A stretch of 64,000 nucleotides of DNA from Fusobacterium sp. IOR10 (lineage in GTDB: Bacteria; Fusobacteriota; Fusobacteriia; Fusobacteriales; Fusobacteriaceae). Position numbers and translations under genes: made by a program. The notes below the pieces were generated by a model. It was not told the DNA's origin and did not search any database. It saw nothing but the letters and a program-made list of their open reading frames with translations. The stretch is from positions 1 to 64,000 of the forward strand of contig NZ_WJWY01000001.1 of assembly GCF_010367435.1 (NCBI RefSeq), read 5' to 3'. This document shows positions 1 to 64,000 of the stretch, piece by piece (the first letter of the stretch is position 1; every line of letters starts with the position of its first letter).

Positions 1-78
1 AGCTAAAGATTTTACTGTTTCTCCTTTCAACCTTCTTTCATAAATTTCTATTTTTTGTTTATTTGTTAATTTGGACAT
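1..78 (-). CDS. IS3-family transposase OrfA, N-terminal fragment (cut by window edge)
   Basis: The first 26 codons of a protein starting MSKLTNKQKIEIYERR and continuing with KGETVKSLA are visible before the window ends. This is the usual opening of the helix-turn-helix OrfA protein of IS150-type elements, which binds the terminal repeats and is frameshift-fused to the DDE catalytic OrfB. The start is the ATG at 76-78, preceded on the minus strand by a GGAGGG sequence. Nothing can be said about the remainder. Confidence 0.7.
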   Translation of the reverse strand, partial: MSKLTNKQKIEIYERRLKGETVKSLA

Positions 79-127
79 AAGAAATGCACCCTCCATCTTA
101 TTTGTCTAAGATTTTGGGTGCACTACA
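1..127 (-). mobile_element. IS3-family (IS150-like) insertion sequence, left end only
   Basis: The element enters from outside the window and its end lies at about 127. Read on the minus strand, the terminus begins TGTAGTGCACCC and is followed by a short AT-rich leader and then the start of an orfA-like transposase. TGTA followed by a GCACCC core is typical of IS150-group ends in the IS3 family. Only one end is present, so the partner inverted repeat, target duplication and intactness cannot be judged. It lies just downstream of the small gene at 142-348. Confidence 0.75.
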
Positions 128-141
128 TTTAAGGGCCTTTT

Positions 142-348
142 TTATATAGCTTTTTTTAATATTTTTTTGTTGTAACTCTTTTTTTTAGGAGTTATTATCC
201 CAAAAGTACGTAAAGCTGAATATGTTGAATATCCTGCATATGCAATAATTTCATATATTCCCAAATCATTTTGATTTAATAAAAACGCTAAAATAATACA
301 AAGTATAAAAAACACATTTATATTTCTTACAAAAACATAATCCTTCAT
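142..348 (-). CDS. small membrane protein of unknown function, 68 aa
   Basis: This gene is not recognised. The 68-residue product has a short charged N-terminus, a strongly hydrophobic stretch at about residues 10-25, a second weaker one at about 30-50, and a lysine-rich tail. That pattern suggests a small inner-membrane protein with one or two spans and a positive cytoplasmic end. The start is well supported by GGAGGTAAATTAA directly before the ATG and by a promoter at 405-433. An insertion sequence ends about 15 bp beyond its stop, so any natural terminator may have been displaced. Confidence 0.6.
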   Translation of the reverse strand: MKDYVFVRNINVFFILCIILAFLLNQNDLGIYEIIAYAGYSTYSALRTFGIITPKKKSYNKKILKKAI

Positions 349-404
349 TTAATTTACCTCCATATATAAAAATTCAGTATTCATTATTTCTTAACACAAG
401 AATC

Positions 405-433
405 ATTATATACTATATTGAGAATAAATTCAA
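405..433 (-). promoter_or_regulatory. sigma70-type promoter for the 68-aa membrane protein
   Basis: On the minus strand TTGAAT (428-433) and TATAAT (405-410) are separated by 17 bp. Transcription would start near 398, leaving a leader of about 50 nt before the ATG at 348. It lies beyond the end of the rluA-type gene, so the small gene is probably a separate unit. Confidence 0.65.
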
Positions 434-460
434 ATTTATTTTTATTGTGGGACTTTTTTC

Positions 461-1324
461 TTATGAAAGCTTATTTTCAAATCCCTTTGGTAAATCCAAT
501 TTAACTTCTATATTAAACTTATCTATTTTACAGTAAAAAGAATTTAAAAATAATATTCTTTCTCTATCATTACCATACCTTGTATCTCCTAGTATAGGGT
601 GACCCATATTAGAAAGTTGAACTCTAAGTTGATGAGTTCTTCCTGTAACAAGTTCCCCTTCTAATAATGTTAAATTATTTTTTCTTTTTAAAACTTTAAA
701 ATAAGTTATTGCTATTTTACCCTCTGTATCATTTTTAGATGTAACTATTACTTTATCTTCTATTTTTTTCAAATAATTTTCAATTACAAACTTGTCTTTG
801 TTTATTGTTCCATGAACCAATATATAGTATTTTTTCTTTATCCTATTTTCTCTAATTTCTTCAGTTAATATTCTAGTGGTTATTTTATTTTTAGATCCTA
901 TAACTAAACCTGAAGTTTTTTTATCTATTCTATTTACAAAATTAAAGTCATTGGATTTAAAATAAGATTTAAACATCTCTGATATTCCATAGTCAAATCC
1001 ACTTCCCTTATGCATCACTACATCTTTTTTCTTATTAAAAATTATTAAATCTTCATTCTCAAAAACTATTCCTTTTTTTAAAAATTCCTTATCTTTATCT
1101 TGTAACTTCATAAATATAATTTCTTCCTCAGGAACATCTAAACCTATGAACAGTTTATCCCCTTCAACTAATCTATAATTTTCCTTTTTTTTCTTATTAT
1201 TGACTTTTATTTTCCCTATTCTTAAAGCTTTAAATATTTCTGTTAAGGGAGTTGTTGTTAATTTTTTTCTCAAATATCTGTCTAACCTTACATTTTCATC
1301 ATCTTTTTCTATTATATATTTCAT
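461..1324 (-). CDS. RluA-family pseudouridine synthase
   Basis: Converts specific uridines in 23S rRNA or tRNA to pseudouridine. An S4-like RNA-binding region occupies about residues 1-60 (RLDRYLRKKL). The catalytic domain follows, with NRIDKKTSG at 131-139 carrying the catalytic Asp134, RTHQLRVQ at 229-236 and GHPILGDTRYG at 241-251. The family motif is usually HRLDxxTSG, so Asn at 131 is a small departure. At 287 aa the length is normal for RluC/RluD-type enzymes, but the target cannot be fixed from sequence. It is the last gene of the run that begins with alr, 8 bp after rodA. Confidence 0.88.
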   Translation of the reverse strand: MKYIIEKDDENVRLDRYLRKKLTTTPLTEIFKALRIGKIKVNNKKKKENYRLVEGDKLFIGLDVPEEEIIFMKLQDKDKEFLKKGIVFENEDLIIFNKKKDVVMHKGSGFDYGISEMFKSYFKSNDFNFVNRIDKKTSGLVIGSKNKITTRILTEEIRENRIKKKYYILVHGTINKDKFVIENYLKKIEDKVIVTSKNDTEGKIAITYFKVLKRKNNLTLLEGELVTGRTHQLRVQLSNMGHPILGDTRYGNDRERILFLNSFYCKIDKFNIEVKLDLPKGFENKLS

Positions 1325-1332
1325 AACTACCT

Positions 1333-2436
1333 CTATATTTTATGTATTTTAACACTATTTACAACTCCTATCATTAGAAATCCAAATATAAATGAACTTC
1401 CACCATAGCTCATAAACAATAGAGGTAATCCTGTTACAGGCATTATCCCCATTATCATTCCTAAATTTATAAATGTATGAAAAAAGAAAATACTTGCTAT
1501 TCCATAGCATATAAGTTTCCCATATTCATCACTTGTTGAATCTGCTATTTTTAAAATATTGAAAATTAATGCTAAATAAATAACAATTAAAATCATTCCC
1601 CCAATAAATCCTCTTTCTTCTAAAAATACAGAGCCTATGAAATCTGTATGAGATTCAGGTAAGAATCTTAATTTACTTTGAGTTCCTTGTAAAAAACCTT
1701 TTCCTAAAAATCCTCCAGACCCTATAGCTATTTTAGATTGTACTACATTCCATCCACTATTTGCCAAATCAGCTTCTGGATTTAAGAATGTTAGTATTCT
1801 TTTTTTTTGATAATCTCTAAGTAAGAAAAAATAAAATAATGGAATTGATGTTATTACTCCAATCATTAGTTTAAATATCGTTTTGAAATCTATTCCATGA
1901 ACAAATATCATTACTCCATATATAAAGATTATAACTAGTGAAGTTCCTAAGTCAGGTTGCTTTGCTATTAGCAAAAAAATCGGAACTATATGACAAAAAG
2001 AAAATATAATATTTTTTATTCCATTGAAATTTTTATTATAATTTATAATTAAAACCTCTGCAAATGTTAAAATAATAAGTAATTTTGCAAATTCAGCTGG
2101 TTGAATATTTACAATTCCTAAATTTATCCATCTTTTAGCACCTTTGGCACTATCTCCAAAAATAAATACTGATATAAGCATTAAAACATTAAATATATAT
2201 ATTAATTTATAATATTTAGCATATTTTTTATAATCAATTAACGATACAAAAAAATAAACTAGCAACCCTAATCCAGACCAAATAATTTCTTTTTTAAAAT
2301 AAACTAATGTTCTATATGAGGTAGCTGTGTAAACTGTGGACAAACTTATAACTATTAATAGCAAAACTTTTAATAGTAAAGAATAATCTGCTTTTTTTAT
2401 TTTCTTTTGTAATACTAATATATCTCTTTTATTCAT
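1333..2436 (-). CDS. rodA: rod shape-determining peptidoglycan glycosyltransferase RodA
   Basis: A SEDS-family membrane glycosyltransferase that polymerises lipid II during side-wall synthesis, working with a class B penicillin-binding protein and MreB (mreB lies at 28575). The 367-aa protein has about ten transmembrane segments. Visible family signatures include the loop GWNVVQSKIAIGSGG, the ESHTDFI motif, and the C-terminal GMIMGIMPVTGLPLLFMSYG stretch. RodA is preferred over FtsW because of the length and the KQPDLGTSL motif. The ribosome binding site AGGGAG sits 6-7 bp before the ATG. It lies between dut and the rluA-type gene. Confidence 0.9.
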   Translation of the reverse strand: MNKRDILVLQKKIKKADYSLLLKVLLLIVISLSTVYTATSYRTLVYFKKEIIWSGLGLLVYFFVSLIDYKKYAKYYKLIYIFNVLMLISVFIFGDSAKGAKRWINLGIVNIQPAEFAKLLIILTFAEVLIINYNKNFNGIKNIIFSFCHIVPIFLLIAKQPDLGTSLVIIFIYGVMIFVHGIDFKTIFKLMIGVITSIPLFYFFLLRDYQKKRILTFLNPEADLANSGWNVVQSKIAIGSGGFLGKGFLQGTQSKLRFLPESHTDFIGSVFLEERGFIGGMILIVIYLALIFNILKIADSTSDEYGKLICYGIASIFFFHTFINLGMIMGIMPVTGLPLLFMSYGGSSFIFGFLMIGVVNSVKIHKI

Positions 2437-2449
2437 GATTTCTCCCTAA

Positions 2450-2887
2450 TTATTTACCTGTATGACCAAATCCTCCGTTTCCTCTTTTAGTTTCAGATAA
2501 ATCATCTTCAATTAAATCCATTTGATAAACTTTATTTAATATTAACTGAGCTATTCTTTCCTCTGGCTCTATTGTAAATTCATCCTTACTTAAATTAATC
2601 ATTATTATTCCAATTTCACCTCTATAATCACTATCTATTGTACCAGGTGTATTAACTAAAGTTATTCCATGTTTTAAAGCTAGGCCACTTCTTGGTCTAA
2701 CTTGTACTTCATATCCTATTGGAATTTCCATTTTTATCCCTGTTGGAATTAATTTTCTTTCTAAACTTTTTAAAGTTACTGAACTTTTTATATTTGCTCT
2801 AACATCCATTCCTGCTGAGCCCTCTGTCATATAAACTGGCTTTTTTATACCTTCTTCTAATATCACTTTTACTACTATTTTTTCCAT
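2450..2887 (-). CDS. dut: dUTP diphosphatase
   Basis: Hydrolyses dUTP to dUMP and diphosphate, keeping uracil out of DNA and supplying the thymidylate pathway. The 145-aa sequence shows all five trimeric dUTPase motifs: AGMDVRA at about 25-31, [10 protein letters not shown] at 65-74, GTIDSDYRG at 82-90 with the water-activating Asp85, RIAQLI at 111-116, and the glycine-rich C-terminal arm [10 protein letters not shown] at 135-144, which closes over the substrate. The length matches the bacterial family. AAGGAG precedes the ATG. Confidence 0.95.
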
Positions 2888-2901
2888 TTTATCTCCTTAT
2901 T

Positions 2902-4131
2902 TTAAATATTTCCTAATATTGTTTTTGAATAATATTTTTGATCAAATATTTCATTTGCAACATTTTTTATATCTTCCACTGTTATTTTATTTATTTCTTT
3001 CATTAATAAATCTAAATCTTTAACTTCTTCATAAAGTAAATATGAATTAGCCATTCGATTCATTCTTCCCTTAGTACTTTCAAGACCAAATGTAACTGCA
3101 CTTAAAAACTGATTCTTTGTTTTTTGTAACTCATATTCAGTTATGCTGTTTTCTTTTATATTATTAAATTCTGATTCTATCATTTCTATTACTTTTTTGT
3201 AATCTTTTTTTGTAGTTCCAGCGTAAACAGTTAATATCCCACCCTCTTCATAAGAAGATGTGTAACTATAAATGGAATAAGCTAATCCTTTTTCTTCTCT
3301 AATTTTTTGAAATAATCTCGAACTCATATTTCCTGCAAGAACATTTGACAGTATTGCAATCTCATATTTTTTTGAAGCTTTTAAAGAACTTCCAAGTGTA
3401 TTAAAACACAGATGAACCTGATTTGTATCTCTTTTAATAATATTCTCATTGGAGTTAATAATCATTTCTCCATTGTAAGCTCTAGAATAATTACTATCTT
3501 TTATACTTCCAAACCCTTTATTTAAAGAATCATAAATTTTTTCCTCTGAAAAATTTCCAGCTACAGAAATAACTATATTCTTAGCAATGTATTTCTCTTT
3601 AAAATATTTAACTAATTTTTCTCTGCTTATTTGTTTTACACTTTCAATACTTCCTAGGACAATATTCCCTTGAACTCCATTAATTACCATACGACTATTT
3701 CTATCATGAACAACTTCTTCAGGAATATCATTATACATATTTATTTCTTCAATAACAACTGACTTTTCTTTTTCCAAATTTTCTTCTGAAAATAATGAAT
3801 TTAAAAACATGTCTGTTAAAACTTCTATACCTTTCTCTATACTACTAGATAACATCTGTATATAATAAACAGTATTTTCTTTTCCTGTATAGGCATTTAT
3901 TATTCCACCTTCATTATCAATTATTTCAGATATATCCTTTGCTGACTTACTTTTGGTTCCTTTAAACATCATATGCTCCAAAAGATGAGAAATACCCTCT
4001 TCTCCTTCTAGCTCATGCTTTGCTCCAGTCTTTAGAAAAATTCCCAATGAAACACTATTTATTCCTTTTATTTCATCCAATAAAACTGGTATACCATTTT
4101 TTAATACAAGCTTCTTTATGCTATTTCCCAA
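2902..4131 (-). CDS. M16-family zinc metallopeptidase (processing protease-like)
   Basis: A pitrilysin/insulinase-clan peptidase with the inverted zinc motif HLLEH at about residues 49-53 and a downstream glutamate in EEINMY as the likely third ligand. The fold has two homologous halves. The C-terminal half carries the usual RLFQKIREEKGLAYSIYS block. About 410 aa matches the bacterial PqqL/YmxG-like group; the substrate is unknown. The longest frame opens at a TTG at 4143, but a GGAGGATATT element lies inside that extension, so the TTG at 4131 (first residues MGNSIKKLVL) is the better start. It follows lptF by about 14 bp. Confidence 0.85.
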   Translation of the reverse strand: MGNSIKKLVLKNGIPVLLDEIKGINSVSLGIFLKTGAKHELEGEEGISHLLEHMMFKGTKSKSAKDISEIIDNEGGIINAYTGKENTVYYIQMLSSSIEKGIEVLTDMFLNSLFSEENLEKEKSVVIEEINMYNDIPEEVVHDRNSRMVINGVQGNIVLGSIESVKQISREKLVKYFKEKYIAKNIVISVAGNFSEEKIYDSLNKGFGSIKDSNYSRAYNGEMIINSNENIIKRDTNQVHLCFNTLGSSLKASKKYEIAILSNVLAGNMSSRLFQKIREEKGLAYSIYSYTSSYEEGGILTVYAGTTKKDYKKVIEMIESEFNNIKENSITEYELQKTKNQFLSAVTFGLESTKGRMNRMANSYLLYEEVKDLDLLMKEINKITVEDIKNVANEIFDQKYYSKTILGNI

Positions 4132-4145
4132 AATATCCTCCAAAA

Positions 4146-5219
4146 TTAATACTCTGATTTATACATCAAGTATAAACCTAATGACAAAAATAAAATATTA
4201 GGAATCCATCCTCCTAAAAATGCATTTATTAATCCGTTCTTACTAAGAGCTTCAAATAATCCTTGAACTATATAATATCCATATCCAAAAAATACACTTA
4301 TTCCTATAGTTTTAGCTGAAGCTGCTCTTACATATCTACTTCCTAAGGATAATCCAATTAAAACAATTATCACACTTGCAAAGGGAAAGGAATACCTTTT
4401 TCCCAATTCAACTAAACCACCCCTTGTATCTCCACCTGTTATTTTCATATTTATTATTTCTTTTCTAAGCTCTTTATTTGTTAAAAACTTAGGATTTGTT
4501 GAAAGTGTGAAGAAATTTTGTGGTTCCTTATCAAAATCTTTGTTTATATAAATTTTCTTTTTTGTTATTTTATTATTTAAAATATCGTTTATAACCACAT
4601 CAGATAGTTTCCAAATTTTTTCTTTTCTGTCAAACTTGGCAGTCTTTCCTATAGTTACAGTTTCAATTTCAGAAAAATCTTCATTCATCTTAATAATTTG
4701 AAAATCTTTAGCTGTTTCTTCCTTTGAGTTTATATATCCAATGTAATAAACATTATTATTACTATCCCTTAAAAATGCATTTCTTTTTTCAATTGGAATA
4801 GTTTTTATTATATTATCCCCTTTAAGTTCTCTCATTCTTCTTTCACTTCTAGGATATAAATTTCCATTAACAAAATATACTAATATTGATATGGCAAAAG
4901 AAATTATTAGTGGAAATATTATTATTCTTCTGAAACTTATTCCTGAAGTTTTTAAAGATATTATTTCTAAATTACTTGCCATTTTATTCATAAAAATTAA
5001 AGATCCCAATAAAACAGCTAACGGTGTCATATTAACTATAATCTCAGGGAGCATATTTAAAAGATAAAGTACTCCTTGAGATGTTGACATTCTTCCGTCA
5101 GCAACATATCTAAAAACTTTAAATAATTGACTTAGCAAAAATATATTCATAAATGCAATTAGACTAATCAAAAATGATTTTACAAAACTTTTACTAATAT
5201 ATATGTCCAATTTTTTCAT
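4146..5219 (-). CDS. LptF/LptG-family lipopolysaccharide export permease
   Basis: A YjgP/YjgQ-type permease. In the Lpt system two such proteins pair with the LptB ATPase to extract lipopolysaccharide from the inner membrane and pass it to a periplasmic bridge. The 357-aa protein has three N-terminal transmembrane helices, a periplasmic region of about 150 residues beginning near YPRSERRMRELKGDN, and three C-terminal helices (KRYSFPFASVIIVLIGLSLG). It is paired with a second homologue immediately upstream, as LptF and LptG usually are. Which paralogue is F and which is G cannot be told safely. lptB and an lptC-like gene lie at 14421-16563. Confidence 0.9.
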   Translation of the reverse strand: MKKLDIYISKSFVKSFLISLIAFMNIFLLSQLFKVFRYVADGRMSTSQGVLYLLNMLPEIIVNMTPLAVLLGSLIFMNKMASNLEIISLKTSGISFRRIIIFPLIISFAISILVYFVNGNLYPRSERRMRELKGDNIIKTIPIEKRNAFLRDSNNNVYYIGYINSKEETAKDFQIIKMNEDFSEIETVTIGKTAKFDRKEKIWKLSDVVINDILNNKITKKKIYINKDFDKEPQNFFTLSTNPKFLTNKELRKEIINMKITGGDTRGGLVELGKRYSFPFASVIIVLIGLSLGSRYVRAASAKTIGISVFFGYGYYIVQGLFEALSKNGLINAFLGGWIPNILFLSLGLYLMYKSEY

Positions 5220-5220
5220 T

Positions 5221-6294
5221 TTATATCACCCTTCCCTTTTTTTTATAAAGAGAATAAGTTAAAATTATTAAAAATATATTTGAAAACCAAACTCCTAAAA
5301 ATGGAGAAACTATTCCCCTATAAGCTAATACCATTCCTAAATTTAAAAAAACAATATAAATAAATATTATTCCTATTGCAACTCCATAGTTAGTTCCTTT
5401 ACCACTTCTTTTATTTCCAACTGATAGTAGAACTCCTAATATTGAAAGGATAATTGCAGAAATAGGTACTGCTATTTTTCTATTCATTTCAACTATAAAT
5501 GGACGTCTTTCATTTTCATTGCTTTGTTTATATTCCTTATATAAACTTCCCACTCCCATTCCTTCTATATCTTTCATCTTTATTTCTATATCCTTAAAAT
5601 AACTAGTTAAAGGTATCCTTTTTTCTTTGAATTCTCCCCTTAATTGTTCTTCTCCATTATCTTTGAATCTATAGAATTTTGAATTGTCTAAAATCATAGA
5701 TGCGCTTTCCCAATATGTTCTTTCACCTGTTATTAATGTTGGATATTTAGTGTTGTCATTATAAAATATCAAAACATTTTTAGCATCCTTTGTTTTTGCA
5801 TCTATTTTATCTATGTATATTTTATATTTATCCACTTCATCAATTAAAACTTTATCTTTTAGTTGAAAAACAGGATTATTATATACCATCTTTATTGATA
5901 ATTGTTGCAATTTAACATAGGATCTTGGAATAATACTCTCTTGTAAAAAAAATATAAATACTGTACCTATAACACCAACTATAGATATTAATTTTAATAA
6001 TTTATTTAATGATATTCCCATGGAATTTATTGCTGTTATTTCACTGTATTTTGTCAAACTCCCAAAAGTTACCATAACTCCTAAAAATATTCCCATAGGT
6101 ATTGTTTGAGATAATATCATAGGTAAATAAAAGGATATCATTCTAGCTACATCTATAATTGATATTCCTTTAACTATAATACTTTCTAACATAGAGACTA
6201 TTATATCTATAAGAAAAATAAAAGTAAATAAAGAAATACCAAAAAAAATTGGTGCTTTAGCTTCATTTAAAATGTATCTATTAATCATCTTCAT
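5221..6294 (-). CDS. LptF/LptG-family lipopolysaccharide export permease
   Basis: The second permease of the pair, also 357 aa and with the same topology: three helices, a periplasmic beta-rich domain, then three helices (EMNRKIAVPISAIILSILGV). The N-terminal block TIPMGIFLGVMVTFGSLTKYSEITAINSMGIS is the conserved coupling region of the family. Its stop is directly next to the start of the following permease, which suggests balanced synthesis of the two halves. AGGAGAAAATT precedes the ATG. It is the main indication, with its neighbour, that the cell has an outer membrane with lipopolysaccharide or lipooligosaccharide. Confidence 0.9.
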   Translation of the reverse strand: MKMINRYILNEAKAPIFFGISLFTFIFLIDIIVSMLESIIVKGISIIDVARMISFYLPMILSQTIPMGIFLGVMVTFGSLTKYSEITAINSMGISLNKLLKLISIVGVIGTVFIFFLQESIIPRSYVKLQQLSIKMVYNNPVFQLKDKVLIDEVDKYKIYIDKIDAKTKDAKNVLIFYNDNTKYPTLITGERTYWESASMILDNSKFYRFKDNGEEQLRGEFKEKRIPLTSYFKDIEIKMKDIEGMGVGSLYKEYKQSNENERRPFIVEMNRKIAVPISAIILSILGVLLSVGNKRSGKGTNYGVAIGIIFIYIVFLNLGMVLAYRGIVSPFLGVWFSNIFLIILTYSLYKKKGRVI

Positions 6295-6303
6295 AATTTT
6301 CTC

Positions 6304-6837
6304 CTAAAATAATTTATCAATATACTTTTCTATTGATCTTCCATCCCTTAACTCCATTAATTTTTCTTTAAATACAGTTGGAATGTAATCATTAATTTTA
6401 TCACTGTTTTCTATAAAATATTCATTAACCTTACTATCTTTACCTAAGTCTGTGATTTTTGGAAATGCATCTAAAACTATATTGTAAATTAATATAACTA
6501 AAAATCCAATTAACAATCCCTTTAATAAACTTAAAACCCCTCCTAATACCCTGCTTAATAAGGATATTCTTTGTTTTTTTAAAAAACTATTTAAAAGATG
6601 AATAATCAAACTAAAAAATATAAATATTATAACAAAAGTTACTCCATAAACATAATTATAGCTATATTCTCCTATATATGATTTTGCAAATTTTATAACT
6701 GTTGGAGCAATTTTTTGAGTCATTATAAAGTTTATAACAACTCCAAAGGTTGACATAAATTCAACTATAAACCCATTTTTTATTCCCAATATAAAAGTTA
6801 ATAATACAATGGCTAATATTGTAATATCCAAATACAT
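6304..6837 (-). CDS. CvpA-family membrane protein
   Basis: A predicted inner-membrane protein with four hydrophobic segments and the opening MYLDITILAIVLLTFILGIKNGF that is typical of CvpA (colicin V production family). The biochemical role of the family is not settled; it has been linked to envelope integrity. An in-frame ATG lies six codons upstream, but it overlaps the ribosome binding site AAAGGAGGAAAA, so the ATG at 6837 is taken as the start, giving 177 aa. It sits between the RlmI-like methyltransferase and the lpt permeases in one transcriptional run. Confidence 0.8.
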   Translation of the reverse strand: MYLDITILAIVLLTFILGIKNGFIVEFMSTFGVVINFIMTQKIAPTVIKFAKSYIGEYSYNYVYGVTFVIIFIFFSLIIHLLNSFLKKQRISLLSRVLGGVLSLLKGLLIGFLVILIYNIVLDAFPKITDLGKDSKVNEYFIENSDKINDYIPTVFKEKLMELRDGRSIEKYIDKLF

Positions 6838-6847
6838 TTTTCCTCCT

Positions 6848-8023
6848 TTAAACAATTTTAACCCAAAGAGCTTTCAAATATAAAGTTTCTGGTACATGTA
6901 ATATCCATGGATGATCTTCTGGTTGGTAATTTATTCCTATAACTTGAAGTCTCTTCCCATTATTTGAAGCGGCCATTCTTGTTACTTCTATTAAATCTTG
7001 TAAGCCCATATGATAAGCACAAGTTACTACTCCTAAAATTCCATCTTTTTCCATTAATTTAAAACTACTATCACAAAGATCAAAGAAAAAATCTCTTCCT
7101 CTTCTCACTTGATCTTTCCTTTTTATTAAAGAAGGTGGATCTAAAGTAATTACATCATATTTTTCCCCTCTTCCTATTAGAGTTTTTAAAAGCATAAATG
7201 CATCTCCCTCTAAAGTTTCAAAACTATTTTTAAAATTGTTAAGTTCATAATTTTTTCTACATAATTCTAAGGCATGGGAATCCTTATCTATTGCTACAAC
7301 TTTTTCACACCCTTCTTTTAATGCAGCTATTGAAAAACCACCTGAACTTGAAAATACATCTAAAAATTTAGTTTTATCATTTAAATAAGGTCTTATAAAT
7401 TTTCTAGAATCCCTTTGATCCAAGAAGAATCCAGTTTTTTGTCCTTTTTCAATATCTATAATATACTTAAGTCCATTGTCTTCCATAATTATTTCTTCTG
7501 GAATTTCCCCATAAATAATTCCTGTTCTTTCTTCTACACCTTCGTGAACTCTATTTTCAACATCACTTCTTTCATAAATTCCCTTTGGTTTCATGTATTT
7601 CTTTACTGCATTTATTATTTCCTGTTTAAATACTTCAATTCCTGAGTTTCTAAATTGAATAGATATATATTTATCAAATTTATCTATAATTAATCCTGGA
7701 AATCCATCAGCTTCTGAAAAAAATACTCTCATACAATTAGTTTCATCTAATAAAAGCTTTCTATTGTCATAGGCCACTTTTATCTTATTATATATAAAAC
7801 TCTTATCAATTTTTTCATCCTTTGTTGTCAATACTCTTACAAGGGCAGATGTTCCTTCTGTAACATAACCTCTTCCTATAAATTTCATATCTTCTCTTAC
7901 TACATCCACTATATCCCCTGTTTTTATTTCACCTATAATTGTTTTAACTTCATCTTTAAAAACATTTGGATAAAAATTTTGTATCTTTTTTTCTTTTCCT
8001 TTTAATAATATTATTTGCGACAT
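6848..8023 (-). CDS. class I SAM-dependent rRNA methyltransferase (RlmI-like)
   Basis: The 391-aa protein has an N-terminal PUA-like RNA-binding region (about 1-75) and a C-terminal Rossmann methyltransferase domain. The SAM-binding motif LDVFSSSGGFSIAALKEG is near residue 223, and the catalytic-site motif LDPPSL follows at about 298. This is the architecture of the COG1092 group, whose E. coli member RlmI makes m5C1962 in 23S rRNA; the exact site in this organism is inferred only. AAAGGAG precedes the ATG. The gene lies between alr and cvpA. Confidence 0.87.
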   Translation of the reverse strand: MSQIILLKGKEKKIQNFYPNVFKDEVKTIIGEIKTGDIVDVVREDMKFIGRGYVTEGTSALVRVLTTKDEKIDKSFIYNKIKVAYDNRKLLLDETNCMRVFFSEADGFPGLIIDKFDKYISIQFRNSGIEVFKQEIINAVKKYMKPKGIYERSDVENRVHEGVEERTGIIYGEIPEEIIMEDNGLKYIIDIEKGQKTGFFLDQRDSRKFIRPYLNDKTKFLDVFSSSGGFSIAALKEGCEKVVAIDKDSHALELCRKNYELNNFKNSFETLEGDAFMLLKTLIGRGEKYDVITLDPPSLIKRKDQVRRGRDFFFDLCDSSFKLMEKDGILGVVTCAYHMGLQDLIEVTRMAASNNGKRLQVIGINYQPEDHPWILHVPETLYLKALWVKIV

Positions 8024-8040
8024 TTTTCTCCTTTTATCAT

Positions 8041-9120
8041 CTATAATTTTTCTTCAATATAAATTCTTTTTACTCTTTTCCCTATACCTGTAAATATTTC
8101 ATAAGTTATTGTATCTGATAATTTAGCAACTTCTATTATATTATCGTCATAAAGAGTAACTTCATTTCCAACTTCTATTTTGTTTTTTAAAACTTCCGGT
8201 ATTTTCACCATAAACATATCCATACAAACTCTTCCTGTTACAAAACATTTTACCCCATTTATTTTTATAAAGCCTTTGTTTGATATTGATCTTCTAAAAC
8301 CATCTGCATAACCAGCTGAAATTGTTGCAACCATATCTCCTTTTTTTAAATGTGCTGTTCTTCCGTAGGAAATATCACTATCTTCTGCTAATACTTTTAT
8401 AAATAAAATTTTACTTTTAAATTTTACAACTGGTTTAAAACCATCAATATATTTTTCTCCACAAATTCCATATTGAATTATTCCAGCTCTCACATAATTT
8501 CCATTATCCTCTCCACAGTAGTTAAGTATCCCCCCACTATTTAAAAGATGTCTATATTTTATTGTGTCTATACCTTCAAAATCATTAAATTTTTTCACTT
8601 GATTTTCTGTATAACTGTAGCTTTCATCACATTCTTCATCTGAAACTGATAGATGACTGTATACTCCAACTATATTTTTCACTTTATTTTTTTCTATATA
8701 TTTCTTTAACAACTTAATATCTAAATCATTAAACCCAACTCTTCCCATTCCTGTTTCTATTTTTAAATGACATTTAATATTTAACATTTGATTATTAATA
8801 TATTTTAATTGTTCTAGAGAATTGAGAGCTATCTGAAGATTATATTCTTCAACTAATTTAAGGTCTTCATTAAAAACTCCACCTAAAATTAAAATATTAT
8901 CATCTATACCTTCATTTCTTAATTCTATACCCTCTTCCACAGTTGCCACTACAAAAAAATCAACACCGCATTTTTTTAATTCTCTTGTTAATCTTACTGC
9001 TCCCATTCCATAAGCATTTGCTTTAACTACACCTATTAATTTTTTATTTCCTATTTTTTCCTGAAGGGACTTTATGTTCCATCTGAAATTACTTAAATTA
9101 ATTTCTAACCAAGCTCTCAT
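8041..9120 (-). CDS. alr: alanine racemase
   Basis: A PLP-dependent enzyme that converts L-alanine to D-alanine for peptidoglycan. The PLP lysine is in VVKANAYGMGA (Lys33). The second catalytic residue lies in ISYGRTAHL, the substrate-binding arginine region in KIETGMGRVGF, and RVCMDMFMV is also present. The frame is open 24 bp further upstream, but the ribosome binding site GGAGGAGAGT lies directly before the ATG at 9120, giving 359 aa, normal for Alr. A strong hairpin (9144-9172) separates it from secF. It is the first gene of the run to 461, together with rodA in wall synthesis. Confidence 0.95.
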   Translation of the reverse strand: MRAWLEINLSNFRWNIKSLQEKIGNKKLIGVVKANAYGMGAVRLTRELKKCGVDFFVVATVEEGIELRNEGIDDNILILGGVFNEDLKLVEEYNLQIALNSLEQLKYINNQMLNIKCHLKIETGMGRVGFNDLDIKLLKKYIEKNKVKNIVGVYSHLSVSDEECDESYSYTENQVKKFNDFEGIDTIKYRHLLNSGGILNYCGEDNGNYVRAGIIQYGICGEKYIDGFKPVVKFKSKILFIKVLAEDSDISYGRTAHLKKGDMVATISAGYADGFRRSISNKGFIKINGVKCFVTGRVCMDMFMVKIPEVLKNKIEVGNEVTLYDDNIIEVAKLSDTITYEIFTGIGKRVKRIYIEEKL

Positions 9121-9143
9121 ACTCTCCTCCATTATATAGTACA

Positions 9144-9172
9144 TAAAGCCATCTTTCCTTAAGATGGCTTTA
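9144..9172 (-). terminator. 12-bp hairpin between secF and alr
   Basis: TAAAGCCATCTT (9144-9155) and AAGATGGCTTTA (9161-9172) form a perfect 12-bp stem with a 5-nt loop. It lies 11 bp after the secF stop. A run of U after the stem is missing on both strands, so it may be a weak terminator, a processing site or a 3'-end stabiliser, leaving alr partly co-transcribed. Confidence 0.6.
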
Positions 9173-9182
9173 TATATTTTAA

Positions 9183-10118
9183 TTATACTACTATTTTTTC
9201 GTTGTTTTCTGATTCTTCCTTTTCAATATATTTACTTGTATCCACTTTTCCATCTCTATTTTTTTCCAATAAATATACTAGAGGAGTGGCTATAAATATA
9301 GAAGAATATGTTCCTGCTATTGTTCCTATTAATAATGTTGTTATAAATGTTCTTAAACTATCCCCACCAAATACCAATATAGCAATTATTGCTAGTAAAG
9401 TTGTTACTGATGTGTTAATAGATCTTGTTATAACTTGGTTTATACTTTTATCTAGTAACTCTCCAAAATTTGAATCTGATTTTCTCTTTAATGTTTCTCT
9501 TATTCTATCAAAAACAACTATTGTATCATTTATAGAATATCCCAGTATTGTTAACACAGCTGCTATAAATGGAGTGTTTATTTCATAACCTAAAAGGGCT
9601 ATTCCTCCAACTGCTATAAGTATATCATTCATCAGTGCAAGTATTGCAGCTATTGCAAATTTAAATTGGAATCTTAGAGTTATATAAAGAATTATCATCA
9701 TTCCACCAATTAAAAGGGACAATATAGCTGATTTTTTTAATTCTGACCCTACACTGGCTCCAACTTTATCTTCTTTTATAATTTCATATTTTCCAACTTC
9801 CTTAATATTATTATAAAATTCTATTTTTTGTTCCTCTGATATTTCTTCTATTCTTATAAGTAAATCATGTTCCTCTGATATTTGTACTTTTCTAGCATTT
9901 GGACTAAATTGTTCAATGCTTTTAGAAAGTTTATCCAAAGAAGTATTTACCTCTTTAGCATCTAAAACTTTTTCAAATTTTAATTGAAATAAATTTCCAC
10001 CTGAAAAATCTATCCCATAATTAAGACCCTTAGTAAATAAAGTTACCAAGGAAATTAGTATAGCTATAGCAGAAATGGAAACCCATCTTTTACTATTTTT
10101 TATTATTTGTATTTGCAT
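9183..10118 (-). CDS. secF: protein translocase subunit SecF
   Basis: The RND-like partner of SecD, which uses the proton-motive force to help release proteins crossing SecYEG (secY is at 55166). The 311-aa protein opens with one transmembrane helix, has a small periplasmic domain with the GLNYGIDFSGGNLFQLKF signature near residue 31, and ends with five helices including GYSINDTIVVFDRIRE. Length and topology are normal. Its start overlaps the secD 3' end by 26 bp, which points to translational coupling. A GGGGGAAAAAA ribosome binding site precedes the ATG. Confidence 0.95.
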   Translation of the reverse strand: MQIQIIKNSKRWVSISAIAILISLVTLFTKGLNYGIDFSGGNLFQLKFEKVLDAKEVNTSLDKLSKSIEQFSPNARKVQISEEHDLLIRIEEISEEQKIEFYNNIKEVGKYEIIKEDKVGASVGSELKKSAILSLLIGGMMIILYITLRFQFKFAIAAILALMNDILIAVGGIALLGYEINTPFIAAVLTILGYSINDTIVVFDRIRETLKRKSDSNFGELLDKSINQVITRSINTSVTTLLAIIAILVFGGDSLRTFITTLLIGTIAGTYSSIFIATPLVYLLEKNRDGKVDTSKYIEKEESENNEKIVV

Positions 10119-11343
10119 TTTTTTCCCCCTTTAGTCCAAACAACTTAGCATTCTTTACATTAAATACATTTACAAGTACATCCATAAAGACCCTTGTTAC
10201 TGTAATTGCTGTAAACATTGATGCTAAAGTTCCTATAGTTAAAGTTACAGCAAACCCTTTTACAGATCCTGTACCAAATACGAATAATATTGTTGTTATT
10301 ATTAAGGTTGTTATATTTGAATCAAATATTGCCACAAACCCCTTACTAAATCCTAATCTTATTGAACTATTAATTGTATTTCCAAACCTAAGCTCTTCCT
10401 TTACTCTTTCAAAAATAATTACGTTGGCATCTACAGCCATACCTGCAGATAATATAAGACCTGCAATTCCTGGCAATGTAAGAGTTGCGCCTATAAATTT
10501 AAGTATTCCAAATGTAATAATTCCAAAACACATTAATGCTAAATCTGCAACTAATCCTGGAATTCTATAAAATATAAACATGAATATTCCTATTAAAACT
10601 ATTCCAACTTTTGCTGCAACTAAACTAGCTGCAATGGATTCATCCCCTAAAGATGCTCCCACAGTTCTTGTTTCTATTATTTTTGCCTTTATAGGTAAAG
10701 ACCCTGAATTTAATAACATTGCTGTTTTTTTAGCCTCTTCAGCTGTGTAATTTCCACTGATACTTCCTGATCCTCCAGGAATTTCAGATTTGATAACTGG
10801 TGCTGTTTGAACTTTACCATCTAAAACTATAGCCAATTGATTACCAATATTTTCTCTAGTTATTTTAGCAAATTTTATAGCACCTTCTGGTTTTAATTCA
10901 AAGTTAATTTGAGGTTCTCCCAATTGTCCATAACCAAGTTGAGCTTTTTTTAAGGATTCCCCTGTTAATAGTGTTTCTCCTAAATTTCCATCTTTATCTA
11001 ATATTCTAAATTCCAATAAAGCTGTTTTCCCTATAACTTTTATTGCCTCTGTTGTATCCTTTACTCCTGGCAATTCTATTATTACTCTATTTGTTCCTGT
11101 TCTTTGTACAACTGATTCTGCAACTCCAATACCATTTATTCTTCTATCTAAAACCTCTATTAAACTGTCCATGGTTTCATTAGTTATAACTTCACCCTTT
11201 TCCTTTGGTTCAGCTTCTAAAACTGCATAAACCCCACCTTTAAGGTCTAATCCTAATTTTATAGGCTCTTTAAATATAAGATAAAACGAACCAGCTAATA
11301 TTGCTATCACCAGTATTAATTTTGAAAATATTTTAGAATTCAT
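10093..11343 (-). CDS. secD: protein translocase subunit SecD
   Basis: Forms the SecDF complex with the next gene. The N-terminal helix is followed by KLGLDLKGGVYAVLEAEP, the periplasmic P1 domain, then five helices with GMAVDANVIIFERVKEEL, a conserved RND-type transport motif. At 416 aa it is a compact SecD, shorter than the E. coli protein, as is usual in low-GC bacteria. GGAGGCATT precedes the ATG. It is encoded 18 bp after ruvX in the dusB-to-secF operon. Confidence 0.95.
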   Translation of the reverse strand: MNSKIFSKLILVIAILAGSFYLIFKEPIKLGLDLKGGVYAVLEAEPKEKGEVITNETMDSLIEVLDRRINGIGVAESVVQRTGTNRVIIELPGVKDTTEAIKVIGKTALLEFRILDKDGNLGETLLTGESLKKAQLGYGQLGEPQINFELKPEGAIKFAKITRENIGNQLAIVLDGKVQTAPVIKSEIPGGSGSISGNYTAEEAKKTAMLLNSGSLPIKAKIIETRTVGASLGDESIAASLVAAKVGIVLIGIFMFIFYRIPGLVADLALMCFGIITFGILKFIGATLTLPGIAGLILSAGMAVDANVIIFERVKEELRFGNTINSSIRLGFSKGFVAIFDSNITTLIITTILFVFGTGSVKGFAVTLTIGTLASMFTAITVTRVFMDVLVNVFNVKNAKLFGLKGEKNANTNNKK

Positions 11344-11360
11344 AATGCCTCCAGTAATTT

Positions 11361-11780
11361 TTATCTTTTAGAATCTAAAAAAGTTTGAAGTATTATTGCT
11401 GCTGCTATCTTATCCACAACTTTTCTTTTTTCTAAAGCTCCTTTTTTCCCACCATCAGTTAACATTCTATCAGCTGAAACTGTTGTAAGTCTTTCATCAA
11501 CTTCAAAAATTTCTAACCCTTCAATGTTATTATTTAGTTTTTCTATATATTCCCTAACTTTTTCAGCTTGTCTTTTTTCTGTTCCATCTAAACTTTTGGG
11601 AATTCCAACAACTAAAGATTTTGTATTATTTTCTTTTAATAACTCTTCTATTCTTTTTACTGATTTAACTTTCTTTCTGTTGATAACTTCAAGGGGTGTA
11701 GCTACAATCCCTAATAAATCTGATCTAGCTACACCTATCCTAACATCTCCAACATCTAAAGATATATATTTTTTATACAT
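11361..11780 (-). CDS. ruvX: putative pre-16S rRNA nuclease / Holliday junction resolvase RuvX (YqgF)
   Basis: An RNase H-fold nuclease of 139 aa. It has the N-terminal YISLDVGDVRIGVARSD motif with the first catalytic Asp, VVGIPKSLDGTE in the middle, a conserved Glu in VDERLTT, and the C-terminal Asp of VDKIAAAIIL. The family processes the 5' end of 16S rRNA in E. coli and was first proposed as a resolvase. It directly follows alaS, a neighbourhood seen in many bacteria. Confidence 0.92.
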   Translation of the reverse strand: MYKKYISLDVGDVRIGVARSDLLGIVATPLEVINRKKVKSVKRIEELLKENNTKSLVVGIPKSLDGTEKRQAEKVREYIEKLNNNIEGLEIFEVDERLTTVSADRMLTDGGKKGALEKRKVVDKIAAAIILQTFLDSKR

Positions 11781-11790
11781 ATTTCCCCTT

Positions 11791-14397
11791 TTATAATCTT
11801 TCTGTTAAGATTTCTTCAGCTTTATTTAAAGCTTCTCTAACCTTAGTTCCATCTTTTCCACCTGCTTGAGCAAAATCAGGTCTTCCTCCACCATTTCCAC
11901 CTGCTATTATTGCAAGTTGTTTAACTAAATCTCCAGCCTTAATCTTAGAAGTTAAGTCCTTAGTTACTCCAACTGTAAATATTGCTTTTTTATTATCTGA
12001 ACCTAAAATAACAATACAACTTCCTAGCTTATTTTTCACTTTGTCTATAATATCTCTTAAAGAACTTCCATCTTTATTTTCATATTTTTTAATCAAAACT
12101 TTAACCCCGTGTATTTCTCTAACCTCTTTAAACAAAGAAGCTACTTCATAACCTGAAAGCTTTAATTTTAGCTCTTCTAATTCTTTTTGAGAACTTTTTA
12201 ATTCATCTACAGTTTTTTCTACTTTTTCTTCCAATTTAGAAGAAGTTGTTTTTAATTTTTTAGAGATACTTCCCATGATTTTTTCCATTGTTTTAATACC
12301 TTCATAGGCTGTAAATCCTGTTTGAGCTTCTATTCTTCTTATTCCTGCTGCTATTCCTGTTTCTGAAACAATTTTAAATAATCCTATTTCTGAAACATTT
12401 TCAACATGTATTCCTCCACAAAGTTCTGTTGAAAAATCTCCAAAGGAAACTACTCTAACTATATCTTCATATTTATCACCAAATAAAGCCATTGCCCCTG
12501 TTTCCTTTGCTTCTTCCATTGACATATATCTAATATTTGAAGGTAAAGTTTTTGATATTTGAATGTTTACTAATCTTTCTACCTTTTCTAATTCTTCATC
12601 TGTTACTGGTTCATAGTGATTAAAATCAAATCTTAATCTCTCTGGAGTTACTAGAGAACCTGCCTGTTGAACATGATCTCCTAATATTTCTCTTAGAGCT
12701 TTTTGTAATAAGTGAGTAGCACTGTGATTTTTTGCCATTGCCACTCTTCTACTTTTATCAACTTTCATTTGAACTTCTATTCCATTTATAAAATCAGATA
12801 CTCCATCAGTGATTTTAACTGTGTGAATATATATGTCCTTTTGTTTTTGAACATCTAATACTTTTCCAACTGAAGTACCTATTGAAATAGTTCCGTTATC
12901 AGCTTTTTGTCCTCCAGACTCTGCATAAAAAGGTGTTTTGTCTGTTATTATCATATATGTATTTTCTTTTATTTTTGATATATGTAATATTTTCCCAGTT
13001 TCAACTAGCTTATCATAACCTGTGAATTTAGTTTTCCCATATTTATCAAAGAAAGTTTCAATGAAACTATCTTGTCCTTTTTCCATTATGATTTCCCTTG
13101 AACTTCTAGCTTTATTTCTTTGTTCTTCCATTTTTTCATCAAATTCATTTTTATATATTTTAATTCCATTTTCTTCACATATTTCTTCTGTTAATTCATA
13201 AGGAAATCCATAAGTATCATATAGTTTAAATGTTATTTCCCCAGGTAAATAATCCTTTTGTGATTCTTTAGCCTCTTCAATGGCATTCATAACATGTTGA
13301 ATTCCTTGATCCAAAGTATTTGAAAATTTTTCTTCTTCTATTTTAACAACTTTTTTAATATGCTTACTGTTTCCTTCTAAGTCTTTGTAAGAATCTTTCA
13401 TTAAATTTACAATAACATTTATTATTTCAAATAGGAATAAATTCTTTACCCCTAAAAGTCTTCCATGTCTTACTGCTCTTCTTAATATTCTTCTTAAAAC
13501 ATAGCCTCTTCCTTCATTTGAAGGTATTACACCATCATTTACTAAAAAAGTAACTGCTCTAACATGATCTGCTATAACCTTTAATGAAAAATCTATTTTT
13601 TCAGATGTTCCATATTTAACTCCAGCTATATCACCCATAGCTTGAACTATTGGAAATAATAAATCTGTTTCAAAGTTATTTGTTTTTTTTTGTAATACTG
13701 AAGTTATTCTTTCTAATCCTGCACCAGTGTCTATATTTTTCTTAGGTAATGGCTCTAAACTCCCATCTTCCATTCTATTCCATTCAGTAAATACTAAATT
13801 CCAAATTTCAATAAAACGATCGTCAGTTCCTTCGTCTCCAAGTTTAGAATTTTCGTCTCCACCAAACTTAACTCCCAAGTCAACATATATTTCTGAACAA
13901 GGTCCACAAGAACCTGTTGGTCCAGCTGCCCACCAGTTATCTTCTTCCCCTAATCTAACTATTCTTTCCTTTGGAAAATTACATTCTGATATCCAAAGCT
14001 CCTCTGCTTCGTCATCAGTTGTAAAAACAGAAACCCATAAACTTTCTTTATCTATCTCTAAAATTTTTGTTATAAATTCGTAAGACCAAGAAATTGCTTC
14101 TTTTTTGAAATAATCTCCAAATGAAAAATTTCCTAACATTTCAAAAAAAGTATGATGTCTTGCTGTTCTTCCAACATTTTCTAAATCGTTGGTTCTGATA
14201 CATTTTTGAAATGTTGTTACTCTAGGTGTTGGAGCTGCTTTTTGCCCTAAAAAGAAAGGCTTAAATGGAACCATCCCTGCCACTGTTAATAAAAGAGTTG
14301 GATCGTCTGGTATTAATGACGCACTCTCAAAATGTTTATGATTTTTACTTTCAAAGAACTCTATAAATTTACTTCTTACCTCGTTTCCTGTTAACAT
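11791..14397 (-). CDS. alaS: alanine--tRNA ligase
   Basis: Charges tRNA-Ala and clears mischarged Ser and Gly. The 868-aa protein is full length. The class II aminoacylation core includes RTARHHTFFEMLGNFSFGDYF, the editing domain has the zinc-binding HSATHLL and CGGIHV motifs, and the C-Ala domain ends in AGGNGGGRPDFAQAGG. No T-box leader is visible: it starts 23 bp after lptB inside the operon, so expression seems tied to the dusB promoter. Confidence 0.97.
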   Translation of the reverse strand: MLTGNEVRSKFIEFFESKNHKHFESASLIPDDPTLLLTVAGMVPFKPFFLGQKAAPTPRVTTFQKCIRTNDLENVGRTARHHTFFEMLGNFSFGDYFKKEAISWSYEFITKILEIDKESLWVSVFTTDDEAEELWISECNFPKERIVRLGEEDNWWAAGPTGSCGPCSEIYVDLGVKFGGDENSKLGDEGTDDRFIEIWNLVFTEWNRMEDGSLEPLPKKNIDTGAGLERITSVLQKKTNNFETDLLFPIVQAMGDIAGVKYGTSEKIDFSLKVIADHVRAVTFLVNDGVIPSNEGRGYVLRRILRRAVRHGRLLGVKNLFLFEIINVIVNLMKDSYKDLEGNSKHIKKVVKIEEEKFSNTLDQGIQHVMNAIEEAKESQKDYLPGEITFKLYDTYGFPYELTEEICEENGIKIYKNEFDEKMEEQRNKARSSREIIMEKGQDSFIETFFDKYGKTKFTGYDKLVETGKILHISKIKENTYMIITDKTPFYAESGGQKADNGTISIGTSVGKVLDVQKQKDIYIHTVKITDGVSDFINGIEVQMKVDKSRRVAMAKNHSATHLLQKALREILGDHVQQAGSLVTPERLRFDFNHYEPVTDEELEKVERLVNIQISKTLPSNIRYMSMEEAKETGAMALFGDKYEDIVRVVSFGDFSTELCGGIHVENVSEIGLFKIVSETGIAAGIRRIEAQTGFTAYEGIKTMEKIMGSISKKLKTTSSKLEEKVEKTVDELKSSQKELEELKLKLSGYEVASLFKEVREIHGVKVLIKKYENKDGSSLRDIIDKVKNKLGSCIVILGSDNKKAIFTVGVTKDLTSKIKAGDLVKQLAIIAGGNGGGRPDFAQAGGKDGTKVREALNKAEEILTERL

Positions 14398-14420
14398 GTT
14401 TCCTCCATAATTTTTTATTT

Positions 14421-15146
14421 TTAATCTAATTTAAAATTTTCCCCTAAGTATATTTTTTTTGCTATTTCATTTTTAGATATTTCCTCTGGAGTTCCACTTA
14501 CTAATACTTCTCCATTTGCCATGATATAAGCACGTTCTGTAATTCTCAAAGTTTCTCTAACACTATGATCTGTTATTAATATTCCTAACCCTCTTTTTTT
14601 CAAATATCTTATAATTTCTTGAATATCTTCTACAGCTATTGGATCAACCCCTGCAAAGGGTTCATCAAGAAGTATAAAATCTGGATCGTTGGCTATAGTT
14701 CTAGCTATTTCAACTCTTCTTCTTTCTCCCCCAGATAAAGAATACCCATAGGATTTTGATACGTGAGTTAATTTAAACTCTTCTAACAGTTCTTTCACTT
14801 TTTTATCTTGATCTTCCTTAGACATATTTTTCATTTCAAGAACAACATAAATATTTTCCTCCACTGTTAAATTTCTAAAAACTGAAGGTTCTTGAGCTAA
14901 ATAACCTATTCCTAAATTTGCTCTTTTATACATAGGATAAGTTGTTATATCCTTTCCATTACAATATACCTTTCCACTATCTGGAGATATTATCCCAGTT
15001 ATCATATAAAAGGTTGTTGTTTTCCCTGCTCCATTTGGCCCTAAAAGTCCAACTATTTCTCCCTTGTTAACTTTAAGAGTAACTTCATTTACAACTTTTC
15101 TTTTTCTATAGCTTTTACATAAACCTTGAGCTTGAATGCTTATCAT
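14421..15146 (-). CDS. lptB: lipopolysaccharide export ABC transporter ATPase LptB
   Basis: The cytoplasmic ATPase that powers lipopolysaccharide extraction by LptFG. The 241-aa protein has Walker A GPNGAGKT at 36-43, the Q-loop YLAQEPSVFR, the ABC signature LSGGERRRVEIAR, Walker B FILLDEPFAGVDP, and the switch His in ITDHSVRETL. The GVDPIAVEDIQ segment after Walker B is typical of LptB. It directly follows the lptC-like gene; its permease partners are in the other run at 4146-6294. Confidence 0.95.
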   Translation of the reverse strand: MISIQAQGLCKSYRKRKVVNEVTLKVNKGEIVGLLGPNGAGKTTTFYMITGIISPDSGKVYCNGKDITTYPMYKRANLGIGYLAQEPSVFRNLTVEENIYVVLEMKNMSKEDQDKKVKELLEEFKLTHVSKSYGYSLSGGERRRVEIARTIANDPDFILLDEPFAGVDPIAVEDIQEIIRYLKKRGLGILITDHSVRETLRITERAYIMANGEVLVSGTPEEISKNEIAKKIYLGENFKLD

Positions 15147-15156
15147 ATAAGCCCCC

Positions 15157-16563
15157 CTATTTTGATTTATAATTAACTAAAGTTTTCCCAAAAGTATTAA
15201 CTTTATTTGTTAATTGATTGTATATTATCCTATCTGCTGTACAAATAAGTTCTGCATTTTCTAATTTAGCAGATCCTTCTATTTCTGCTGTTTTTTTAAT
15301 ATCATTTATAGTACCAATTTTACCTGTTACTGTTGTAATTTTTTTATCCTTACCTGTATTTTCTACTTTAACATTCCCAATCATATTAAATATCTTATTT
15401 CCTAAATTTCCTTTAAACTTATCTCCAATTAAAATAGTTTTTCCATTTTTACTATTTAATATAATCTTATTATTTTTTTCTCCAGTTATTATTTCCTTAT
15501 CTAAATTCATATAAAGAATATCTGATTGAAATATTTGGTTATCTCTAGATACAACTACTTTATCTTTACCTTTTATTTCTGATATTTCATAACCTGAATT
15601 TCCCTTTTTTAAATTGATATTTAAATTGCTTCCCCTATAAGTTGATGTTATTTTTTCATTGCTTTTATCATCCACTGAAATCACTTTACCTGCAGCATTT
15701 CCATCAAAATTAAATACCATTTTATCTAAGTTTCCATTCATTTTATCTGAAGTGAACTTACCTTCTTTTCCTTTGTATAATTTCAAGTTAGAATTTTTTT
15801 CCAAATAAACTTCTGGCTCTTTGTTAATTTTTACTTCCTTGGTCAAATCATTATACCATAATTCTTTACCTTTAAGGATAACCCCATTATAATTTATTTC
15901 AAATGGGCTGAAGATTTCCAAAATTTTTGTACCACTATTATATCTTCCCTTATCAAAATTTCCCTTTAAAACATTTTTATTAGAAGTTATTGATTCAATT
16001 TTCCCGTTGCCATTTAAAGTTATAATTTTGTTACTAGAAGTATAGTTTGCTCTATCAGCTTTTAATTTTATATTATTGTTTATTAAGGTTACATTGTCTT
16101 CTAAATTTATATAACTAAACTCTCTATTGGTTCTGAAAATAGCACTATTAATTTCTAAATCTTCTTTTTTATTATAAGCTTTTAGTCCAGTGTCTGAACT
16201 AAGTAAATCCTTAAATTGATTATAGGCTAATTTTTCAGAATTAAATTCCCATCCCTCTCCATTACTTCCATAGATGTTGTTTTCTAAGAAAAGATTTTTT
16301 GCTGAATCTAATAGAGCATTATCTGATTTTAATTTCATATTTTTAAATTTAATATCTGAGTTTTCAAATGTTGTTGTATTTAATTTCACATTATCAATTT
16401 GTTTGCTCGCTTTTATTTTATATCCTAAAGAATTATAAGTTACATCTATTGTTTCTATTTTAGCTGAGACTTCCTTTATACCCTCTTCTTCTTTATAGTA
16501 GTTAAAATAACCTAAAATTAAAACCCCTACAAAAATCAATAAGTATACAACTTTTTTTATCAT
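15157..16563 (-). CDS. LptC/LptA-like periplasmic lipopolysaccharide transport protein
   Basis: A 468-aa protein with an N-terminal signal anchor (KKVVYLLIFVGVLILGYFNYY) and a long asparagine- and lysine-rich periplasmic region made of beta-strand repeats. These have the OstA/LptA look, with recurrent patterns such as KADRANYTSSNKIITLNGNG and ILKGKELWYNDLTKEVKI. The position immediately before lptB supports an LptC or LptA role. It is more than twice the size of E. coli LptC, so it may combine the LptC anchor with extra LptA-type bridge repeats. No separate lptA is seen in the window. Confidence 0.75.
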   Translation of the reverse strand: MIKKVVYLLIFVGVLILGYFNYYKEEEGIKEVSAKIETIDVTYNSLGYKIKASKQIDNVKLNTTTFENSDIKFKNMKLKSDNALLDSAKNLFLENNIYGSNGEGWEFNSEKLAYNQFKDLLSSDTGLKAYNKKEDLEINSAIFRTNREFSYINLEDNVTLINNNIKLKADRANYTSSNKIITLNGNGKIESITSNKNVLKGNFDKGRYNSGTKILEIFSPFEINYNGVILKGKELWYNDLTKEVKINKEPEVYLEKNSNLKLYKGKEGKFTSDKMNGNLDKMVFNFDGNAAGKVISVDDKSNEKITSTYRGSNLNINLKKGNSGYEISEIKGKDKVVVSRDNQIFQSDILYMNLDKEIITGEKNNKIILNSKNGKTILIGDKFKGNLGNKIFNMIGNVKVENTGKDKKITTVTGKIGTINDIKKTAEIEGSAKLENAELICTADRIIYNQLTNKVNTFGKTLVNYKSK

Positions 16564-16572
16564 TTTTCCCTC

Positions 16573-19206
16573 CTAGCTTAAGATTTTTTTAAGCTCATTA
16601 AATTTAAGTAATGCCTCCATTGGAGTTAAATTATTAATATCCACCTCTTTAACTAACCTAATTGCTAATTCTTCTTCCTTTGATAAATTATTATTCTCTA
16701 ATATTTTTTCATTTGTATCTTTATCTTTAGCTGGAGATGATTCTATAGTAGACTTATCATTGGAGCTAAATAAAATCATTTGTTCTTCACCTATTTTTTT
16801 TTCTATTATATTTTTTCTTCTCTCTAGAACTTCTAATATTTTTTTTGAACTTTTTAAAATTTCCCTAGGTAATCCAGCAAGCCTTGCTACTTCTATCCCA
16901 TAAGACTTATCTGCTCCCCCTTTTACAATTTCTCTTAAAAATTTTATTTCATTATTTTCTTCAGAAACTTCAATTCTATAATTTTCTGCACTTTCTAATC
17001 TATCTTCCAACTGAGTTAACTCATGATAATGAGTTGCAAATATTGTTTTAGCCTTTATTCTATCATGAATATATTCTGTTATTGCTGTTGCTATTGAAAT
17101 TCCGTCAAAGGTTGATGTTCCCCTTCCTATTTCATCTAAAACAATAAAGGACCTATCTGTGGCACTATTTAATATATTTGCCACTTCACTCATTTCCAAC
17201 ATAAATGTTGATTGCCCAGTCATTAAATCGTCACTGGCTCCTATTCTTGTGAAAATCTTATCAACTAATCCTATTTTCCCATAATCTGCTGGAATATACG
17301 ACCCTATATGAGCCATTATAATTATTAAAGCTATTTGTTTCATGTATGTTGATTTCCCTGACATATTTGGACCAGTTAATATTATGAAATTTTTATTACT
17401 CTTCATAATAACCTTATTTTTTATAAATTCTCCTGGTGGAATTAATTTTTCAACAATAGGATGTCTTCCTCCTATAATTTCTAAACTTTTGTCCTCACTA
17501 ATTTCAGGTTTTACATAGGAATTTTTTATTGCAACATGAGCTAGATTAGTCATTACATCTAAATATGCCAATTTAAAACTTAAGTCTTGAAGTTCTTCTT
17601 TATATTTTTTTATATTATTTGTTATCTCTTTAAACAAATAATATTCTATATTTTCTATTTTGTTTTTAGCATTTAATACCTTATCTTCATATTCTTTTAA
17701 TTCTGGTATAATATATCTTTCTGCATTGGTTAATGTTTGTTTTCTTATGTAATAATCAGGAACTAGTGATATATTTGATTTAGTGACCTCTAGAAAATAT
17801 CCAAAGACTTTATTATATTTTATTTTTAAACCTTTTATTCCTGTTTTCTCTTTTTCACATGTTTCTATTTTCAAAATATAATCTTTACCGTTATTGGAAA
17901 TATCCCTAAACTGATCTAGTTCTTCATTATAATCTGATTTTATTATTCCCCCTTCTCTTATTGAAAAAGGTGGCTCTTCAACTATAGCTTCTTCTATTAA
18001 ATTATAAATATCTATTAGTTTTTCAACTTTAATATCCAATATTTTATTATCATTTAAAATTTTATATAATTCTAAACTACTCATAATAGAGTTCTTTAAT
18101 GCAATTAAGTCCCTACCGTTAACAGTTTCTAAAATTAACTTTCCTATAATTCTTTCTATGTCATATATATTTTTTAACTGTTCTCTTATTTCTTCTCTCA
18201 ACAAAACTTCATTAATAAAAAATCCTATATCTTCTTGTCTTTGTTTAATTTTTTTTATATCAAGTAATGGATTTTTAACTATTTTTTTTAATAATCTGCT
18301 TCCCATTGAACTTTTGCAATGATCTAAAACCCAAAGTAAAGTTCCACTTGAAGTTTCACCTTTATAATTGGAAATTATATCTAAATTTTTCTGGGTAGTT
18401 AAATTTAATTCCATTACATTTTTTGAATTTACCCATAAAATATTTGTAAAGGGCAATTCTTTTCCCTTTTGTAAATCATTAACATATTTTAATATCATTC
18501 CAGCAACTAATATGATCTCTTCTTTTCCTTTAATTCCAAAACTATCTAATGATTTTATTTTAAAATATTCTAATAAATATTTTTTAGGATTTCTAATTGT
18601 TAAAGTTTTATTAATTTTAATGTTTTCTAACATTCTATAATTTTCAAGATTAGTTTTTATTTGAATATAGCTTTTCTCATCTGTTATTAATTCTTTAGGT
18701 GAAATTTTATTAACTTCCCCTAAAACCTTGTATATTAAATTATCCCCTTTAAACTCAGATACTTTAAACTCACCTGTCATTATATCCACATATGAAATTG
18801 CAGCTTTTTCATTTTTTAAAACCACACACATTAAATAATTATTTGTTTTTTCATCTAAATATTCAGTATCTATTATTGTTCCTGGAGTTATAACCCTAAC
18901 AACTTCTCTTTTTACTATTCCCTTTGCATTTTTAGGGTTTTCAGTTTGCTCACAAATAGCTACACTATAACCCTTGCTCACTAATTTTGAAATATAAGAA
19001 GCAATTGAATGATATGGAACTCCAGCAAGGGGAACGTCCATTTTTTTGTTTCTTCTTGTTAAGGTAATTCCTAATTCCTTTGAGGCTATTTTTGCATCTT
19101 CATAAAACATTTCATAAAAATCTCCAAGACGAAAAAGCAGTATACAATCCTTATACTGCTCTTTTATTTCATTATATTGTTTCATAAGAGGAGTCTCTTT
19201 ATCCAT
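16573..19206 (-). CDS. mutS: DNA mismatch repair protein MutS
   Basis: Recognises base mismatches and small loops and recruits MutL. The 877-aa protein begins with the mismatch-binding domain (TPLMKQYNEIKEQY, then LLFRLGDFYEMFYEDA carrying the Phe-x-Glu wedge motif) and ends with the ATPase core: TGPNMSGKSTYMKQ, DEIGRGTSTFDG and ATHYHELTQLE. Length is normal for MutS1. Its start overlaps the dusB stop by 8 bp. mutL is not in the window; the paralogue mutS2 lies at 33356. Confidence 0.97.
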   Translation of the reverse strand: MDKETPLMKQYNEIKEQYKDCILLFRLGDFYEMFYEDAKIASKELGITLTRRNKKMDVPLAGVPYHSIASYISKLVSKGYSVAICEQTENPKNAKGIVKREVVRVITPGTIIDTEYLDEKTNNYLMCVVLKNEKAAISYVDIMTGEFKVSEFKGDNLIYKVLGEVNKISPKELITDEKSYIQIKTNLENYRMLENIKINKTLTIRNPKKYLLEYFKIKSLDSFGIKGKEEIILVAGMILKYVNDLQKGKELPFTNILWVNSKNVMELNLTTQKNLDIISNYKGETSSGTLLWVLDHCKSSMGSRLLKKIVKNPLLDIKKIKQRQEDIGFFINEVLLREEIREQLKNIYDIERIIGKLILETVNGRDLIALKNSIMSSLELYKILNDNKILDIKVEKLIDIYNLIEEAIVEEPPFSIREGGIIKSDYNEELDQFRDISNNGKDYILKIETCEKEKTGIKGLKIKYNKVFGYFLEVTKSNISLVPDYYIRKQTLTNAERYIIPELKEYEDKVLNAKNKIENIEYYLFKEITNNIKKYKEELQDLSFKLAYLDVMTNLAHVAIKNSYVKPEISEDKSLEIIGGRHPIVEKLIPPGEFIKNKVIMKSNKNFIILTGPNMSGKSTYMKQIALIIIMAHIGSYIPADYGKIGLVDKIFTRIGASDDLMTGQSTFMLEMSEVANILNSATDRSFIVLDEIGRGTSTFDGISIATAITEYIHDRIKAKTIFATHYHELTQLEDRLESAENYRIEVSEENNEIKFLREIVKGGADKSYGIEVARLAGLPREILKSSKKILEVLERRKNIIEKKIGEEQMILFSSNDKSTIESSPAKDKDTNEKILENNNLSKEEELAIRLVKEVDINNLTPMEALLKFNELKKILS

Positions 19207-20146
19207 TAATTTTTTGCTCCCTTCCTAATTCTTCTAACATTCTTATTACTTCCAAAGGATTTTCTTCCCTATTGATTTTATTTTTGGTATCTGAAGAACC
19301 TCTAATTCCTTTTAAATACCAACAAATATGCTTTCTCATTTCAAATATAAATTTATTATTTCCATTATTATCTATTTCTGCCATTTTTATATGTTTAATG
19401 GCCATATTTATTTTATCTTCTGGTGTAACCTTTGTTTTAACTTCTCCAAATTCTAACATCTCTCTGATTTCTCTTATTAACCAAGGATTACCACATATTC
19501 CCCTAGCAAGCATAATCCCATCTACATTTGAATAATTTATTTTTTCAATAGCATCTTCTGGTGTGAATATATCCCCATTTCCTATAACTGGTATATTTAC
19601 AGCTTCTTTTATTTCTTTTATTTTAGACCAATCGGCTTTTCCAGTATACATTTGTTCTTTTGTTCTACCGTGAACTGTTATATGAGTACATCCTATTTCT
19701 TCAGCTATTTTTGCTATTTTTATATATTCTGAAACTCCCTTATAACCAATTCTAATTTTTACAGAAATAGTTGTTTCTGGTTTCAAATTATTTTTCATAG
19801 CTTGTAATATTTCTCTTATTTTATCTGGATTAGCCACCAAAGCTGATCCATAACCATTTTTAACAATTTTAGCCATTGGACACCCAGCATTTAAATCTAT
19901 ATGTTTGACACCTTTACTTTCTAAAAATTTTACACTTTTTATAGTTTTTTCAATATCATTTCCAAAAATCTGAACTGAATCTCCATCTCTCAATCTTAAT
20001 AGTCTATTTAAAGTCTTTTCATTTAAAGCATCTATTGCATTTACACTTACCATTTCTGTAAAGATCATATCTGGTTTAAATTCACTTAAAATAGATCTAA
20101 ATGTATAATCTGTTACTCCTGCCATTGGAGCAATAAATATTTTCAT
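19199..20146 (-). CDS. dusB: tRNA-dihydrouridine synthase (DusB-like)
   Basis: A flavoprotein that reduces specific uridines in tRNA. The 315-aa TIM barrel opens with FIAPMAGVTDYTFR. It carries the catalytic Cys in LNAGCPMAKIVKNGYGSAL, the KIRIGYKG loop, the ITVHGRTKEQMYTGKADW motif, and the FMN-phosphate site GNGDI/GIMLARGICGNPW. The DusB-type assignment rests on overall similarity. It is the first gene of the operon to secF, behind the promoter at 20218-20246. Confidence 0.9.
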   Translation of the reverse strand: MKIFIAPMAGVTDYTFRSILSEFKPDMIFTEMVSVNAIDALNEKTLNRLLRLRDGDSVQIFGNDIEKTIKSVKFLESKGVKHIDLNAGCPMAKIVKNGYGSALVANPDKIREILQAMKNNLKPETTISVKIRIGYKGVSEYIKIAKIAEEIGCTHITVHGRTKEQMYTGKADWSKIKEIKEAVNIPVIGNGDIFTPEDAIEKINYSNVDGIMLARGICGNPWLIREIREMLEFGEVKTKVTPEDKINMAIKHIKMAEIDNNGNNKFIFEMRKHICWYLKGIRGSSDTKNKINREENPLEVIRMLEELGREQKING

Positions 20147-20217
20147 TAATTCACATCCTCTTTTTTCTTCTTGAGCAACTTATAAAAGTCACTCTATACA
20201 ATTATCCACAATATAAA

Positions 20218-20246
20218 ATTCTACCATATTTCTTATTATTTTTCAA
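20218..20246 (-). promoter_or_regulatory. sigma70-type promoter for the dusB-mutS-lpt-alaS-ruvX-secDF operon
   Basis: On the minus strand TTGAAA (20241-20246) and TAGAAT (20218-20223) are separated by 17 bp, and TGG before the -10 box forms an extended -10. Transcription would start near 20211, about 65 nt before the dusB ATG. Confidence 0.75.
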
Positions 20247-20268
20247 TTGTATCTAGTGCTTTTCCTAA

Positions 20269-20291
20269 TAAAATAAAGTGTTTTTATTTTA
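20269..20291 (-). terminator. possible AT-only hairpin after sbcC
   Basis: TAAAATAAA (20269-20277) pairs with TTTATTTTA (20283-20291) around a 5-nt loop, 14 bp after the sbcC stop. The stem contains no G-C pair, so it would be weak; it is the only terminator candidate between sbcC and the dusB promoter. Confidence 0.3.
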
Positions 20292-20304
20292 AAATTTCTG
20301 TATA

Positions 20305-23300
20305 TTAAATAATTTTAACACAACTTCCTTTAATCCCTGGAACTGCAGGTATTACCTCTAAACTTCTTATTATTTTAATTTTTAATTCCTCTAAATGCGT
20401 TATTATCCCCACTCTCAATTTTTCTTCACTATTTATATTTTCTAGAGATTCTATAACTTTATCTAATAATTTCTCATCTAAAGTTCCAAAACCTTCATCT
20501 AAAAAGAAAAATTCCAATTGGATTTTCCCCTTAAGTTGCATCTGATTAGAAAGAGCTAAAGCTAAGCATAAAGAAACTATAAAAGTTTCCCCTCCAGATA
20601 GTGTGGAACATCTTCTTTTTGAACCTTCATTAAAATAATCAATTACATAAAAATCACATTCATCATCTGATAAAAGTTGATATCTTCCATTTGTTATTCT
20701 TTTTAATCTATTAGATGCTTGGGATACTATACTTTTTAATTTCTTAACTGATAAAAATTCAACAAAAGCTCTACCCTTTAATTTTTTACCTAATTCCTCT
20801 GCCACTTCATATTTTTTCTCTGCATTCTTTTTCAACTTTATTATTTCTTTTAATTCTTCTAAAAGAATTTTTTTGTCTTGAATTTTTTTTTCTAAAGTGG
20901 ATATATCTATTTTTAGGGTTTCGCTTATTTCTTTTAATTCTTTATTTTTTATTTTTAGTTCTTCCCATCTTTCTAAACTTTGACTTCTTCCATTAATCAA
21001 CTTTATATTTTCATCTAATAAAGTTAATATTCTTTGCATCTCTTTTTCATAATTATTTACTTCTATTTTTATTTGTTCATATTTTTCATCATCTAATATA
21101 CTTTTTTCCACTTCATCTTGATTCTTGAAAATAGAACCAGCTAATTTTACCTCAAATTTAGTACTTTTAATATGTATATCATCAATAATAATTTTTAATT
21201 CAGTTTTATTTTTTATTATAGAACCTTTAATTTCTTCTAATTTTAAAGTGTTTAATTGTGTAGCATCGTAATTATCTGATATTTGTTCAATTAATTTTTC
21301 TATTTTACTTTGAAGCTTAATAGTTTTATCTTGATTCTTCTCTAAAGACATTTTCTTTTCTTTTAAGAACTCAATTATATTTTTTGATATTTCCCCATAT
21401 TTTTCTAAAATTTCAATATCTTTTTCTTTTATTTCCTCTGTTAACTTTAAATAGTCATCCTTAAGATTATTCAATTCCCCTATTAATCTTTTTTCATCCT
21501 TTGATAAAGATATTTTTTCTGATTCCTTTTGTATAACCTTAATATTTAATTCTTTTAATTTGTTTTCCTTTTTTTCTGTATTTATTTTCTCTTTTTCTAA
21601 CAGTACTGATTGTTTTTCTATTTCTATTTCCTCTTCCTCTATATTTAATTTTTCAAATTTTATTTTAAAATTATTTAATTCATCTTCTAAATTGTTTATC
21701 TTTTCCAAAAGTTTACTGTCTTCTACTATTTTTTCATCTTTTTCTTTTAATAAATTTTCTATTTCCAACTCTAAATCATGAGTTTTTTCATTGCCTATCT
21801 CCATTTTTTTATGATGAGTTGATCCACAAACTGGGCAAGGTTCCCCCTCTTTTAATTCTTCATATAGTCTATAGGCAAAACTTTCTTTTAATTTTTTATT
21901 TTTATCTTTTATTTTAGTTAAATAAAGTTCTTTTTCTTTAGCTATAACCTTTCTTTCTCCTATTAATTTTTCAAGGAATTCTTCTTTAATCTCTTTTTCC
22001 CTTTTCTCTTTTTTAGCTTCATTTATATATTCAACTTTTTCTTTTAAAGCTTCCTCCATTTCCTTTAAGATATCTCTTTTTATTTCTCCAACTAATTTTA
22101 TCTGGTCCCTTGTAGTTTTCAACTCTTTTGTTATTTTTTCACTATTTATAGTATTTTCTTTTATTTCTTCTTCTTTTATAATTATATTTTCTTTAATTAC
22201 ATCCTGTTGCTTTTTTTTAATTAATATATTGTTCTTTTCTTCATATAATTTATTTAGTTCTCTTAACTCTTCAATACTGAAATTAATACTAGCTTTTTCT
22301 TCTGCATAATTTTCTTTCTTTTCCAGAAGTTTTTCCCTTATTTCTTTTAAATTTTCAATATTAATATCTTCTTTGATTTTACTTTTTTCTAGTTCATTTT
22401 TTTCCTTTGTTCTTTCCTCTAGTCTTTCTTTTAATAAAGCTAACTCTTTCATTTGACTTTTTAATTCTCTTCCAAGATCATTTTTTTCTATTTTCACCTT
22501 GTATTCTTCTATTATATTTTTATTTTTTAAAAGATCATCTTTAGATATGCCCAGTTGAATATTTTTATCTAGTAATTCTCTCAACGTTTTTTCTTCCTCA
22601 TAAATCCTATCAAACTCTTTTTTTTCTTGTTCTTTATTAAATAAGTTTTCTTTTTTTTCTTCTAATAAAGTTTCTAATTCTTTAATATCCTCTGAATTTA
22701 TCTCTCCCTTTCCTATAATTTGATTTCTATATTTTTCATTTTCTTTAGACCAATAATTTTTTTCAGAAAATATTTTTTTTTCCAATTTTTCCCCATATTT
22801 TTCCAAAGCAAATATTTTTTCAAGCATCTCTATTTTTTCTTTTCCCCTTAATTTTAAAAACTCATTAAATTTTCCTTGGGGTAAAACAACTGTTCTTGAA
22901 AAATCATCCACGTCTAATCCAAATTCTTCATTTAATATATTTTTTACTTCTGTCTTTTTATTAGCTAAAATATTTCCATTTTTTATTAAAATAGCATCCT
23001 TTGATTTTATTATTTCTTGTCCCTTTAAAGTTCCTCTTTTATAACTTCTTTTTATTTCATATATGTCTTTTCCTAGGGCAAATGAATAATATACTTCCAT
23101 TTTTTTTGAACTATCATTTATTGAATTTAAAAGGCTGCTTTTATTTCCATCTATTTTATTTCTTGGAATTTCATCAAATAAAGCTAAAATCATTCCATCT
23201 AATATAGTTGACTTTCCACTTCCTGTTTTCCCAAAAATTCCAAACAATCCAAATTCTGTAAGTTTTTCAAAATCTATTGTTTGCTTTTCTTTAAAGCTTT

Positions 23301-23334
23301 GCAATCCTTCTATTTCTAATTTTATTGGTCTCAT
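20305..23334 (-). CDS. sbcC: exonuclease SbcCD subunit C (SMC-like ATPase)
   Basis: Works with SbcD as a nuclease that opens hairpins and trims DNA ends. The 1009-aa protein has Walker A GKTGSGKSTILDG at about 35-47, a very long lysine/glutamate-rich coiled coil, the zinc-hook motif CPVCG near residue 501 at the tip, a second coiled coil, and a C-terminal ATPase half with TLSGGETFIVSLCLALALS and FFLDEGFGTLD. Length and order match the family. Its ATG shares one base with the sbcD stop (TAATG), so the two are translationally coupled. Confidence 0.95.
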   Translation of the reverse strand: MRPIKLEIEGLQSFKEKQTIDFEKLTEFGLFGIFGKTGSGKSTILDGMILALFDEIPRNKIDGNKSSLLNSINDSSKKMEVYYSFALGKDIYEIKRSYKRGTLKGQEIIKSKDAILIKNGNILANKKTEVKNILNEEFGLDVDDFSRTVVLPQGKFNEFLKLRGKEKIEMLEKIFALEKYGEKLEKKIFSEKNYWSKENEKYRNQIIGKGEINSEDIKELETLLEEKKENLFNKEQEKKEFDRIYEEEKTLRELLDKNIQLGISKDDLLKNKNIIEEYKVKIEKNDLGRELKSQMKELALLKERLEERTKEKNELEKSKIKEDINIENLKEIREKLLEKKENYAEEKASINFSIEELRELNKLYEEKNNILIKKKQQDVIKENIIIKEEEIKENTINSEKITKELKTTRDQIKLVGEIKRDILKEMEEALKEKVEYINEAKKEKREKEIKEEFLEKLIGERKVIAKEKELYLTKIKDKNKKLKESFAYRLYEELKEGEPCPVCGSTHHKKMEIGNEKTHDLELEIENLLKEKDEKIVEDSKLLEKINNLEDELNNFKIKFEKLNIEEEEIEIEKQSVLLEKEKINTEKKENKLKELNIKVIQKESEKISLSKDEKRLIGELNNLKDDYLKLTEEIKEKDIEILEKYGEISKNIIEFLKEKKMSLEKNQDKTIKLQSKIEKLIEQISDNYDATQLNTLKLEEIKGSIIKNKTELKIIIDDIHIKSTKFEVKLAGSIFKNQDEVEKSILDDEKYEQIKIEVNNYEKEMQRILTLLDENIKLINGRSQSLERWEELKIKNKELKEISETLKIDISTLEKKIQDKKILLEELKEIIKLKKNAEKKYEVAEELGKKLKGRAFVEFLSVKKLKSIVSQASNRLKRITNGRYQLLSDDECDFYVIDYFNEGSKRRCSTLSGGETFIVSLCLALALSNQMQLKGKIQLEFFFLDEGFGTLDEKLLDKVIESLENINSEEKLRVGIITHLEELKIKIIRSLEVIPAVPGIKGSCVKII

Positions 23335-24482
23335 TATTCATCATCTCCAACTAGTTTTTCAAAAAGATTTATAATTTCTTTAGATGGGGTAATTCCATCC
23401 TTATTTTTATAAAATTCTAAAAAAGCTTCTTTTATATTAATTTCTGAATAATCAATTTCTTCATCATAGGTTTCTTCCCCTAATAAAATTGGTATTATTT
23501 CAACTATATTTTTATTTTCTTTAATTTTTCTTATATCACTTGATTTTAAATGTGTTTTTGTTTTTATTTTCAAATAAATCCATTCTTCTTTTTCTTTTAA
23601 GCTATTTGAGATTTCAATGGCCTCTTCTATTGAATTTCCAATATATTCCTTTATGGGCTTATAATTTTCTAGAGGTATTTCTTTAATATTTGTATCAAAA
23701 TTTCCATTTACTTGAACTATAAAAACTTTTTTTAAAAAGTTTTTTTCAGTGGATCTATATTCTATTGGAGAACCTGAATAACAAGCTCTTTTAGAAGTGA
23801 ATTTCATAGGTTTATGAATATGTCCTAAAGCAATATAGTCAACATCTGGTAAATCTTTAACTTTAACAGCCATTGATCCACCAAGTTCAACTTCTTTATC
23901 TTCCCTTGTAACAAATAAATGTGTCATTACAACAACTGGAACATCTTCTTTATTATTTTCTATTCCTTCCTTTAATATCTCTCCTATTCTTTCAGAGTAT
24001 TTCCCATCTTCAAAAGTTTCATTTAAAGCTGCTTCACTAGGATAAGGTAAACAATATAAAAACATTTTTTTCTCTGATATTTTTAAAAGAATTCCCCCTT
24101 GAAATGATTCTAGTATTTCCATATTGGAATATTTTCCTACATTTTTAATTTCATATGGTTCTTTATAAATTATCACCCCAATATCTTTAACTAAAGATTT
24201 GGAAGCAGCTAGTCTTTCTCCATTATCATGGTTTCCTGGTATTATTACAACTCCAACTTTTCCATTTAAAGATATTCTTTTTAGTGATTCAAAAAATAAA
24301 GTTTCTGCCTCTGCTGAAGGGTTAGGAGTATCAAAAATATCTCCAGCTATTAGTATTAAATCTGGTTTTTCCCCTTGAACAATTTTCTTTAAATTATTTA
24401 TAAATTTTTCTTGTTCTTCTATTCTTTTCATTCCCTCTAATTTTTTCCCAAAATGCCAATCTGAAGTATGTAATATTTTCAT
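23334..24482 (-). CDS. sbcD: exonuclease SbcCD subunit D (Mre11-like nuclease)
   Basis: The Mn-dependent nuclease subunit. The 382-aa protein has the phosphoesterase motifs LHTSDWHFGKKLEG, LIAGDIFDTPNPSAEAE, IIPGNHDNGERLAAS, MTHLFV and LGHIHKPM in order, followed by a C-terminal capping region. The GGGGGAAAGG ribosome binding site and the ATG overlap the last codons of the upstream mtnK frame (ATGA). A TATAAT and an intrinsic-terminator-like hairpin lie 37-140 bp upstream, inside mtnK, and suggest that sbcDC may have its own transcript. Confidence 0.95.
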   Translation of the reverse strand: MKILHTSDWHFGKKLEGMKRIEEQEKFINNLKKIVQGEKPDLILIAGDIFDTPNPSAEAETLFFESLKRISLNGKVGVVIIPGNHDNGERLAASKSLVKDIGVIIYKEPYEIKNVGKYSNMEILESFQGGILLKISEKKMFLYCLPYPSEAALNETFEDGKYSERIGEILKEGIENNKEDVPVVVMTHLFVTREDKEVELGGSMAVKVKDLPDVDYIALGHIHKPMKFTSKRACYSGSPIEYRSTEKNFLKKVFIVQVNGNFDTNIKEIPLENYKPIKEYIGNSIEEAIEISNSLKEKEEWIYLKIKTKTHLKSSDIRKIKENKNIVEIIPILLGEETYDEEIDYSEINIKEAFLEFYKNKDGITPSKEIINLFEKLVGDDE

Positions 24483-25792
24483 CCTTTCCCCCTTGAAAAT
24501 TTCTTTGATTTCTCTTTAATTATAACCTCTCTTAAATAATAACGCAAGAAAACAAGGGCTTTATATTTTAATAAAAAAAGATGCAATAAGCATCTTTTTT
24601 TATTAAAATATAAAGCCCTTCCCTTTTTTATACTGTACCTTTCCTTTATAAATCTTATTCCTATTTCAAGTAGTTCCCTTTCAACTAAAATTCTTTTGCT
24701 TTTATCTTTTATTCCTTCTATTTCAATTACTTTTGTATCTCCAACAACTCTTCTAATTATTTCAAGTCCTGCTGACCCAATTGAATCTGCTAATATTTCA
24801 GACAAATACCACTGCATAAATTCCTTTTCATGATACAAAGATTTTTTTACTAATTTAGTATATTTATTTTTAAATTTAACAATAAACATGTCAAATATTT
24901 CTTCAATTGAATTAGACAACCATTTAAGAAATTCTTCCTTTTCTTTACTTTCCCCCATTGTATATTTTTTATTAATTAAAGGAAAATATAAATTACCTAT
25001 AACATTTCCTATGTCATAACCCATTGGACCATAAAAAGCAAATTCTGGGTCTATTACTTTTATACCATTTTTATTTATAAATATTGAACCTGAGTGTAGA
25101 TCCCCATGGATTAATGCTTGTGCATTGTTCATAAAATTATTTTTTAACTTTCCAACTTCCAAATGTAAACTTTTATCCTCATATAATTTTTCTTGAACTA
25201 ATTTTTTATTTTCTTCTAAAATTATATTTCTTTTTTTATAATCATCGTATGGTTCTGTAAAAACAAGGCATTCTGAAATATCACATAACTCTTTATTAAT
25301 AAAAGTTTGAACCTTATGTTTTTTTTCTCCAGAATCCATAACTAAATCAGTTGTTGGAAGTAATGTATCAACTAAAAAACTACTAATTTTATCTGAAAAA
25401 TTAGGAAATATTTTTTCTTTTAATAATTCTTTTCTTAAATTTTTAAATTCAGATATGTCTTCCATAACAATAACGCACATAACATCATCATAGTAATATA
25501 TCTTAGGTACTGATTCTTCTGAATATTTCCATTGTATTTTTAAAATTTCTGCTTCTATTTTACTTCTAGCTAAATCCAAGGGTCTTCCTGATGATCTTAA
25601 AAATTTATCAGCTTGTTTTAATACAACTGACTTATTATTGGATTCATCAATTACTCTAAAAACATAGTTTATATTTCCATCTCCAATTTCTTCACCTTTT
25701 AATTTAGAATTTTTATCAAATATATTAAAATCTTTAACATAATTTACAGCATCTTCAACAGATAGACGAAAATGTTTTTTATATTTTTCCAT
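24479..25792 (-). CDS. mtnK: S-methyl-5-thioribose kinase
   Basis: Phosphorylates 5-methylthioribose to its 1-phosphate in salvage of the methylthio by-product of SAM. The 437-aa protein has the phosphotransferase motifs HGDLHSGS at 229-236 (catalytic Asp231) and DPEFAF at 248-253, plus IGDGNINYVFRV in the ATP-binding N-lobe. Typical MtnK proteins are about 400 aa. The last 45 or so residues here are read through a perfect 31-bp palindrome (24554-24620) and do not look conserved, so the true C-terminus may lie near residue 391. The kinase assignment is firm; the C-terminal extension is doubtful. It follows mtnA by 20 bp. Confidence 0.88.
   Translation of the reverse strand: MEKYKKHFRLSVEDAVNYVKDFNIFDKNSKLKGEEIGDGNINYVFRVIDESNNKSVVLKQADKFLRSSGRPLDLARSKIEAEILKIQWKYSEESVPKIYYYDDVMCVIVMEDISEFKNLRKELLKEKIFPNFSDKISSFLVDTLLPTTDLVMDSGEKKHKVQTFINKELCDISECLVFTEPYDDYKKRNIILEENKKLVQEKLYEDKSLHLEVGKLKNNFMNNAQALIHGDLHSGSIFINKNGIKVIDPEFAFYGPMGYDIGNVIGNLYFPLINKKYTMGESKEKEEFLKWLSNSIEEIFDMFIVKFKNKYTKLVKKSLYHEKEFMQWYLSEILADSIGSAGLEIIRRVVGDTKVIEIEGIKDKSKRILVERELLEIGIRFIKERYSIKKGRALYFNKKRCLLHLFLLKYKALVFLRYYLREVIIKEKSKKFSRGKG
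24519..24547 (-). promoter_or_regulatory. possible promoter for sbcDC inside the mtnK 3' end
   Basis: TATAAT (24519-24524) lies 17 bp after TTGCGT (24542-24547) on the minus strand, between the internal hairpin of mtnK and the sbcD ATG at 24482. The -10 is perfect and the -35 poor. Its place just after a terminator-like hairpin makes a real transcription boundary plausible. Confidence 0.4.
24554..24620 (-). terminator. perfect 31-bp palindrome with intrinsic-terminator core, inside the mtnK frame
   Basis: Two 31-nt arms (24554-24584 and 24590-24620) are exact reverse complements around a 5-nt loop. The core GATGC-loop-GCATC followed by TTTTTTT is a textbook intrinsic terminator and works on either strand because A7 and T7 flank the core. 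The outer arms extend the stem to GGGC/GCCC. It falls inside codons 391-413 of the open mtnK frame. Confidence 0.75.
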
Positions 25793-25812
25793 ATTGCCCC
25801 ACCTTCTTTCTT

Positions 25813-26862
25813 TTAATAATATTGTTCTATTTCTGTTTCAAAATATTCTTTTAAATTATAAGGGGAATAGATCCCTTGATCTGTAACTACTGCACTTACT
25901 AATTCTGGGGGAGTAATATCAAAGGCAGGATAATAACCTTCCACTCCTTTTAAAGTGTTTTCTATTCCATTACAACTAGTTACCTCTCTTGGATCCCTTT
26001 CTTCAATTATAATATTTTCCAAATACTTTTCTTCATCTGGAATTCCTGTTACAAAATATGGTATTCCAAAATATTTTGCACAAATTGCAATTTGCATAGT
26101 TCCAACCTTATTAACTATATTTCCATCCATGCAAATAGTATCTGCTGCTGAAGTAAAAACATCAATTCCTTTCTCTTTTATAGTCCATGCTGGCATATTA
26201 TCTGTTATAACAGTTACTTTAAATCCTTGATTCTTTAAAACACTTGCAGTTAAACGAGCCCCTTGTAAATAAGGCCTTGTCTCAGGACAATAAAATTCAA
26301 TTTTTTTATTTTGTTTTTTTATCTCTCTTCCCATACATCCCACAATTGTTTCTCCAAAACATTGTGTCATAACTTTTCCCTCTTTAGGAAATAAATTGAC
26401 TAAATTAACAGCAACTTCTGACATTCTTCTATATCTTCTTTCTAAAGAATCTATAGTTCTTTGGAATATTGCTTCTATTGGAGAATTTCCTTCCCTTAAA
26501 GCTTTAATTCCAACTTCAGCACAAGAGTTTGTTATGAGTTTCATTCTATTAATTGTAGTTGGACGAGCGTGAGATATTATTTCTGAAGCGTTTATCAAAT
26601 AATTAATTTGTTCCTCTAATTTCATATGCTTACATTCATAAGCAGCTAAAGCCATTCCCATCCCTGCAGCTGTATATGGTCCTGCACTTTGGGTTACCAT
26701 ATCTGCAATAGCTTGCTTCACATCTTTGTAAGTTCTACATTCTACAAATTTAATTTCCCTAGGATAAACTCTTCTATCTAATATTCTTACTTTCCCATTT
26801 TCATACCAAGCTATATTTTCATATTTCAACATAAAAGCTAAGTCTTTATCCATTCTATCCAT
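25813..26862 (-). CDS. mtnA: S-methyl-5-thioribose-1-phosphate isomerase
   Basis: Isomerises methylthioribose-1-phosphate to methylthioribulose-1-phosphate. The 349-aa protein belongs to the eIF2B-alpha-like fold. Conserved blocks are GAMG-equivalent AAGMGMALAAYECK, ARPTTINRM near residue 94, EFYCPETRPYLQGARLTA with the catalytic Cys, the catalytic Asp in CMDGNIVNKVGT, and the C-terminal YYPAFDITPPELVSAVVTD. GAGGTTAAA precedes the ATG. It sits between the class II aldolase and mtnK, and no mtnB, mtnC or mtnD is near. Confidence 0.93.
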   Translation of the reverse strand: MDRMDKDLAFMLKYENIAWYENGKVRILDRRVYPREIKFVECRTYKDVKQAIADMVTQSAGPYTAAGMGMALAAYECKHMKLEEQINYLINASEIISHARPTTINRMKLITNSCAEVGIKALREGNSPIEAIFQRTIDSLERRYRRMSEVAVNLVNLFPKEGKVMTQCFGETIVGCMGREIKKQNKKIEFYCPETRPYLQGARLTASVLKNQGFKVTVITDNMPAWTIKEKGIDVFTSAADTICMDGNIVNKVGTMQIAICAKYFGIPYFVTGIPDEEKYLENIIIEERDPREVTSCNGIENTLKGVEGYYPAFDITPPELVSAVVTDQGIYSPYNLKEYFETEIEQYY

Positions 26863-26913
26863 TTTAACCTCTTTTCTTTTTATAATAAGTTAACAAGAAC
26901 TACCTGAAATTAT

Positions 26914-27579
26914 TTATATTTCCTCATGTTCATCTATTTTTTTCCCATAATCTTCAAATCTTTTCATTACTTTTTTCATTTCTTTTTCTGGTAATATACA
27001 TGGTTCCCCTATAACTTTTGAAATAAAATATAACTCACAGCAAAATTCAACATTTTCAGCTATATTATAAGCTTCACTTATATCCTTTCCTCCAGTTAAT
27101 AATCCATGGTTAGAAAGCAAAACTCCCTTATTTCCTTCCATTGATTTATATGCATTTTTAGCTAGTTCCACTGTTCCGTAAGTGGCATATTTTGCACAAG
27201 GAATTTCTTCCCCTGCCACTGCTAATAAATAATGAATTGCAGGTAATTTTTTTCCAGTGCAAGAAAGCCCTGTTGAGTATTTAGAATGAGTATGCACCAT
27301 TGCATTTATATCTTTTCTATACTTATAAAAAATTCTATGCATATCTGCTTCACTTGAAGGAACTCTATTTCCCTCTATAATTTTTCCTGTTTCTACATCT
27401 AATATCACAATATCTTCTGGAGTAATATCCAAATATCCCACTCCACTTGGAGTAATTGCCATTAGATTTTTTTCTCTATTAAATATACTTAAGTTTCCTC
27501 CAGTCCCCTTTGTTAAACCATCTGAAATCATTTTTTTCCCATAATTCATTAACTGTATTCTTTCATTTTTTAATAACAT
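26914..27579 (-). CDS. class II aldolase/adducin-family protein, probable 5-(methylthio)ribulose-1-phosphate aldolase
   Basis: A zinc aldolase of the L-fuculose-1-phosphate aldolase type, 221 aa. Zinc ligands are His96 and His98 (VHTHSKYS) and His158 (SNHGLL), and Glu77 (PSSEADMH) is the likely catalytic acid. By sequence alone it could act on fuculose-phosphate. With mtnA and mtnK directly downstream it is more likely the Ald2-type enzyme that splits methylthioribulose-1-phosphate, or its 5-deoxy analogue, to dihydroxyacetone phosphate plus an aldehyde (the DHAP shunt). It could also be MtnB, a dehydratase of the same fold, but no MtnC or MtnD partner is present. Confidence 0.75.
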   Translation of the reverse strand: MLLKNERIQLMNYGKKMISDGLTKGTGGNLSIFNREKNLMAITPSGVGYLDITPEDIVILDVETGKIIEGNRVPSSEADMHRIFYKYRKDINAMVHTHSKYSTGLSCTGKKLPAIHYLLAVAGEEIPCAKYATYGTVELAKNAYKSMEGNKGVLLSNHGLLTGGKDISEAYNIAENVEFCCELYFISKVIGEPCILPEKEMKKVMKRFEDYGKKIDEHEEI

Positions 27580-27636
27580 ATTTTCCCCTTTTTAATATTT
27601 AGTAGAGTCCATATCACTTAAAATATTTTAAACAAA

Positions 27637-27668
27637 AAAACTTAGAGATTAATTTTTCTCTAAGTTTT
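27637..27668 (-). terminator. intrinsic terminator after holB
   Basis: On the minus strand AAAACTTAGAGA, an 8-nt loop and TCTCTAAGTTTT form a 12-bp stem followed by a T run. The stem overlaps the last base pairs of the upstream gene's stop codon (27667), so it closes the mutS2/cysS/mreB run. Confidence 0.85.
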
Positions 27669-28572
27669 AAATTTCTAAAATAAACACTCTAAATAAAAGC
27701 TTTAAATTTACATTGCTTGTAATATAATGTTTTATTTCTAATAATTTTTCTAATTTATTATAATCTCTTATAAAATAACTCATATAATTACATATTTCCA
27801 TAGCAAGTGCTCTATCTTTTCCACAAGAATTGGCAATATCCTCTGCAAATTTTAATTGTTCTGCTTTACCTATATAGTCTTTATTTTTATAGAAATCTAT
27901 CAATCCTTTATAAATATTCATTTTACTTTCTATATCTTTTGATATAATATAATCATCTATAGCTTTTTGTATATCAGAATATATAAAAACTTCCTTTAAG
28001 CTCAAATTTTTAATTTTATAGTTTAATATATCATTTCCATTTCCTCTAAAAAATTTATATATATCCTCTGTTACCTCTAATTCTTCAGCACTTCTATTTT
28101 TTATTTTTAAAATTATTGATCTAGATTTTATTGTTGAAATTAAATCTAGATTTCTCATAAGAAGTATGAAATAATCTCCATTTCTAGGCTCTTCAATTAA
28201 TTTTAAAAGGGCATTGGCTGATTCTTTGTTTAACTTATCTAAATCTTTTAAAATAAATATTCTATTCCCACCTTCATAGGAAGAAGTGGAAGCTCTATAT
28301 GAAATTTCCCTAACATCCTCTATCTTTATATCTTGAAATATTTCTAAATCCCCATGAGTTAAAGAATTCATTCTTTTACAGCTGTCACATTCATCGCAAA
28401 AATCATCTTCATATGTTTTGCAAGTTAACCCTTTAGAAAAAGAAAGAGCAAATTGAAAAATAAGCTCTTTATCTTCTCCATAAAGTATATATGTTCCACT
28501 TTTTTTTTTGTTTTTTAACTCATTTTTTAAAAATATTTTAGCTTCATCATTGGAAGAAATATCTTTAAACAT
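27667..28572 (-). CDS. holB: DNA polymerase III delta-prime-like clamp-loader subunit
   Basis: A 301-aa AAA+-fold clamp-loader protein. The zinc-binding module CDECDSCKRM is near residue 58, and the core has IFILKDLDKLNKESANALLKLIEEP (the degenerate Walker B and sensor region) and the arginine-finger-like TIKSRSIILKI. The N-terminal P-loop position reads GEDKE, lacking the GxxGxGK needed for ATP binding, as expected for delta-prime rather than DnaX. It begins 2 bp after mreB with GAGAGG as ribosome binding site. The C-terminal third is poorly conserved. Confidence 0.8.
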   Translation of the reverse strand: MFKDISSNDEAKIFLKNELKNKKKSGTYILYGEDKELIFQFALSFSKGLTCKTYEDDFCDECDSCKRMNSLTHGDLEIFQDIKIEDVREISYRASTSSYEGGNRIFILKDLDKLNKESANALLKLIEEPRNGDYFILLMRNLDLISTIKSRSIILKIKNRSAEELEVTEDIYKFFRGNGNDILNYKIKNLSLKEVFIYSDIQKAIDDYIISKDIESKMNIYKGLIDFYKNKDYIGKAEQLKFAEDIANSCGKDRALAMEICNYMSYFIRDYNKLEKLLEIKHYITSNVNLKLLFRVFILEI

Positions 28573-28574
28573 AA

Positions 28575-29600
28575 TTACCTCTCTGCTTTCTCTATTTTTT
28601 TCAATACATGTAATTGATCCATGGCTAATCCTGCTCCTCTAACAACATTTAAAAGAGGTTCATCTGAAAGTCTAACATTTAATTGAGTATGTTGAGCTAT
28701 TAACTTAGGAAAATTTCTAATTAAAGATCCTCCACCAGCCATTACTATACCTCTGTCAACTATATCAGAAGCCAATTCTGGTGGTGTTTTTTCCAATACT
28801 TCTTTTACACAAGATACTATTTGCATTAAAGAATCATTAATTGCTTCTCTAACTTCTTCTGAAGTTATTGTAACTGATTTAGGAAGACCCATAACTAAAT
28901 CTCTTCCTTTTATAACTATACTTTCTTCCTCTTCTAGAGGGATTGCTGTTCCTATTTTTATTTTTATTTGTTCTGCAGTTCTCTCACCAATTAATAAATT
29001 ATGAGTTTTCTTTACGTATCTAACAATATCATTATCAAAATTATTACTTGCAATTCTAATGGTTTTACTTACAACTGTTCCACCAAATGAAATTACAGCT
29101 ACGTCTGTAGATCCCCCACCTATATCAATTATCATGTTTCCTGTTGGAGCTGCAATGTCTAATCCTGCTCCTAAAGCTGCTGCTCTAGCTTCTTCTATTA
29201 AATAAGCTCTCTTTGCCCCTGCTGACAGAGCTGCTTCTAAAACTGCTCTTTTTTCTACTCCTGTAACATCAATTGGAACGCATATCATTACATCTGGCAT
29301 AAACATTGTGTTTCCAAAAACTTTTTTTATAAAGTATTTTATCATAGCTTCTGTAACATCATAATCTGCTATAACCCCTTCACTTAATGGCTTTATTGCA
29401 ACTATTGAGTCTGGAGTTTTTCCAATCATTGCCTTTGCTTCATCTCCAACTGCTAAAACTTTTCTTGTTTCCCTTTCCACAGCAACTACTGATGGTTCAT
29501 TTAAAACTATCTCTTGTGTTTTTTTGTTATAAACAAGTGTATTAGCTGTACCTAAATCTATTCCTATCCCTCTTCTTGAACCAAATTTAAATAATCCCAT
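28575..29600 (-). CDS. mreB: rod shape-determining protein MreB
   Basis: A bacterial actin homologue that forms membrane filaments guiding lateral wall synthesis with RodA (1333). The 341-aa protein has the phosphate-1 motif GIDLGTANTLVY, the connect and phosphate-2 region NMIIDIGGGSTDVAVIS, and the adenosine motif GIVMAGGGSLIRNFPKL. Length is standard. No mreC or mreD follows; instead the gene lies between mini-RNase III, whose stop region it overlaps by 14 bp, and holB. Confidence 0.96.
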   Translation of the reverse strand: MGLFKFGSRRGIGIDLGTANTLVYNKKTQEIVLNEPSVVAVERETRKVLAVGDEAKAMIGKTPDSIVAIKPLSEGVIADYDVTEAMIKYFIKKVFGNTMFMPDVMICVPIDVTGVEKRAVLEAALSAGAKRAYLIEEARAAALGAGLDIAAPTGNMIIDIGGGSTDVAVISFGGTVVSKTIRIASNNFDNDIVRYVKKTHNLLIGERTAEQIKIKIGTAIPLEEEESIVIKGRDLVMGLPKSVTITSEEVREAINDSLMQIVSCVKEVLEKTPPELASDIVDRGIVMAGGGSLIRNFPKLIAQHTQLNVRLSDEPLLNVVRGAGLAMDQLHVLKKIEKAER

Positions 29601-29982
29601 CTTTTTCCTCCAAGTTTATATTTAATTTTACAATATGTCTTATTTCATCTATGTTGCCATCTAAATATAAAGCAGCAATATAAGCTTCAAAAGCTGTTGC
29701 TTCTCTATATTCTTGAGGGGTACAAGTTTTAGGAAAGGATTTTATCTTCCCATTTTTCGATCTATTTATAAGTGGTTTATATTTATCCTCTACATTTTTT
29801 AATATTCTGTTTAATATTTTGCTTTGAGTCTTAGCATTTACATATTTCACAACTTCATTGTTCATATGCTTTAAATTATAACCTTTAAAAAAAAAGTATT
29901 CCCTAACATTCACTTCCCAAATAGAATCTCCCAAATAAGCTAACACTACTCCACTTTTTTCTCTTACATCTATAGAGTCCAT
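29587..29982 (-). CDS. mrnC: mini-ribonuclease III
   Basis: A small RNase III-fold enzyme without a double-stranded-RNA-binding domain, which matures 23S rRNA ends in Firmicutes. The 131-aa protein has the catalytic signature VVLAYLGDSIWEVNVREY and the second acidic motif EYREATAFEAYIAALYLDG. The full-length rnc is separate at 47558. Directly following cysS, with a 13-bp overlap, is the classical gene order for mrnC. Confidence 0.92.
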   Translation of the reverse strand: MDSIDVREKSGVVLAYLGDSIWEVNVREYFFFKGYNLKHMNNEVVKYVNAKTQSKILNRILKNVEDKYKPLINRSKNGKIKSFPKTCTPQEYREATAFEAYIAALYLDGNIDEIRHIVKLNINLEEKDGII

Positions 29983-31397
29983 GTTGTCTTATCCTTTCCA
30001 TCTTTTATCTTTATCCCCATTTTTAAGATTCTATCTCTTATTTCATCAGATAAAGCCCAATTTTTTTCAGCTCTTGCTTTTCTTCTTATTTCTAATAAAA
30101 ATTCCACCAATTCAGATGTTAAATTTCCTAAATTTTCAGTATCTTTTTTTAATAGAACTCCTAAAACTTCTTCCATTATATAAGTTATAAAACTTTCTGC
30201 CATTTCAAGATATTTAATTCCATTTTCAGATAATTCTTCTATATCACAATACTTATTTATTTTTTTTACAAGTTCAAATATTACTCCTATACCTTGAGCA
30301 GTATTGAAATCCTCATCCATTGCTTTTATAAATTTTTCTCTAGATGTTTCCACATCTACTTTTAATTCTTCTAAATTTTCTCCATTTTCTTTAGCACCAT
30401 CTTTTACTTTTTCTTTTATTCTAAGAATTGCATTATCAATTCTTTCTAATCCAGTCTTACTTTGTTGTAATTCAGTGTCTGAAAAATCAATTGTTTTTCT
30501 ATATTGAGCACCTAAAACAAAAAATCTAATTACTCTTCCTTCATAATGTTCTAGCACTTCTCTTAACAGAAAGAAGTTACCTAGAGATTTTGACATTTTT
30601 TCTCCATCAACATTAATATAACCATTATGCATCCAATATTTTGCATAATCTCCACCAACACCACAAGTAGATTGAGCTATTTCATTTTCATGATGAGGAA
30701 AAATAAGATCTTGTCCTCCACCATGAATATCAAAAGTTTTTCCTAATAATTTCCCTGACATAGCTGAACATTCAATATGCCATCCTGGTCTTCCTTTTCC
30801 CCATGGAGAATCCCAACTAGGTTCACCCTCCTTAGCTTTTTTCCATAATGCGAAATCCAAAGGAGATTTTTTTATGTTACTCACTTCAACACGAGCTCCA
30901 GATCTTAGGTTTCCAACATCTTGATGGGATAAACATCCATAATTATCCTTATCCTTATCAACTTGGAAATAAACATCCCCTTGAGATTCATAAGCATAAC
31001 CCTTATCAACAAGACTTTTAACAAGATCTTTCATTTCTTCTATATAATCTGTTGCCTTAGGTCTTTGCATTCCTTCTTCTTTTAAATTTACCTTTTTAGT
31101 ATCTTCAAAGTAGGCATTAATATATTTATGAGCTATTTCTTCACAAGAAACTCCCTCTTCATTTGCTCTTTTTATTATTTTATCATCTACATCTGTAAAG
31201 TTAGAAACATAATTAACCTTGTAACCTCTATATTCAAAATACCTTCTTACTGTATCAAAAACTATTGCTGGACGGGCATTTCCAATATGAATACAATTGT
31301 AAACTGTAGGGCCACAAACATACATTGATACTTCATTTTCCTTTAATGACTTGAATTCTTCTAATCTTCTTGTCATAGTATTATAAATTTTTATCAT
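29970..31397 (-). CDS. cysS: cysteine--tRNA ligase
   Basis: A class I aminoacyl-tRNA synthetase, 475 aa. CGPTVYNCIHIGNARP contains both the first zinc-binding Cys and the HIGH-type motif (HIGN), WHIECSAMS holds another zinc ligand, and KMSKSLGNF is the KMSKS loop. The C-terminal RKARAEKNWALSDEIRDRI is the anticodon-region block. GGGAGGATAAA precedes the ATG. The start overlaps the upstream anchored protein by 17 bp. Confidence 0.97.
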   Translation of the reverse strand: MIKIYNTMTRRLEEFKSLKENEVSMYVCGPTVYNCIHIGNARPAIVFDTVRRYFEYRGYKVNYVSNFTDVDDKIIKRANEEGVSCEEIAHKYINAYFEDTKKVNLKEEGMQRPKATDYIEEMKDLVKSLVDKGYAYESQGDVYFQVDKDKDNYGCLSHQDVGNLRSGARVEVSNIKKSPLDFALWKKAKEGEPSWDSPWGKGRPGWHIECSAMSGKLLGKTFDIHGGGQDLIFPHHENEIAQSTCGVGGDYAKYWMHNGYINVDGEKMSKSLGNFFLLREVLEHYEGRVIRFFVLGAQYRKTIDFSDTELQQSKTGLERIDNAILRIKEKVKDGAKENGENLEELKVDVETSREKFIKAMDEDFNTAQGIGVIFELVKKINKYCDIEELSENGIKYLEMAESFITYIMEEVLGVLLKKDTENLGNLTSELVEFLLEIRRKARAEKNWALSDEIRDRILKMGIKIKDGKDKTTWTL

Positions 31398-32610
31398 TTT
31401 TATCCTCCCTATTTTTATCTATTTTTATTTCTGATTTTATTCTCAATTTTCCCTCTTCTAAATATCCATTACAATTTATATCCATATATTTATACTTAAA
31501 CTTTCCAAACATAACTTGATCTTTTTTAAGTTCTTTTTTACTATTCTCATTACCTTTAGAGTCAAATACATCTTCCCCTATTAGTAAATATTGATTCCCT
31601 AACAAATCTTTCTTTATGGAAACTTTATCTAAATTTTTTAAAAATAATTCTAGTCTAATTCCATTTGTTAAAGGTTTAAGCCCAAATAAATAGTTTCCAC
31701 TTTCTGTGTCTATAATAACTTCACCATTTAATTTAGAAAATAAATCTCCCCCTTCATTCATAAAAAAACCTTGAATCAATTCTGCTATTGTGAAGTTTGA
31801 TAATCTTGTAGATAGCATTCTAAATATAAATGTATCAAATTTATCTATATTTTTTCCTGAAAGATATATTTTATTATTTCCCAAATATTTTAGTAATGAT
31901 CTTTTTTCAGGTTGAGGCTTTAACATTTTTAGGAAATCCTTTTCCATATATATTTCTCCATCTAAAGATATTGTACTCTCATCTTTTATATCTCCTGAAA
32001 CAACCAACATATCTATTCCTAAATATCTTTCTCGTCCTTGGTTTATTATTACTGTTCCTAATTTATTCTCAGATTTTTCTTCCATTATTTCTTTTAACTT
32101 GCTATTATTTTTAGAAGAGGACTCAATGGCCTTCTCTATTTCATTTTCATCCTTACCAATTATAAATAATCCCTTATAATTTTTTAGATATATTTCATCT
32201 CCAGAATTTAGAACTTTTCCCATATATTTTTTGTTTTCATTCTTTAATATATAGTATCCATTTTTAGATTCATTAAAATAATCATTTATCTCTAAAATTG
32301 CAATAGGATAATACTTTCCTAAATCAATTATAAATACTCCGTTTTTATTTTTTTCATATATTTTACTTTGAGATACAAAGCATAAATCTTTTATATTTTT
32401 TATTATCTCATTTTCATTTTCAATATCTATTTCAAATAAATCTTCCAATTTAGACAAACTTTTTTTATTTATATTTTTATTATAATAAATTATAGTTGCC
32501 TTATCATTCACAAAACTTTCCACTGAATCTTTATAATAAAATTCAAATCCTATGATTATTACTAAAAGAGTTACTAAAAGAGAAATAATTAAACTTATAA
32601 CTTTTTTCAT
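31381..32610 (-). CDS. conserved-looking membrane-anchored protein of unknown function, 409 aa
   Basis: This protein is not recognised. It has an N-terminal signal anchor (KKVISLIISLLVTLLVIIIGF at about 2-22) and a long predicted extracytoplasmic region rich in lysine, asparagine and isoleucine, with no cysteine cluster or enzyme motif. Segments such as NGYYILKNENKKYMGKVLNS and DMLVVSGDIKDESTISLDGE alternate beta strands and turns, as in periplasmic binding or scaffold domains. It overlaps cysS and shares an operon with mreB, so an envelope role is possible but unproven. A promoter lies at 32646-32674. Confidence 0.7.
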   Translation of the reverse strand: MKKVISLIISLLVTLLVIIIGFEFYYKDSVESFVNDKATIIYYNKNINKKSLSKLEDLFEIDIENENEIIKNIKDLCFVSQSKIYEKNKNGVFIIDLGKYYPIAILEINDYFNESKNGYYILKNENKKYMGKVLNSGDEIYLKNYKGLFIIGKDENEIEKAIESSSKNNSKLKEIMEEKSENKLGTVIINQGRERYLGIDMLVVSGDIKDESTISLDGEIYMEKDFLKMLKPQPEKRSLLKYLGNNKIYLSGKNIDKFDTFIFRMLSTRLSNFTIAELIQGFFMNEGGDLFSKLNGEVIIDTESGNYLFGLKPLTNGIRLELFLKNLDKVSIKKDLLGNQYLLIGEDVFDSKGNENSKKELKKDQVMFGKFKYKYMDINCNGYLEEGKLRIKSEIKIDKNREDKNDKNL

Positions 32611-32645
32611 CTATCCTCCTAAATTTATAAATTTCTATCCTTTTA

Positions 32646-32674
32646 ATTATACACCCTTTAAATGTTAAAGTAAA
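32646..32674 (-). promoter_or_regulatory. promoter for the 409-aa protein-cysS-mrnC-mreB-holB operon
   Basis: TTTACT (32669-32674) and a perfect TATAAT (32646-32651) are 17 bp apart on the minus strand, in the 74-bp gap after ispD. Transcription would start near 32639, about 29 nt before the ATG. Confidence 0.65.
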
Positions 32675-32684
32675 TTTCAATATT

Positions 32685-33380
32685 TTATAAATCTAAAAAT
32701 TTTAAATCTTCCATGGTTGTTATTTTTATATTAGAATAATCTCCTTGTATAATTTTGATATTTTTGTAGTATCTTTCTACTAAAGAAGAGTCATCAGTAC
32801 CTAGAAATTTATCTTTTAAAGCTTTTTCATAAGAATTTATTAAAATTTCTCCTTTAAAAACTTGAGGTGTCTGAGCTAAGTATAAAGTTTCTCTCTTTGG
32901 AGTTTCTTCAATTAAATTATTTTTATTTACTCTTTTTACTGTATCTTTAACTGGGACTCCAATTACAGCTCCAACTATTTCTTTATTATTTTTTAATTCT
33001 TCCAAGGCTTTTTCCAAATAACATTCTTTAAAAAACGGTCTCACTCCATCTTGAACTGCTATTATTGAATCCTTAGAACAATATTTTAATGCATTATAAA
33101 TGGAAGACTGCCTGTCTTCTCCTCCCTTTATAACTTTTTTTATTTTTTTTAAATTATAACATTTGCATAAATCCAAAACTTCATCTACTAACTCTTCTTT
33201 AGTAACAACTATTATATCTTTCACTAAAGAAGAGTTTTCTCCAACTTCTAAGACATTTATAAATAAAGGTTTCCCCTTATATTTTAAAAATTGTTTTGGG
33301 AAAGAAAGTCCCATTCTTTTCCCGCTACCTGCTGCTGCTACTATTAATGTACATTTTACTTCAGAGTTACCACTATGCAA
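32685..33380 (-). CDS. ispD: 2-C-methyl-D-erythritol 4-phosphate cytidylyltransferase
   Basis: The third step of the non-mevalonate isoprenoid pathway: CTP plus MEP gives CDP-ME. The 231-aa protein has the nucleotide loop IVAAAGSGKRMG near residues 14-25, the PKQFLKYKGKPLF block, VQDGVRPFF, and QTPQVFKGEIL near the C-terminus. No ATG is in frame; the start appears to be the TTG at 33378-33380, inside the last codons of mutS2. Overlap with mutS2 (25 bp) suggests co-translation. Confidence 0.9.
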   Translation of the reverse strand: MHSGNSEVKCTLIVAAAGSGKRMGLSFPKQFLKYKGKPLFINVLEVGENSSLVKDIIVVTKEELVDEVLDLCKCYNLKKIKKVIKGGEDRQSSIYNALKYCSKDSIIAVQDGVRPFFKECYLEKALEELKNNKEIVGAVIGVPVKDTVKRVNKNNLIEETPKRETLYLAQTPQVFKGEILINSYEKALKDKFLGTDDSSLVERYYKNIKIIQGDYSNIKITTMEDLKFLDL

Positions 33381-35695
33381 CCTACACCACCTTCTCCTTG
33401 ACCACCAAACCTAAATTCTTTCACATATCTGCATTCTTTAAGGTAAGAAACCACTCCCTTTCTAAGAGCTCCTGTTCCATTACCAGTAATAACTTGAACT
33501 TCCTTATAACCATTTAATACAGCACTGTCAAAATAAGATTCTAAATCGTAAACTGATTCCTCAACCATTTTTCCTCTTAAATCTATTTTAGATTTAACCA
33601 AAGATTTACTATGAGAGGCCACTGAATTGTATGTCTTTTTCTTTTTACTTATGATTTTAGTTACATCATCTAAAGAAACTTCTAATTTTAATATTCCAGC
33701 TTGAATGAATACTGTTTCCTTAACTTTATTTATTTTTAAAACATCTGCATATTGTTTCAAACTTTTAACAAATACTTTTTCTCCCTCTTTAATATCTATT
33801 TTTCTAGTTATTCTTTGTTTTGATTCTACATTTTTACTCTTGTCTTCCTTTAATGAAGTTCTAAGTAAGTTTAAACTTTTTTGAACATTTTTAGCATCTA
33901 ATTTTTTAGCATCTTCTGATTGAATTTTTTTAACTAGAGCTGCAGCTTTGTTTTGCATCTCTTTCATCATAGCATCTGCTTTTTCATAGGCTTCTTTTAA
34001 AATTTTGTTCTTTTCCATTTCTAATTTTCTTAATTTTTCTTCATATTCCTCTTTATCTGCAATTGCTTTTCTTTTTATTCTCTCTACTTCCACTTGAATA
34101 ACTTCTAATTCTTCCGATTTATTTTTTATATTGCTAATCATTTTTTCTACTTTTTTATTCTCATCACTTATATAAGATTCTGCTTTATCTATAACTTCTT
34201 TAGACACACCTAATCTTCTAGCTATTGTTAAAGCATTACTTTCCCCAGGAATTCCAATTAATAGTTTATATGTTGGAGATAAGGTCTTTGAATTGAATTC
34301 CATAGAAGCTGTCTCAATTCCCTCTTCATTATAACCATAAGCTTTTACCTCACTGTAATGAGTTGTGATTATTGACTTAGCTTTCCTATCCTTTAAATAA
34401 TCTATAACAGCCATTGCAAAGGCAGAACCTTCCACAGGGTCTGTTCCTGATCCTAATTCATCTAATAATACTAAAGAATTTTTTGAAACATCTGATAATA
34501 TTTTTTGGACATTTGTTAAATGACCTGAGAAAGATGATAAAGACTGTTCTATACTTTGTTCATCTCCTATATCTGCATAGACATCTGAAAAGAATCCCAC
34601 ACTTGAATGTTCACTTGCAGGAATTGGTATTCCAGTCAATGCCATTAATGTAAGTAGTCCTGCAACTTTTAAAGCAACTGTTTTCCCACCAGTATTTGGT
34701 CCTGTTATTAATAGGGTATTATATTTTTTTCCTATTTCAAAAGTAAGGGGAACCACTTGGTCTTTTGGTATAAAAGGATGTCTTCCATCAACAATACTTA
34801 ATTGTTCCCTTGTATTTATTTCTGGTATATTACATTCTAAATCAATGGAGAATTTAGATTTTCCATTAAAAAAATCTAATTCTATGCAGGCCTTTGATAT
34901 TTTAGATATATCATCTATATTCATTCTTATTTGATCTGTTAATCTCAATAAAATTTTTCTAATTTCTTCCCTTTCTCTAGCCTCTAATTCTCTCATTTTA
35001 TTATTTAAAGATACAACAGCTAAGGGCTCTATAAACACTGTCTGTCCACTTGATGACCTATCGTGTTCAATCCCTTTAACTAGTCCCTTAAAATCTGTTT
35101 TGATAGGTATTACATTCCTACCATCACGAGTTGTAATTATTTTTTCTTGAATTGCTTTGGAAAAACTGTCATTTGAAAACATATCTTCAAATTTTCTTTT
35201 AATATTAGAAGATAATAATTTTTTATGAGCTCTTAAATCTCTTAAATCCAAAGAAGCAGTATCTTGTATTTTTTTTTCCTTATCTATAGTTTTATTGATT
35301 ACATCTTCTATATTTTTTAAAGTTTCTATTGTTGAAAATTTATTTCTAAGTTCCTTATACTTATCTAATTCTTCTAATTTATTTTTAAATAATCTAAACA
35401 ATCTTAAATTTTGATTAATAAAAAATAATTCTTCAGGTTCAAAGAACATTCCTATTAGTTCACATTTTTTTAAAAGATTAGTAATATCATTTAATTCTGA
35501 TAATTCCACTCCTCCATCATACTTTAAAAAGTCTATAAAATCTTTTAAAATATTAAATTCCTTTCTTAATAAATTAATATCTTTATAAATTAATAAGTTT
35601 TCCACTTTATTTTTAGAAGCTTCTGTTATCATATATTCACTTAAAACATTTTTTAATTTGTTAAATTCTAAAACATTATGACTATGTATATTCAC
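33356..35695 (-). CDS. mutS2: endonuclease MutS2
   Basis: A MutS paralogue without the mismatch-recognition domain. It is linked to suppression of recombination and, in Firmicutes, to rescue of collided ribosomes. Core ATPase motifs are ITGPNTGGKTVALK, LVLLDELGSGTDP and ITTHYSEVKAY; a coiled coil follows, and the C-terminal Smr nuclease domain has LDLRGKMVEESVYDLE and ITGNGTGALRKGV. The frame opens at 35752, but a promoter (-10 at 35729-35734) lies within that extension and AAGGAG precedes a GTG at 35693-35695, so the GTG is taken as start (779 aa, usual size). Confidence 0.93.
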   Translation of the reverse strand: MNIHSHNVLEFNKLKNVLSEYMITEASKNKVENLLIYKDINLLRKEFNILKDFIDFLKYDGGVELSELNDITNLLKKCELIGMFFEPEELFFINQNLRLFRLFKNKLEELDKYKELRNKFSTIETLKNIEDVINKTIDKEKKIQDTASLDLRDLRAHKKLLSSNIKRKFEDMFSNDSFSKAIQEKIITTRDGRNVIPIKTDFKGLVKGIEHDRSSSGQTVFIEPLAVVSLNNKMRELEAREREEIRKILLRLTDQIRMNIDDISKISKACIELDFFNGKSKFSIDLECNIPEINTREQLSIVDGRHPFIPKDQVVPLTFEIGKKYNTLLITGPNTGGKTVALKVAGLLTLMALTGIPIPASEHSSVGFFSDVYADIGDEQSIEQSLSSFSGHLTNVQKILSDVSKNSLVLLDELGSGTDPVEGSAFAMAVIDYLKDRKAKSIITTHYSEVKAYGYNEEGIETASMEFNSKTLSPTYKLLIGIPGESNALTIARRLGVSKEVIDKAESYISDENKKVEKMISNIKNKSEELEVIQVEVERIKRKAIADKEEYEEKLRKLEMEKNKILKEAYEKADAMMKEMQNKAAALVKKIQSEDAKKLDAKNVQKSLNLLRTSLKEDKSKNVESKQRITRKIDIKEGEKVFVKSLKQYADVLKINKVKETVFIQAGILKLEVSLDDVTKIISKKKKTYNSVASHSKSLVKSKIDLRGKMVEESVYDLESYFDSAVLNGYKEVQVITGNGTGALRKGVVSYLKECRYVKEFRFGGQGEGGVGCIVVTLK

Positions 35696-35728
35696 TTTTT
35701 TCTCCTTCATTCTCTTTTTCTCATTGAT

Positions 35729-35757
35729 ATTATACCATAAGTACCCTAACAATTAAA
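35729..35757 (-). promoter_or_regulatory. extended -10 promoter for mutS2-ispD
   Basis: On the minus strand TGG directly precedes TATAAT (35729-35734), giving an extended -10, with a weak TTTAAT -35 (35752-35757) 17 bp away. Predicted transcription starts near 35722, 27 nt before the GTG start of mutS2. Confidence 0.7.
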
Positions 35758-35787
35758 CTTTATAGAATAATTTTGTCTAAAATCTTC

Positions 35788-35816
35788 TTGATATTATATT
35801 AATATAATGATATAAT
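35788..35816 (+). promoter_or_regulatory. sigma70-type promoter for rpmB
   Basis: TTGATA (35788-35793) and TATAAT (35811-35816) are exactly 17 bp apart. Transcription would start near 35823, about 27 nt before the rpmB ATG. It is divergent from the mutS2 promoter in the same intergenic gap. Confidence 0.8.
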
Positions 35817-35849
35817 ATTTTGCAATATTGTTTAAAAGGGGGTGCTACA

Positions 35850-36107
35850 ATGAAAAGATGTGAAATTAGTGGAAAAGGAATGACTTTTGGACACCAAGTT
35901 TCTCACTCTCACAGATGTACTAACAGAGTATGGAAACCAAATCTTCAACCAGTTATTATGACTGTAGATGGAAAATCTCTTAAAATTAAAGTTTGTACTA
36001 AAGTTTTAAAAACTTTAAAATCAGCTGATGAAGTTGAAACTAAAAGAATACTAAAAGCAAATAAAGATAATTTAAGCCCTAGAATTCAAAAATTCTTAAG
36101 CAAATAA
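35850..36107 (+). CDS. rpmB: 50S ribosomal protein L28
   Basis: An 85-aa L28 with the family opening KRCEISGKGMTFGHQVSHSH and the block RVWKPNLQPV. The start is the ATG at 35850 behind a GGGGGTG ribosome binding site; ten in-frame codons further upstream overlap the leader and are not used. The paired CxxC motifs of zinc-binding L28 are absent. It is monocistronic, with its own promoter and a terminator at 36128-36182. Confidence 0.95.
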   Translation: MKRCEISGKGMTFGHQVSHSHRCTNRVWKPNLQPVIMTVDGKSLKIKVCTKVLKTLKSADEVETKRILKANKDNLSPRIQKFLSK

Positions 36108-36127
36108 TTTTATTTTTAAATTTTATT

Positions 36128-36182
36128 GAGAAATAAAAAAAAGACAACTTTCTATAAATAGTATGTCTTTTTTTTATTTCTC
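36128..36182. terminator. bidirectional terminator between rpmB and the CoA-binding gene
   Basis: A perfect 19-bp stem (36128-36146 with 36164-36182) contains A8 in the left arm and T8 in the right arm, so it can end transcription of rpmB on the plus strand and of the convergent gene on the minus strand, whose stop is at 36185. Confidence 0.88.
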
Positions 36183-36184
36183 TT

Positions 36185-36535
36185 TTAATATAATCTTAAG
36201 CCAACTAATAAACAACTTTCTATATAAGGAAGTTTGTTTTCCCTTAGATATTTTATAATTTCTTCACTTTCTGCTCCTGGTTGAATAACAATATTCTTAA
36301 ATGTCTTTTTATTTTCTTTTAATAATTTTAATCCTGCCACTGGATTAATGCATAAATCTAATATATCAATGTCAAAATCAACCTCATTTATACTTTTTAA
36401 TTCCTTTCCAACAGCAGCCACATTATATTCTTTAGCTAACAATTGATTTTTTATTTTATAAGCATATTTTTTTTCATTTATCGTGTCTCCAACTACAACA
36501 AAATTCTTCATCTGCATTGCTTCTTTTAAATTCAT
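36185..36535 (-). CDS. CoA-binding domain protein (YccU-like)
   Basis: A single Rossmann domain of 116 aa related to the CoA-binding domain of succinyl-CoA synthetase alpha (COG1832 type). Visible features are the nucleotide-binding start FVVVGDTINEKKYAYKI, the middle segment DILDLCINPVAGLKLL, and NIVIQPGAESEEIIKYL with ESCLLVGLR at the C-terminus. The role of the family is unknown. The frame extends 32 codons upstream, but that part is a structured leader; AAAGGAGATGGGAAA precedes the ATG at 36535. Confidence 0.8.
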   Translation of the reverse strand: MNLKEAMQMKNFVVVGDTINEKKYAYKIKNQLLAKEYNVAAVGKELKSINEVDFDIDILDLCINPVAGLKLLKENKKTFKNIVIQPGAESEEIIKYLRENKLPYIESCLLVGLRLY

Positions 36536-36550
36536 TTTCCCATCTCCTTT

Positions 36551-36626
36551 TTTCTCTCCAAAAAATAAAAAAAGAACGGGAATCAAGCTCGTTCTTCCTT
36601 TATGAGAAAGGGAGAGAATTATTATA
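36551..36626 (-). promoter_or_regulatory. structured leader with terminator-like hairpin before the CoA-binding gene
   Basis: On the minus strand AAGAACG pairs with CGTTCTT and is followed by TTTTTTTATTTTTT, an intrinsic-terminator pattern only about 25 nt before the ribosome binding site. An outer 8-bp stem (TTCTCTCC at 36611-36618 reading minus, GGAGAGAA at 36552-36559) encloses it. A TATAAT lies at 36621-36626. This could be an attenuated leader or a short RNA. Confidence 0.45.
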
Positions 36627-36697
36627 AACATCTTTTATTTTCACTATTATGACGATGCTTTTTGAGAAAAAGTTTAAATTTAATTTATATTATATTA

Positions 36698-36726
36698 ATG
36701 ACATATCCTAATTTTTATTGTATAAT
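36698..36726 (+). promoter_or_regulatory. sigma70-type promoter for trxA
   Basis: ATGACA (36698-36703) and TATAAT (36721-36726) are 17 bp apart, placing the transcript start near 36733 and giving a leader of about 35 nt before the trxA ATG. Confidence 0.7.
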
Positions 36727-36767
36727 AATAATATATAATAAATTAAAACTCTAAGGAGGTTGTAATT

Positions 36768-37076
36768 ATGTCAATTATAAATATAACTAAAAATAACTTC
36801 GACTCTGAGGTCTTAAAATCTGATGGTGTTGTTATTTTAGACTTTTGGGCAACTTGGTGTGGGCCTTGCAGAACATTAGGTCCAATATTAGAATCTTTTT
36901 CTAATAAAAATTCTAATGTAAAAGTAGGTAAGGTTAATGTGGATGAAGAATCTGAACTAGCTGGAAAATTTGAAATTATGAGTATACCTACTCTAATTAT
37001 TTTCAAAAATGGAGAACCTATTAATAAATCTGTTGGATTGGTTTCTGAAAGTAAAATAGCTGAACTAATCAAATAA
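36768..37076 (+). CDS. trxA: thioredoxin
   Basis: A cytoplasmic dithiol reductant, 102 aa, with a single thioredoxin fold. The active site is WCGPC (Cys31, Cys34) preceded by LDFWAT, and the cis-proline loop is MSIPTLIIF. Length is standard and no signal peptide is present. AAGGAGGTTGTAATT precedes the ATG. It appears monocistronic, with a promoter at 36698 and a terminator at 37096. No thioredoxin reductase gene is adjacent. Confidence 0.96.
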   Translation: MSIINITKNNFDSEVLKSDGVVILDFWATWCGPCRTLGPILESFSNKNSNVKVGKVNVDEESELAGKFEIMSIPTLIIFKNGEPINKSVGLVSESKIAELIK

Positions 37077-37095
37077 AATTTTAGTATCAATTTTT

Positions 37096-37130
37096 AAGAA
37101 CAGAGATTAGTTAATCTAATCTCTGTTCTT
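37096..37130 (+). terminator. hairpin terminator after trxA
   Basis: AAGAACAGAGATTA (37096-37109) and TAATCTCTGTTCTT (37117-37130) form a perfect 14-bp stem with a 7-nt loop. The following T run is short (CTATTAA after the stem), so some readthrough into mscS is possible. Confidence 0.7.
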
Positions 37131-37166
37131 CTATTAATGCTATTTTTTAATTATCTGGAGGTAATT

Positions 37167-38012
37167 ATGACCCGTTTAAATTTAGATGTGTTTTTTCAAA
37201 GCTTTTTTGCTAATGTTGGTTCCAAGCTTCCAAGTATCACCTTTAAAATAATTTGGATTTTAGCAATTATATTTTTATCTAAACCTTTAATTAGATTAGT
37301 TAATAGAGCAGGTTCTTCAGTTATGAAGAAACATAAAGTTGATCCTCTTTTAAAAACTTTTCTACTTTCACTTTTAAATATGGTTAGTTATATATTTGTT
37401 TTTTTCCTATTAATTGGTGGAATAGGAATACAAGCTACTTCTCTAATAACTATTTTAGGTACTGCTGGTATCGCAATTGGTTTAGCGTTACAAGGTAGTT
37501 TAACTAACTTAGCTGGAGGTATTTTAATATTACTATTTAAGCCTTTCAATAAAGGAGATTATATTGAAAGTGATTCTGGATCTGGACTTATAGATGGTAT
37601 CCGTATTCTTTATACTACCATTGTAACCTTTGATAACAGAGTGATTATTATTCCAAATGGTGCCTTGGCTAATTCTCCTGTCACTAATCTTTCTAGAAAT
37701 CCTGAAAGAAGATTGGATTTAACAATTTGTGTAAGCTATGATTCTGACATTGATTTAGTTAAAAAAACTCTTAAGGATATAGCTGACAATCATCCTCAGA
37801 TATTACATGAGAAACCTTATATAATTAGACTTTTATCTCATAATTCTAGCTCTTTAGATTTTGTTTTTAAAGTATGGACTCCAACTCTTAATTACTGGAA
37901 CGTTAAATTTGATTTAATGGAAGAAGTTGTTTTGAAATTTAGAGAAAATGATATTGAAATTCCATATAATAAACTTGATATTTATAACAAAACTCTTGAT
38001 ATTAATAAATAA
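37167..38012 (+). CDS. mscS: small-conductance mechanosensitive channel, MscS family
   Basis: Releases solutes on sudden hypo-osmotic swelling. The 281-aa protein has three N-terminal transmembrane segments; the third is the pore helix with ILGTAGIAIGLALQGSLTNLAGGI, containing the Ala/Gly packing pattern. The beta domain follows with FKPFNKGDYIE, ITTF-type IVTFDNRVIIIPNGALANSPVTN, and an alpha/beta C-terminal region. Start at the ATG at 37167 is supported by GGAGGTAATT; an upstream in-frame ATG lacks a binding site. Confidence 0.92.
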   Translation: MTRLNLDVFFQSFFANVGSKLPSITFKIIWILAIIFLSKPLIRLVNRAGSSVMKKHKVDPLLKTFLLSLLNMVSYIFVFFLLIGGIGIQATSLITILGTAGIAIGLALQGSLTNLAGGILILLFKPFNKGDYIESDSGSGLIDGIRILYTTIVTFDNRVIIIPNGALANSPVTNLSRNPERRLDLTICVSYDSDIDLVKKTLKDIADNHPQILHEKPYIIRLLSHNSSSLDFVFKVWTPTLNYWNVKFDLMEEVVLKFRENDIEIPYNKLDIYNKTLDINK

Positions 38013-38026
38013 ATTAATTGAAATTT

Positions 38027-38069
38027 AAAAAACAAATGCTAACTTTTAAAAAGTTAGCATTTGTTTTTT
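38027..38069 (+). terminator. intrinsic terminator after mscS
   Basis: A perfect 18-bp stem (38027-38044 with 38052-38069), 7-nt loop, and a T8 run finishing at 38071. The arms begin with A6, so it may also work on the other strand. Confidence 0.88.
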
Positions 38070-38245
38070 TTAGTGATATTGCGTTTTTTCAAAACATTTT
38101 GTAGACTAATCAAAAACAAAAAAATATTTTTTTCCTTTCTTTTTCGTTGGAAATGTGATAAAATAATGCAAATTAAAAAAGTAGTATTTTTTAAGTCTTC
38201 TTGTTTATATATTTGATATATACTAGATATTGTAGGGGGGGAAAA

Positions 38246-39481
38246 ATGTTTGATAAATGGAAAGAATTAAGTTTAGTTAAAAAAATTATAATAGGGTTGG
38301 TAGTGGGTATTCTTCTTGCAATTATTGCTCCAGAAAAATTACAACCAATTGAACTATTTGGAACATTGTTTGTTGGGGCCTTAAAAGCTGTTGCTCCAAT
38401 TTTAGTATTTTTCTTAGTAATTTCAGCTGTTGCACAACACAAACCTGGACAAAAGACAAATATGAAATCAGTTGTTAGTTTATATTTGATTGGGACTCTT
38501 TCTGCTGGAATAGTTTCTGTAGTTGCTAGTTTCTTATTTAAAGTTAAAATTACATTGGTAGAAGGTGTTCAAAGTATTTCACCACCAAGTGGTGTATCAG
38601 AAGTATTAAAAAAATTATTATTGAATCTTGTTGATAACCCAATTAATGCATTGGGAAATGCTAACTATATTGGAATTTTAGTTTGGGCTCTTCTTTTAGG
38701 AATTGCTTTAAAACATGCTCCAGATTCAACAAAAATTATGGTATCTAATTTTTCAGATGCCCTTTCTCAAATTGTTAAATGGGTAATTGGTTTAGCTCCA
38801 TTTGGAATTGCTGGATTAGTATTTACATCTATATCAACTAGTGGACTATCATCATTGTTACAATACGGTAGATTACTTGCTCTTTTATTAGGAGCTATGG
38901 GATTTATGGCTTTAGTAATCAATCCATTAATTGCATTTGTTATGATTAAAGAGAATCCTTATCCTTTAGTTTTTAAATGTTTAAGACAAAGTGGAATTAC
39001 TGCTTTCTTCACAAGAAGTTCTGCAGCAAATATTCCTGTTAATATGGAATTATGTGAAGAATTAAATCTTGATAAAGATATGTATTCTGTTTCTATTCCT
39101 CTTGGAGCTACAATTAATATGGCTGGTGCTGCAATCACTATCTCAATATTAACTTTAGCTGCTGTTAATACACTAGGAATTAGAGTTGATTTTGGAACTG
39201 CAGTTATACTAAGTGTTTTGTCTGCTGTTAGTGCTTGCGGAGCTTCTGGAGTTGCTGGTGGATCTCTTTTACTAATACCATTAGCATGTAGTTTATTTGG
39301 AATTCCAAATGATGTTGCTATGCAAGTTGTTGGAGTTGGATTCATTATTGGAGTAATACAAGATTCAGCTGAAACTGGTTTAAATTCTTCTACAGATGTT
39401 TTATTTACAGCTGTTGCAGAATTTGCAAAGTGGAAAAGAGAAGGAAGAAAAATAAATATTAATCCAATTAAAGCAAAATAA
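38246..39481 (+). CDS. sstT: serine/threonine:sodium symporter SstT
   Basis: A dicarboxylate/amino acid:cation symporter family carrier that imports serine and threonine with Na+. The 411-aa protein has about eight hydrophobic helices and two hairpin loops. Family motifs are [34 protein letters not shown] (the NMxG substrate/cation site), and [20 protein letters not shown]. Length matches E. coli SstT. The start is the ATG at 38246 after a GGGGGGG run; a longer in-frame opening at 38201 lacks a binding site. An extended -10 (TGATAAAAT, 38156-38164) is a possible promoter. Confidence 0.95.
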
Positions 39482-39506
39482 AAAATAATACATTAATAAA
39501 TTAACA

Positions 39507-39538
39507 GGTATTTAGATCAATTTCTAAATACCTTTTTT
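39507..39538 (+). terminator. intrinsic terminator after sstT
   Basis: GGTATTTAGA (39507-39516) pairs with TCTAAATACC (39523-39532) around a 6-nt loop, followed by T6. It closes the sstT transcript. Confidence 0.88.
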
Positions 39539-39866
39539 ATATTACAAATAAATTATCAATGGCTGAAGCTTCTAAAATAAAATGGAAGGATGTTTTTATA
39601 CTCTTTTTAAATGAATTTTTTAGGTTGATATTGTTATTATAGATAGATAGATATTAAAAAATATAATATAATATGATTAAAGGAAGTTATTAAATAATAA
39701 ATAACAAAATACTCAATATGACAACGAATTTGTAAATAGCCTCTTTTATAAATTCAAAATAAGTACTTATGGATGCAGTTAATATCTTAATTTTTCAGGT
39801 ATTATGATTTCTAATTTAACAAGAGATGAATTTGTAACTTAATATTTTAAATATATTTATTATAAA
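39539..39866. other. AT-rich intergenic stretch without a credible gene
   Basis: About 330 bp between the sstT terminator and the promoter of the next gene. It holds a 27-codon frame from 39559 (MAEASKIKWKDVFIL then hydrophobic residues, stop near 39642) without a ribosome binding site, a short GATA tetranucleotide run near 39643, and several chance TATAAT-like strings. The frame may be a gene remnant, but I cannot name it. Nothing else is supported. Confidence 0.4.
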
Positions 39867-39894
39867 CTGATACTAATGTTACGTTATGTATAAT
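39867..39894 (+). promoter_or_regulatory. possible promoter for the 113-aa orphan gene
   Basis: CTGATA (39867-39872) and TATAAT (39889-39894) are 16 bp apart, 39 bp before the ATG at 39934. The -35 matches consensus at four of six positions. Confidence 0.5.
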
Positions 39895-39933
39895 TGTGTT
39901 AATTGTTAGTTATGAATTAAAAGGAGGATAGAC

Positions 39934-40275
39934 ATGGACAATAATTTAGTTTTTGCATTAAATATGGAGATACTAAGAACAGCATACAAACATGGTATAA
40001 GTGGAACAAATGTTCTCGATAATGGCATTGTGGTAGCATTTAAGAGTGTAGATAAAAATGATAGCAATTCTACTGAACTATACTTAAACTCATTACCTAC
40101 AGGTCTTATTGTGAAACGTGATATGACCTCAATGGAATTTATAAAAGTTTGTGGAGTAAAAATACTAAACTCATTAGAGGATGGTGTATTACGTACTTTT
40201 GTCGATACAACTAATGCTATAAGTAAAATTGGCTTAGAGGAGACAGCTAGTACAGATGTGGATGATTTGAAATAA
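39934..40275 (+). CDS. orphan protein of unknown function, 113 aa
   Basis: This gene is not recognised. The product has no membrane segment, cysteine pair or nucleotide motif; it is a small soluble acidic protein ending TASTDVDDLK. AAGGAGGATAGAC directly before the ATG is a strong ribosome binding site. Codon use is a little less A/T-extreme than that of its neighbours (for example more ACA, GTA, GGC and CTC), which together with the long non-coding stretch before it suggests later acquisition. It runs toward rpsI and shares the terminator region at 40287-40313. No regulator or mobile gene is adjacent. Confidence 0.6.
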   Translation: MDNNLVFALNMEILRTAYKHGISGTNVLDNGIVVAFKSVDKNDSNSTELYLNSLPTGLIVKRDMTSMEFIKVCGVKILNSLEDGVLRTFVDTTNAISKIGLEETASTDVDDLK

Positions 40276-40286
40276 ATATAAAAAAA

Positions 40287-40313
40287 ACCCTGCAAATATA
40301 AGCTTTGCAGGGT
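40287..40313 (-). terminator. intrinsic terminator after rpsI (also faces the orphan gene)
   Basis: ACCCTGCAAA (40287-40296) pairs with TTTGCAGGGT (40304-40313) around a 7-nt loop. On the minus strand the stem is followed by T7, so it mainly closes the rplM-rpsI transcript. It lies 12 bp after the orphan gene's stop and could slow plus-strand transcription too. Confidence 0.85.
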
Positions 40314-40341
40314 AATATATCCATATTCTTTTTTGATAAAA

Positions 40342-40740
40342 TTATCTTTTTGAGAATTGAGGACTTCTTCTTGCTTTTCTTCTTCCGAATTTCTTTCTTT
40401 CAACCATTCTTGAATCTCTAGTTAAGAATCCAGCTTCTCTTAAAGCAGGTTTTAAAGTTTCGTCAGCTTCAAGTAAAGCTCTAGAAACACCGTGTCTTAT
40501 AGCTCCAGCTTGACCTGAGTTTCCTCCACCAAATACATTAACTATAACTTGATATTTATCTAAAGTTTCTGTTAATATTAATGGTTGTTCAACTATTTTA
40601 GATAGTAATTCTCTTCCACCAAAATAATCTTTCATATCTTTTCCGTTTATAACTATTCCTTTTTCACCAGGAATTAATCTTACTCTTGCTACAGAAGTTT
40701 TTCTTCTACCTGTTCCTCTAAATTGATTCATCTCTGCCAC
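40342..40740 (-). CDS. rpsI: 30S ribosomal protein S9
   Basis: A 132-aa S9 with the family blocks [37 protein letters not shown], and the basic tail [24 protein letters not shown] that reaches the P-site tRNA. The start is a GTG at 40738-40740 after GGGGGT; an ATG three codons on is less well spaced. It is the second gene of the rplM-rpsI pair. Confidence 0.96.
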
Positions 40741-40754
40741 TGTTCAATACCCCC

Positions 40755-41189
40755 TTACATTTCTACCTTTGTAGGTTTTTGTGCAACATGTCCGTGCTCA
40801 GCCCCTACAAATAGTCTTAGTCTTGTTAATTGTTCTCTTCCTAATTTATTTTTTGGAAGCATTCTTTTAACAGCTAGCATTAAAGCATCTTCTGGTTTAG
40901 CTTCAATAATTTCTCCTAAAGTTCTTTTGCTAATCCCACCAGGAAATCCAGAATGTCTATAATAAAGTTTATCTTTCATTTTATTTCCAGTTGCTATTAT
41001 TTTTTCAACATTAGTAACTATAACATAGTCTCCGCCGTCAATATGTGGTGTGAAAGAAACTTTCTCTTTTCCCATTAATTTTTTAGCAATTTCTACTGCT
41101 AATCTTCCCAATACTAAGCCTTCAGCGTCGTAGTGGAACCACTCTCTTACTACATCTTCTTTTCTTTGCATTTCAGTGTATTTCTTCAC
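40755..41189 (-). CDS. rplM: 50S ribosomal protein L13
   Basis: A 144-aa L13, an early assembly protein. Conserved blocks are WFHYDAEGLVLGRLA, FTPHIDGGDYVIVTNVEKI, YYRHSGFPGG and VKRMLPKNKLGR. The start is a GTG at 41187-41189 after AGGAGGATAAA. It is transcribed from the consensus promoter at 41268-41296 with a folded leader of about 70 nt, the usual place for L13 autoregulation in other bacteria. Confidence 0.96.
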   Translation of the reverse strand: MKKYTEMQRKEDVVREWFHYDAEGLVLGRLAVEIAKKLMGKEKVSFTPHIDGGDYVIVTNVEKIIATGNKMKDKLYYRHSGFPGGISKRTLGEIIEAKPEDALMLAVKRMLPKNKLGREQLTRLRLFVGAEHGHVAQKPTKVEM

Positions 41190-41261
41190 TTTATCCTCCT
41201 AAAATTTCAGTTATATATTTTTATATAACGCAACGGTCCTTTGTGGAAAAGGTACATTCAC
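41190..41261 (-). promoter_or_regulatory. 5' leader of rplM-rpsI, two hairpins
   Basis: The leader between the promoter and the GTG contains a CCTTT...AAAGG hairpin (41238-41252) and a second AT-rich hairpin (41210-41229) just upstream of the ribosome binding site. L13 leaders that bind L13 are known in other phyla; membership in a known leader family is not shown here. Confidence 0.45.
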
Positions 41262-41267
41262 CCTAAG

Positions 41268-41296
41268 ATTATATATGAATTTTCTTTTGATGTCAA
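41268..41296 (-). promoter_or_regulatory. consensus promoter for rplM-rpsI
   Basis: Perfect TTGACA (41291-41296) and perfect TATAAT (41268-41273) with a 17-bp spacer on the minus strand. It lies between the upstream gene's stop (41310) and rplM, and is one of the strongest-looking promoters in the window. Confidence 0.9.
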
Positions 41297-41309
41297 TAGT
41301 TTTCTTTTA

Positions 41310-42107
41310 TTAATCAAGTATTTTATTCTTTATCATTTCATAAAAAGTTTTTCCAAAAATAGAAATTATCGTAGTTTTATAAGCTTCTATAAAAGGAACA
41401 TAATTTTCCTCTACAAATCCATTTGGATTTTTTCTTCTAAATAGGCTACTTTCTATCATTTCTTTATTTATACAAGGGATTTCATAATAATTTTCTATTG
41501 TAAATCCATTAGTAAAATCATCAGGTAATGTAATATAAATAAGAGATTCATCCTTTTCAGATATTATTTCCATTGGTCAAAGGGAACAAACCAGAGGCTT
41601 ATAATTCCATATATCATTTTGAGACATTTTTTTATTTAAACACATTGAATGAATACTACATAATGTTTTTCTATCCTTTGTTCTATAAGCATAAAAACAC
41701 ATTTCAGTTTCTTCTTCTATCTCAGAAATAATTTCTCTTTTATTTTCTTTTTCAAATTCATCTAATAATTCTTCCTTTGAATAACCTAATTCTTCTGCTA
41801 TATCTATATTCTTTGTATCTCTATTAAAAGATTCTATATTTTTCATTACAAATTTCTTTGTCTTTTCTTGTAAAAAAGATGGACTATCTGCACAACAATC
41901 ATTTACACAATTAAAGCAATCAAAATTACATAATTTTTCAAAAATTTTATAATCCACTATTGCATTATATTTTTTCCCTTTTATTACTACTTCACACTTT
42001 AACGTATCTATTGAGTTAAAATAGTTTCTTACCAATCTTTCTTTATCTAAAGAGAGTTGGTAAATTTCTTCTCCCTTTGGATGATTCAAAAATAAAAAAT
42101 AATTCAC
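41310..42107 (-). pseudogene. cysteine-rich YkgJ/DUF3109-like protein interrupted by an in-frame TGA
   Basis: One reading frame of 265 codons, from a GTG start at 42105-42107 (after AGGATATAAA) to a stop at 41310, contains a single TGA at codon 177 (41577-41579). Before it are 176 residues with Cys60, 64, 67, 71 and 72 (CNFDCFNCVNDCC), Cys137, Cys150, His153, Cys156 and Cys174 in KPLVCSL, a metal-cluster-binding pattern of the YkgJ type. The family normally continues CxLFP/YP/WP here, and the frame does continue with Pro-Met. The 87-residue remainder has no ribosome binding site. It may be a nonsense mutation of a Trp codon, a sequencing error or recoding. It follows disA. Confidence 0.6.
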
Positions 42108-42138
42108 TTTATATCCTTTCTAGCACTCTGTATTTAAC

Positions 42139-43197
42139 TTATTTTTCCAATCCTACTGTAAATTTTAATCTTGCAAAACCCTTTTTGACAGCATTTGCTT
42201 TAAATTTACTTATTTCTGATCTTTCAACTAATTCATCTGCTGAAGCTATTTGAATTTTAGATAATTCTCCAAAAATTCTAATTAATGTATCTATATCCTT
42301 GTCATTTATTTTTCCAAATTTATTTAATATTCTATAACCTTTGGGGGTTACCCTGTTATCCAATTTAGAAACTGATTTACCAAAACCAAGTATTGTGGAA
42401 ATTTTAACTAAGTCTAACATTTCACTGTTATCTAATTCTGAAATCATAAGCTTTATATTTTTAATTTCCTTTTCATTTTCAAAAACATAGTAATCGTGTA
42501 AGAACTCTTCCTCTTCCTCTTTGGTTCCCCTTAATAAGTCTTCCAATTGAAGGCTTATTAGTCTCCCCTCTGTTCCCAATTCTATTATACAATCAAAGGC
42601 TTCCTTTTTTATTCTTTTTAACATTTCAAATTTCTGTAAAACTGTACAAACATCTTCAACAGTTACCATGTCATCTAATTCTAATATTGTTAAATTTCCT
42701 AAACTTTTTTCTAACACATTTCTATATCTTTCCAATGTATTTAAAGCTTGAGCTGCTTCATTTGTAAGCTCTGATAAAGGTCTAAGTTTATATCTTATTT
42801 CTCCCTTATACAATGTTAATACTCTTTTTCTTTCAGATATTGCAATGGTCAATTTATTTAACTGTTTTGCAATTCTTTGAGCTGTTCTATGTCTAGTGCC
42901 ACTTTCTTCTGTCATATACCTTTTATCTGGTTGTAAATGAACATTTGCATATAATATTTTTTCTATATTATCATCTAAAATTATTGCTCCATCCATTTTT
43001 GATAATTCAAATAACCTTTCAGGGCTATAATCACAGTTTAAAAAAAATCCACCATCTAAAACTTTTTCAGTTTCCTCATCTACACCTACAACAATTAAGG
43101 CACCTTTTCTTCCGTCAAGGATGCTGTCTAAACCTTCTCTAAGCCTTGTACCTGGTCTTACAAAACTAAATATGTCCTTCATCTCTGATTTTTCCAT
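42139..43197 (-). CDS. disA: DNA integrity scanning diadenylate cyclase DisA
   Basis: Makes cyclic di-AMP from two ATP and scans DNA for branched structures. The 352-aa protein has the DAC domain motifs DGA at 69-71 and GTRHRTA at 100-106, a helical linker, and a C-terminal helix-hairpin-helix DNA-binding region (GYRILNKFGKINDKDIDTLI). Length and order match the B. subtilis protein. It follows radA by 3 bp, the conserved order in Firmicutes, and RadA is known there to dampen DisA activity. Confidence 0.95.
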   Translation of the reverse strand: MEKSEMKDIFSFVRPGTRLREGLDSILDGRKGALIVVGVDEETEKVLDGGFFLNCDYSPERLFELSKMDGAIILDDNIEKILYANVHLQPDKRYMTEESGTRHRTAQRIAKQLNKLTIAISERKRVLTLYKGEIRYKLRPLSELTNEAAQALNTLERYRNVLEKSLGNLTILELDDMVTVEDVCTVLQKFEMLKRIKKEAFDCIIELGTEGRLISLQLEDLLRGTKEEEEEFLHDYYVFENEKEIKNIKLMISELDNSEMLDLVKISTILGFGKSVSKLDNRVTPKGYRILNKFGKINDKDIDTLIRIFGELSKIQIASADELVERSEISKFKANAVKKGFARLKFTVGLEK

Positions 43198-43200
43198 AGA

Positions 43201-44556
43201 TTACATCCTTTCTAGAAATTCTTCTATATTATTTAAATAAATTAATTTCAAACTATAATTTCTTTTTTCTATTTCTTTTCTATTTGCTTCTGGTACGTAA
43301 ACTCCTTTAAATCCTAATTTTTCCAGTTCTCTTAACCTTTTATCAATAAAAAAGGCTTTTCTTATTTCACCTCTTAAACCAAGTTCTCCTATAGCAGCAA
43401 TTTTTTGACTAATTTCAACATTTTTATATACTGACAATAATGATATTAAGGCTCCTAAATCTGCTGCAGGATCTTTAATTGATATTCCACCAGGAATATT
43501 CACAAAGACATCTTTGGTCCCTATATTAAGGTTCATTCTTTTTTCTCCAATTGCCATTAATATTTGAAACCTATTCCTATCAAATCCTTGAACTATTCTC
43601 TTTGGTATTCCTATATTGCTTCCATCTGTTAATAAACTTTGAATTTCCAAAAGAAAAACCTTTGTTCCTTCTAAAACAGGAACAATCATACTTCCTATAT
43701 TTTTTTCATTTCTTTCACTTAAAAAAAATTCTGAAGAGTTTTTTATTTCCTTTAAACCTTCTTCATCCATACTAAATACTGCAAGCTCATTAGTTGAACC
43801 AAACCTATTTTTAGTGCTCCTTAATATCCTATAAAATAAACCTTCTTCCCCTTCAAAATTAAAAACTGCATCAACCATATGTTCCAACAATTTAGGTCCT
43901 GCAACTTTACCATCCTTTGTTATATGCCCTACAATAAAAAAGCATACTCCTGTTTTTTTTGCTATTTCAACTATTTTTAAGGTTGATTCTCTTATTTGGC
44001 TAGGAGATCCTGAGATTGATAAACTACCTTCACTTGAAATAGTCTGGATTGAATCTATTATTATTATTTTTGGTTTCTTATAAGTTACATAATCTAATAT
44101 TTTTTCAATAATAACCTCAGACATTAAATACAAATTAGATGCTGTTATTCCAAGCCTCTCTCCTCTACTTTTTATTTGAGCTGAGGATTCTTCTCCTGAA
44201 ACATATAAAACATCACCGTATTCACAATACTCTGAAGCCAACTGAAGAAGGAGTGTAGATTTCCCTATACCTGGGTTACCAGTTATAAGTACAACCTCCC
44301 CTTGCACCAATCCTCCACCTAAAAGCCTATCCATTTCCTTCACAGAAGTTTTGTATCTAAAATTTTCTTCTATTTTTATTTCATTAAAAGATGAAACATT
44401 TTTTTCTATATCTCCTAAAGAAAAAATTTTATTTAATTTTTCTACTTTTTCTTCTTCAAGTACATCCCATTCATCACAATTAGGACATTTTCCTACCCAT
44501 TTTGAAGTTCTATATCCACATTCTTTACAAATATATACAATTTTTTCTTTAGCCAT
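43201..44556 (-). CDS. radA: DNA repair protein RadA
   Basis: A RecA-like branch-migration ATPase, 451 aa. The N-terminal zinc finger CKECGYRTSKWVGKCPNC starts at residue 10, Walker A GNPGIGKST is at about 93-101, the RadA-specific KNRFG motif is near residue 250, and the C-terminal third is the Lon-protease-like domain. All features are intact. AAGGTGATAAT precedes the ATG. It lies between coaD and disA in the run that starts at fabF. Confidence 0.96.
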   Translation of the reverse strand: MAKEKIVYICKECGYRTSKWVGKCPNCDEWDVLEEEKVEKLNKIFSLGDIEKNVSSFNEIKIEENFRYKTSVKEMDRLLGGGLVQGEVVLITGNPGIGKSTLLLQLASEYCEYGDVLYVSGEESSAQIKSRGERLGITASNLYLMSEVIIEKILDYVTYKKPKIIIIDSIQTISSEGSLSISGSPSQIRESTLKIVEIAKKTGVCFFIVGHITKDGKVAGPKLLEHMVDAVFNFEGEEGLFYRILRSTKNRFGSTNELAVFSMDEEGLKEIKNSSEFFLSERNEKNIGSMIVPVLEGTKVFLLEIQSLLTDGSNIGIPKRIVQGFDRNRFQILMAIGEKRMNLNIGTKDVFVNIPGGISIKDPAADLGALISLLSVYKNVEISQKIAAIGELGLRGEIRKAFFIDKRLRELEKLGFKGVYVPEANRKEIEKRNYSLKLIYLNNIEEFLERM

Positions 44557-44565
44557 ATTATCACC

Positions 44566-45066
44566 TTATTTTTTCTTAGAACTGTATAATTTACCTCTTT
44601 CCAAAAGTCTTTCAGCTATTCTTTGATCCACATAACAAGTTACCTTTCCACCATATCTTGAAATCTCTCTAGCTGCAGTGGAACTCACGTGTATATACTC
44701 CTTAAAAGCTGGTAAGAATACTGTATCCACTTTATAATCTGATATCATTAGATTCCCATCAGCAAAATATAATTCTAATCCACAATCTTCAGTTGTTCTT
44801 ATTCCTCTAACTATTACTCCTAGATTATTTTCAACTAAATAATTTGCTATTAATCCTTCATAGGAATCAATTTGAATATTTTTATATTCTTTGAATAATT
44901 CCTCTAACATCTCTCTTCTTTCAGCTAAACTGAACCAATATTTTTTTTCACTATTTGTGCAAATAACCACTATTAACTTGTCAAATATTTTACTAGCTCT
45001 TTCAATAATATTTTGATGTCCTAAAGTTATAGGATCAAAGCTTCCTGAATAAACTCCTACTTTCAA
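44566..45066 (-). CDS. coaD: phosphopantetheine adenylyltransferase
   Basis: The penultimate step of coenzyme A synthesis: phosphopantetheine plus ATP gives dephospho-CoA. The 166-aa protein has the nucleotidyltransferase motif YSGSFDPITLGHQNII at residues 6-21, RGIRTTEDCGLELYFADGN, and the C-terminal ISSS-like motif VSSTAAREISRYGG. The start is the TTG at 45064-45066 after GGAGGAATAATT. Its product supplies the CoA and acyl carrier protein prosthetic group used by the fab genes upstream. Confidence 0.95.
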   Translation of the reverse strand: MKVGVYSGSFDPITLGHQNIIERASKIFDKLIVVICTNSEKKYWFSLAERREMLEELFKEYKNIQIDSYEGLIANYLVENNLGVIVRGIRTTEDCGLELYFADGNLMISDYKVDTVFLPAFKEYIHVSSTAAREISRYGGKVTCYVDQRIAERLLERGKLYSSKKK

Positions 45067-45077
45067 AATTATTCCTC

Positions 45078-46544
45078 CTATTTTTCAAGTAATATATCAT
45101 ATCCTACTTTGTTATTAATATCTTCTATTAATATTTTTAAGTTTTTACCTTTTTTTTCAAAATAATCTTTTAAAATATCATAATAAACTTCTTTTATTTT
45201 TTCTATTACTTCTTCAGTTGACACTAAACAAATTGTTTTAATGTCTCTTTCCTTTGAAACTTCTTTTAATTCTTTTATAATTGTTTCTATGATACCTTCG
45301 GCTGATTTTACTTTTCCAGTTCCATTACAACTTGGACAATCTGATTGATAAAAATAGCTTAAATTTCTTCCAACTCGTTTTCTAGTCATTTCTATTAATC
45401 CTAAGTCAGTAAAGTGAACTATATTATTTTTCAACCTATCTTTTTTCAATTCCAATTCCAATTGTTTAAAAACTAAATCTTTATCCTCTTGAAGCTTCAT
45501 ATCAATGAAATCTATTATTATTATTCCACTTAAATTTCTTATTCTTAATTGTTTTGGTATTTCTATAGCTGCTTCTAAGTTTGTATTTAATACTGTTTTT
45601 TCAAGATTGTAACTTCCTGTATTTCTTCCTGTATTAATATCTATACTTATTAATGCCTCTGTTTTCTCTATAACTAAGTATCCTCCACAATCTAACCACA
45701 CTTCTTTTTGAAGAGACTTCTCTATTTCTTTATCTATATTATATTCTTCAAATATTTCATTTTCCCCATAAAATAATTTAACTTTTGTTTTAGATTTCCC
45801 TTCACTAAAAGCATTAATATAATCAATGATTTCCAAATAAACCTCTTCATTATCAACTACTATTTCATCAATTTCATTGTTTAATATATCTCTTAAAATT
45901 TTTATAACAATATCATTATCATTATATAAAATTTCTCCAGCTTTAGACTTTGAAATCCTTTTTTCTATATCTTGCCATTTTTTTACAAGATACCCAATTT
46001 CTCTTTCAAAATGGTAAATGGACTTTCCCATAGCAGCTGTTCTAATTATTACTCCCATTCTATCTGGCATTATTTCTTCAAATATTTTTTGAAGTCTTTT
46101 TCTTTCTTCTTCATTTGATATTTTTTTAGAAATTGCAATATGATCACTATTTGGCATTAACACTAAATATTTTCCAGGTATTGTAAAATTAGTTGTAACT
46201 CTAGCACCTTTGTTTCCCCTAGGAACATTTAATACTTGAACTACAACTTGATCACCAACAGTTAACAAATCCTCAATAGGTTTTTCACTATTAACTAAAC
46301 CATTTAAATACTTTTCTTCAAATTCTCTTAAATCATCTACAAAAAGAAAACTATTTTTTTTTAACCCAATATCCACAAATGCTGACTCCATACCTGGAAG
46401 AACATTAGCTACCTTCCCTTTGTAAATATTTTTTATTATATTTGATTCATCATCTCTTTCATTAAAAACTTCCACAACCCTATCATCTTCGATTATTGCA
46501 GCTTTTCTTTGAAAATTATTTGTACTAACAATAATTTTATTCAT
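45078..46544 (-). CDS. rng: ribonuclease G/E family protein
   Basis: An endoribonuclease of the RNase E/G family that acts in rRNA maturation and mRNA decay. About 488 aa. An S1 RNA-binding domain (NIYKGKVANVLPGMESAFVDIGL) occupies residues 30-110, the 5'-sensor and DNase I-like catalytic core follow with DINTGR and IIIDFIDM (the two catalytic Asp sites), and the zinc-link CPSCNGTG is near the C-terminus. No long degradosome scaffold tail is present, as in RNase G. The ATG at 46544 is used; a GTG at 46553 is also possible. It overlaps the radical SAM gene. Confidence 0.9.
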   Translation of the reverse strand: MNKIIVSTNNFQRKAAIIEDDRVVEVFNERDDESNIIKNIYKGKVANVLPGMESAFVDIGLKKNSFLFVDDLREFEEKYLNGLVNSEKPIEDLLTVGDQVVVQVLNVPRGNKGARVTTNFTIPGKYLVLMPNSDHIAISKKISNEEERKRLQKIFEEIMPDRMGVIIRTAAMGKSIYHFEREIGYLVKKWQDIEKRISKSKAGEILYNDNDIVIKILRDILNNEIDEIVVDNEEVYLEIIDYINAFSEGKSKTKVKLFYGENEIFEEYNIDKEIEKSLQKEVWLDCGGYLVIEKTEALISIDINTGRNTGSYNLEKTVLNTNLEAAIEIPKQLRIRNLSGIIIIDFIDMKLQEDKDLVFKQLELELKKDRLKNNIVHFTDLGLIEMTRKRVGRNLSYFYQSDCPSCNGTGKVKSAEGIIETIIKELKEVSKERDIKTICLVSTEEVIEKIKEVYYDILKDYFEKKGKNLKILIEDINNKVGYDILLEK

Positions 46545-47571
46545 GGCACTCACTTAATTCCCATTGTAGTATTTTCTCTCTACTATATTTTACCCCATTA
46601 ACTATTATCTTGTCCACTGATAAGCTATTATTTATTTTTATATTTAAAGTTTTTAATCTTTTTTTATTTCTTTTATTTATTCCTGTTACTTTGGAAACAT
46701 TTTTTTCGCACACTTCCACATTTAAATTTGTTTCTGTATTTTTTATTTTTTCCAAAAAACTAAAATAAATCTCTCCATCTACCAGCTCTTTAAATGCTGG
46801 ATGGAAAGCTCCTTCAACAGATACCCCACCATTTCTTAAATCTTCTGATGGTTGTAATCCTACCCTTATTAATTTTATTCCATTTAATTCTATTAGAGCA
46901 CATATTTTTCTACATCTTTTTATTGCTTCTTCCATTGAAAGTACTTTGTAGTCTCCAGAATAATACATTTTTTCTAACTCAGTATCTTTTATAATTAATG
47001 TAGGATATACTCTGACATTTAATGGATTAATTTCAACAACTTTTTTAGCACTTTCAAAATCTGTTTCAAATGTAGAACCTGGAAGTCCTGGCATAATTTG
47101 AATACCTAAATTTATTCCATAACTTTTTATCATTTCACAAGATTTATAAACAACTTCCATCTTATAATATCTTGCACTTTTTTCTAGCACATTTTGATCG
47201 AAGGATTGCACCCCTAATTCAATTGTTGTAACTTTATAATCTTTCAATTGATCCATTACTTCTTTATTTATATAATCTGGTCTAGTTGAAAGTCTTATTC
47301 CTTGAACTAACCCTTTATCTAAATATTTTTTTACAACTTCCAAATATTCTTTTTGTCTTCCTAGGGATATTCCTGTAAAAGTTCCCCCAAAAAATGCCAC
47401 TTCTTTATAGGAATCTTTAGGTAATATTTTCAAATAATATTCCAATATATTTTCTAAGTCTTCATTTGTAACATCTGTTTCTCTTCCATTAATCTTTACT
47501 TGATTACAAAAAACACAGGCATTTGGGCACCCAAAGTGACTTATAAAAACGGGAATGTTATAGTGTTTCAT
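46537..47571 (-). CDS. radical SAM protein, Elp3-like without acetyltransferase domain
   Basis: A 344-aa radical SAM enzyme. The 4Fe-4S cysteines Cys15, Cys19 and Cys22 lie in CPNACVFCNQ, the SAM-contact motif is FFGGTFTG, and the ELGVQSFDQNVLEKSARYY and GIQIMPGLPGS blocks resemble the radical SAM half of Elp3 and of YhcC-type proteins. The C-terminal GNAT domain of true Elp3 is missing. The substrate is unknown; rnc on one side (overlap 14 bp) and rng on the other hint at an RNA-modifying role. Confidence 0.8.
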   Translation of the reverse strand: MKHYNIPVFISHFGCPNACVFCNQVKINGRETDVTNEDLENILEYYLKILPKDSYKEVAFFGGTFTGISLGRQKEYLEVVKKYLDKGLVQGIRLSTRPDYINKEVMDQLKDYKVTTIELGVQSFDQNVLEKSARYYKMEVVYKSCEMIKSYGINLGIQIMPGLPGSTFETDFESAKKVVEINPLNVRVYPTLIIKDTELEKMYYSGDYKVLSMEEAIKRCRKICALIELNGIKLIRVGLQPSEDLRNGGVSVEGAFHPAFKELVDGEIYFSFLEKIKNTETNLNVEVCEKNVSKVTGINKRNKKRLKTLNIKINNSLSVDKIIVNGVKYSREKILQWELSECHE

Positions 47572-48286
47572 TTTTTTCTTCTTCGATTTTTTTCAGTAGA
47601 TCTTTTGCAGCTGCGTGCTCTGCAGCTTTTTTGCTTTTTCCTATTCCAAATCCCTCTTTATCTAATCCTATTTTGACTACAATTTCAAAAGTTTTTTTAT
47701 GATCAGGACCTGATTCTTTTACAACAGTATATTCTGGAACTATTTTATATTTTTTTTGAACAAATTCTTGAAGAGTTGTTTTGTAATCTGTTATTTCTTC
47801 ATCTTCATCAAAATGTTCTATTTCATATTGTAAAAAACTTATTCCTACTTTTTTTGATTCTTCAAAATTAGAGTCTAGGTAAATGGCACCCATAACAGCT
47901 TCAAAGGTATCACATAATGTTGAATTCCTATCTTGGCCTCCAGTCATTAACTCCCCTTTACTCAATTTCAAATACTTTCCTAATTCTAACTTTCTTGAAA
48001 TTTTAGCAAAAACAGGCTCACTTACTACCATTGACTTTATTCTTGCTAAGTCCCCTTCAGTATAATCTTCATTATGTAAATATAAATATTCTGCAACAGC
48101 AAGATCTAGAACTGCATCTCCTAGCAGTTCTAGTCTTTCATTGTTTACTCTCTTATATTTTCTATTTTCATTTCCGAAAGATCTATGAAGAAGCGCATTT
48201 TTTAATAAATTAATATCTTTAAAAAAATAGTTTAATTTTTTTTCTAAAGATTCTAAACTTAAATCAAATTTCACTTCAATATCCAT
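47558..48286 (-). CDS. rnc: ribonuclease III
   Basis: Cuts double-stranded RNA in rRNA precursors and structured mRNAs. The 242-aa protein has the signature ERLELLGDAVLDL at 50-62, a second catalytic site in DTFEAVMGAIYLD, and a C-terminal double-stranded-RNA-binding domain beginning near DYKTTLQEFVQ and ending GKSKKAAEHAAAKDLL. It follows fabF by 15 bp; a fab-acpP-rnc order is common in bacteria. Confidence 0.96.
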   Translation of the reverse strand: MDIEVKFDLSLESLEKKLNYFFKDINLLKNALLHRSFGNENRKYKRVNNERLELLGDAVLDLAVAEYLYLHNEDYTEGDLARIKSMVVSEPVFAKISRKLELGKYLKLSKGELMTGGQDRNSTLCDTFEAVMGAIYLDSNFEESKKVGISFLQYEIEHFDEDEEITDYKTTLQEFVQKKYKIVPEYTVVKESGPDHKKTFEIVVKIGLDKEGFGIGKSKKAAEHAAAKDLLKKIEEEKNETL

Positions 48287-48301
48287 TTCTCACTCCTTAA
48301 A

Positions 48302-49534
48302 TTAATCATTATATTTTTTCATAATTATTACTGCGTTATGTCCGCCAAATCCTAAAGAACTGGACATTCCAACTTTTATTTCTTTTTTTTCTGCTTTATT
48401 TGGAGTATAATTTAAATCACATTCAGGATCGGGATTCTCATAATTTGCTGTTGGAGGTATAATTCCTTCCTCTATACTTTTAGCAAGTATAACACCTTCT
48501 ATTCCTCCTGCTCCTCCTAAAACATGACCTGTTGCTCCCTTTGTAGAAGAAACATTTAGCTTATATGCATATTCTCCAAATACTTCCTTAATTGCTGCAC
48601 TTTCATTTTTATCGTTAAGTCCAGTAGAAGTACCATGAGCGTTAATATAATCAACTTCATCTGCTTTAACGTCTGCTTCATTCATTGCCATTCTAAAAGC
48701 TCTTGCAGCTCCATCTATGATAGGTGCTGTAATGTGATGAGCGTCACAAGTCTCTCCATATCCAACTACCTCTGCATAAATTTTAGCTCCTCTTTTTTTA
48801 GCTGTTTCTAATTCTTCTAAAAGTAATACCCCTGAACCTTCTCCCATAACAAAACCATCTCTATCAATTGTAAATGGTCTTGATGCCTTTTCTGGATCTG
48901 GATTAGTAGATAAAGCCTTCATATTTGCAAAAGCATTTAATGCAAACTTTGTAATACACGCTTCTGTTCCCCCAGCTAGCATATAATCTGCTTTTCCCAA
49001 TTTAATTGTTTCAAAAGCATCTCCTATTGAATGAGTTCCAGCTGCACAGGCAGTTACAATTGACTTATTAGGTCCTTTGGCTCCTGTATATATACCAACA
49101 TTTCCTGCTGCCATATTAGCTATCATAGCAGGTATTGTAAATGGAGATATTCTTCTGACACCTTTATTCAACATAGATTCATATTGTTTTTCAAAAACTT
49201 CAATTCCTCCAATTCCAGAAGAAACTATTACTCCTACTCTTTCTGCATTTTCTTCATCTATAACTAAACCAGAATCTTCCAATGCCATTTTTGCTGCTCC
49301 TATGGCAAATTGAGTATTTCTAGCTATTTTTTTTAGCTCTTTTTTCTCTATCCCAAACTCTAAAGGAAAAAAATCTCTAATTTCAGCTGCACATTTAACT
49401 GCAGAATCTGAAGTATCAAAAGATTCTATTGTTTTTACTCCTGTTTTTCCTTCCTTTATAGCTGTCCAAGATTTTTCTAGTCCAGTTCCTAAAGCTGTAA
49501 TAAGTCCTAAACCTGTAACTACAACTCTTCTCAT
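48302..49534 (-). CDS. fabF: beta-ketoacyl-ACP synthase II
   Basis: Elongates acyl-ACP by condensation with malonyl-ACP. The 410-aa thiolase-fold enzyme has the catalytic triad in place: Cys163 in TACAAGTHS, one His in NAHGTSTGLND and one in GATGHVLGGAGG. Length is typical of FabF. GAGGTGATTTT precedes the ATG. It is separated from acpP by a terminator (49590-49614) and so may depend partly on readthrough. Confidence 0.96.
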   Translation of the reverse strand: MRRVVVTGLGLITALGTGLEKSWTAIKEGKTGVKTIESFDTSDSAVKCAAEIRDFFPLEFGIEKKELKKIARNTQFAIGAAKMALEDSGLVIDEENAERVGVIVSSGIGGIEVFEKQYESMLNKGVRRISPFTIPAMIANMAAGNVGIYTGAKGPNKSIVTACAAGTHSIGDAFETIKLGKADYMLAGGTEACITKFALNAFANMKALSTNPDPEKASRPFTIDRDGFVMGEGSGVLLLEELETAKKRGAKIYAEVVGYGETCDAHHITAPIIDGAARAFRMAMNEADVKADEVDYINAHGTSTGLNDKNESAAIKEVFGEYAYKLNVSSTKGATGHVLGGAGGIEGVILAKSIEEGIIPPTANYENPDPECDLNYTPNKAEKKEIKVGMSSSLGFGGHNAVIIMKKYND

Positions 49535-49589
49535 AAAATCACCTCATAATCTATAATAAAATATTTCTAAATTAATTTTTTATAATTTT

Positions 49590-49614
49590 AAAGGGGATAT
49601 TACGTATCCCCTTT
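49590..49614 (-). terminator. hairpin terminator after acpP
   Basis: AAAGGGGATA (49590-49599) pairs with TATCCCCTTT (49605-49614) around a 5-nt loop, 13 bp after the acpP stop. The downstream T run on the minus strand is interrupted, so termination is probably partial. That would raise acpP transcript levels over fabF and the genes beyond. Confidence 0.7.
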
Positions 49615-49626
49615 ATCTGTTGTTAC

Positions 49627-49854
49627 TTATTTCTTATTTGCTTCAATATAATCTATAACATCTTTTACTGTTTTTATTTTTTCTGCTGCTGTATCAGGAA
49701 TTTCTATATCAAATTCTTCTTCAAAAGCCATTATTAATTCTACTGTATCTAATGAATCTGCTCCTAAATCATCAATGAAATTTGCATCTACAGTAATTTG
49801 ATCTGCATCTACACCTAATTGTTCAACCACTATTTCTCTTATTTTCTCTAACAT
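49627..49854 (-). CDS. acpP: acyl carrier protein
   Basis: Carries growing acyl chains on a phosphopantetheine arm. The 75-aa acidic four-helix protein has the modification site DSLDTVELI with Ser34. The start is the ATG at 49852-49854 after GGAGGAAAATTG; an in-frame TTG one codon earlier is not needed. It has a probable promoter of its own (49902-49930) and a terminator, consistent with high expression. Confidence 0.96.
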
Positions 49855-49901
49855 CAATTTTCCTCCTGAATTCTTTATTATTTTTAAATGTTTTCAATAC
49901 C

Positions 49902-49930
49902 ATATTACCAAATTTAGCAATAGTTTTCAA
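49902..49930 (-). promoter_or_regulatory. probable promoter for acpP
   Basis: On the minus strand TTGAAA (49925-49930) and TAATAT (49902-49907) are 17 bp apart, with TGG before the -10 forming an extended -10. It lies in the gap after fabD, about 48 bp before the acpP ATG. Confidence 0.55.
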
Positions 49931-49937
49931 CAATTTA

Positions 49938-50849
49938 TTATAAATTATCAATAGCTGAAAGTGAGTTTATGCTTACAACCTTTAAATTTTTGTCTATTTT
50001 TCTTATAAGCCCAGCTAATGTTTTCCCTGGACCTATTTCATAAATTGTTTCTACACCATTCTCTTTTAATTTTTCAATAGTTTCAACCCATCTTACTGGC
50101 CCAAAACTTTGATTGTATATTTCTTCTTTTAATTCATTTCCTGTAGAGATAATTTCTGCTGTTGTGTTTGCTACTAATTTTATTTTAGTATCTTTAAACT
50201 CATAAGTTTCTATTTCTTTTTTTAATTTTTCTCCAGCTGGTTTCATTAATGATGAATGAAATGGCCCTGATACAGGAAGAAGTAATGCTCTTCTTGCTCC
50301 ATTTTCCTTTAGCAATTCACATGATTTTTCTATGGAATCTTTATCCCCTGCTATTACTGTTTGCTTTGGTTCGTTGAAATTAACTGCTTCAACTACTCCT
50401 GTAACTGTTTTTAGAAGTTCTATTATTTTCTCTGAAGGCATACCAATTATTGCAGCCATCCCCCCATTTACTTTTTCAGCTATTTCATTCATAGCTTCTC
50501 CTCTAAAAGAAGTTAACTTAACAGTCTCATCTAAACTTAAAAATTCAGCAGATCCAATAGCTGAATATTCTCCAACTGAATGTCCTGCTACAAAATCAGG
50601 ATAAATTCCTTTTTCTTTTAATAATTTATCTAAAATTAAACTCATGGCAACTATTGCTGGTTGAGTATACTTAGTTTTCTTTAAAAGTTCTTCTGGACCA
50701 TCAAACATTGCTGTTTTTAAATCAAAAGAAAGATTTTTGAAAATTTTATCGTATTCTTTTCTAGCTAAATCATTATTTTCATAAATATCTTTTCCCATTC
50801 CAACAAATTGACTTCCTTGTCCTGGAAAAACAAAAGCTACTTTTCCCAT
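49938..50849 (-). CDS. fabD: malonyl CoA-acyl carrier protein transacylase
   Basis: Transfers malonyl groups from CoA to ACP. The 303-aa protein has FPGQGSQFVGMG at 8-19, the catalytic serine in GHSVGEYSA (Ser91), and the catalytic histidine in SGPFHSSLM. Length is normal. The ATG at 50849 follows GGAGAATTTTT; ten upstream in-frame codons lack a ribosome binding site. It lies between fabH and acpP. Confidence 0.95.
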   Translation of the reverse strand: MGKVAFVFPGQGSQFVGMGKDIYENNDLARKEYDKIFKNLSFDLKTAMFDGPEELLKKTKYTQPAIVAMSLILDKLLKEKGIYPDFVAGHSVGEYSAIGSAEFLSLDETVKLTSFRGEAMNEIAEKVNGGMAAIIGMPSEKIIELLKTVTGVVEAVNFNEPKQTVIAGDKDSIEKSCELLKENGARRALLLPVSGPFHSSLMKPAGEKLKKEIETYEFKDTKIKLVANTTAEIISTGNELKEEIYNQSFGPVRWVETIEKLKENGVETIYEIGPGKTLAGLIRKIDKNLKVVSINSLSAIDNL

Positions 50850-50923
50850 AAAAATTCTCCTTTTTTTATAATTACACATGTAATTTTATCACAGTTTTAT
50901 TTTTATTTCAACATATTTTAAAA

Positions 50924-51910
50924 CTATTTACTCCATTTCATTATTAGAGATCCGTATGTTAAACCTGCTCCAAAACCTGTTAAAGCAATCAAATCTCCTT
51001 TTTTCAATTTACCTTCATCTATAGCTTCAGACATAGCAATTCCTATTGAAGCTGCTGATGTATTTCCATATTTTTCAAGATTAATATATACTTTTTCATA
51101 AGGAATTCCTAATTTTTTTACAGCAGATTTTATTATTCTTAAATTAGCTTGATGAGGAAATACCATATCTATATTTTTTAAATCTATATTCCCTTGTTCT
51201 GCTGCTTTTTTTGTTGCATAAGGTAAGGCTTTCACAGCAAACTTAAATACATCTGTTCCATTCATCTCTATAAAATGTTCTCTATTATCAAATCTTTCTT
51301 GAGTTATTGGATATCTTGTTCCACCAGCTTTTATTCTTAGAGTTCCATCTGTTACACCTTCTGTTCCAAGATAAGAAGATATTATTCCATAACCTTCTTC
51401 CACTTCTCCTAAAACTGCTGCAGCTGCCCCATCTCCAAATAAAATACCTGTATTTCTATCTTGCATATCTATAATTCTTGAAATTGATTCTGCTGCTATT
51501 ACTAAAACTTTTTTATACATCCCTGACTGTATCATTGCCTTCCCAACTGTTAAAGAATATATAAAACCACTACATGCTGCTTCTAAATCAAAAGCTGCTG
51601 CATTTTTAGCTCTTAATTTATTTTGAATTAGAGAAGAGCAATTTTGAGCTCTGTAATCAGGAGTACATGTAGCTAAAATTATTAAATCTATATCTTCAGC
51701 TTTAATGTTTGCATCTTTTAAGGCTATTTTCGATGCTTCAACTCCTAAATCAGAAGTTCCTTGATCTTCAGCAGCATATCTTCTTTCCTTTATACCTGTC
51801 CTTGTAGTTATCCATTCGTCTGATGTGTCTACTAATTTCTCCCAATCAGCATTAGTCATTATTTTTTCAGGCACATATTTACCAAATCCTAATATTCCAA
51901 CACTTTTCAA
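50924..51910 (-). CDS. fabH: beta-ketoacyl-ACP synthase III
   Basis: Starts fatty acid synthesis by condensing acetyl-CoA with malonyl-ACP. The 328-aa protein carries Cys113 in AACSGFIY, His in FPHQANLRI, and Asn in YGNTSAASIG. Two TTG codons could serve as start. The one at 51908-51910 is 9 bp from GGAGG and gives the usual N-terminus MKSVGILGFGKYVPE, so it is chosen over the TTG at 51916, which is only 3 bp from GGAGG. A 10-bp tandem repeat lies just upstream. Confidence 0.94.
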   Translation of the reverse strand: MKSVGILGFGKYVPEKIMTNADWEKLVDTSDEWITTRTGIKERRYAAEDQGTSDLGVEASKIALKDANIKAEDIDLIILATCTPDYRAQNCSSLIQNKLRAKNAAAFDLEAACSGFIYSLTVGKAMIQSGMYKKVLVIAAESISRIIDMQDRNTGILFGDGAAAAVLGEVEEGYGIISSYLGTEGVTDGTLRIKAGGTRYPITQERFDNREHFIEMNGTDVFKFAVKALPYATKKAAEQGNIDLKNIDMVFPHQANLRIIKSAVKKLGIPYEKVYINLEKYGNTSAASIGIAMSEAIDEGKLKKGDLIALTGFGAGLTYGSLIMKWSK

Positions 51911-51926
51911 AGCCAATTACCTCCAG

Positions 51927-51981
51927 TTATTATTATTTATTATTATTTATTATTATTTATTATTATTTATTATTATTTATT
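51927..51981. repeat. 10-bp tandem repeat (TATTATTTAT, about 5.5 copies)
   Basis: Five perfect consecutive copies occupy 51931-51980, with a partial copy on the left. The array covers the last codons and stop of plsX and ends 3 bp from the GGAGG site of fabH. Because the unit is not a multiple of three, copy changes alter the plsX C-terminus, but the unit carries stop codons, so only a few residues would vary. Confidence 0.9.
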
Positions 51982-52961
51982 GTATTTTTTAATTTTTCCA
52001 CAAAATTATTTTTTGCAAAATTATCAGCAACCATTATGGCATTTTTTATTCCAATATAATCAGAATTTCCATGGGCTTTTATTGATATACCGTTTAGTCC
52101 TAAAAATAAAGCTCCTCCATATTCTGAGGAATCTAACTTATTCTTCATTTTTCTCAAAGGTTTTTTCAAAAATAATACTCCAATTTTTGAAAGAAAGCTC
52201 TTTTGTATTTCTTCTTTTAACATTGAAAATATATAATTGGCTACTCCTTCACTTGTTTTCAATACCATGTTCCCTGTGAAACCATCTGAAACAATAACAT
52301 CTGTATCTCCAGACATCATTTCTCTACTTTCTATATTACCTGTAAAACTAATGTTTTTATTTTCCTTTAATAATTCATATGCTTGTCTAGTTATCTCATT
52401 TCCTTTTCCTTCTTCACTTCCTATGTTTAGTAAAGATACTTTAGGAGAAGTTATATTTAAAATTTCCTTTGCAAACTCACTTCCCATAATTGCAAATTGA
52501 TTTATATATTCTGGCTTTGTATCTGCATTTGCTCCAACATCCATAAAAACTATATGTCCTTTTTTCGAAGGAAATACTGTTGCTATTGCTGGTCTTAATA
52601 TCCCCTTAATTCTTCTCAATTTAAGTTGACTTGCTGAAATTAATGCCCCTGTATTCCCAGAAGATATAAATGCGTCTCCTTGTTTATTTTTAACTAGATC
52701 TAATCCTACATTAATTGATGATTTCTTTTTCTCTCTAACAGCTATCATTGGTTCATCTGTCATTTCTATGACTTCATCTGCATTAACTATTTTTAATCTT
52801 TCATTGGAATATCCCATTTCTTTTATAATTTTTGATAATTTTTCTTCTTGTCCTACAACTATTACTTCTATATCTTCTTTTTCTTTTAAAGCTAAAACTA
52901 TCCCTTTTAGTACTTCCTTACTTCCTTTGTCTCCCCCCATGCCATCTACAACTATTCTCAT
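51963..52961 (-). CDS. plsX: phosphate acyltransferase PlsX
   Basis: Makes acyl-phosphate from acyl-ACP, linking fatty acid synthesis to phospholipid formation. The 332-aa protein opens RIVVDGMGGDKGSKEVLKG and has the blocks SSINVGLDLVKN, SSGNTGALISAS, VFMDVGANADTKPEYI, VSDGFTGNMVLKTSEG and the C-terminal GLNGISIKAHGNSD. Length is normal. The final residues NTINNNK are encoded by the tandem repeat. AGAGGTGAAAA precedes the ATG. The order yceD-rpmF-plsX-fabH-fabD-acpP-fabF is classical. Confidence 0.95.
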   Translation of the reverse strand: MRIVVDGMGGDKGSKEVLKGIVLALKEKEDIEVIVVGQEEKLSKIIKEMGYSNERLKIVNADEVIEMTDEPMIAVREKKKSSINVGLDLVKNKQGDAFISSGNTGALISASQLKLRRIKGILRPAIATVFPSKKGHIVFMDVGANADTKPEYINQFAIMGSEFAKEILNITSPKVSLLNIGSEEGKGNEITRQAYELLKENKNISFTGNIESREMMSGDTDVIVSDGFTGNMVLKTSEGVANYIFSMLKEEIQKSFLSKIGVLFLKKPLRKMKNKLDSSEYGGALFLGLNGISIKAHGNSDYIGIKNAIMVADNFAKNNFVEKLKNTINNNK

Positions 52962-52992
52962 TTTTCACCTCTAAAAAAATTTCATTTTCTAT

Positions 52993-53001
52993 ATTTTAAC
53001 A
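52993..53001 (-). promoter_or_regulatory. possible extended -10 promoter for plsX
   Basis: TGTTAAAAT on the minus strand (52993-53001) fits an extended -10 element, 32 bp before the plsX ATG. No good -35 is visible. A promoter is expected here because a terminator (53110-53152) lies between rpmF and plsX. Confidence 0.35.
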
Positions 53002-53109
53002 TAAAATTTTTATTTTTTCTTAAAGAAATTCTATTAATTACATTATTACTATATATAAATATGAATTTTATTCATTTAAATTATTTTCATTCACTATAAA
53101 TTTTCAAAA

Positions 53110-53152
53110 AATAAAAAAAGCAAGTTGGTTAATTCCTCTTGCTTTTTTTATT
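53110..53152 (-). terminator. intrinsic terminator after rpmF
   Basis: A perfect 15-bp stem (53110-53124 with 53138-53152) has A7 in one arm and T7 in the other. It follows the rpmF stop by about 10 bp on the minus strand. Confidence 0.88.
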
Positions 53153-53161
53153 TAGTCTAAA

Positions 53162-53341
53162 TTACTCAGCTAAATTTAGTACTTGTTTTCCATTGTAGTC
53201 TCCGCAATCTAAACATACTCTATGAGGTCTTTTTGTAGCTCCACATTTTTCACAAGTAATCAAAGTAGTTCCTGCAATTTTGTGATGAGATCTTCTCATA
53301 TTTTTTTTAGCTTTTGAAGTCTTTTTCTTAGGTACTGCCAT
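53162..53341 (-). CDS. rpmF: 50S ribosomal protein L32
   Basis: A 59-aa protein starting [20 protein letters not shown], the standard L32 opening. It has a complete zinc ribbon, CEKC at 30-33 and CLDC at 43-46. The gene directly follows yceD, as in most bacteria, and is co-transcribed with it from the promoter at 53896-53924. The stop is TAA at 53162-53164, and GAGGGGAAACTGAG precedes the ATG. Confidence 0.95.
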
Positions 53342-53372
53342 CTCAGTTTCCCCTCCTCACAACTTTCTTATT

Positions 53373-53864
53373 TTAATTTTTTATTTCAATGTCCAACAAT
53401 CCCATCCATCTTGGATCTGGTTGGTCTTCTCCATATTTTTTCAAATACATATCATCTGAACATCCCCCACTACATTTTGGATACTGAGGAATATCTAAAA
53501 TAATTTGTTCTCTTACAAATTCTAAAATATCAATTTCTTCATTATTAGCTTTGAAATAATCATCAACATTCATCACTTCATTTTTACTTAATGAATTTTG
53601 ATAATCTTGATAATCTTCTTCATTTAGAAATATTCCATAAAACTTTCTTTTTTCTAACTTTATAATAACATCTTCTAGACATCTTATACATGAAGATTTT
53701 ACATTAGCTGAATATATTCCTTCAACTATATATTCATTTTCAACTTTAGAAACTGAACCATTTATATGGACATCTCCTTCTAAAAATATATCTTCAATAT
53801 TAGATACACATAGTTCAAATTCTTTTAAATAATCATTATTGAACTCATTTAATTTAACTTTCAA
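53373..53864 (-). CDS. yceD: DUF177/YceD-family protein
   Basis: A 163-aa protein with the family's central motif SSCIRCLEDV and a second region ILDIPQYPKCSGGCSDD before the C-terminus; the latter cysteines resemble a metal site. YceD is encoded directly before rpmF across bacteria and is linked to 23S rRNA accumulation, but its exact role is unknown. The start is a TTG at 53862-53864 after GGAGGCTATAG. It is first in its operon. Confidence 0.85.
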   Translation of the reverse strand: MKVKLNEFNNDYLKEFELCVSNIEDIFLEGDVHINGSVSKVENEYIVEGIYSANVKSSCIRCLEDVIIKLEKRKFYGIFLNEEDYQDYQNSLSKNEVMNVDDYFKANNEEIDILEFVREQIILDIPQYPKCSGGCSDDMYLKKYGEDQPDPRWMGLLDIEIKN

Positions 53865-53895
53865 CTATAGCCTCCTATTATTGTGATACCTAGTT

Positions 53896-53924
53896 ATTCT
53901 ACACGGTTTTTAGACTAATGTCAA
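53896..53924 (-). promoter_or_regulatory. promoter for yceD-rpmF
   Basis: Perfect TTGACA (53919-53924) and TAGAAT (53896-53901) are 17 bp apart on the minus strand, just after the ychF stop. The transcript start would be near 53889, 25 nt before the TTG of yceD. Confidence 0.82.
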
Positions 53925-53935
53925 GTATAATTTCT

Positions 53936-55030
53936 TTATACATTAAATAAAAATTCCATTAAATCCCCATCTTTAACAATATAATCTTTACCTTCTACTC
54001 TCATAGCTCCAACTTCTTGAGCTCCCTTCCATCCTGAAAATTTTACAAAGTCTTCATATGAACAAACTTTAGCCCTTATAAATCCTTTTTCAAAATCTGT
54101 ATGAATTACTCCTGCAGCTTGAGGTGCTAAATCACCAATGGAAATTGTCCATGATCTTACTTCTTTAACTCCTGCTGTAAAGTATGTTTGTAACCCCAAT
54201 AATTTGAATCCTGCTTTTATTAATCTATTTAACCCTGCTTCTTTAACTCCTAAACTTTCTAAAAATTCTTCTTTATCTTCTTTTCCCATTTCTTGTAATT
54301 CTTCTTCCACTTTAGCAGAAACTATTACAACTTCAGATCCCAACTTATCAGCATAATCTTTAACTTGATCAACATATTTATTTCCATCTGCTAAATCATC
54401 TTCAGATACATTTGTAACAAACATCATTGGTTTTATAGTTAAAAATTGATATACCTTTAATAAATTATTCTCTTCTTCTGTTAATTCCAATGTTTTTAAT
54501 AGTTTTTCATCATTTAAATGATTTAAACATTTTTCTAAAATCGGAACTAATTTTACAGCCTCTTTATTTTTAGATACTAATAATTTTTTATTTTTTTCCA
54601 AAGCTCTTTCAACTGTTTCTAAATCCGCTAAAATAAGCTCTCCGTTTATTATATCTATATCTTTTAAAGGATTAACTTCTCCATTTACATGAATTACATT
54701 TTCATCAGCAAAGCATCTAACTACTTGACAAATTGCTGCAGTTCCTCTTATATTTGATAAAAATTTATTTCCTAATCCTTCTCCCTTGGAAGCTCCTTCA
54801 ACTAAACCTGCTATATCAACAAATTCAACAGTTGCATTAACTACTCTGTTGGGATTTATTATCTTGGATAATTCTTCTAATCTTTCATCTGGAACAGTTA
54901 CCATTCCTACATTTGGCTCTATAGTACAAAAGGGATAATTTGCAGCTTCTGCTGCTCCTGCCTTTGTTATTGCATTAAATAATGTTGATTTTCCTACATT
55001 TGGTAAACCAACTATTCCTATTCCTATCAT
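53936..55030 (-). CDS. ychF: redox-regulated ATPase YchF (Obg-like)
   Basis: A universal P-loop protein that binds ribosomes and prefers ATP to GTP. The 364-aa protein has [15 protein letters not shown] at 8-22 (G1), the DIAG switch in [20 protein letters not shown] where a canonical G4 NKxD would be, and a C-terminal TGS domain with [28 protein letters not shown]. Length matches the family. AGGAGGAATATGAA precedes the ATG. It appears to be a single-gene unit behind the promoter at 55065-55093. Confidence 0.96.
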
Positions 55031-55064
55031 TTCATATTCCTCCTGAAATTTTAATTTACTATCA

Positions 55065-55093
55065 ATTTTAACATATATAATTTTCTTTGTAAA
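55065..55093 (-). promoter_or_regulatory. promoter for ychF
   Basis: TTTACA (55088-55093) and TAAAAT (55065-55070) with a 17-bp spacer on the minus strand; TGT before the -10 gives an extended element. The start would fall about 28 nt before the ychF ATG. Confidence 0.7.
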
Positions 55094-55138
55094 TAAAATT
55101 ACAGTTGAAAATATTTAATTTCTACATTAATAAAAAGA

Positions 55139-55160
55139 ATAACACAGACACCTGTGTTAT
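55139..55160 (-). terminator. intrinsic terminator after secY
   Basis: ATAACACAG (55139-55147) and CTGTGTTAT (55152-55160) pair around a 4-nt loop, and on the minus strand CTTTTTATT follows. It sits 6 bp after the secY stop and closes the ribosomal protein operon. Confidence 0.85.
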
Positions 55161-55165
55161 CCTTT

Positions 55166-56446
55166 TTATAAAAATCCTTTATACTCTTTCATAACTAAAT
55201 GGGCATCTATCTGTTGAACTGTATCTAAAGCAACTCCTACTACGATTATTATACCAGTCCCTCCAAAGAACACTGGTAATCCTAAAGCAGTAAAAATAGC
55301 CATTGGCAAAATAGCAATAATAGCTAGGAAGATTGCTCCACCCCAAGTTATTCTTGTTACAACACCTTCTAAATATTCAACAGTTTCCTCACCAGGTCTA
55401 ATTCCTGGTATAGTTCCTCCACCTTGTTTTAAATTATCTGCTACCTTTTCAGGATCAAATATTATAGCTGTATAGAAAAATGAAAAGAATACTATAATTA
55501 ATGCATATAAAATCATATATACAGGATGTTTTTGATTAAAAATCAAAACTATATAGTCCCTAAATGGAAATGTAACAGGTAAAGCTTTTGTTATCAATGT
55601 TGGTATCATCATTAACACTGAGGCAAAAATTACCGGCATAACTCCAGATGTATTCAATTTTAAAGGAATATATGAATTTTGCGACATTCCTCCTTGTCTT
55701 CCGAAACCTTTCCCAACATAATGTACGGGTATTTTTCTTTGTCCAAGTTGGAATATAACTATTCCTGTAACAGTTAAAACAGCTGCTATTGCAACAGCAA
55801 TAAAAACTGGTATTATGAATTTACTTCCTTTCATTAATTGTATTGTTTGAGCAATACTAGATGGTCCTCTTGAAATAACATTTAAAAATATTAATAAAGA
55901 AACACCATTTCCTATACCATTAACTGATATTTGTTCACCTACCCACATTAAGAACACTGTTCCTGCTGTAAGTATAGTTACTGTTACTAACATAAATTTA
56001 AAACCTGGATCAATAACCAACCCTGAGGATGTAAGCCAAACACAGACTCCTATCCCTTGCATAATAGTTATTAGTATTGTCACATATCTTGTCCATTGAT
56101 TGATTCTACTTCGTCCTGATTCTCCCTCTTTTTGAATTTCTTCAATTTTTGGAATAATTACACCAAGTAAACTAAATACAATAGATGCATTGATATATGG
56201 TACTATCCCCAATGCAAAAATAGAAATTCTTTGAAAAGCTCCCCCTGAAAACATATTGATGAATCCTAATAAATCATTTTGAGATGTCATTGCTGTCAGT
56301 CTCTCTATGTCTATGCCTGGAGCAGGGATAAAAGTCCCCACTCTAGCAACTAGAAACATCAACAAGGTAAAAACAATTCTTGCTTTTAATTCAGGAATAC
56401 CCATGATTCCTCTTAACTTCACATTAAAGCTTTCCATTAAAGTCAA
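55166..56446 (-). CDS. secY: preprotein translocase subunit SecY
   Basis: The channel-forming subunit of the Sec translocon, 426 aa with ten transmembrane segments. Conserved blocks are RVGTFIPAPGID in the N-terminus, the plug region near GGAFQRISIFALGIVPYINASI, VNGIGNGVSLLIF, the cytoplasmic loop GRQGGMSQNSYIPLKLNTSGVMPVIFA, and GGTGIIIVVGVALDTVQQID at the C-terminus. The start is a TTG at 56444-56446 after GAGGTG; an ATG three codons later is possible. It directly follows rplO as in other spc operons. Confidence 0.96.
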   Translation of the reverse strand: MTLMESFNVKLRGIMGIPELKARIVFTLLMFLVARVGTFIPAPGIDIERLTAMTSQNDLLGFINMFSGGAFQRISIFALGIVPYINASIVFSLLGVIIPKIEEIQKEGESGRSRINQWTRYVTILITIMQGIGVCVWLTSSGLVIDPGFKFMLVTVTILTAGTVFLMWVGEQISVNGIGNGVSLLIFLNVISRGPSSIAQTIQLMKGSKFIIPVFIAVAIAAVLTVTGIVIFQLGQRKIPVHYVGKGFGRQGGMSQNSYIPLKLNTSGVMPVIFASVLMMIPTLITKALPVTFPFRDYIVLIFNQKHPVYMILYALIIVFFSFFYTAIIFDPEKVADNLKQGGGTIPGIRPGEETVEYLEGVVTRITWGGAIFLAIIAILPMAIFTALGLPVFFGGTGIIIVVGVALDTVQQIDAHLVMKEYKGFL

Positions 56447-56475
56447 AGTTTTTCACCTCGCTTATATAGTCAAGA

Positions 56476-56955
56476 TTATTTATTATTTTTAGCAACATCT
56501 TTAAATGTTTTTACTACTATAACTTCTACATCTCCACCAACAGCTTCAATAGCTTTTTGAGCAGATTTTGAAATTTTATGAGCTTTTACTGATATTTTTT
56601 TATCAAGAGTACCATTTCCTAATATTTTAACTCCGTCTAATAATTTTTTAACTAATTTAGTTTCAAATAATATTTCTGGAGTGATAACTGTACCTTCTTC
56701 AAATCTATTTAAAGTATCTAAATTAACAATAGCGTACTCTTTTTTGAATGGATAGTTACTAAATCCTCTTTTAGGAGCTCTTTGGATGATTGGCATTTGT
56801 CCACCTTCAAAACCTGGTCTAGTTCCTCCACCTGATCTTGAATTTTGTCCGTTACTTCCTCTTCCTGAAGTTTTTCCCCAACCAGAAGATTCTCCTCTTC
56901 CTATTCTTTTTCTATTTTTTCTTGGTACAGAAGGTTGTAATTCGTTTAATTTCAT
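56476..56955 (-). CDS. rplO: 50S ribosomal protein L15
   Basis: A 159-aa L15 with the opening [21 protein letters not shown], the glycine-rich arm [19 protein letters not shown] that threads into 23S rRNA, and the C-terminal globular block [33 protein letters not shown] precedes the ATG. It sits 3 bp after rpmD and before secY. Confidence 0.97.
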
Positions 56956-56958
56956 TTG

Positions 56959-57141
56959 TTATTGCACCTCCTCTACATCAAGTAAATAAGAAACCAAAGC
57001 TATTTTCCCCATAATATCTGGAGTTGCTTCGTGCTCCACTACACTATTTAGTTTCTTAAGCCCTAGCGACTTTACAGTAGCTATGTGGTTAGGCTTTCTT
57101 CCAATTATACTTTTTGCAAGTCTTATTTTAACCTTTGCCAT
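56959..57141 (-). CDS. rpmD: 50S ribosomal protein L30
   Basis: A 60-aa single-domain L30 with the conserved [21 protein letters not shown] segment and the terminal [10 protein letters not shown]. The length is standard for the bacterial form. GGAGGTTTAATAAAG precedes the ATG. It lies between rpsE and rplO. Confidence 0.96.
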
Positions 57142-57155
57142 CTTTATTAAACCTC

Positions 57156-57662
57156 CTAGCTTAAGATTTCCTTAACAGTTTTTCCTCTTAAAGCTGCAAC
57201 TTCTTCAGCTGTTCTTAATTCTCTTAAGCCCTCAATTGTAGCTCTTGCAACATTATGTTTATTTTTTGATCCTTTTATTTTAGTTAATATATTGTGTATT
57301 CCAACTAATTCAAGGATTTCTCTACATGATGATCCTGAAATAACTCCAGTTCCTTCATATGCAGGTGCCATCCAGATAGTTGTTGCTCCCCAAATTCCTT
57401 CAACAGCGTGAGGAATTGTTCTTCCTTTAAGAGAAACATCTATCATATTTTTCTTAGCAGCAGCAATTGCTTTTTTTATAGCATCAGGAACACCATTGGC
57501 TTTTCCTAATCCTAATCCTATTTTTCCTTCTTTGTTTCCAACAGCAGCTAATACTGAGAAAGATATTGTTCTTCCTCCCTTAGTTGTCTTAGATACTCTA
57601 GAAATCTTCAATAGTTTTTCTTCAAATTCTTTGTCTTCTCTTTTATTCATTACTTTAGACAA
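57156..57662 (-). CDS. rpsE: 30S ribosomal protein S5
   Basis: A 168-aa S5. The N-terminal double-stranded-RNA-binding fold holds the loop [18 protein letters not shown] tied to decoding fidelity, and the C-terminal domain includes [16 protein letters not shown] and [19 protein letters not shown]. The start is the TTG at 57660-57662 after GGAGGATTTCAC, with a methionine codon five positions on as a weaker alternative. Confidence 0.96.
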
Positions 57663-57686
57663 GTGAAATCCTCCTCTCTAATAAAA

Positions 57687-58055
57687 TTAGAAGTTTAATC
57701 CATTTTCTCTAGCTGATTCTGCAAGAGTGGATACTCTTCCTGTATAATTATATCCTGATCTATCAAATACAATATTTTTTATATCCTTTGATACAGCTCT
57801 TTCCGCAATTAACTTCCCTACTGCTTTGGCAGCTTCTATATTACCACCATGAGTAATTGTTTCTTTTATTTCTTTGTCAATAGTTGACGCTGAAACTAAA
57901 GTAACTCCGTTAATATCATCAATCAATTGAGCAAACATGTTTGCATTTGATCTATATAGTGAAAGTCTTGGTCTATCTGCTGTACCAGAAATTTTATTTC
58001 TGATTGATAAGTGCTTTCTAACTCTAACCGCTTGTCTATCTACTTTCTTAAACAA
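57687..58055 (-). CDS. rplR: 50S ribosomal protein L18
   Basis: A 122-aa L18 that binds 5S rRNA. Visible blocks are [26 protein letters not shown], the central [17 protein letters not shown], and the C-terminal [24 protein letters not shown]. The start is a TTG at 58053-58055 after AAGGAGGTAAGTGAG. It lies between rplF and rpsE. Confidence 0.96.
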
Positions 58056-58082
58056 CTCACTTACCTCCTTTTTTGCAATATC

Positions 58083-58619
58083 CTATGATTTTTTACCTTC
58101 TTTTCTTCTAATAACTTCATCTTCATACTTAACTCCTTTTCCTTTATAAGGTTCAGGAGCTCTTTTTGATCTGATATCTGCTGCAACTTGCCCAACCATA
58201 TCTTTCTCAATTCCTTCAACTACAACTGTAGTATTTTTATCAACTGTAAATTTTATATTATTAACTGGGTCAATAATTACTGGATGAGAATATCCTAAAG
58301 ATAATTCTAATCCATTTCCTTTTACAGCTGCTCTATATCCAACCCCAACTAATTTTAGAGTTTTCTTGAATCCATCACTTACACCTACAACCATATTGTG
58401 GATAAGTGCTCTTGTAGTCCCATGAAGAGCTCTTGTAAATCTCTCTTCATTTGGTCTTTCTACAACTATTTGATTATCTTCTATTTTTATTACCATTTCT
58501 TTATTAAATTCTTTTGTTAATGTACCTTTAGAACCTGTTACAGTAACTTCATTATTATCATTAACTGTTACAGTTACTCCAGCAGGTATCACTATAGGTT
58601 GTTTACCTATTCTAGACAT
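58083..58619 (-). CDS. rplF: 50S ribosomal protein L6
   Basis: A 178-aa L6 with two homologous domains. The N-terminal half opens [41 protein letters not shown] lies mid-protein, and the C-terminal rRNA-contact block is [35 protein letters not shown] precedes the ATG. Order rpsH-rplF-rplR is standard. Confidence 0.97.
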
Positions 58620-58637
58620 TAATGGACACCTCCTAGT

Positions 58638-59033
58638 TTACCATACGAATGCAAGGACTTCTCCACCTACATTTTCTTGTCTTGCTACTTTATCAGTAAC
58701 AATACCTTTCGAAGTAGATACTATTGCAATTCCTAATCCTGTAAGTACTCTAGGTAATTCATCTACCTGTGCGTATACTCTTCTTCCTGGTTTAGAAATT
58801 CTTTTCAATCCTTTGATTACTCTATCTTTTCCGTCATATTTTAAATATATTCTTATATTTTTTTTATTATCATCAGTTATAACTTTATAGTTAGTTACAT
58901 ATCCTTCTTCTTTTAATATTTCAGCTAATTTAAATTTCAAGTTAGAATAAGGAATATCAACTTTCTCATGCATTACTGCATTAGCATTTCTGATTCTTGT
59001 CAACATATCTGCGACTGGATCTGTTAAAAACAT
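58638..59033 (-). CDS. rpsH: 30S ribosomal protein S8
   Basis: A 131-aa S8, a primary 16S rRNA binder and, in E. coli, the spc operon repressor. Blocks visible are [19 protein letters not shown] at the N-terminus, [26 protein letters not shown], and the C-terminal [36 protein letters not shown] precedes the ATG. A regulatory S8 site cannot be confirmed from sequence alone. Confidence 0.97.
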
Positions 59034-59072
59034 TTACTCTAATCCTCCTTTCATATTACTAATGGCATCTTT

Positions 59073-59360
59073 CTACCAAGATGATTTTGTTATTCCAGGA
59101 ATTAATCCTGCCCCTGCTAGTTGTCTAAATTTGATTCTAGATATTCCAAACTCTCTCATGTATCCTCTTGGTCTTCCATCAATTTGACATCTATTTCTTT
59201 TTCTAACTGGTGAAGAATTAGCTGGAAGCTTGTTTAATTCAAACATAGCTTCAGAATCTCCTTCAAGTATTCTTTTTTTCAATTCAGCTCTTTTAGCTGC
59301 ATATTTATCACAAAGTTCCGCTCTTTTAGCATCTCTAGCGATCATTGACTTTTTAGCCAT
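59073..59360 (-). CDS. rpsN: 30S ribosomal protein S14 (long, zinc-free type)
   Basis: A 95-aa S14 of the longer form: [20 protein letters not shown], then [20 protein letters not shown] and the universal [18 protein letters not shown]. The paired CxxC zinc motifs of the short 61-aa form are absent. In contrast L32 (53162) keeps its zinc ribbon, so zinc-free S14 is used as the operon copy. Confidence 0.96.
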
Positions 59361-59382
59361 TCTTTAAACCCTCCTTAACTAA

Positions 59383-59934
59383 TTACTTTTTAAAAGGCAT
59401 TCCAAAAGCCTTAAGTAAAGCTCTTCCTTCTTCATCAGTCTTAGCAGAAGATACTAATGTAATAGACATTCCTTGTAGTTTATCTACTTTATCGAAATCT
59501 ATTTCAGGAAATACTAATTGATCTCTTAAACCGATTGAATAATTTCCTCTTCCATCAAATGCTTTTGCAGAAACTCCTTCGAAGTCTCTAACTCTTGGAA
59601 GAACTACATTTACTAATCTATCAAGAAAGTCATACATTCTTTCCTTTCTTAAAGTAACTTTTGCTCCGATTGCTTGATTTTCTCTTAATTTAAATCCAGC
59701 TTCTGATTTTTTAGCTTTTCTTTCTAGAGGTTTTTGTCCAGTAATAATAGCTAAATCTTTCATTGCTGCGTCCATTAATTTAGTGTTTTGAGTAGCTTCT
59801 CCAACTCCCATATTCACTATAATTTTTTCCATAGATGGACATTCCATTATATTTTTTAATTCTAATTCTTTCATTAAATTTTCTCTAATTACTTCATCAA
59901 ATAATTTATGATATCTAGAAACATATTTAGACAC
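59383..59934 (-). CDS. rplE: 50S ribosomal protein L5
   Basis: A 183-aa L5 that joins 5S rRNA and P-site tRNA contacts. Blocks include [68 protein letters not shown] and the tail [16 protein letters not shown]. The start is a GTG at 59932-59934 after GGGAGGATAACATAA. It lies between rplX and rpsN. Confidence 0.97.
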
Positions 59935-59952
59935 TTATGTTATCCTCCCTTC

Positions 59953-60294
59953 TTATAGAACTTCACCAGATACTTTAGAGTATCTAACTTTCTTCCCGTC
60001 TTCTACTCTGTATCCAACTCTAGTTGCTTTACCAGCTTTTTCATCATAAAGCATTACTTTACATGAAAAAATTGCTGCTGGTTTAGTCACAACTCCACCT
60101 TGTGGGTTTGTTTGTGATGGTTTCAAATTTTTAGTAACCATGTTAATTCCTTCTACAACTATTTTCCCTTTTTTAGGAAAAACTTTTACTATTTTACCTG
60201 TTTTTCCTTTATCTTTACCAGACACAACACATACTGTATCTCCAGTTTTCACATGTAAAGAATTTGGCACAAATTTTACTTTAGGTTTAGCCAC
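59953..60294 (-). CDS. rplX: 50S ribosomal protein L24
   Basis: A 113-aa L24 with the KOW motif near the N-terminus (VKTGDTVCVVSGKDKGKTGKI), the loop VVEGINMVTKNLKPSQTNPQGG, and the C-terminal KATRVGYRVEDGKKVR. The start is a GTG at 60292-60294 after GGAGGCTGACGAA. Confidence 0.96.
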   Translation of the reverse strand: MAKPKVKFVPNSLHVKTGDTVCVVSGKDKGKTGKIVKVFPKKGKIVVEGINMVTKNLKPSQTNPQGGVVTKPAAIFSCKVMLYDEKAGKATRVGYRVEDGKKVRYSKVSGEVL

Positions 60295-60310
60295 TTCGTC
60301 AGCCTCCTCT

Positions 60311-60679
60311 CTATATTACTTCTGGAGCAAGAGATACTATTTTCATAAAGCTTTTAGCTCTCAATTCTCTTGCAACAGGCCCAAAAATTCTTGTTCCTTT
60401 AGGCTCATTATTAGTAGTCATAATTACGCCAGCATTATCATCAAATTTTATATATGATCCGTCTTCTCTTCTTTTTTCTTTTCTAGTTCTAACAATGACA
60501 GCTTTAACGATGTCACCTTTTTTAACGTTACCACCAGGTATTGCTTCCTTTACTGAGGCTACAACTATGTCACCAATTCTTCCAAATCTTTTTTTAGTTC
60601 CGCCAAGTACTCTGATTACCATAATCTTTTTTGCACCTGAGTTGTCTGCAACATTAAGGACAGTTTGTTGTTGTACCAT
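60311..60679 (-). CDS. rplN: 50S ribosomal protein L14
   Basis: A 122-aa L14 of standard length: [44 protein letters not shown]-like [21 protein letters not shown], and the tail [26 protein letters not shown] precedes the ATG. It lies between rpsQ and rplX. Confidence 0.97.
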
Positions 60680-60714
60680 TACAATATCCTCCTTCCAAAT
60701 TTTAATATTGGATT

Positions 60715-60966
60715 TTATTTAGCTCTTTCTAAAACCTCAACCAGTCTCCATCTTTTATCTTTAGATAAAGGTCTTGTTTCCATTATTCTTACTTTATCAC
60801 CAATTTGAGCTACATTATTTTCATCATGAGCTTTTAATTTAGTAGTTTTTTTAACTCTTTTTTTATAAATTGGATGTAACGCCATAGTAGCTATTGTAAC
60901 AACTATAGTTTTCTCCATTTTATTAGAAACAACCATTCCTTCTCTTACTTTTCTATCGTTTCTCAA
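60715..60966 (-). CDS. rpsQ: 30S ribosomal protein S17
   Basis: An 83-aa OB-fold protein with the conserved block [25 protein letters not shown], the loop [34 protein letters not shown] and a short tail. The start is a TTG at 60964-60966 after AGGAGGTCAAACC. It follows rpmC by about 40 bp. Confidence 0.96.
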
Positions 60967-61007
60967 GGTTTGACCTCCTATTCTTAAGAATCTTTTTATC
61001 TTAATTT

Positions 61008-61190
61008 CTATCTTTCGTTTAAAATTGTATTCATTCTTGCAATTTCTCTTCTAACTTCTCTAATTTTAGCAGTGTTAGTTAGTTGTCCTAATGAAAGTTG
61101 AAATTTTAGATTGAATAATTCTTCTTTAAGTTCTTTGCACTTAACAACTAAGTCTTCACTAGACATTTCTCTTATATCCTTAGCTTTCAT
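61008..61190 (-). CDS. rpmC: 50S ribosomal protein L29
   Basis: A 60-aa helical L29: [20 protein letters not shown], then [34 protein letters not shown], the standard family pattern at the exit tunnel. Its ATG shares a base with the rplP stop, so the two are coupled. Confidence 0.96.
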
Positions 61191-61612
61191 TATTTATCAC
61201 CGCCATTTTCTCTTTTAACTATTTTACATCTAATTGGCAACTTCATAGCTGCTTTTCTTAATGCTGCTTTTGCTAGTTCTTCAGTTACTTCAGAAACCTC
61301 AAACATTATTTTTCCAGGTTTAACAACTGAAACCCAACCGTCTACAGCCCCTTTACCTTTACCCATTCTAACACCAGCAGGTCTAGAAGTGATTGGTTTG
61401 TCAGGGAATATTCTTATAAATGTCTTTCCTGATCTTTGGAATGTTCTGTTGATTCCTACTCTACATGCTTCTATTTGTCTATTTGTTATCCAAGAAGGCT
61501 CTAAAGCTTGTAACCCGTAATCACCAAATGCTACAGTAGTTCCTCTATTAGCTGAACCTTTCATTCTTCCTCTAAACATTTTTTTATGTTTTGTTCTTTT
61601 AGGCATTAACAT
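61190..61612 (-). CDS. rplP: 50S ribosomal protein L16
   Basis: A 140-aa L16 with [19 protein letters not shown] at the start, [53 protein letters not shown] near the peptidyl transferase centre, and the tail [12 protein letters not shown]. The first of two close ATGs is used, as in most L16 proteins; GGAGGGG lies 10 bp before it. Confidence 0.97.
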
Positions 61613-61614
61613 GA

Positions 61615-62271
61615 TTATTTATCCCCTCCTTCCTTTTTAGTTGGAAGTACTTCACCGTTAAATATCCATACCTTAATTCCTAATGCTCCATAAGTAGTAT
61701 GTGCTGTTGCTGTTGCATAATCTATATCTGCTCTTAATGTATGTAAAGGCACTTTCCCTTCAACCATCCATTCGCATCTAGCAATTTCAGCTCCGTTTAG
61801 TCTTCCAGAAATCATTACTTTGATTCCCTTTGCTCCTGATCTCATAGCTCTCATTATAGCTTGATTTGCAGCTCTTTTGTAAGCTACTCTTCTTTCAATT
61901 CCACCAGCTATATTTTCTGCTACTAGTACAGCATTTTTGTTGAAATTTTTAACTTCTAAAACTTTAACTAATGCTTTTTTACCAGTTAAAGCTTCTAATT
62001 TAGCCTTTATTGATTCTATTTCAGAACCTTTTCTACCTATTACTATTCCAGCTTTAGCCGCATTGATTATCACTACAACTTGTGAAGGTGATGTTCTTTC
62101 TATGCTTATTTTCGCTATCCCAGCATGGTAATAATTTTTCTTAATGAACTCTCTGATTTTTACATCTTCATGGAAGTACTTAATGTATTCCTTTTTGTCT
62201 GCATACCAGTTAGAGTCCCAAGTTCTTGTTATACCAAGTCTTAATCCTCTAGGGTCTACTTTTTGTCCCAC
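61615..62271 (-). CDS. rpsC: 30S ribosomal protein S3
   Basis: A 218-aa S3 near the mRNA entry tunnel. It opens [20 protein letters not shown], has a KH domain around [21 protein letters not shown] with the GxxG-type loop, and the C-terminal domain with [20 protein letters not shown] and [19 protein letters not shown]. The start is a GTG at 62269-62271 after GGAGGTTAAAACT. Confidence 0.97.
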
Positions 62272-62283
62272 AGTTTTAACCTC

Positions 62284-62616
62284 CTACTTTTCAGATACTC
62301 CAACTATAATATGAGCTGTTGGTTTTCTTATTATATCAGCTCTTCCCATTGCTCTTGGACTAATTCTTTTAAGAGCTGGTCCATCGTTTATTATCATTGT
62401 AGATATAATCAATTTTTCATCATCTAATTTTGCATTGTTTGTTGCATTCGCTATAGCTGATGTTAAAGTTTTCTTTATTATTCCAGCTGCTTTTTTGTTT
62501 GTATATTCTAATAAATCAAGTGCCTCTAGTGCTGATTTTCCTCTCACTAAGTCAGCTACTAATCTAGCTTTTCTTGGAGACATTCTCACGAATCTAGTAC
62601 TTGCTTTTACTTCCAC
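62284..62616 (-). CDS. rplV: 50S ribosomal protein L22
   Basis: A 110-aa L22 that lines the exit tunnel. Blocks are RFVRMSPRKARLVADLVRGKS, KKTLTSAIANATNNAKLD and the long hairpin end GPALKRISPRAMGRADIIRKPTAHIIVGV. The start is a GTG at 62614-62616 after AGGAGGAGAAACTA. Confidence 0.97.
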   Translation of the reverse strand: MEVKASTRFVRMSPRKARLVADLVRGKSALEALDLLEYTNKKAAGIIKKTLTSAIANATNNAKLDDEKLIISTMIINDGPALKRISPRAMGRADIIRKPTAHIIVGVSEK

Positions 62617-62659
62617 TAGTTTCTCCTCCTTTGTTTTATATTAATTTTGATTTCAACTA

Positions 62660-62932
62660 TTACTTTCCTCCGACTCTTGTGTGTCCGTGGTAAGTTCTAG
62701 TAGGTGCAAATTCACCTAATTTATTTCCAACCATTTGTTCAGTTACGAAAACTGGTATATGTTTTTTCCCGTTATATACTCCAAATGTCAATCCTATGAA
62801 ATTTGGGAATATTGTTGATCTTCTTGACCAAGTTTTTATAACAGTTTTTAAATTTCCATTTGCTTTTACTTCTTCAGCCTTTTTCATTAAGTGATGATCA
62901 CAAAAAGGCCCTTTTCTAAGCGATCTTGCCAT
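62660..62932 (-). CDS. rpsS: 30S ribosomal protein S19
   Basis: A 90-aa S19 with the family opening [18 protein letters not shown], the [29 protein letters not shown] core, and the tail [18 protein letters not shown]. Length is standard. GGAGGACATAGGCT precedes the ATG. Confidence 0.97.
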
Positions 62933-62956
62933 AGCCTATGTCCTCCTCTCTCGAAA

Positions 62957-63787
62957 TTACTTGTCGTTTCTTCCTCTTACGATAAACTTATCAGATTTTT
63001 TTCTTCCTCTTGTTTTTGCACCAATTGCTGGTTTACCCCAAGGAGTTAATGGAGATTTTCTACCTACAGTAGCTTTACCTTCTCCTCCACCATGAGGGTG
63101 ATCACAAGGGTTCATTGCAGATCCTCTTACATGAGGTCTTCTTCCCATAAGTCTATTTCTTCCTGCTTTTCCGATTGTTATTAGGCTGTGTTCAGAATTT
63201 CCCACTTCTCCAACAGTTGCCATACATTCACCATGAATTAATCTAAGTTCCCCTGATGGTAACTCTACATGACAATATGTTCCTTCTTTAGCAACTAATC
63301 TAGCAGCAGTTCCTGCAGATCTTACTAATTGTCCACCTCTACCAATTTGAAGTTCTATATTGTGAATTTGAGCTCCCACTGGCATGTCTTTCAATTTTAA
63401 TGCATTTCCTGGTTTTATGTCTGCTTTGATTCCACTTAATACAACGTCCCCAACTTTTAATCCTTTAGGTGCTAATATATAAGCTTTTACTCCGTCAGCA
63501 TAATGTAATAATGCAATGTTTGCAGTTCTGTTTGGGTCATATTCTATTGACGCAACAGTTGCAGGTACATCTAATTTTGTTCTTTTAAAATCAATTATTC
63601 TGTATAATCTTTTATGACCTTTTTGTCTATTTGTTCCTGTTCTGTGACCGTAGTTATCTCTACCATAAGAAGAGTTTAAAGGTACAGTTAAAGACTTTTC
63701 AGGTCTTGCTTTACTTAGTCCCTCTACAACAAGTCTTGACATATGTCTTGTTCCAGGACTTGTTGGTTTCATTACTTTTATAGCCAT
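62957..63787 (-). CDS. rplB: 50S ribosomal protein L2
   Basis: A 276-aa L2, needed for subunit association and peptidyl transfer. It opens [17 protein letters not shown], has [17 protein letters not shown], the RNA-binding domain with [19 protein letters not shown], and the conserved HGGGEG loop in [15 protein letters not shown] with the peptidyl-transferase histidine. The start is the ATG at 63785-63787 after GGAGGATTGAAA; a TTG two codons earlier lies within that element and is rejected. Confidence 0.97.
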
Positions 63788-63839
63788 TTTCAATCCTCCG
63801 ATATCTATTATAGACCTATAACTATCTTTAAATCTGTTA

Positions 63840-64000
63840 TTACATTTCTTTAAAATATGAAATAGTTCCTGAAGTTAATTCCACAATTGCTTTTTTCTTA
63901 GCTTGAGTTTTATATAATTTCATACCATGTCTTTTTGTTACAGGTTTCACGTTTAATGTAGAAACATTTGCTACTTTTACATCAAATATTTCTTCCACTG
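63840..64000 (-). CDS. rplW: 50S ribosomal protein L23, C-terminal part (cut by window edge)
   Basis: The last 53 codons of a protein ending [52 protein letters not shown] are visible on the minus strand, with TAA at 63840-63842. This is the C-terminal half of L23, which docks trigger factor and the signal recognition particle at the exit tunnel. Its position directly before rplB confirms the assignment. The start lies outside the window. Confidence 0.93.

Follow-up and report, generated by a model that had tools for sequence, protein, structure and literature searches.

The 3' end of mtnK in Fusobacterium sp. IOR10 runs through a perfect palindrome into the start of sbcD. We put at roughly 0.6 the probability that this arrangement is an ordinary mtnK terminator, with an sbcDC promoter behind it, that a template-switch (quasipalindrome) mutation has reshaped in one lineage, with mRNA lacking a stop codon as the predicted outcome. 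It is a rare accident of known DNA and RNA processes in a single lineage, not a new system. The window is the whole 64,000-nucleotide stretch of contig NZ_WJWY01000001.1 that was analyzed, and the features of the locus are collected in Table 1.

Table 1. Features of the mtnK-sbcD junction in the window and the evidence on which each is placed.
Feature	Coordinates	Strand	Evidence
mtnK (S-methyl-5-thioribose kinase), apparent ORF, 437 aa	24479..25792	(-)	TIGR01767 and alignment with G006, G002, and G015
TAT codon 395, aligned with the G006 mtnK stop TAA and located inside the left arm	24608..24610	(-)	Codon-by-codon comparison
sbcD, whose start overlaps the TGA that closes the extended mtnK frame	23334..24482	(-)	sbcD family matches
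Predicted sbcDC promoter: TTGCGT 24547-24542, 17-nt spacer, TATAAT 24524-24519	24519..24547	(-)	Comparison with G006
Terminator core A7-GATGC-TTATT-GCATC-T7	24573..24601	(-)	Orthologous in position to the mtnK terminator of G006
Perfect palindrome with 31-bp arms and a 5-nt loop	24554..24620	.	Arm comparison, folding, genome ranking
16-nt insertion ATTAAAATATAAAGCC relative to G006, putative template-switch footprint	24557..24572	(-)	Exact reverse complement of 24602-24617

On the minus strand the genes follow one another in the order aldolase-like gene, mtnA, mtnK, sbcD, and sbcC. The first three are clustered at 24479-27579, and one report (PMC10986504) describes such a gene set as the DHAP shunt of 5'-deoxynucleoside salvage. 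MtnK matches TIGR01767 with 405.7 bits over residues 10 to 391, and in an alignment with its counterparts in three relatives (G006, G002, and G015) residues 1 to 394 are homologous, with residues 395 to 437 forming a lineage-specific extension. The mtnK frame is open ahead of the hairpin, through the palindrome, and for 94 nt after the T-run, and its TGA overlaps the ATG of sbcD. A sequence-only reading of this DNA had noticed the overrun and put it at 45 codons; the overrun itself stands, and the alignment sets its length at 43 residues past the stop of the nearest relatives. About 30 nt beyond the palindrome lies the TATAAT of the predicted sbcDC promoter, whose -10 element and surroundings are conserved in G006 and whose -35 element is weak (3 of 6 positions). 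A generic consensus scan for promoters and terminators called neither this promoter nor the terminator in the palindrome. The promoter was missed because of its weak -35 element, and the terminator, we think, because the scan skips hairpins whose pairing runs past the T-run.

Direct comparison of the arms (24554-24584 and 24590-24620) bore out the earlier description of two exact arms of 31 nt with a 5-nt loop between them and an A7/T7 core; the arms are 100% complementary. The palindrome folds at -42.7 kcal/mol (z = -11.7 against dinucleotide shuffles), and none of 200 shuffles was equally stable. A census of palindromes and hairpins covered 1,600,438 bases (1.60 Mb), which is 79% of the source genome, and there the palindrome ranks first by arm length among perfect short-loop palindromes. 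The runner-up has 28-bp arms, typical terminators have arms of 13 to 20 bp, and about 125 other palindromes with arms of at least 14 bp mostly resemble ordinary symmetric terminators. The same census returned 165 terminator-like hairpins with at least 6 T, 104 located after an ORF end and 2 inside ORFs, and the mtnK hairpin is the only one of these 2 that lies near the ORF end. Its pairing goes 19 bp past the T7 run; by the standard of 59 symmetric terminators, the expectation for 19 or more extra pairs is effectively zero, and a single other terminator among them has more than 6 pairs past its T-run.

Read on the minus strand, which is the direction of mtnK, the core of the palindrome has the makeup of an intrinsic terminator, a GC-containing hairpin (GATGC/GCATC) running directly into T7. 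The mtnK terminator of G006 (L015) lies at the same place, has a similar core (GGATGC/GCATCC with T7), and is followed by an identical TATAAT, but it has a normal stem length and an intact stop codon in front of it. Calculated without the A-tract in both genomes, the core of the window is the weaker one (-6.6 versus -9.9 kcal/mol); with its A-tract it reaches -12.4 kcal/mol. A perfect palindrome of element-like size would also suit the insertion of a palindromic mobile repeat of the REP/MITE type. We hold such an insertion to be extremely improbable, given that the 3' end of mtnK reaches into the left arm and that the core is orthologous to the G006 terminator; as a candidate, a REP/MITE repeat was rejected on the lack of a second genomic copy, the only matches being to the terminator core. 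Rfam gave the palindrome only sub-threshold matches to long-hairpin miRNA models, which are meaningless for a bacterium, and the DNA pattern of the left arm had no match among viral contigs.

Where did mtnK end before? Among six other genomes of the genus, mtnK was found only in G006 and G002, with sbcD behind it only in G006; G002 and G015 have other genes downstream of mtnK, so only G006 shares the locus. It is the nearest relative with the same gene order, and its MtnK is 87% identical; a public-genome search with MtnK returned distant relatives only and no closer strain. MtnK ends at the place of the left arm in all three relatives (...KKGNQL* in G006, ...KAGKDLV* in G002, and ...KKGMDL* in G015), at the same residue or one later. 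Because they stop there, the mtnK stop was lost in the lineage of the window, at the left arm. The sequence-only reading had proposed just this, that mtnK lost its stop and that a terminator and an sbcDC promoter were left inside the apparent gene, and had suggested aligning the MtnK C terminus with relatives as a check. The relatives' stops support the proposal, as do the normal terminator and identical TATAAT before sbcD in G006, at the same places as in the window. A conserved C-terminal extension is rejected, none being present in any relative compared.

The stop loss can be explained without the cause suggested there, an indel in the AAAAAAGGG run. The 3' end of mtnK reads ...ATA AAA AAA GGA AAT CAG TTA TAA in G006 and ...ATA AAA AAG GGA AGG GCT TTA TAT TTT AAT AAA AAA AGA TGC... 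in the window, and up to the stop the codons differ by substitutions only. An indel in the A-run was rejected on this codon alignment, which places the change in the stop codon, TAA in G006 and TAT with additional bases in the window. Over the left arm as a whole, the window has about 6 bases more than G006 and about 6 substitutions, differences that probably required more than one event.

The right arm tells of a copy. In G006 the terminator, AAAAAAAGGGATGCATATGCATCCTTTTTTT, overlaps the mtnK stop codon and is followed by CTTGTTTT, further on by GAGGTTATAATTAAA, and then by sbcD. The T7 run there passes directly into CTTGTTTT, whereas in the window 16 extra bases stand between them. These bases make up the outer right arm, and the sequence-only reading overlooked that they are an inserted copy. 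With clean borders, they repeat in inverted form the part of the left flank that adjoins the A-tract, and a CTT shared with G006 completes the arm. The window thus holds new sequence, missing in G006, that matches a neighboring segment exactly in reverse complement, as a template switch would leave it. The presumed ancestral, copy-less state is seen in G006, the only relative that shares the locus.

Could the copy have been made in vitro? Fold-back copying in vitro is known to happen at hairpins, and the window belongs to a draft assembly of 74 contigs from a single strain; an assembly or library artifact would mean that a snap-back copy at the hairpin gave a false palindrome and that the real genome has a normal stop. 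At 67 bp, however, the palindrome is shorter than a usual read, its flanks continue correctly into mtnK and sbcD, which is not expected from a simple snap-back, and long stems of this kind are found elsewhere in two genomes. We therefore regard an artifact as quite improbable.

Under the template-switch explanation, the terminator hairpin would have prompted the nascent DNA strand to fold back on itself. Synthesis beyond the T-run would then have used the left flank as template and switched back at CTT, a 3-nt microhomology, inserting 16 nt and creating the perfect 31-bp stem. The ancestral stop after codon 394 would have turned into a sense codon in the same remodelled stretch, and the insertion, which is not a multiple of three, would have set the frame open to sbcD. 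With G006 as the only relative that shares the gene order, copying may have gone left to right or right to left, and the stop loss and the insertion may have come in either order or in one step. Template switching has a precedent in the creation and maintenance of hairpins (PMC8794818). Template-switch or quasipalindrome mutations in E. coli, in yeast, and in the hairpins of RNA genes (PMC8794818, PMC7202029) likewise place a short, hairpin-primed inverted copy beside its source and yield a perfect stem in one step; the mtnK case differs from them in having an intrinsic terminator as the seed and a stem lengthened where a stop codon stood.

With its terminator inside the frame, mtnK is predicted to give stop-less mRNA, and on this analysis such messages are likely. 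The T7 run would still be where RNA polymerase mostly halts, and read-through RNA could be cleaved by RNase III within the long stem. Most mtnK messages would then be stop-less, their ribosomes would be freed by tmRNA-SmpB, and the yield of MtnK would be lowered; the 43-aa tail would be translated from read-through RNA only. Genes for tmRNA, SmpB, and RNase III (rnc) are present in the genome. Fusobacteria are classed as runaway-transcription bacteria, in which RNA polymerase outruns the ribosomes (PMC13323073). A trailing ribosome would for this reason not mask the hairpin, and termination would be favored despite translation.

The template switch and the stop loss might also be real and termination nonetheless poor, if the core is inefficient or if ribosomes open it. 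Transcripts would then read through to sbcD, MtnK would carry its 43-aa tail, and translation would be coupled to SbcD via the ATGA overlap. The open frame and the overlap of TGA and ATG agree with this scenario, and a core weaker than that of G006 may leak. We consider it unlikely all the same: the core with its T7 is intact and sits at the position of a conserved terminator, the runaway-transcription class of Fusobacteria speaks for termination, and the tail has no relative, being composed of terminator, promoter, and ribosome-binding-site DNA.

Stop-less ORFs are known from arfA, through a terminator or RNase III, and from brfA, through a terminator (PMC8012679). In mtnK, as in arfA of E. 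coli and brfA of B. subtilis, a terminator hairpin lies in the 3' end of the ORF, before the stop and inside the translated frame, with stop-less mRNA and tmRNA tagging as the predicted outcome. The likeness is one of layout, and we claim no homology. mtnK encodes a metabolic enzyme and not a rescue factor, any regulation of it by tmRNA is hypothetical, and the layout is not conserved across relatives, in that G006, G002, and G015 stop before the terminator. These differences weigh on the idea of a selected, regulated stop-less switch that would make MtnK output tmRNA dependent, as in arfA and brfA. The shared layout and the presence of tmRNA and SmpB genes speak for such a switch, but it would exist in one genome only, with the stop retained in relatives, and would act on an enzyme without a link to rescue; we judge it very improbable.

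Is MtnK still in use? The protein has 24 lineage-specific amino acid changes versus 10 in G006 (chi-square 5.8), or 19 versus 10 with a second outgroup, and MtnA and SbcD show no such excess. This mild excess is a weak hint of relaxed constraint. Overall, mtnK has a dN/dS of ~0.11 relative to G006, indicating strong purifying selection, and the enzyme is therefore probably still used.

Long stems that pass the T-run are found at other terminators as well. The frr terminator is a perfect palindrome with 28-bp arms in the genome of the window (L120:11691-11746, G000:C24) and 29-bp arms in G006 (L181:6699-6758); it passes its T-run, and its outer pairs differ between both genomes yet remain complementary, that is, they covary. 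Between two convergent genes of G006 (L181:3937-3996, G006:C9), a terminator with 28-bp arms extends past the T-run into both 3' coding ends, and both genes end in ...DKL*; at the orthologous site in the genome of the window (L120 near 8933), the hairpin is another, shorter one. Within the window, inverted repeats at 36128-36182 and 53099-53163 pair several bases past the T-run and are candidates for outward stem growth. Outward growth of terminator stems thus recurs in the genus; on the three loci compared, it may reflect either copying or selection that favors long stems. We offer only tentatively, as a possibility that we would not favor at present, the broader idea that AT-rich Fusobacteriaceae terminators seed template-switch copying and repeatedly lengthen stems past the T-run into gene 3' ends (at mtnK, at frr in both genomes, and at the convergent pair of G006), rewriting C termini, and that in mtnK this came with stop loss and a constitutively stop-less, tmRNA-handled message.

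If the template-switch explanation is true, mtnK would be a readable example of how gene expression can change in evolution when template switching of DNA makes a terminator longer at the place where a stop codon was lost. The locus would also be a natural test of how a bacterium handles stop-less messages from a working metabolic gene. It would further point to terminators as mutation hotspots at the 3' ends of genes.
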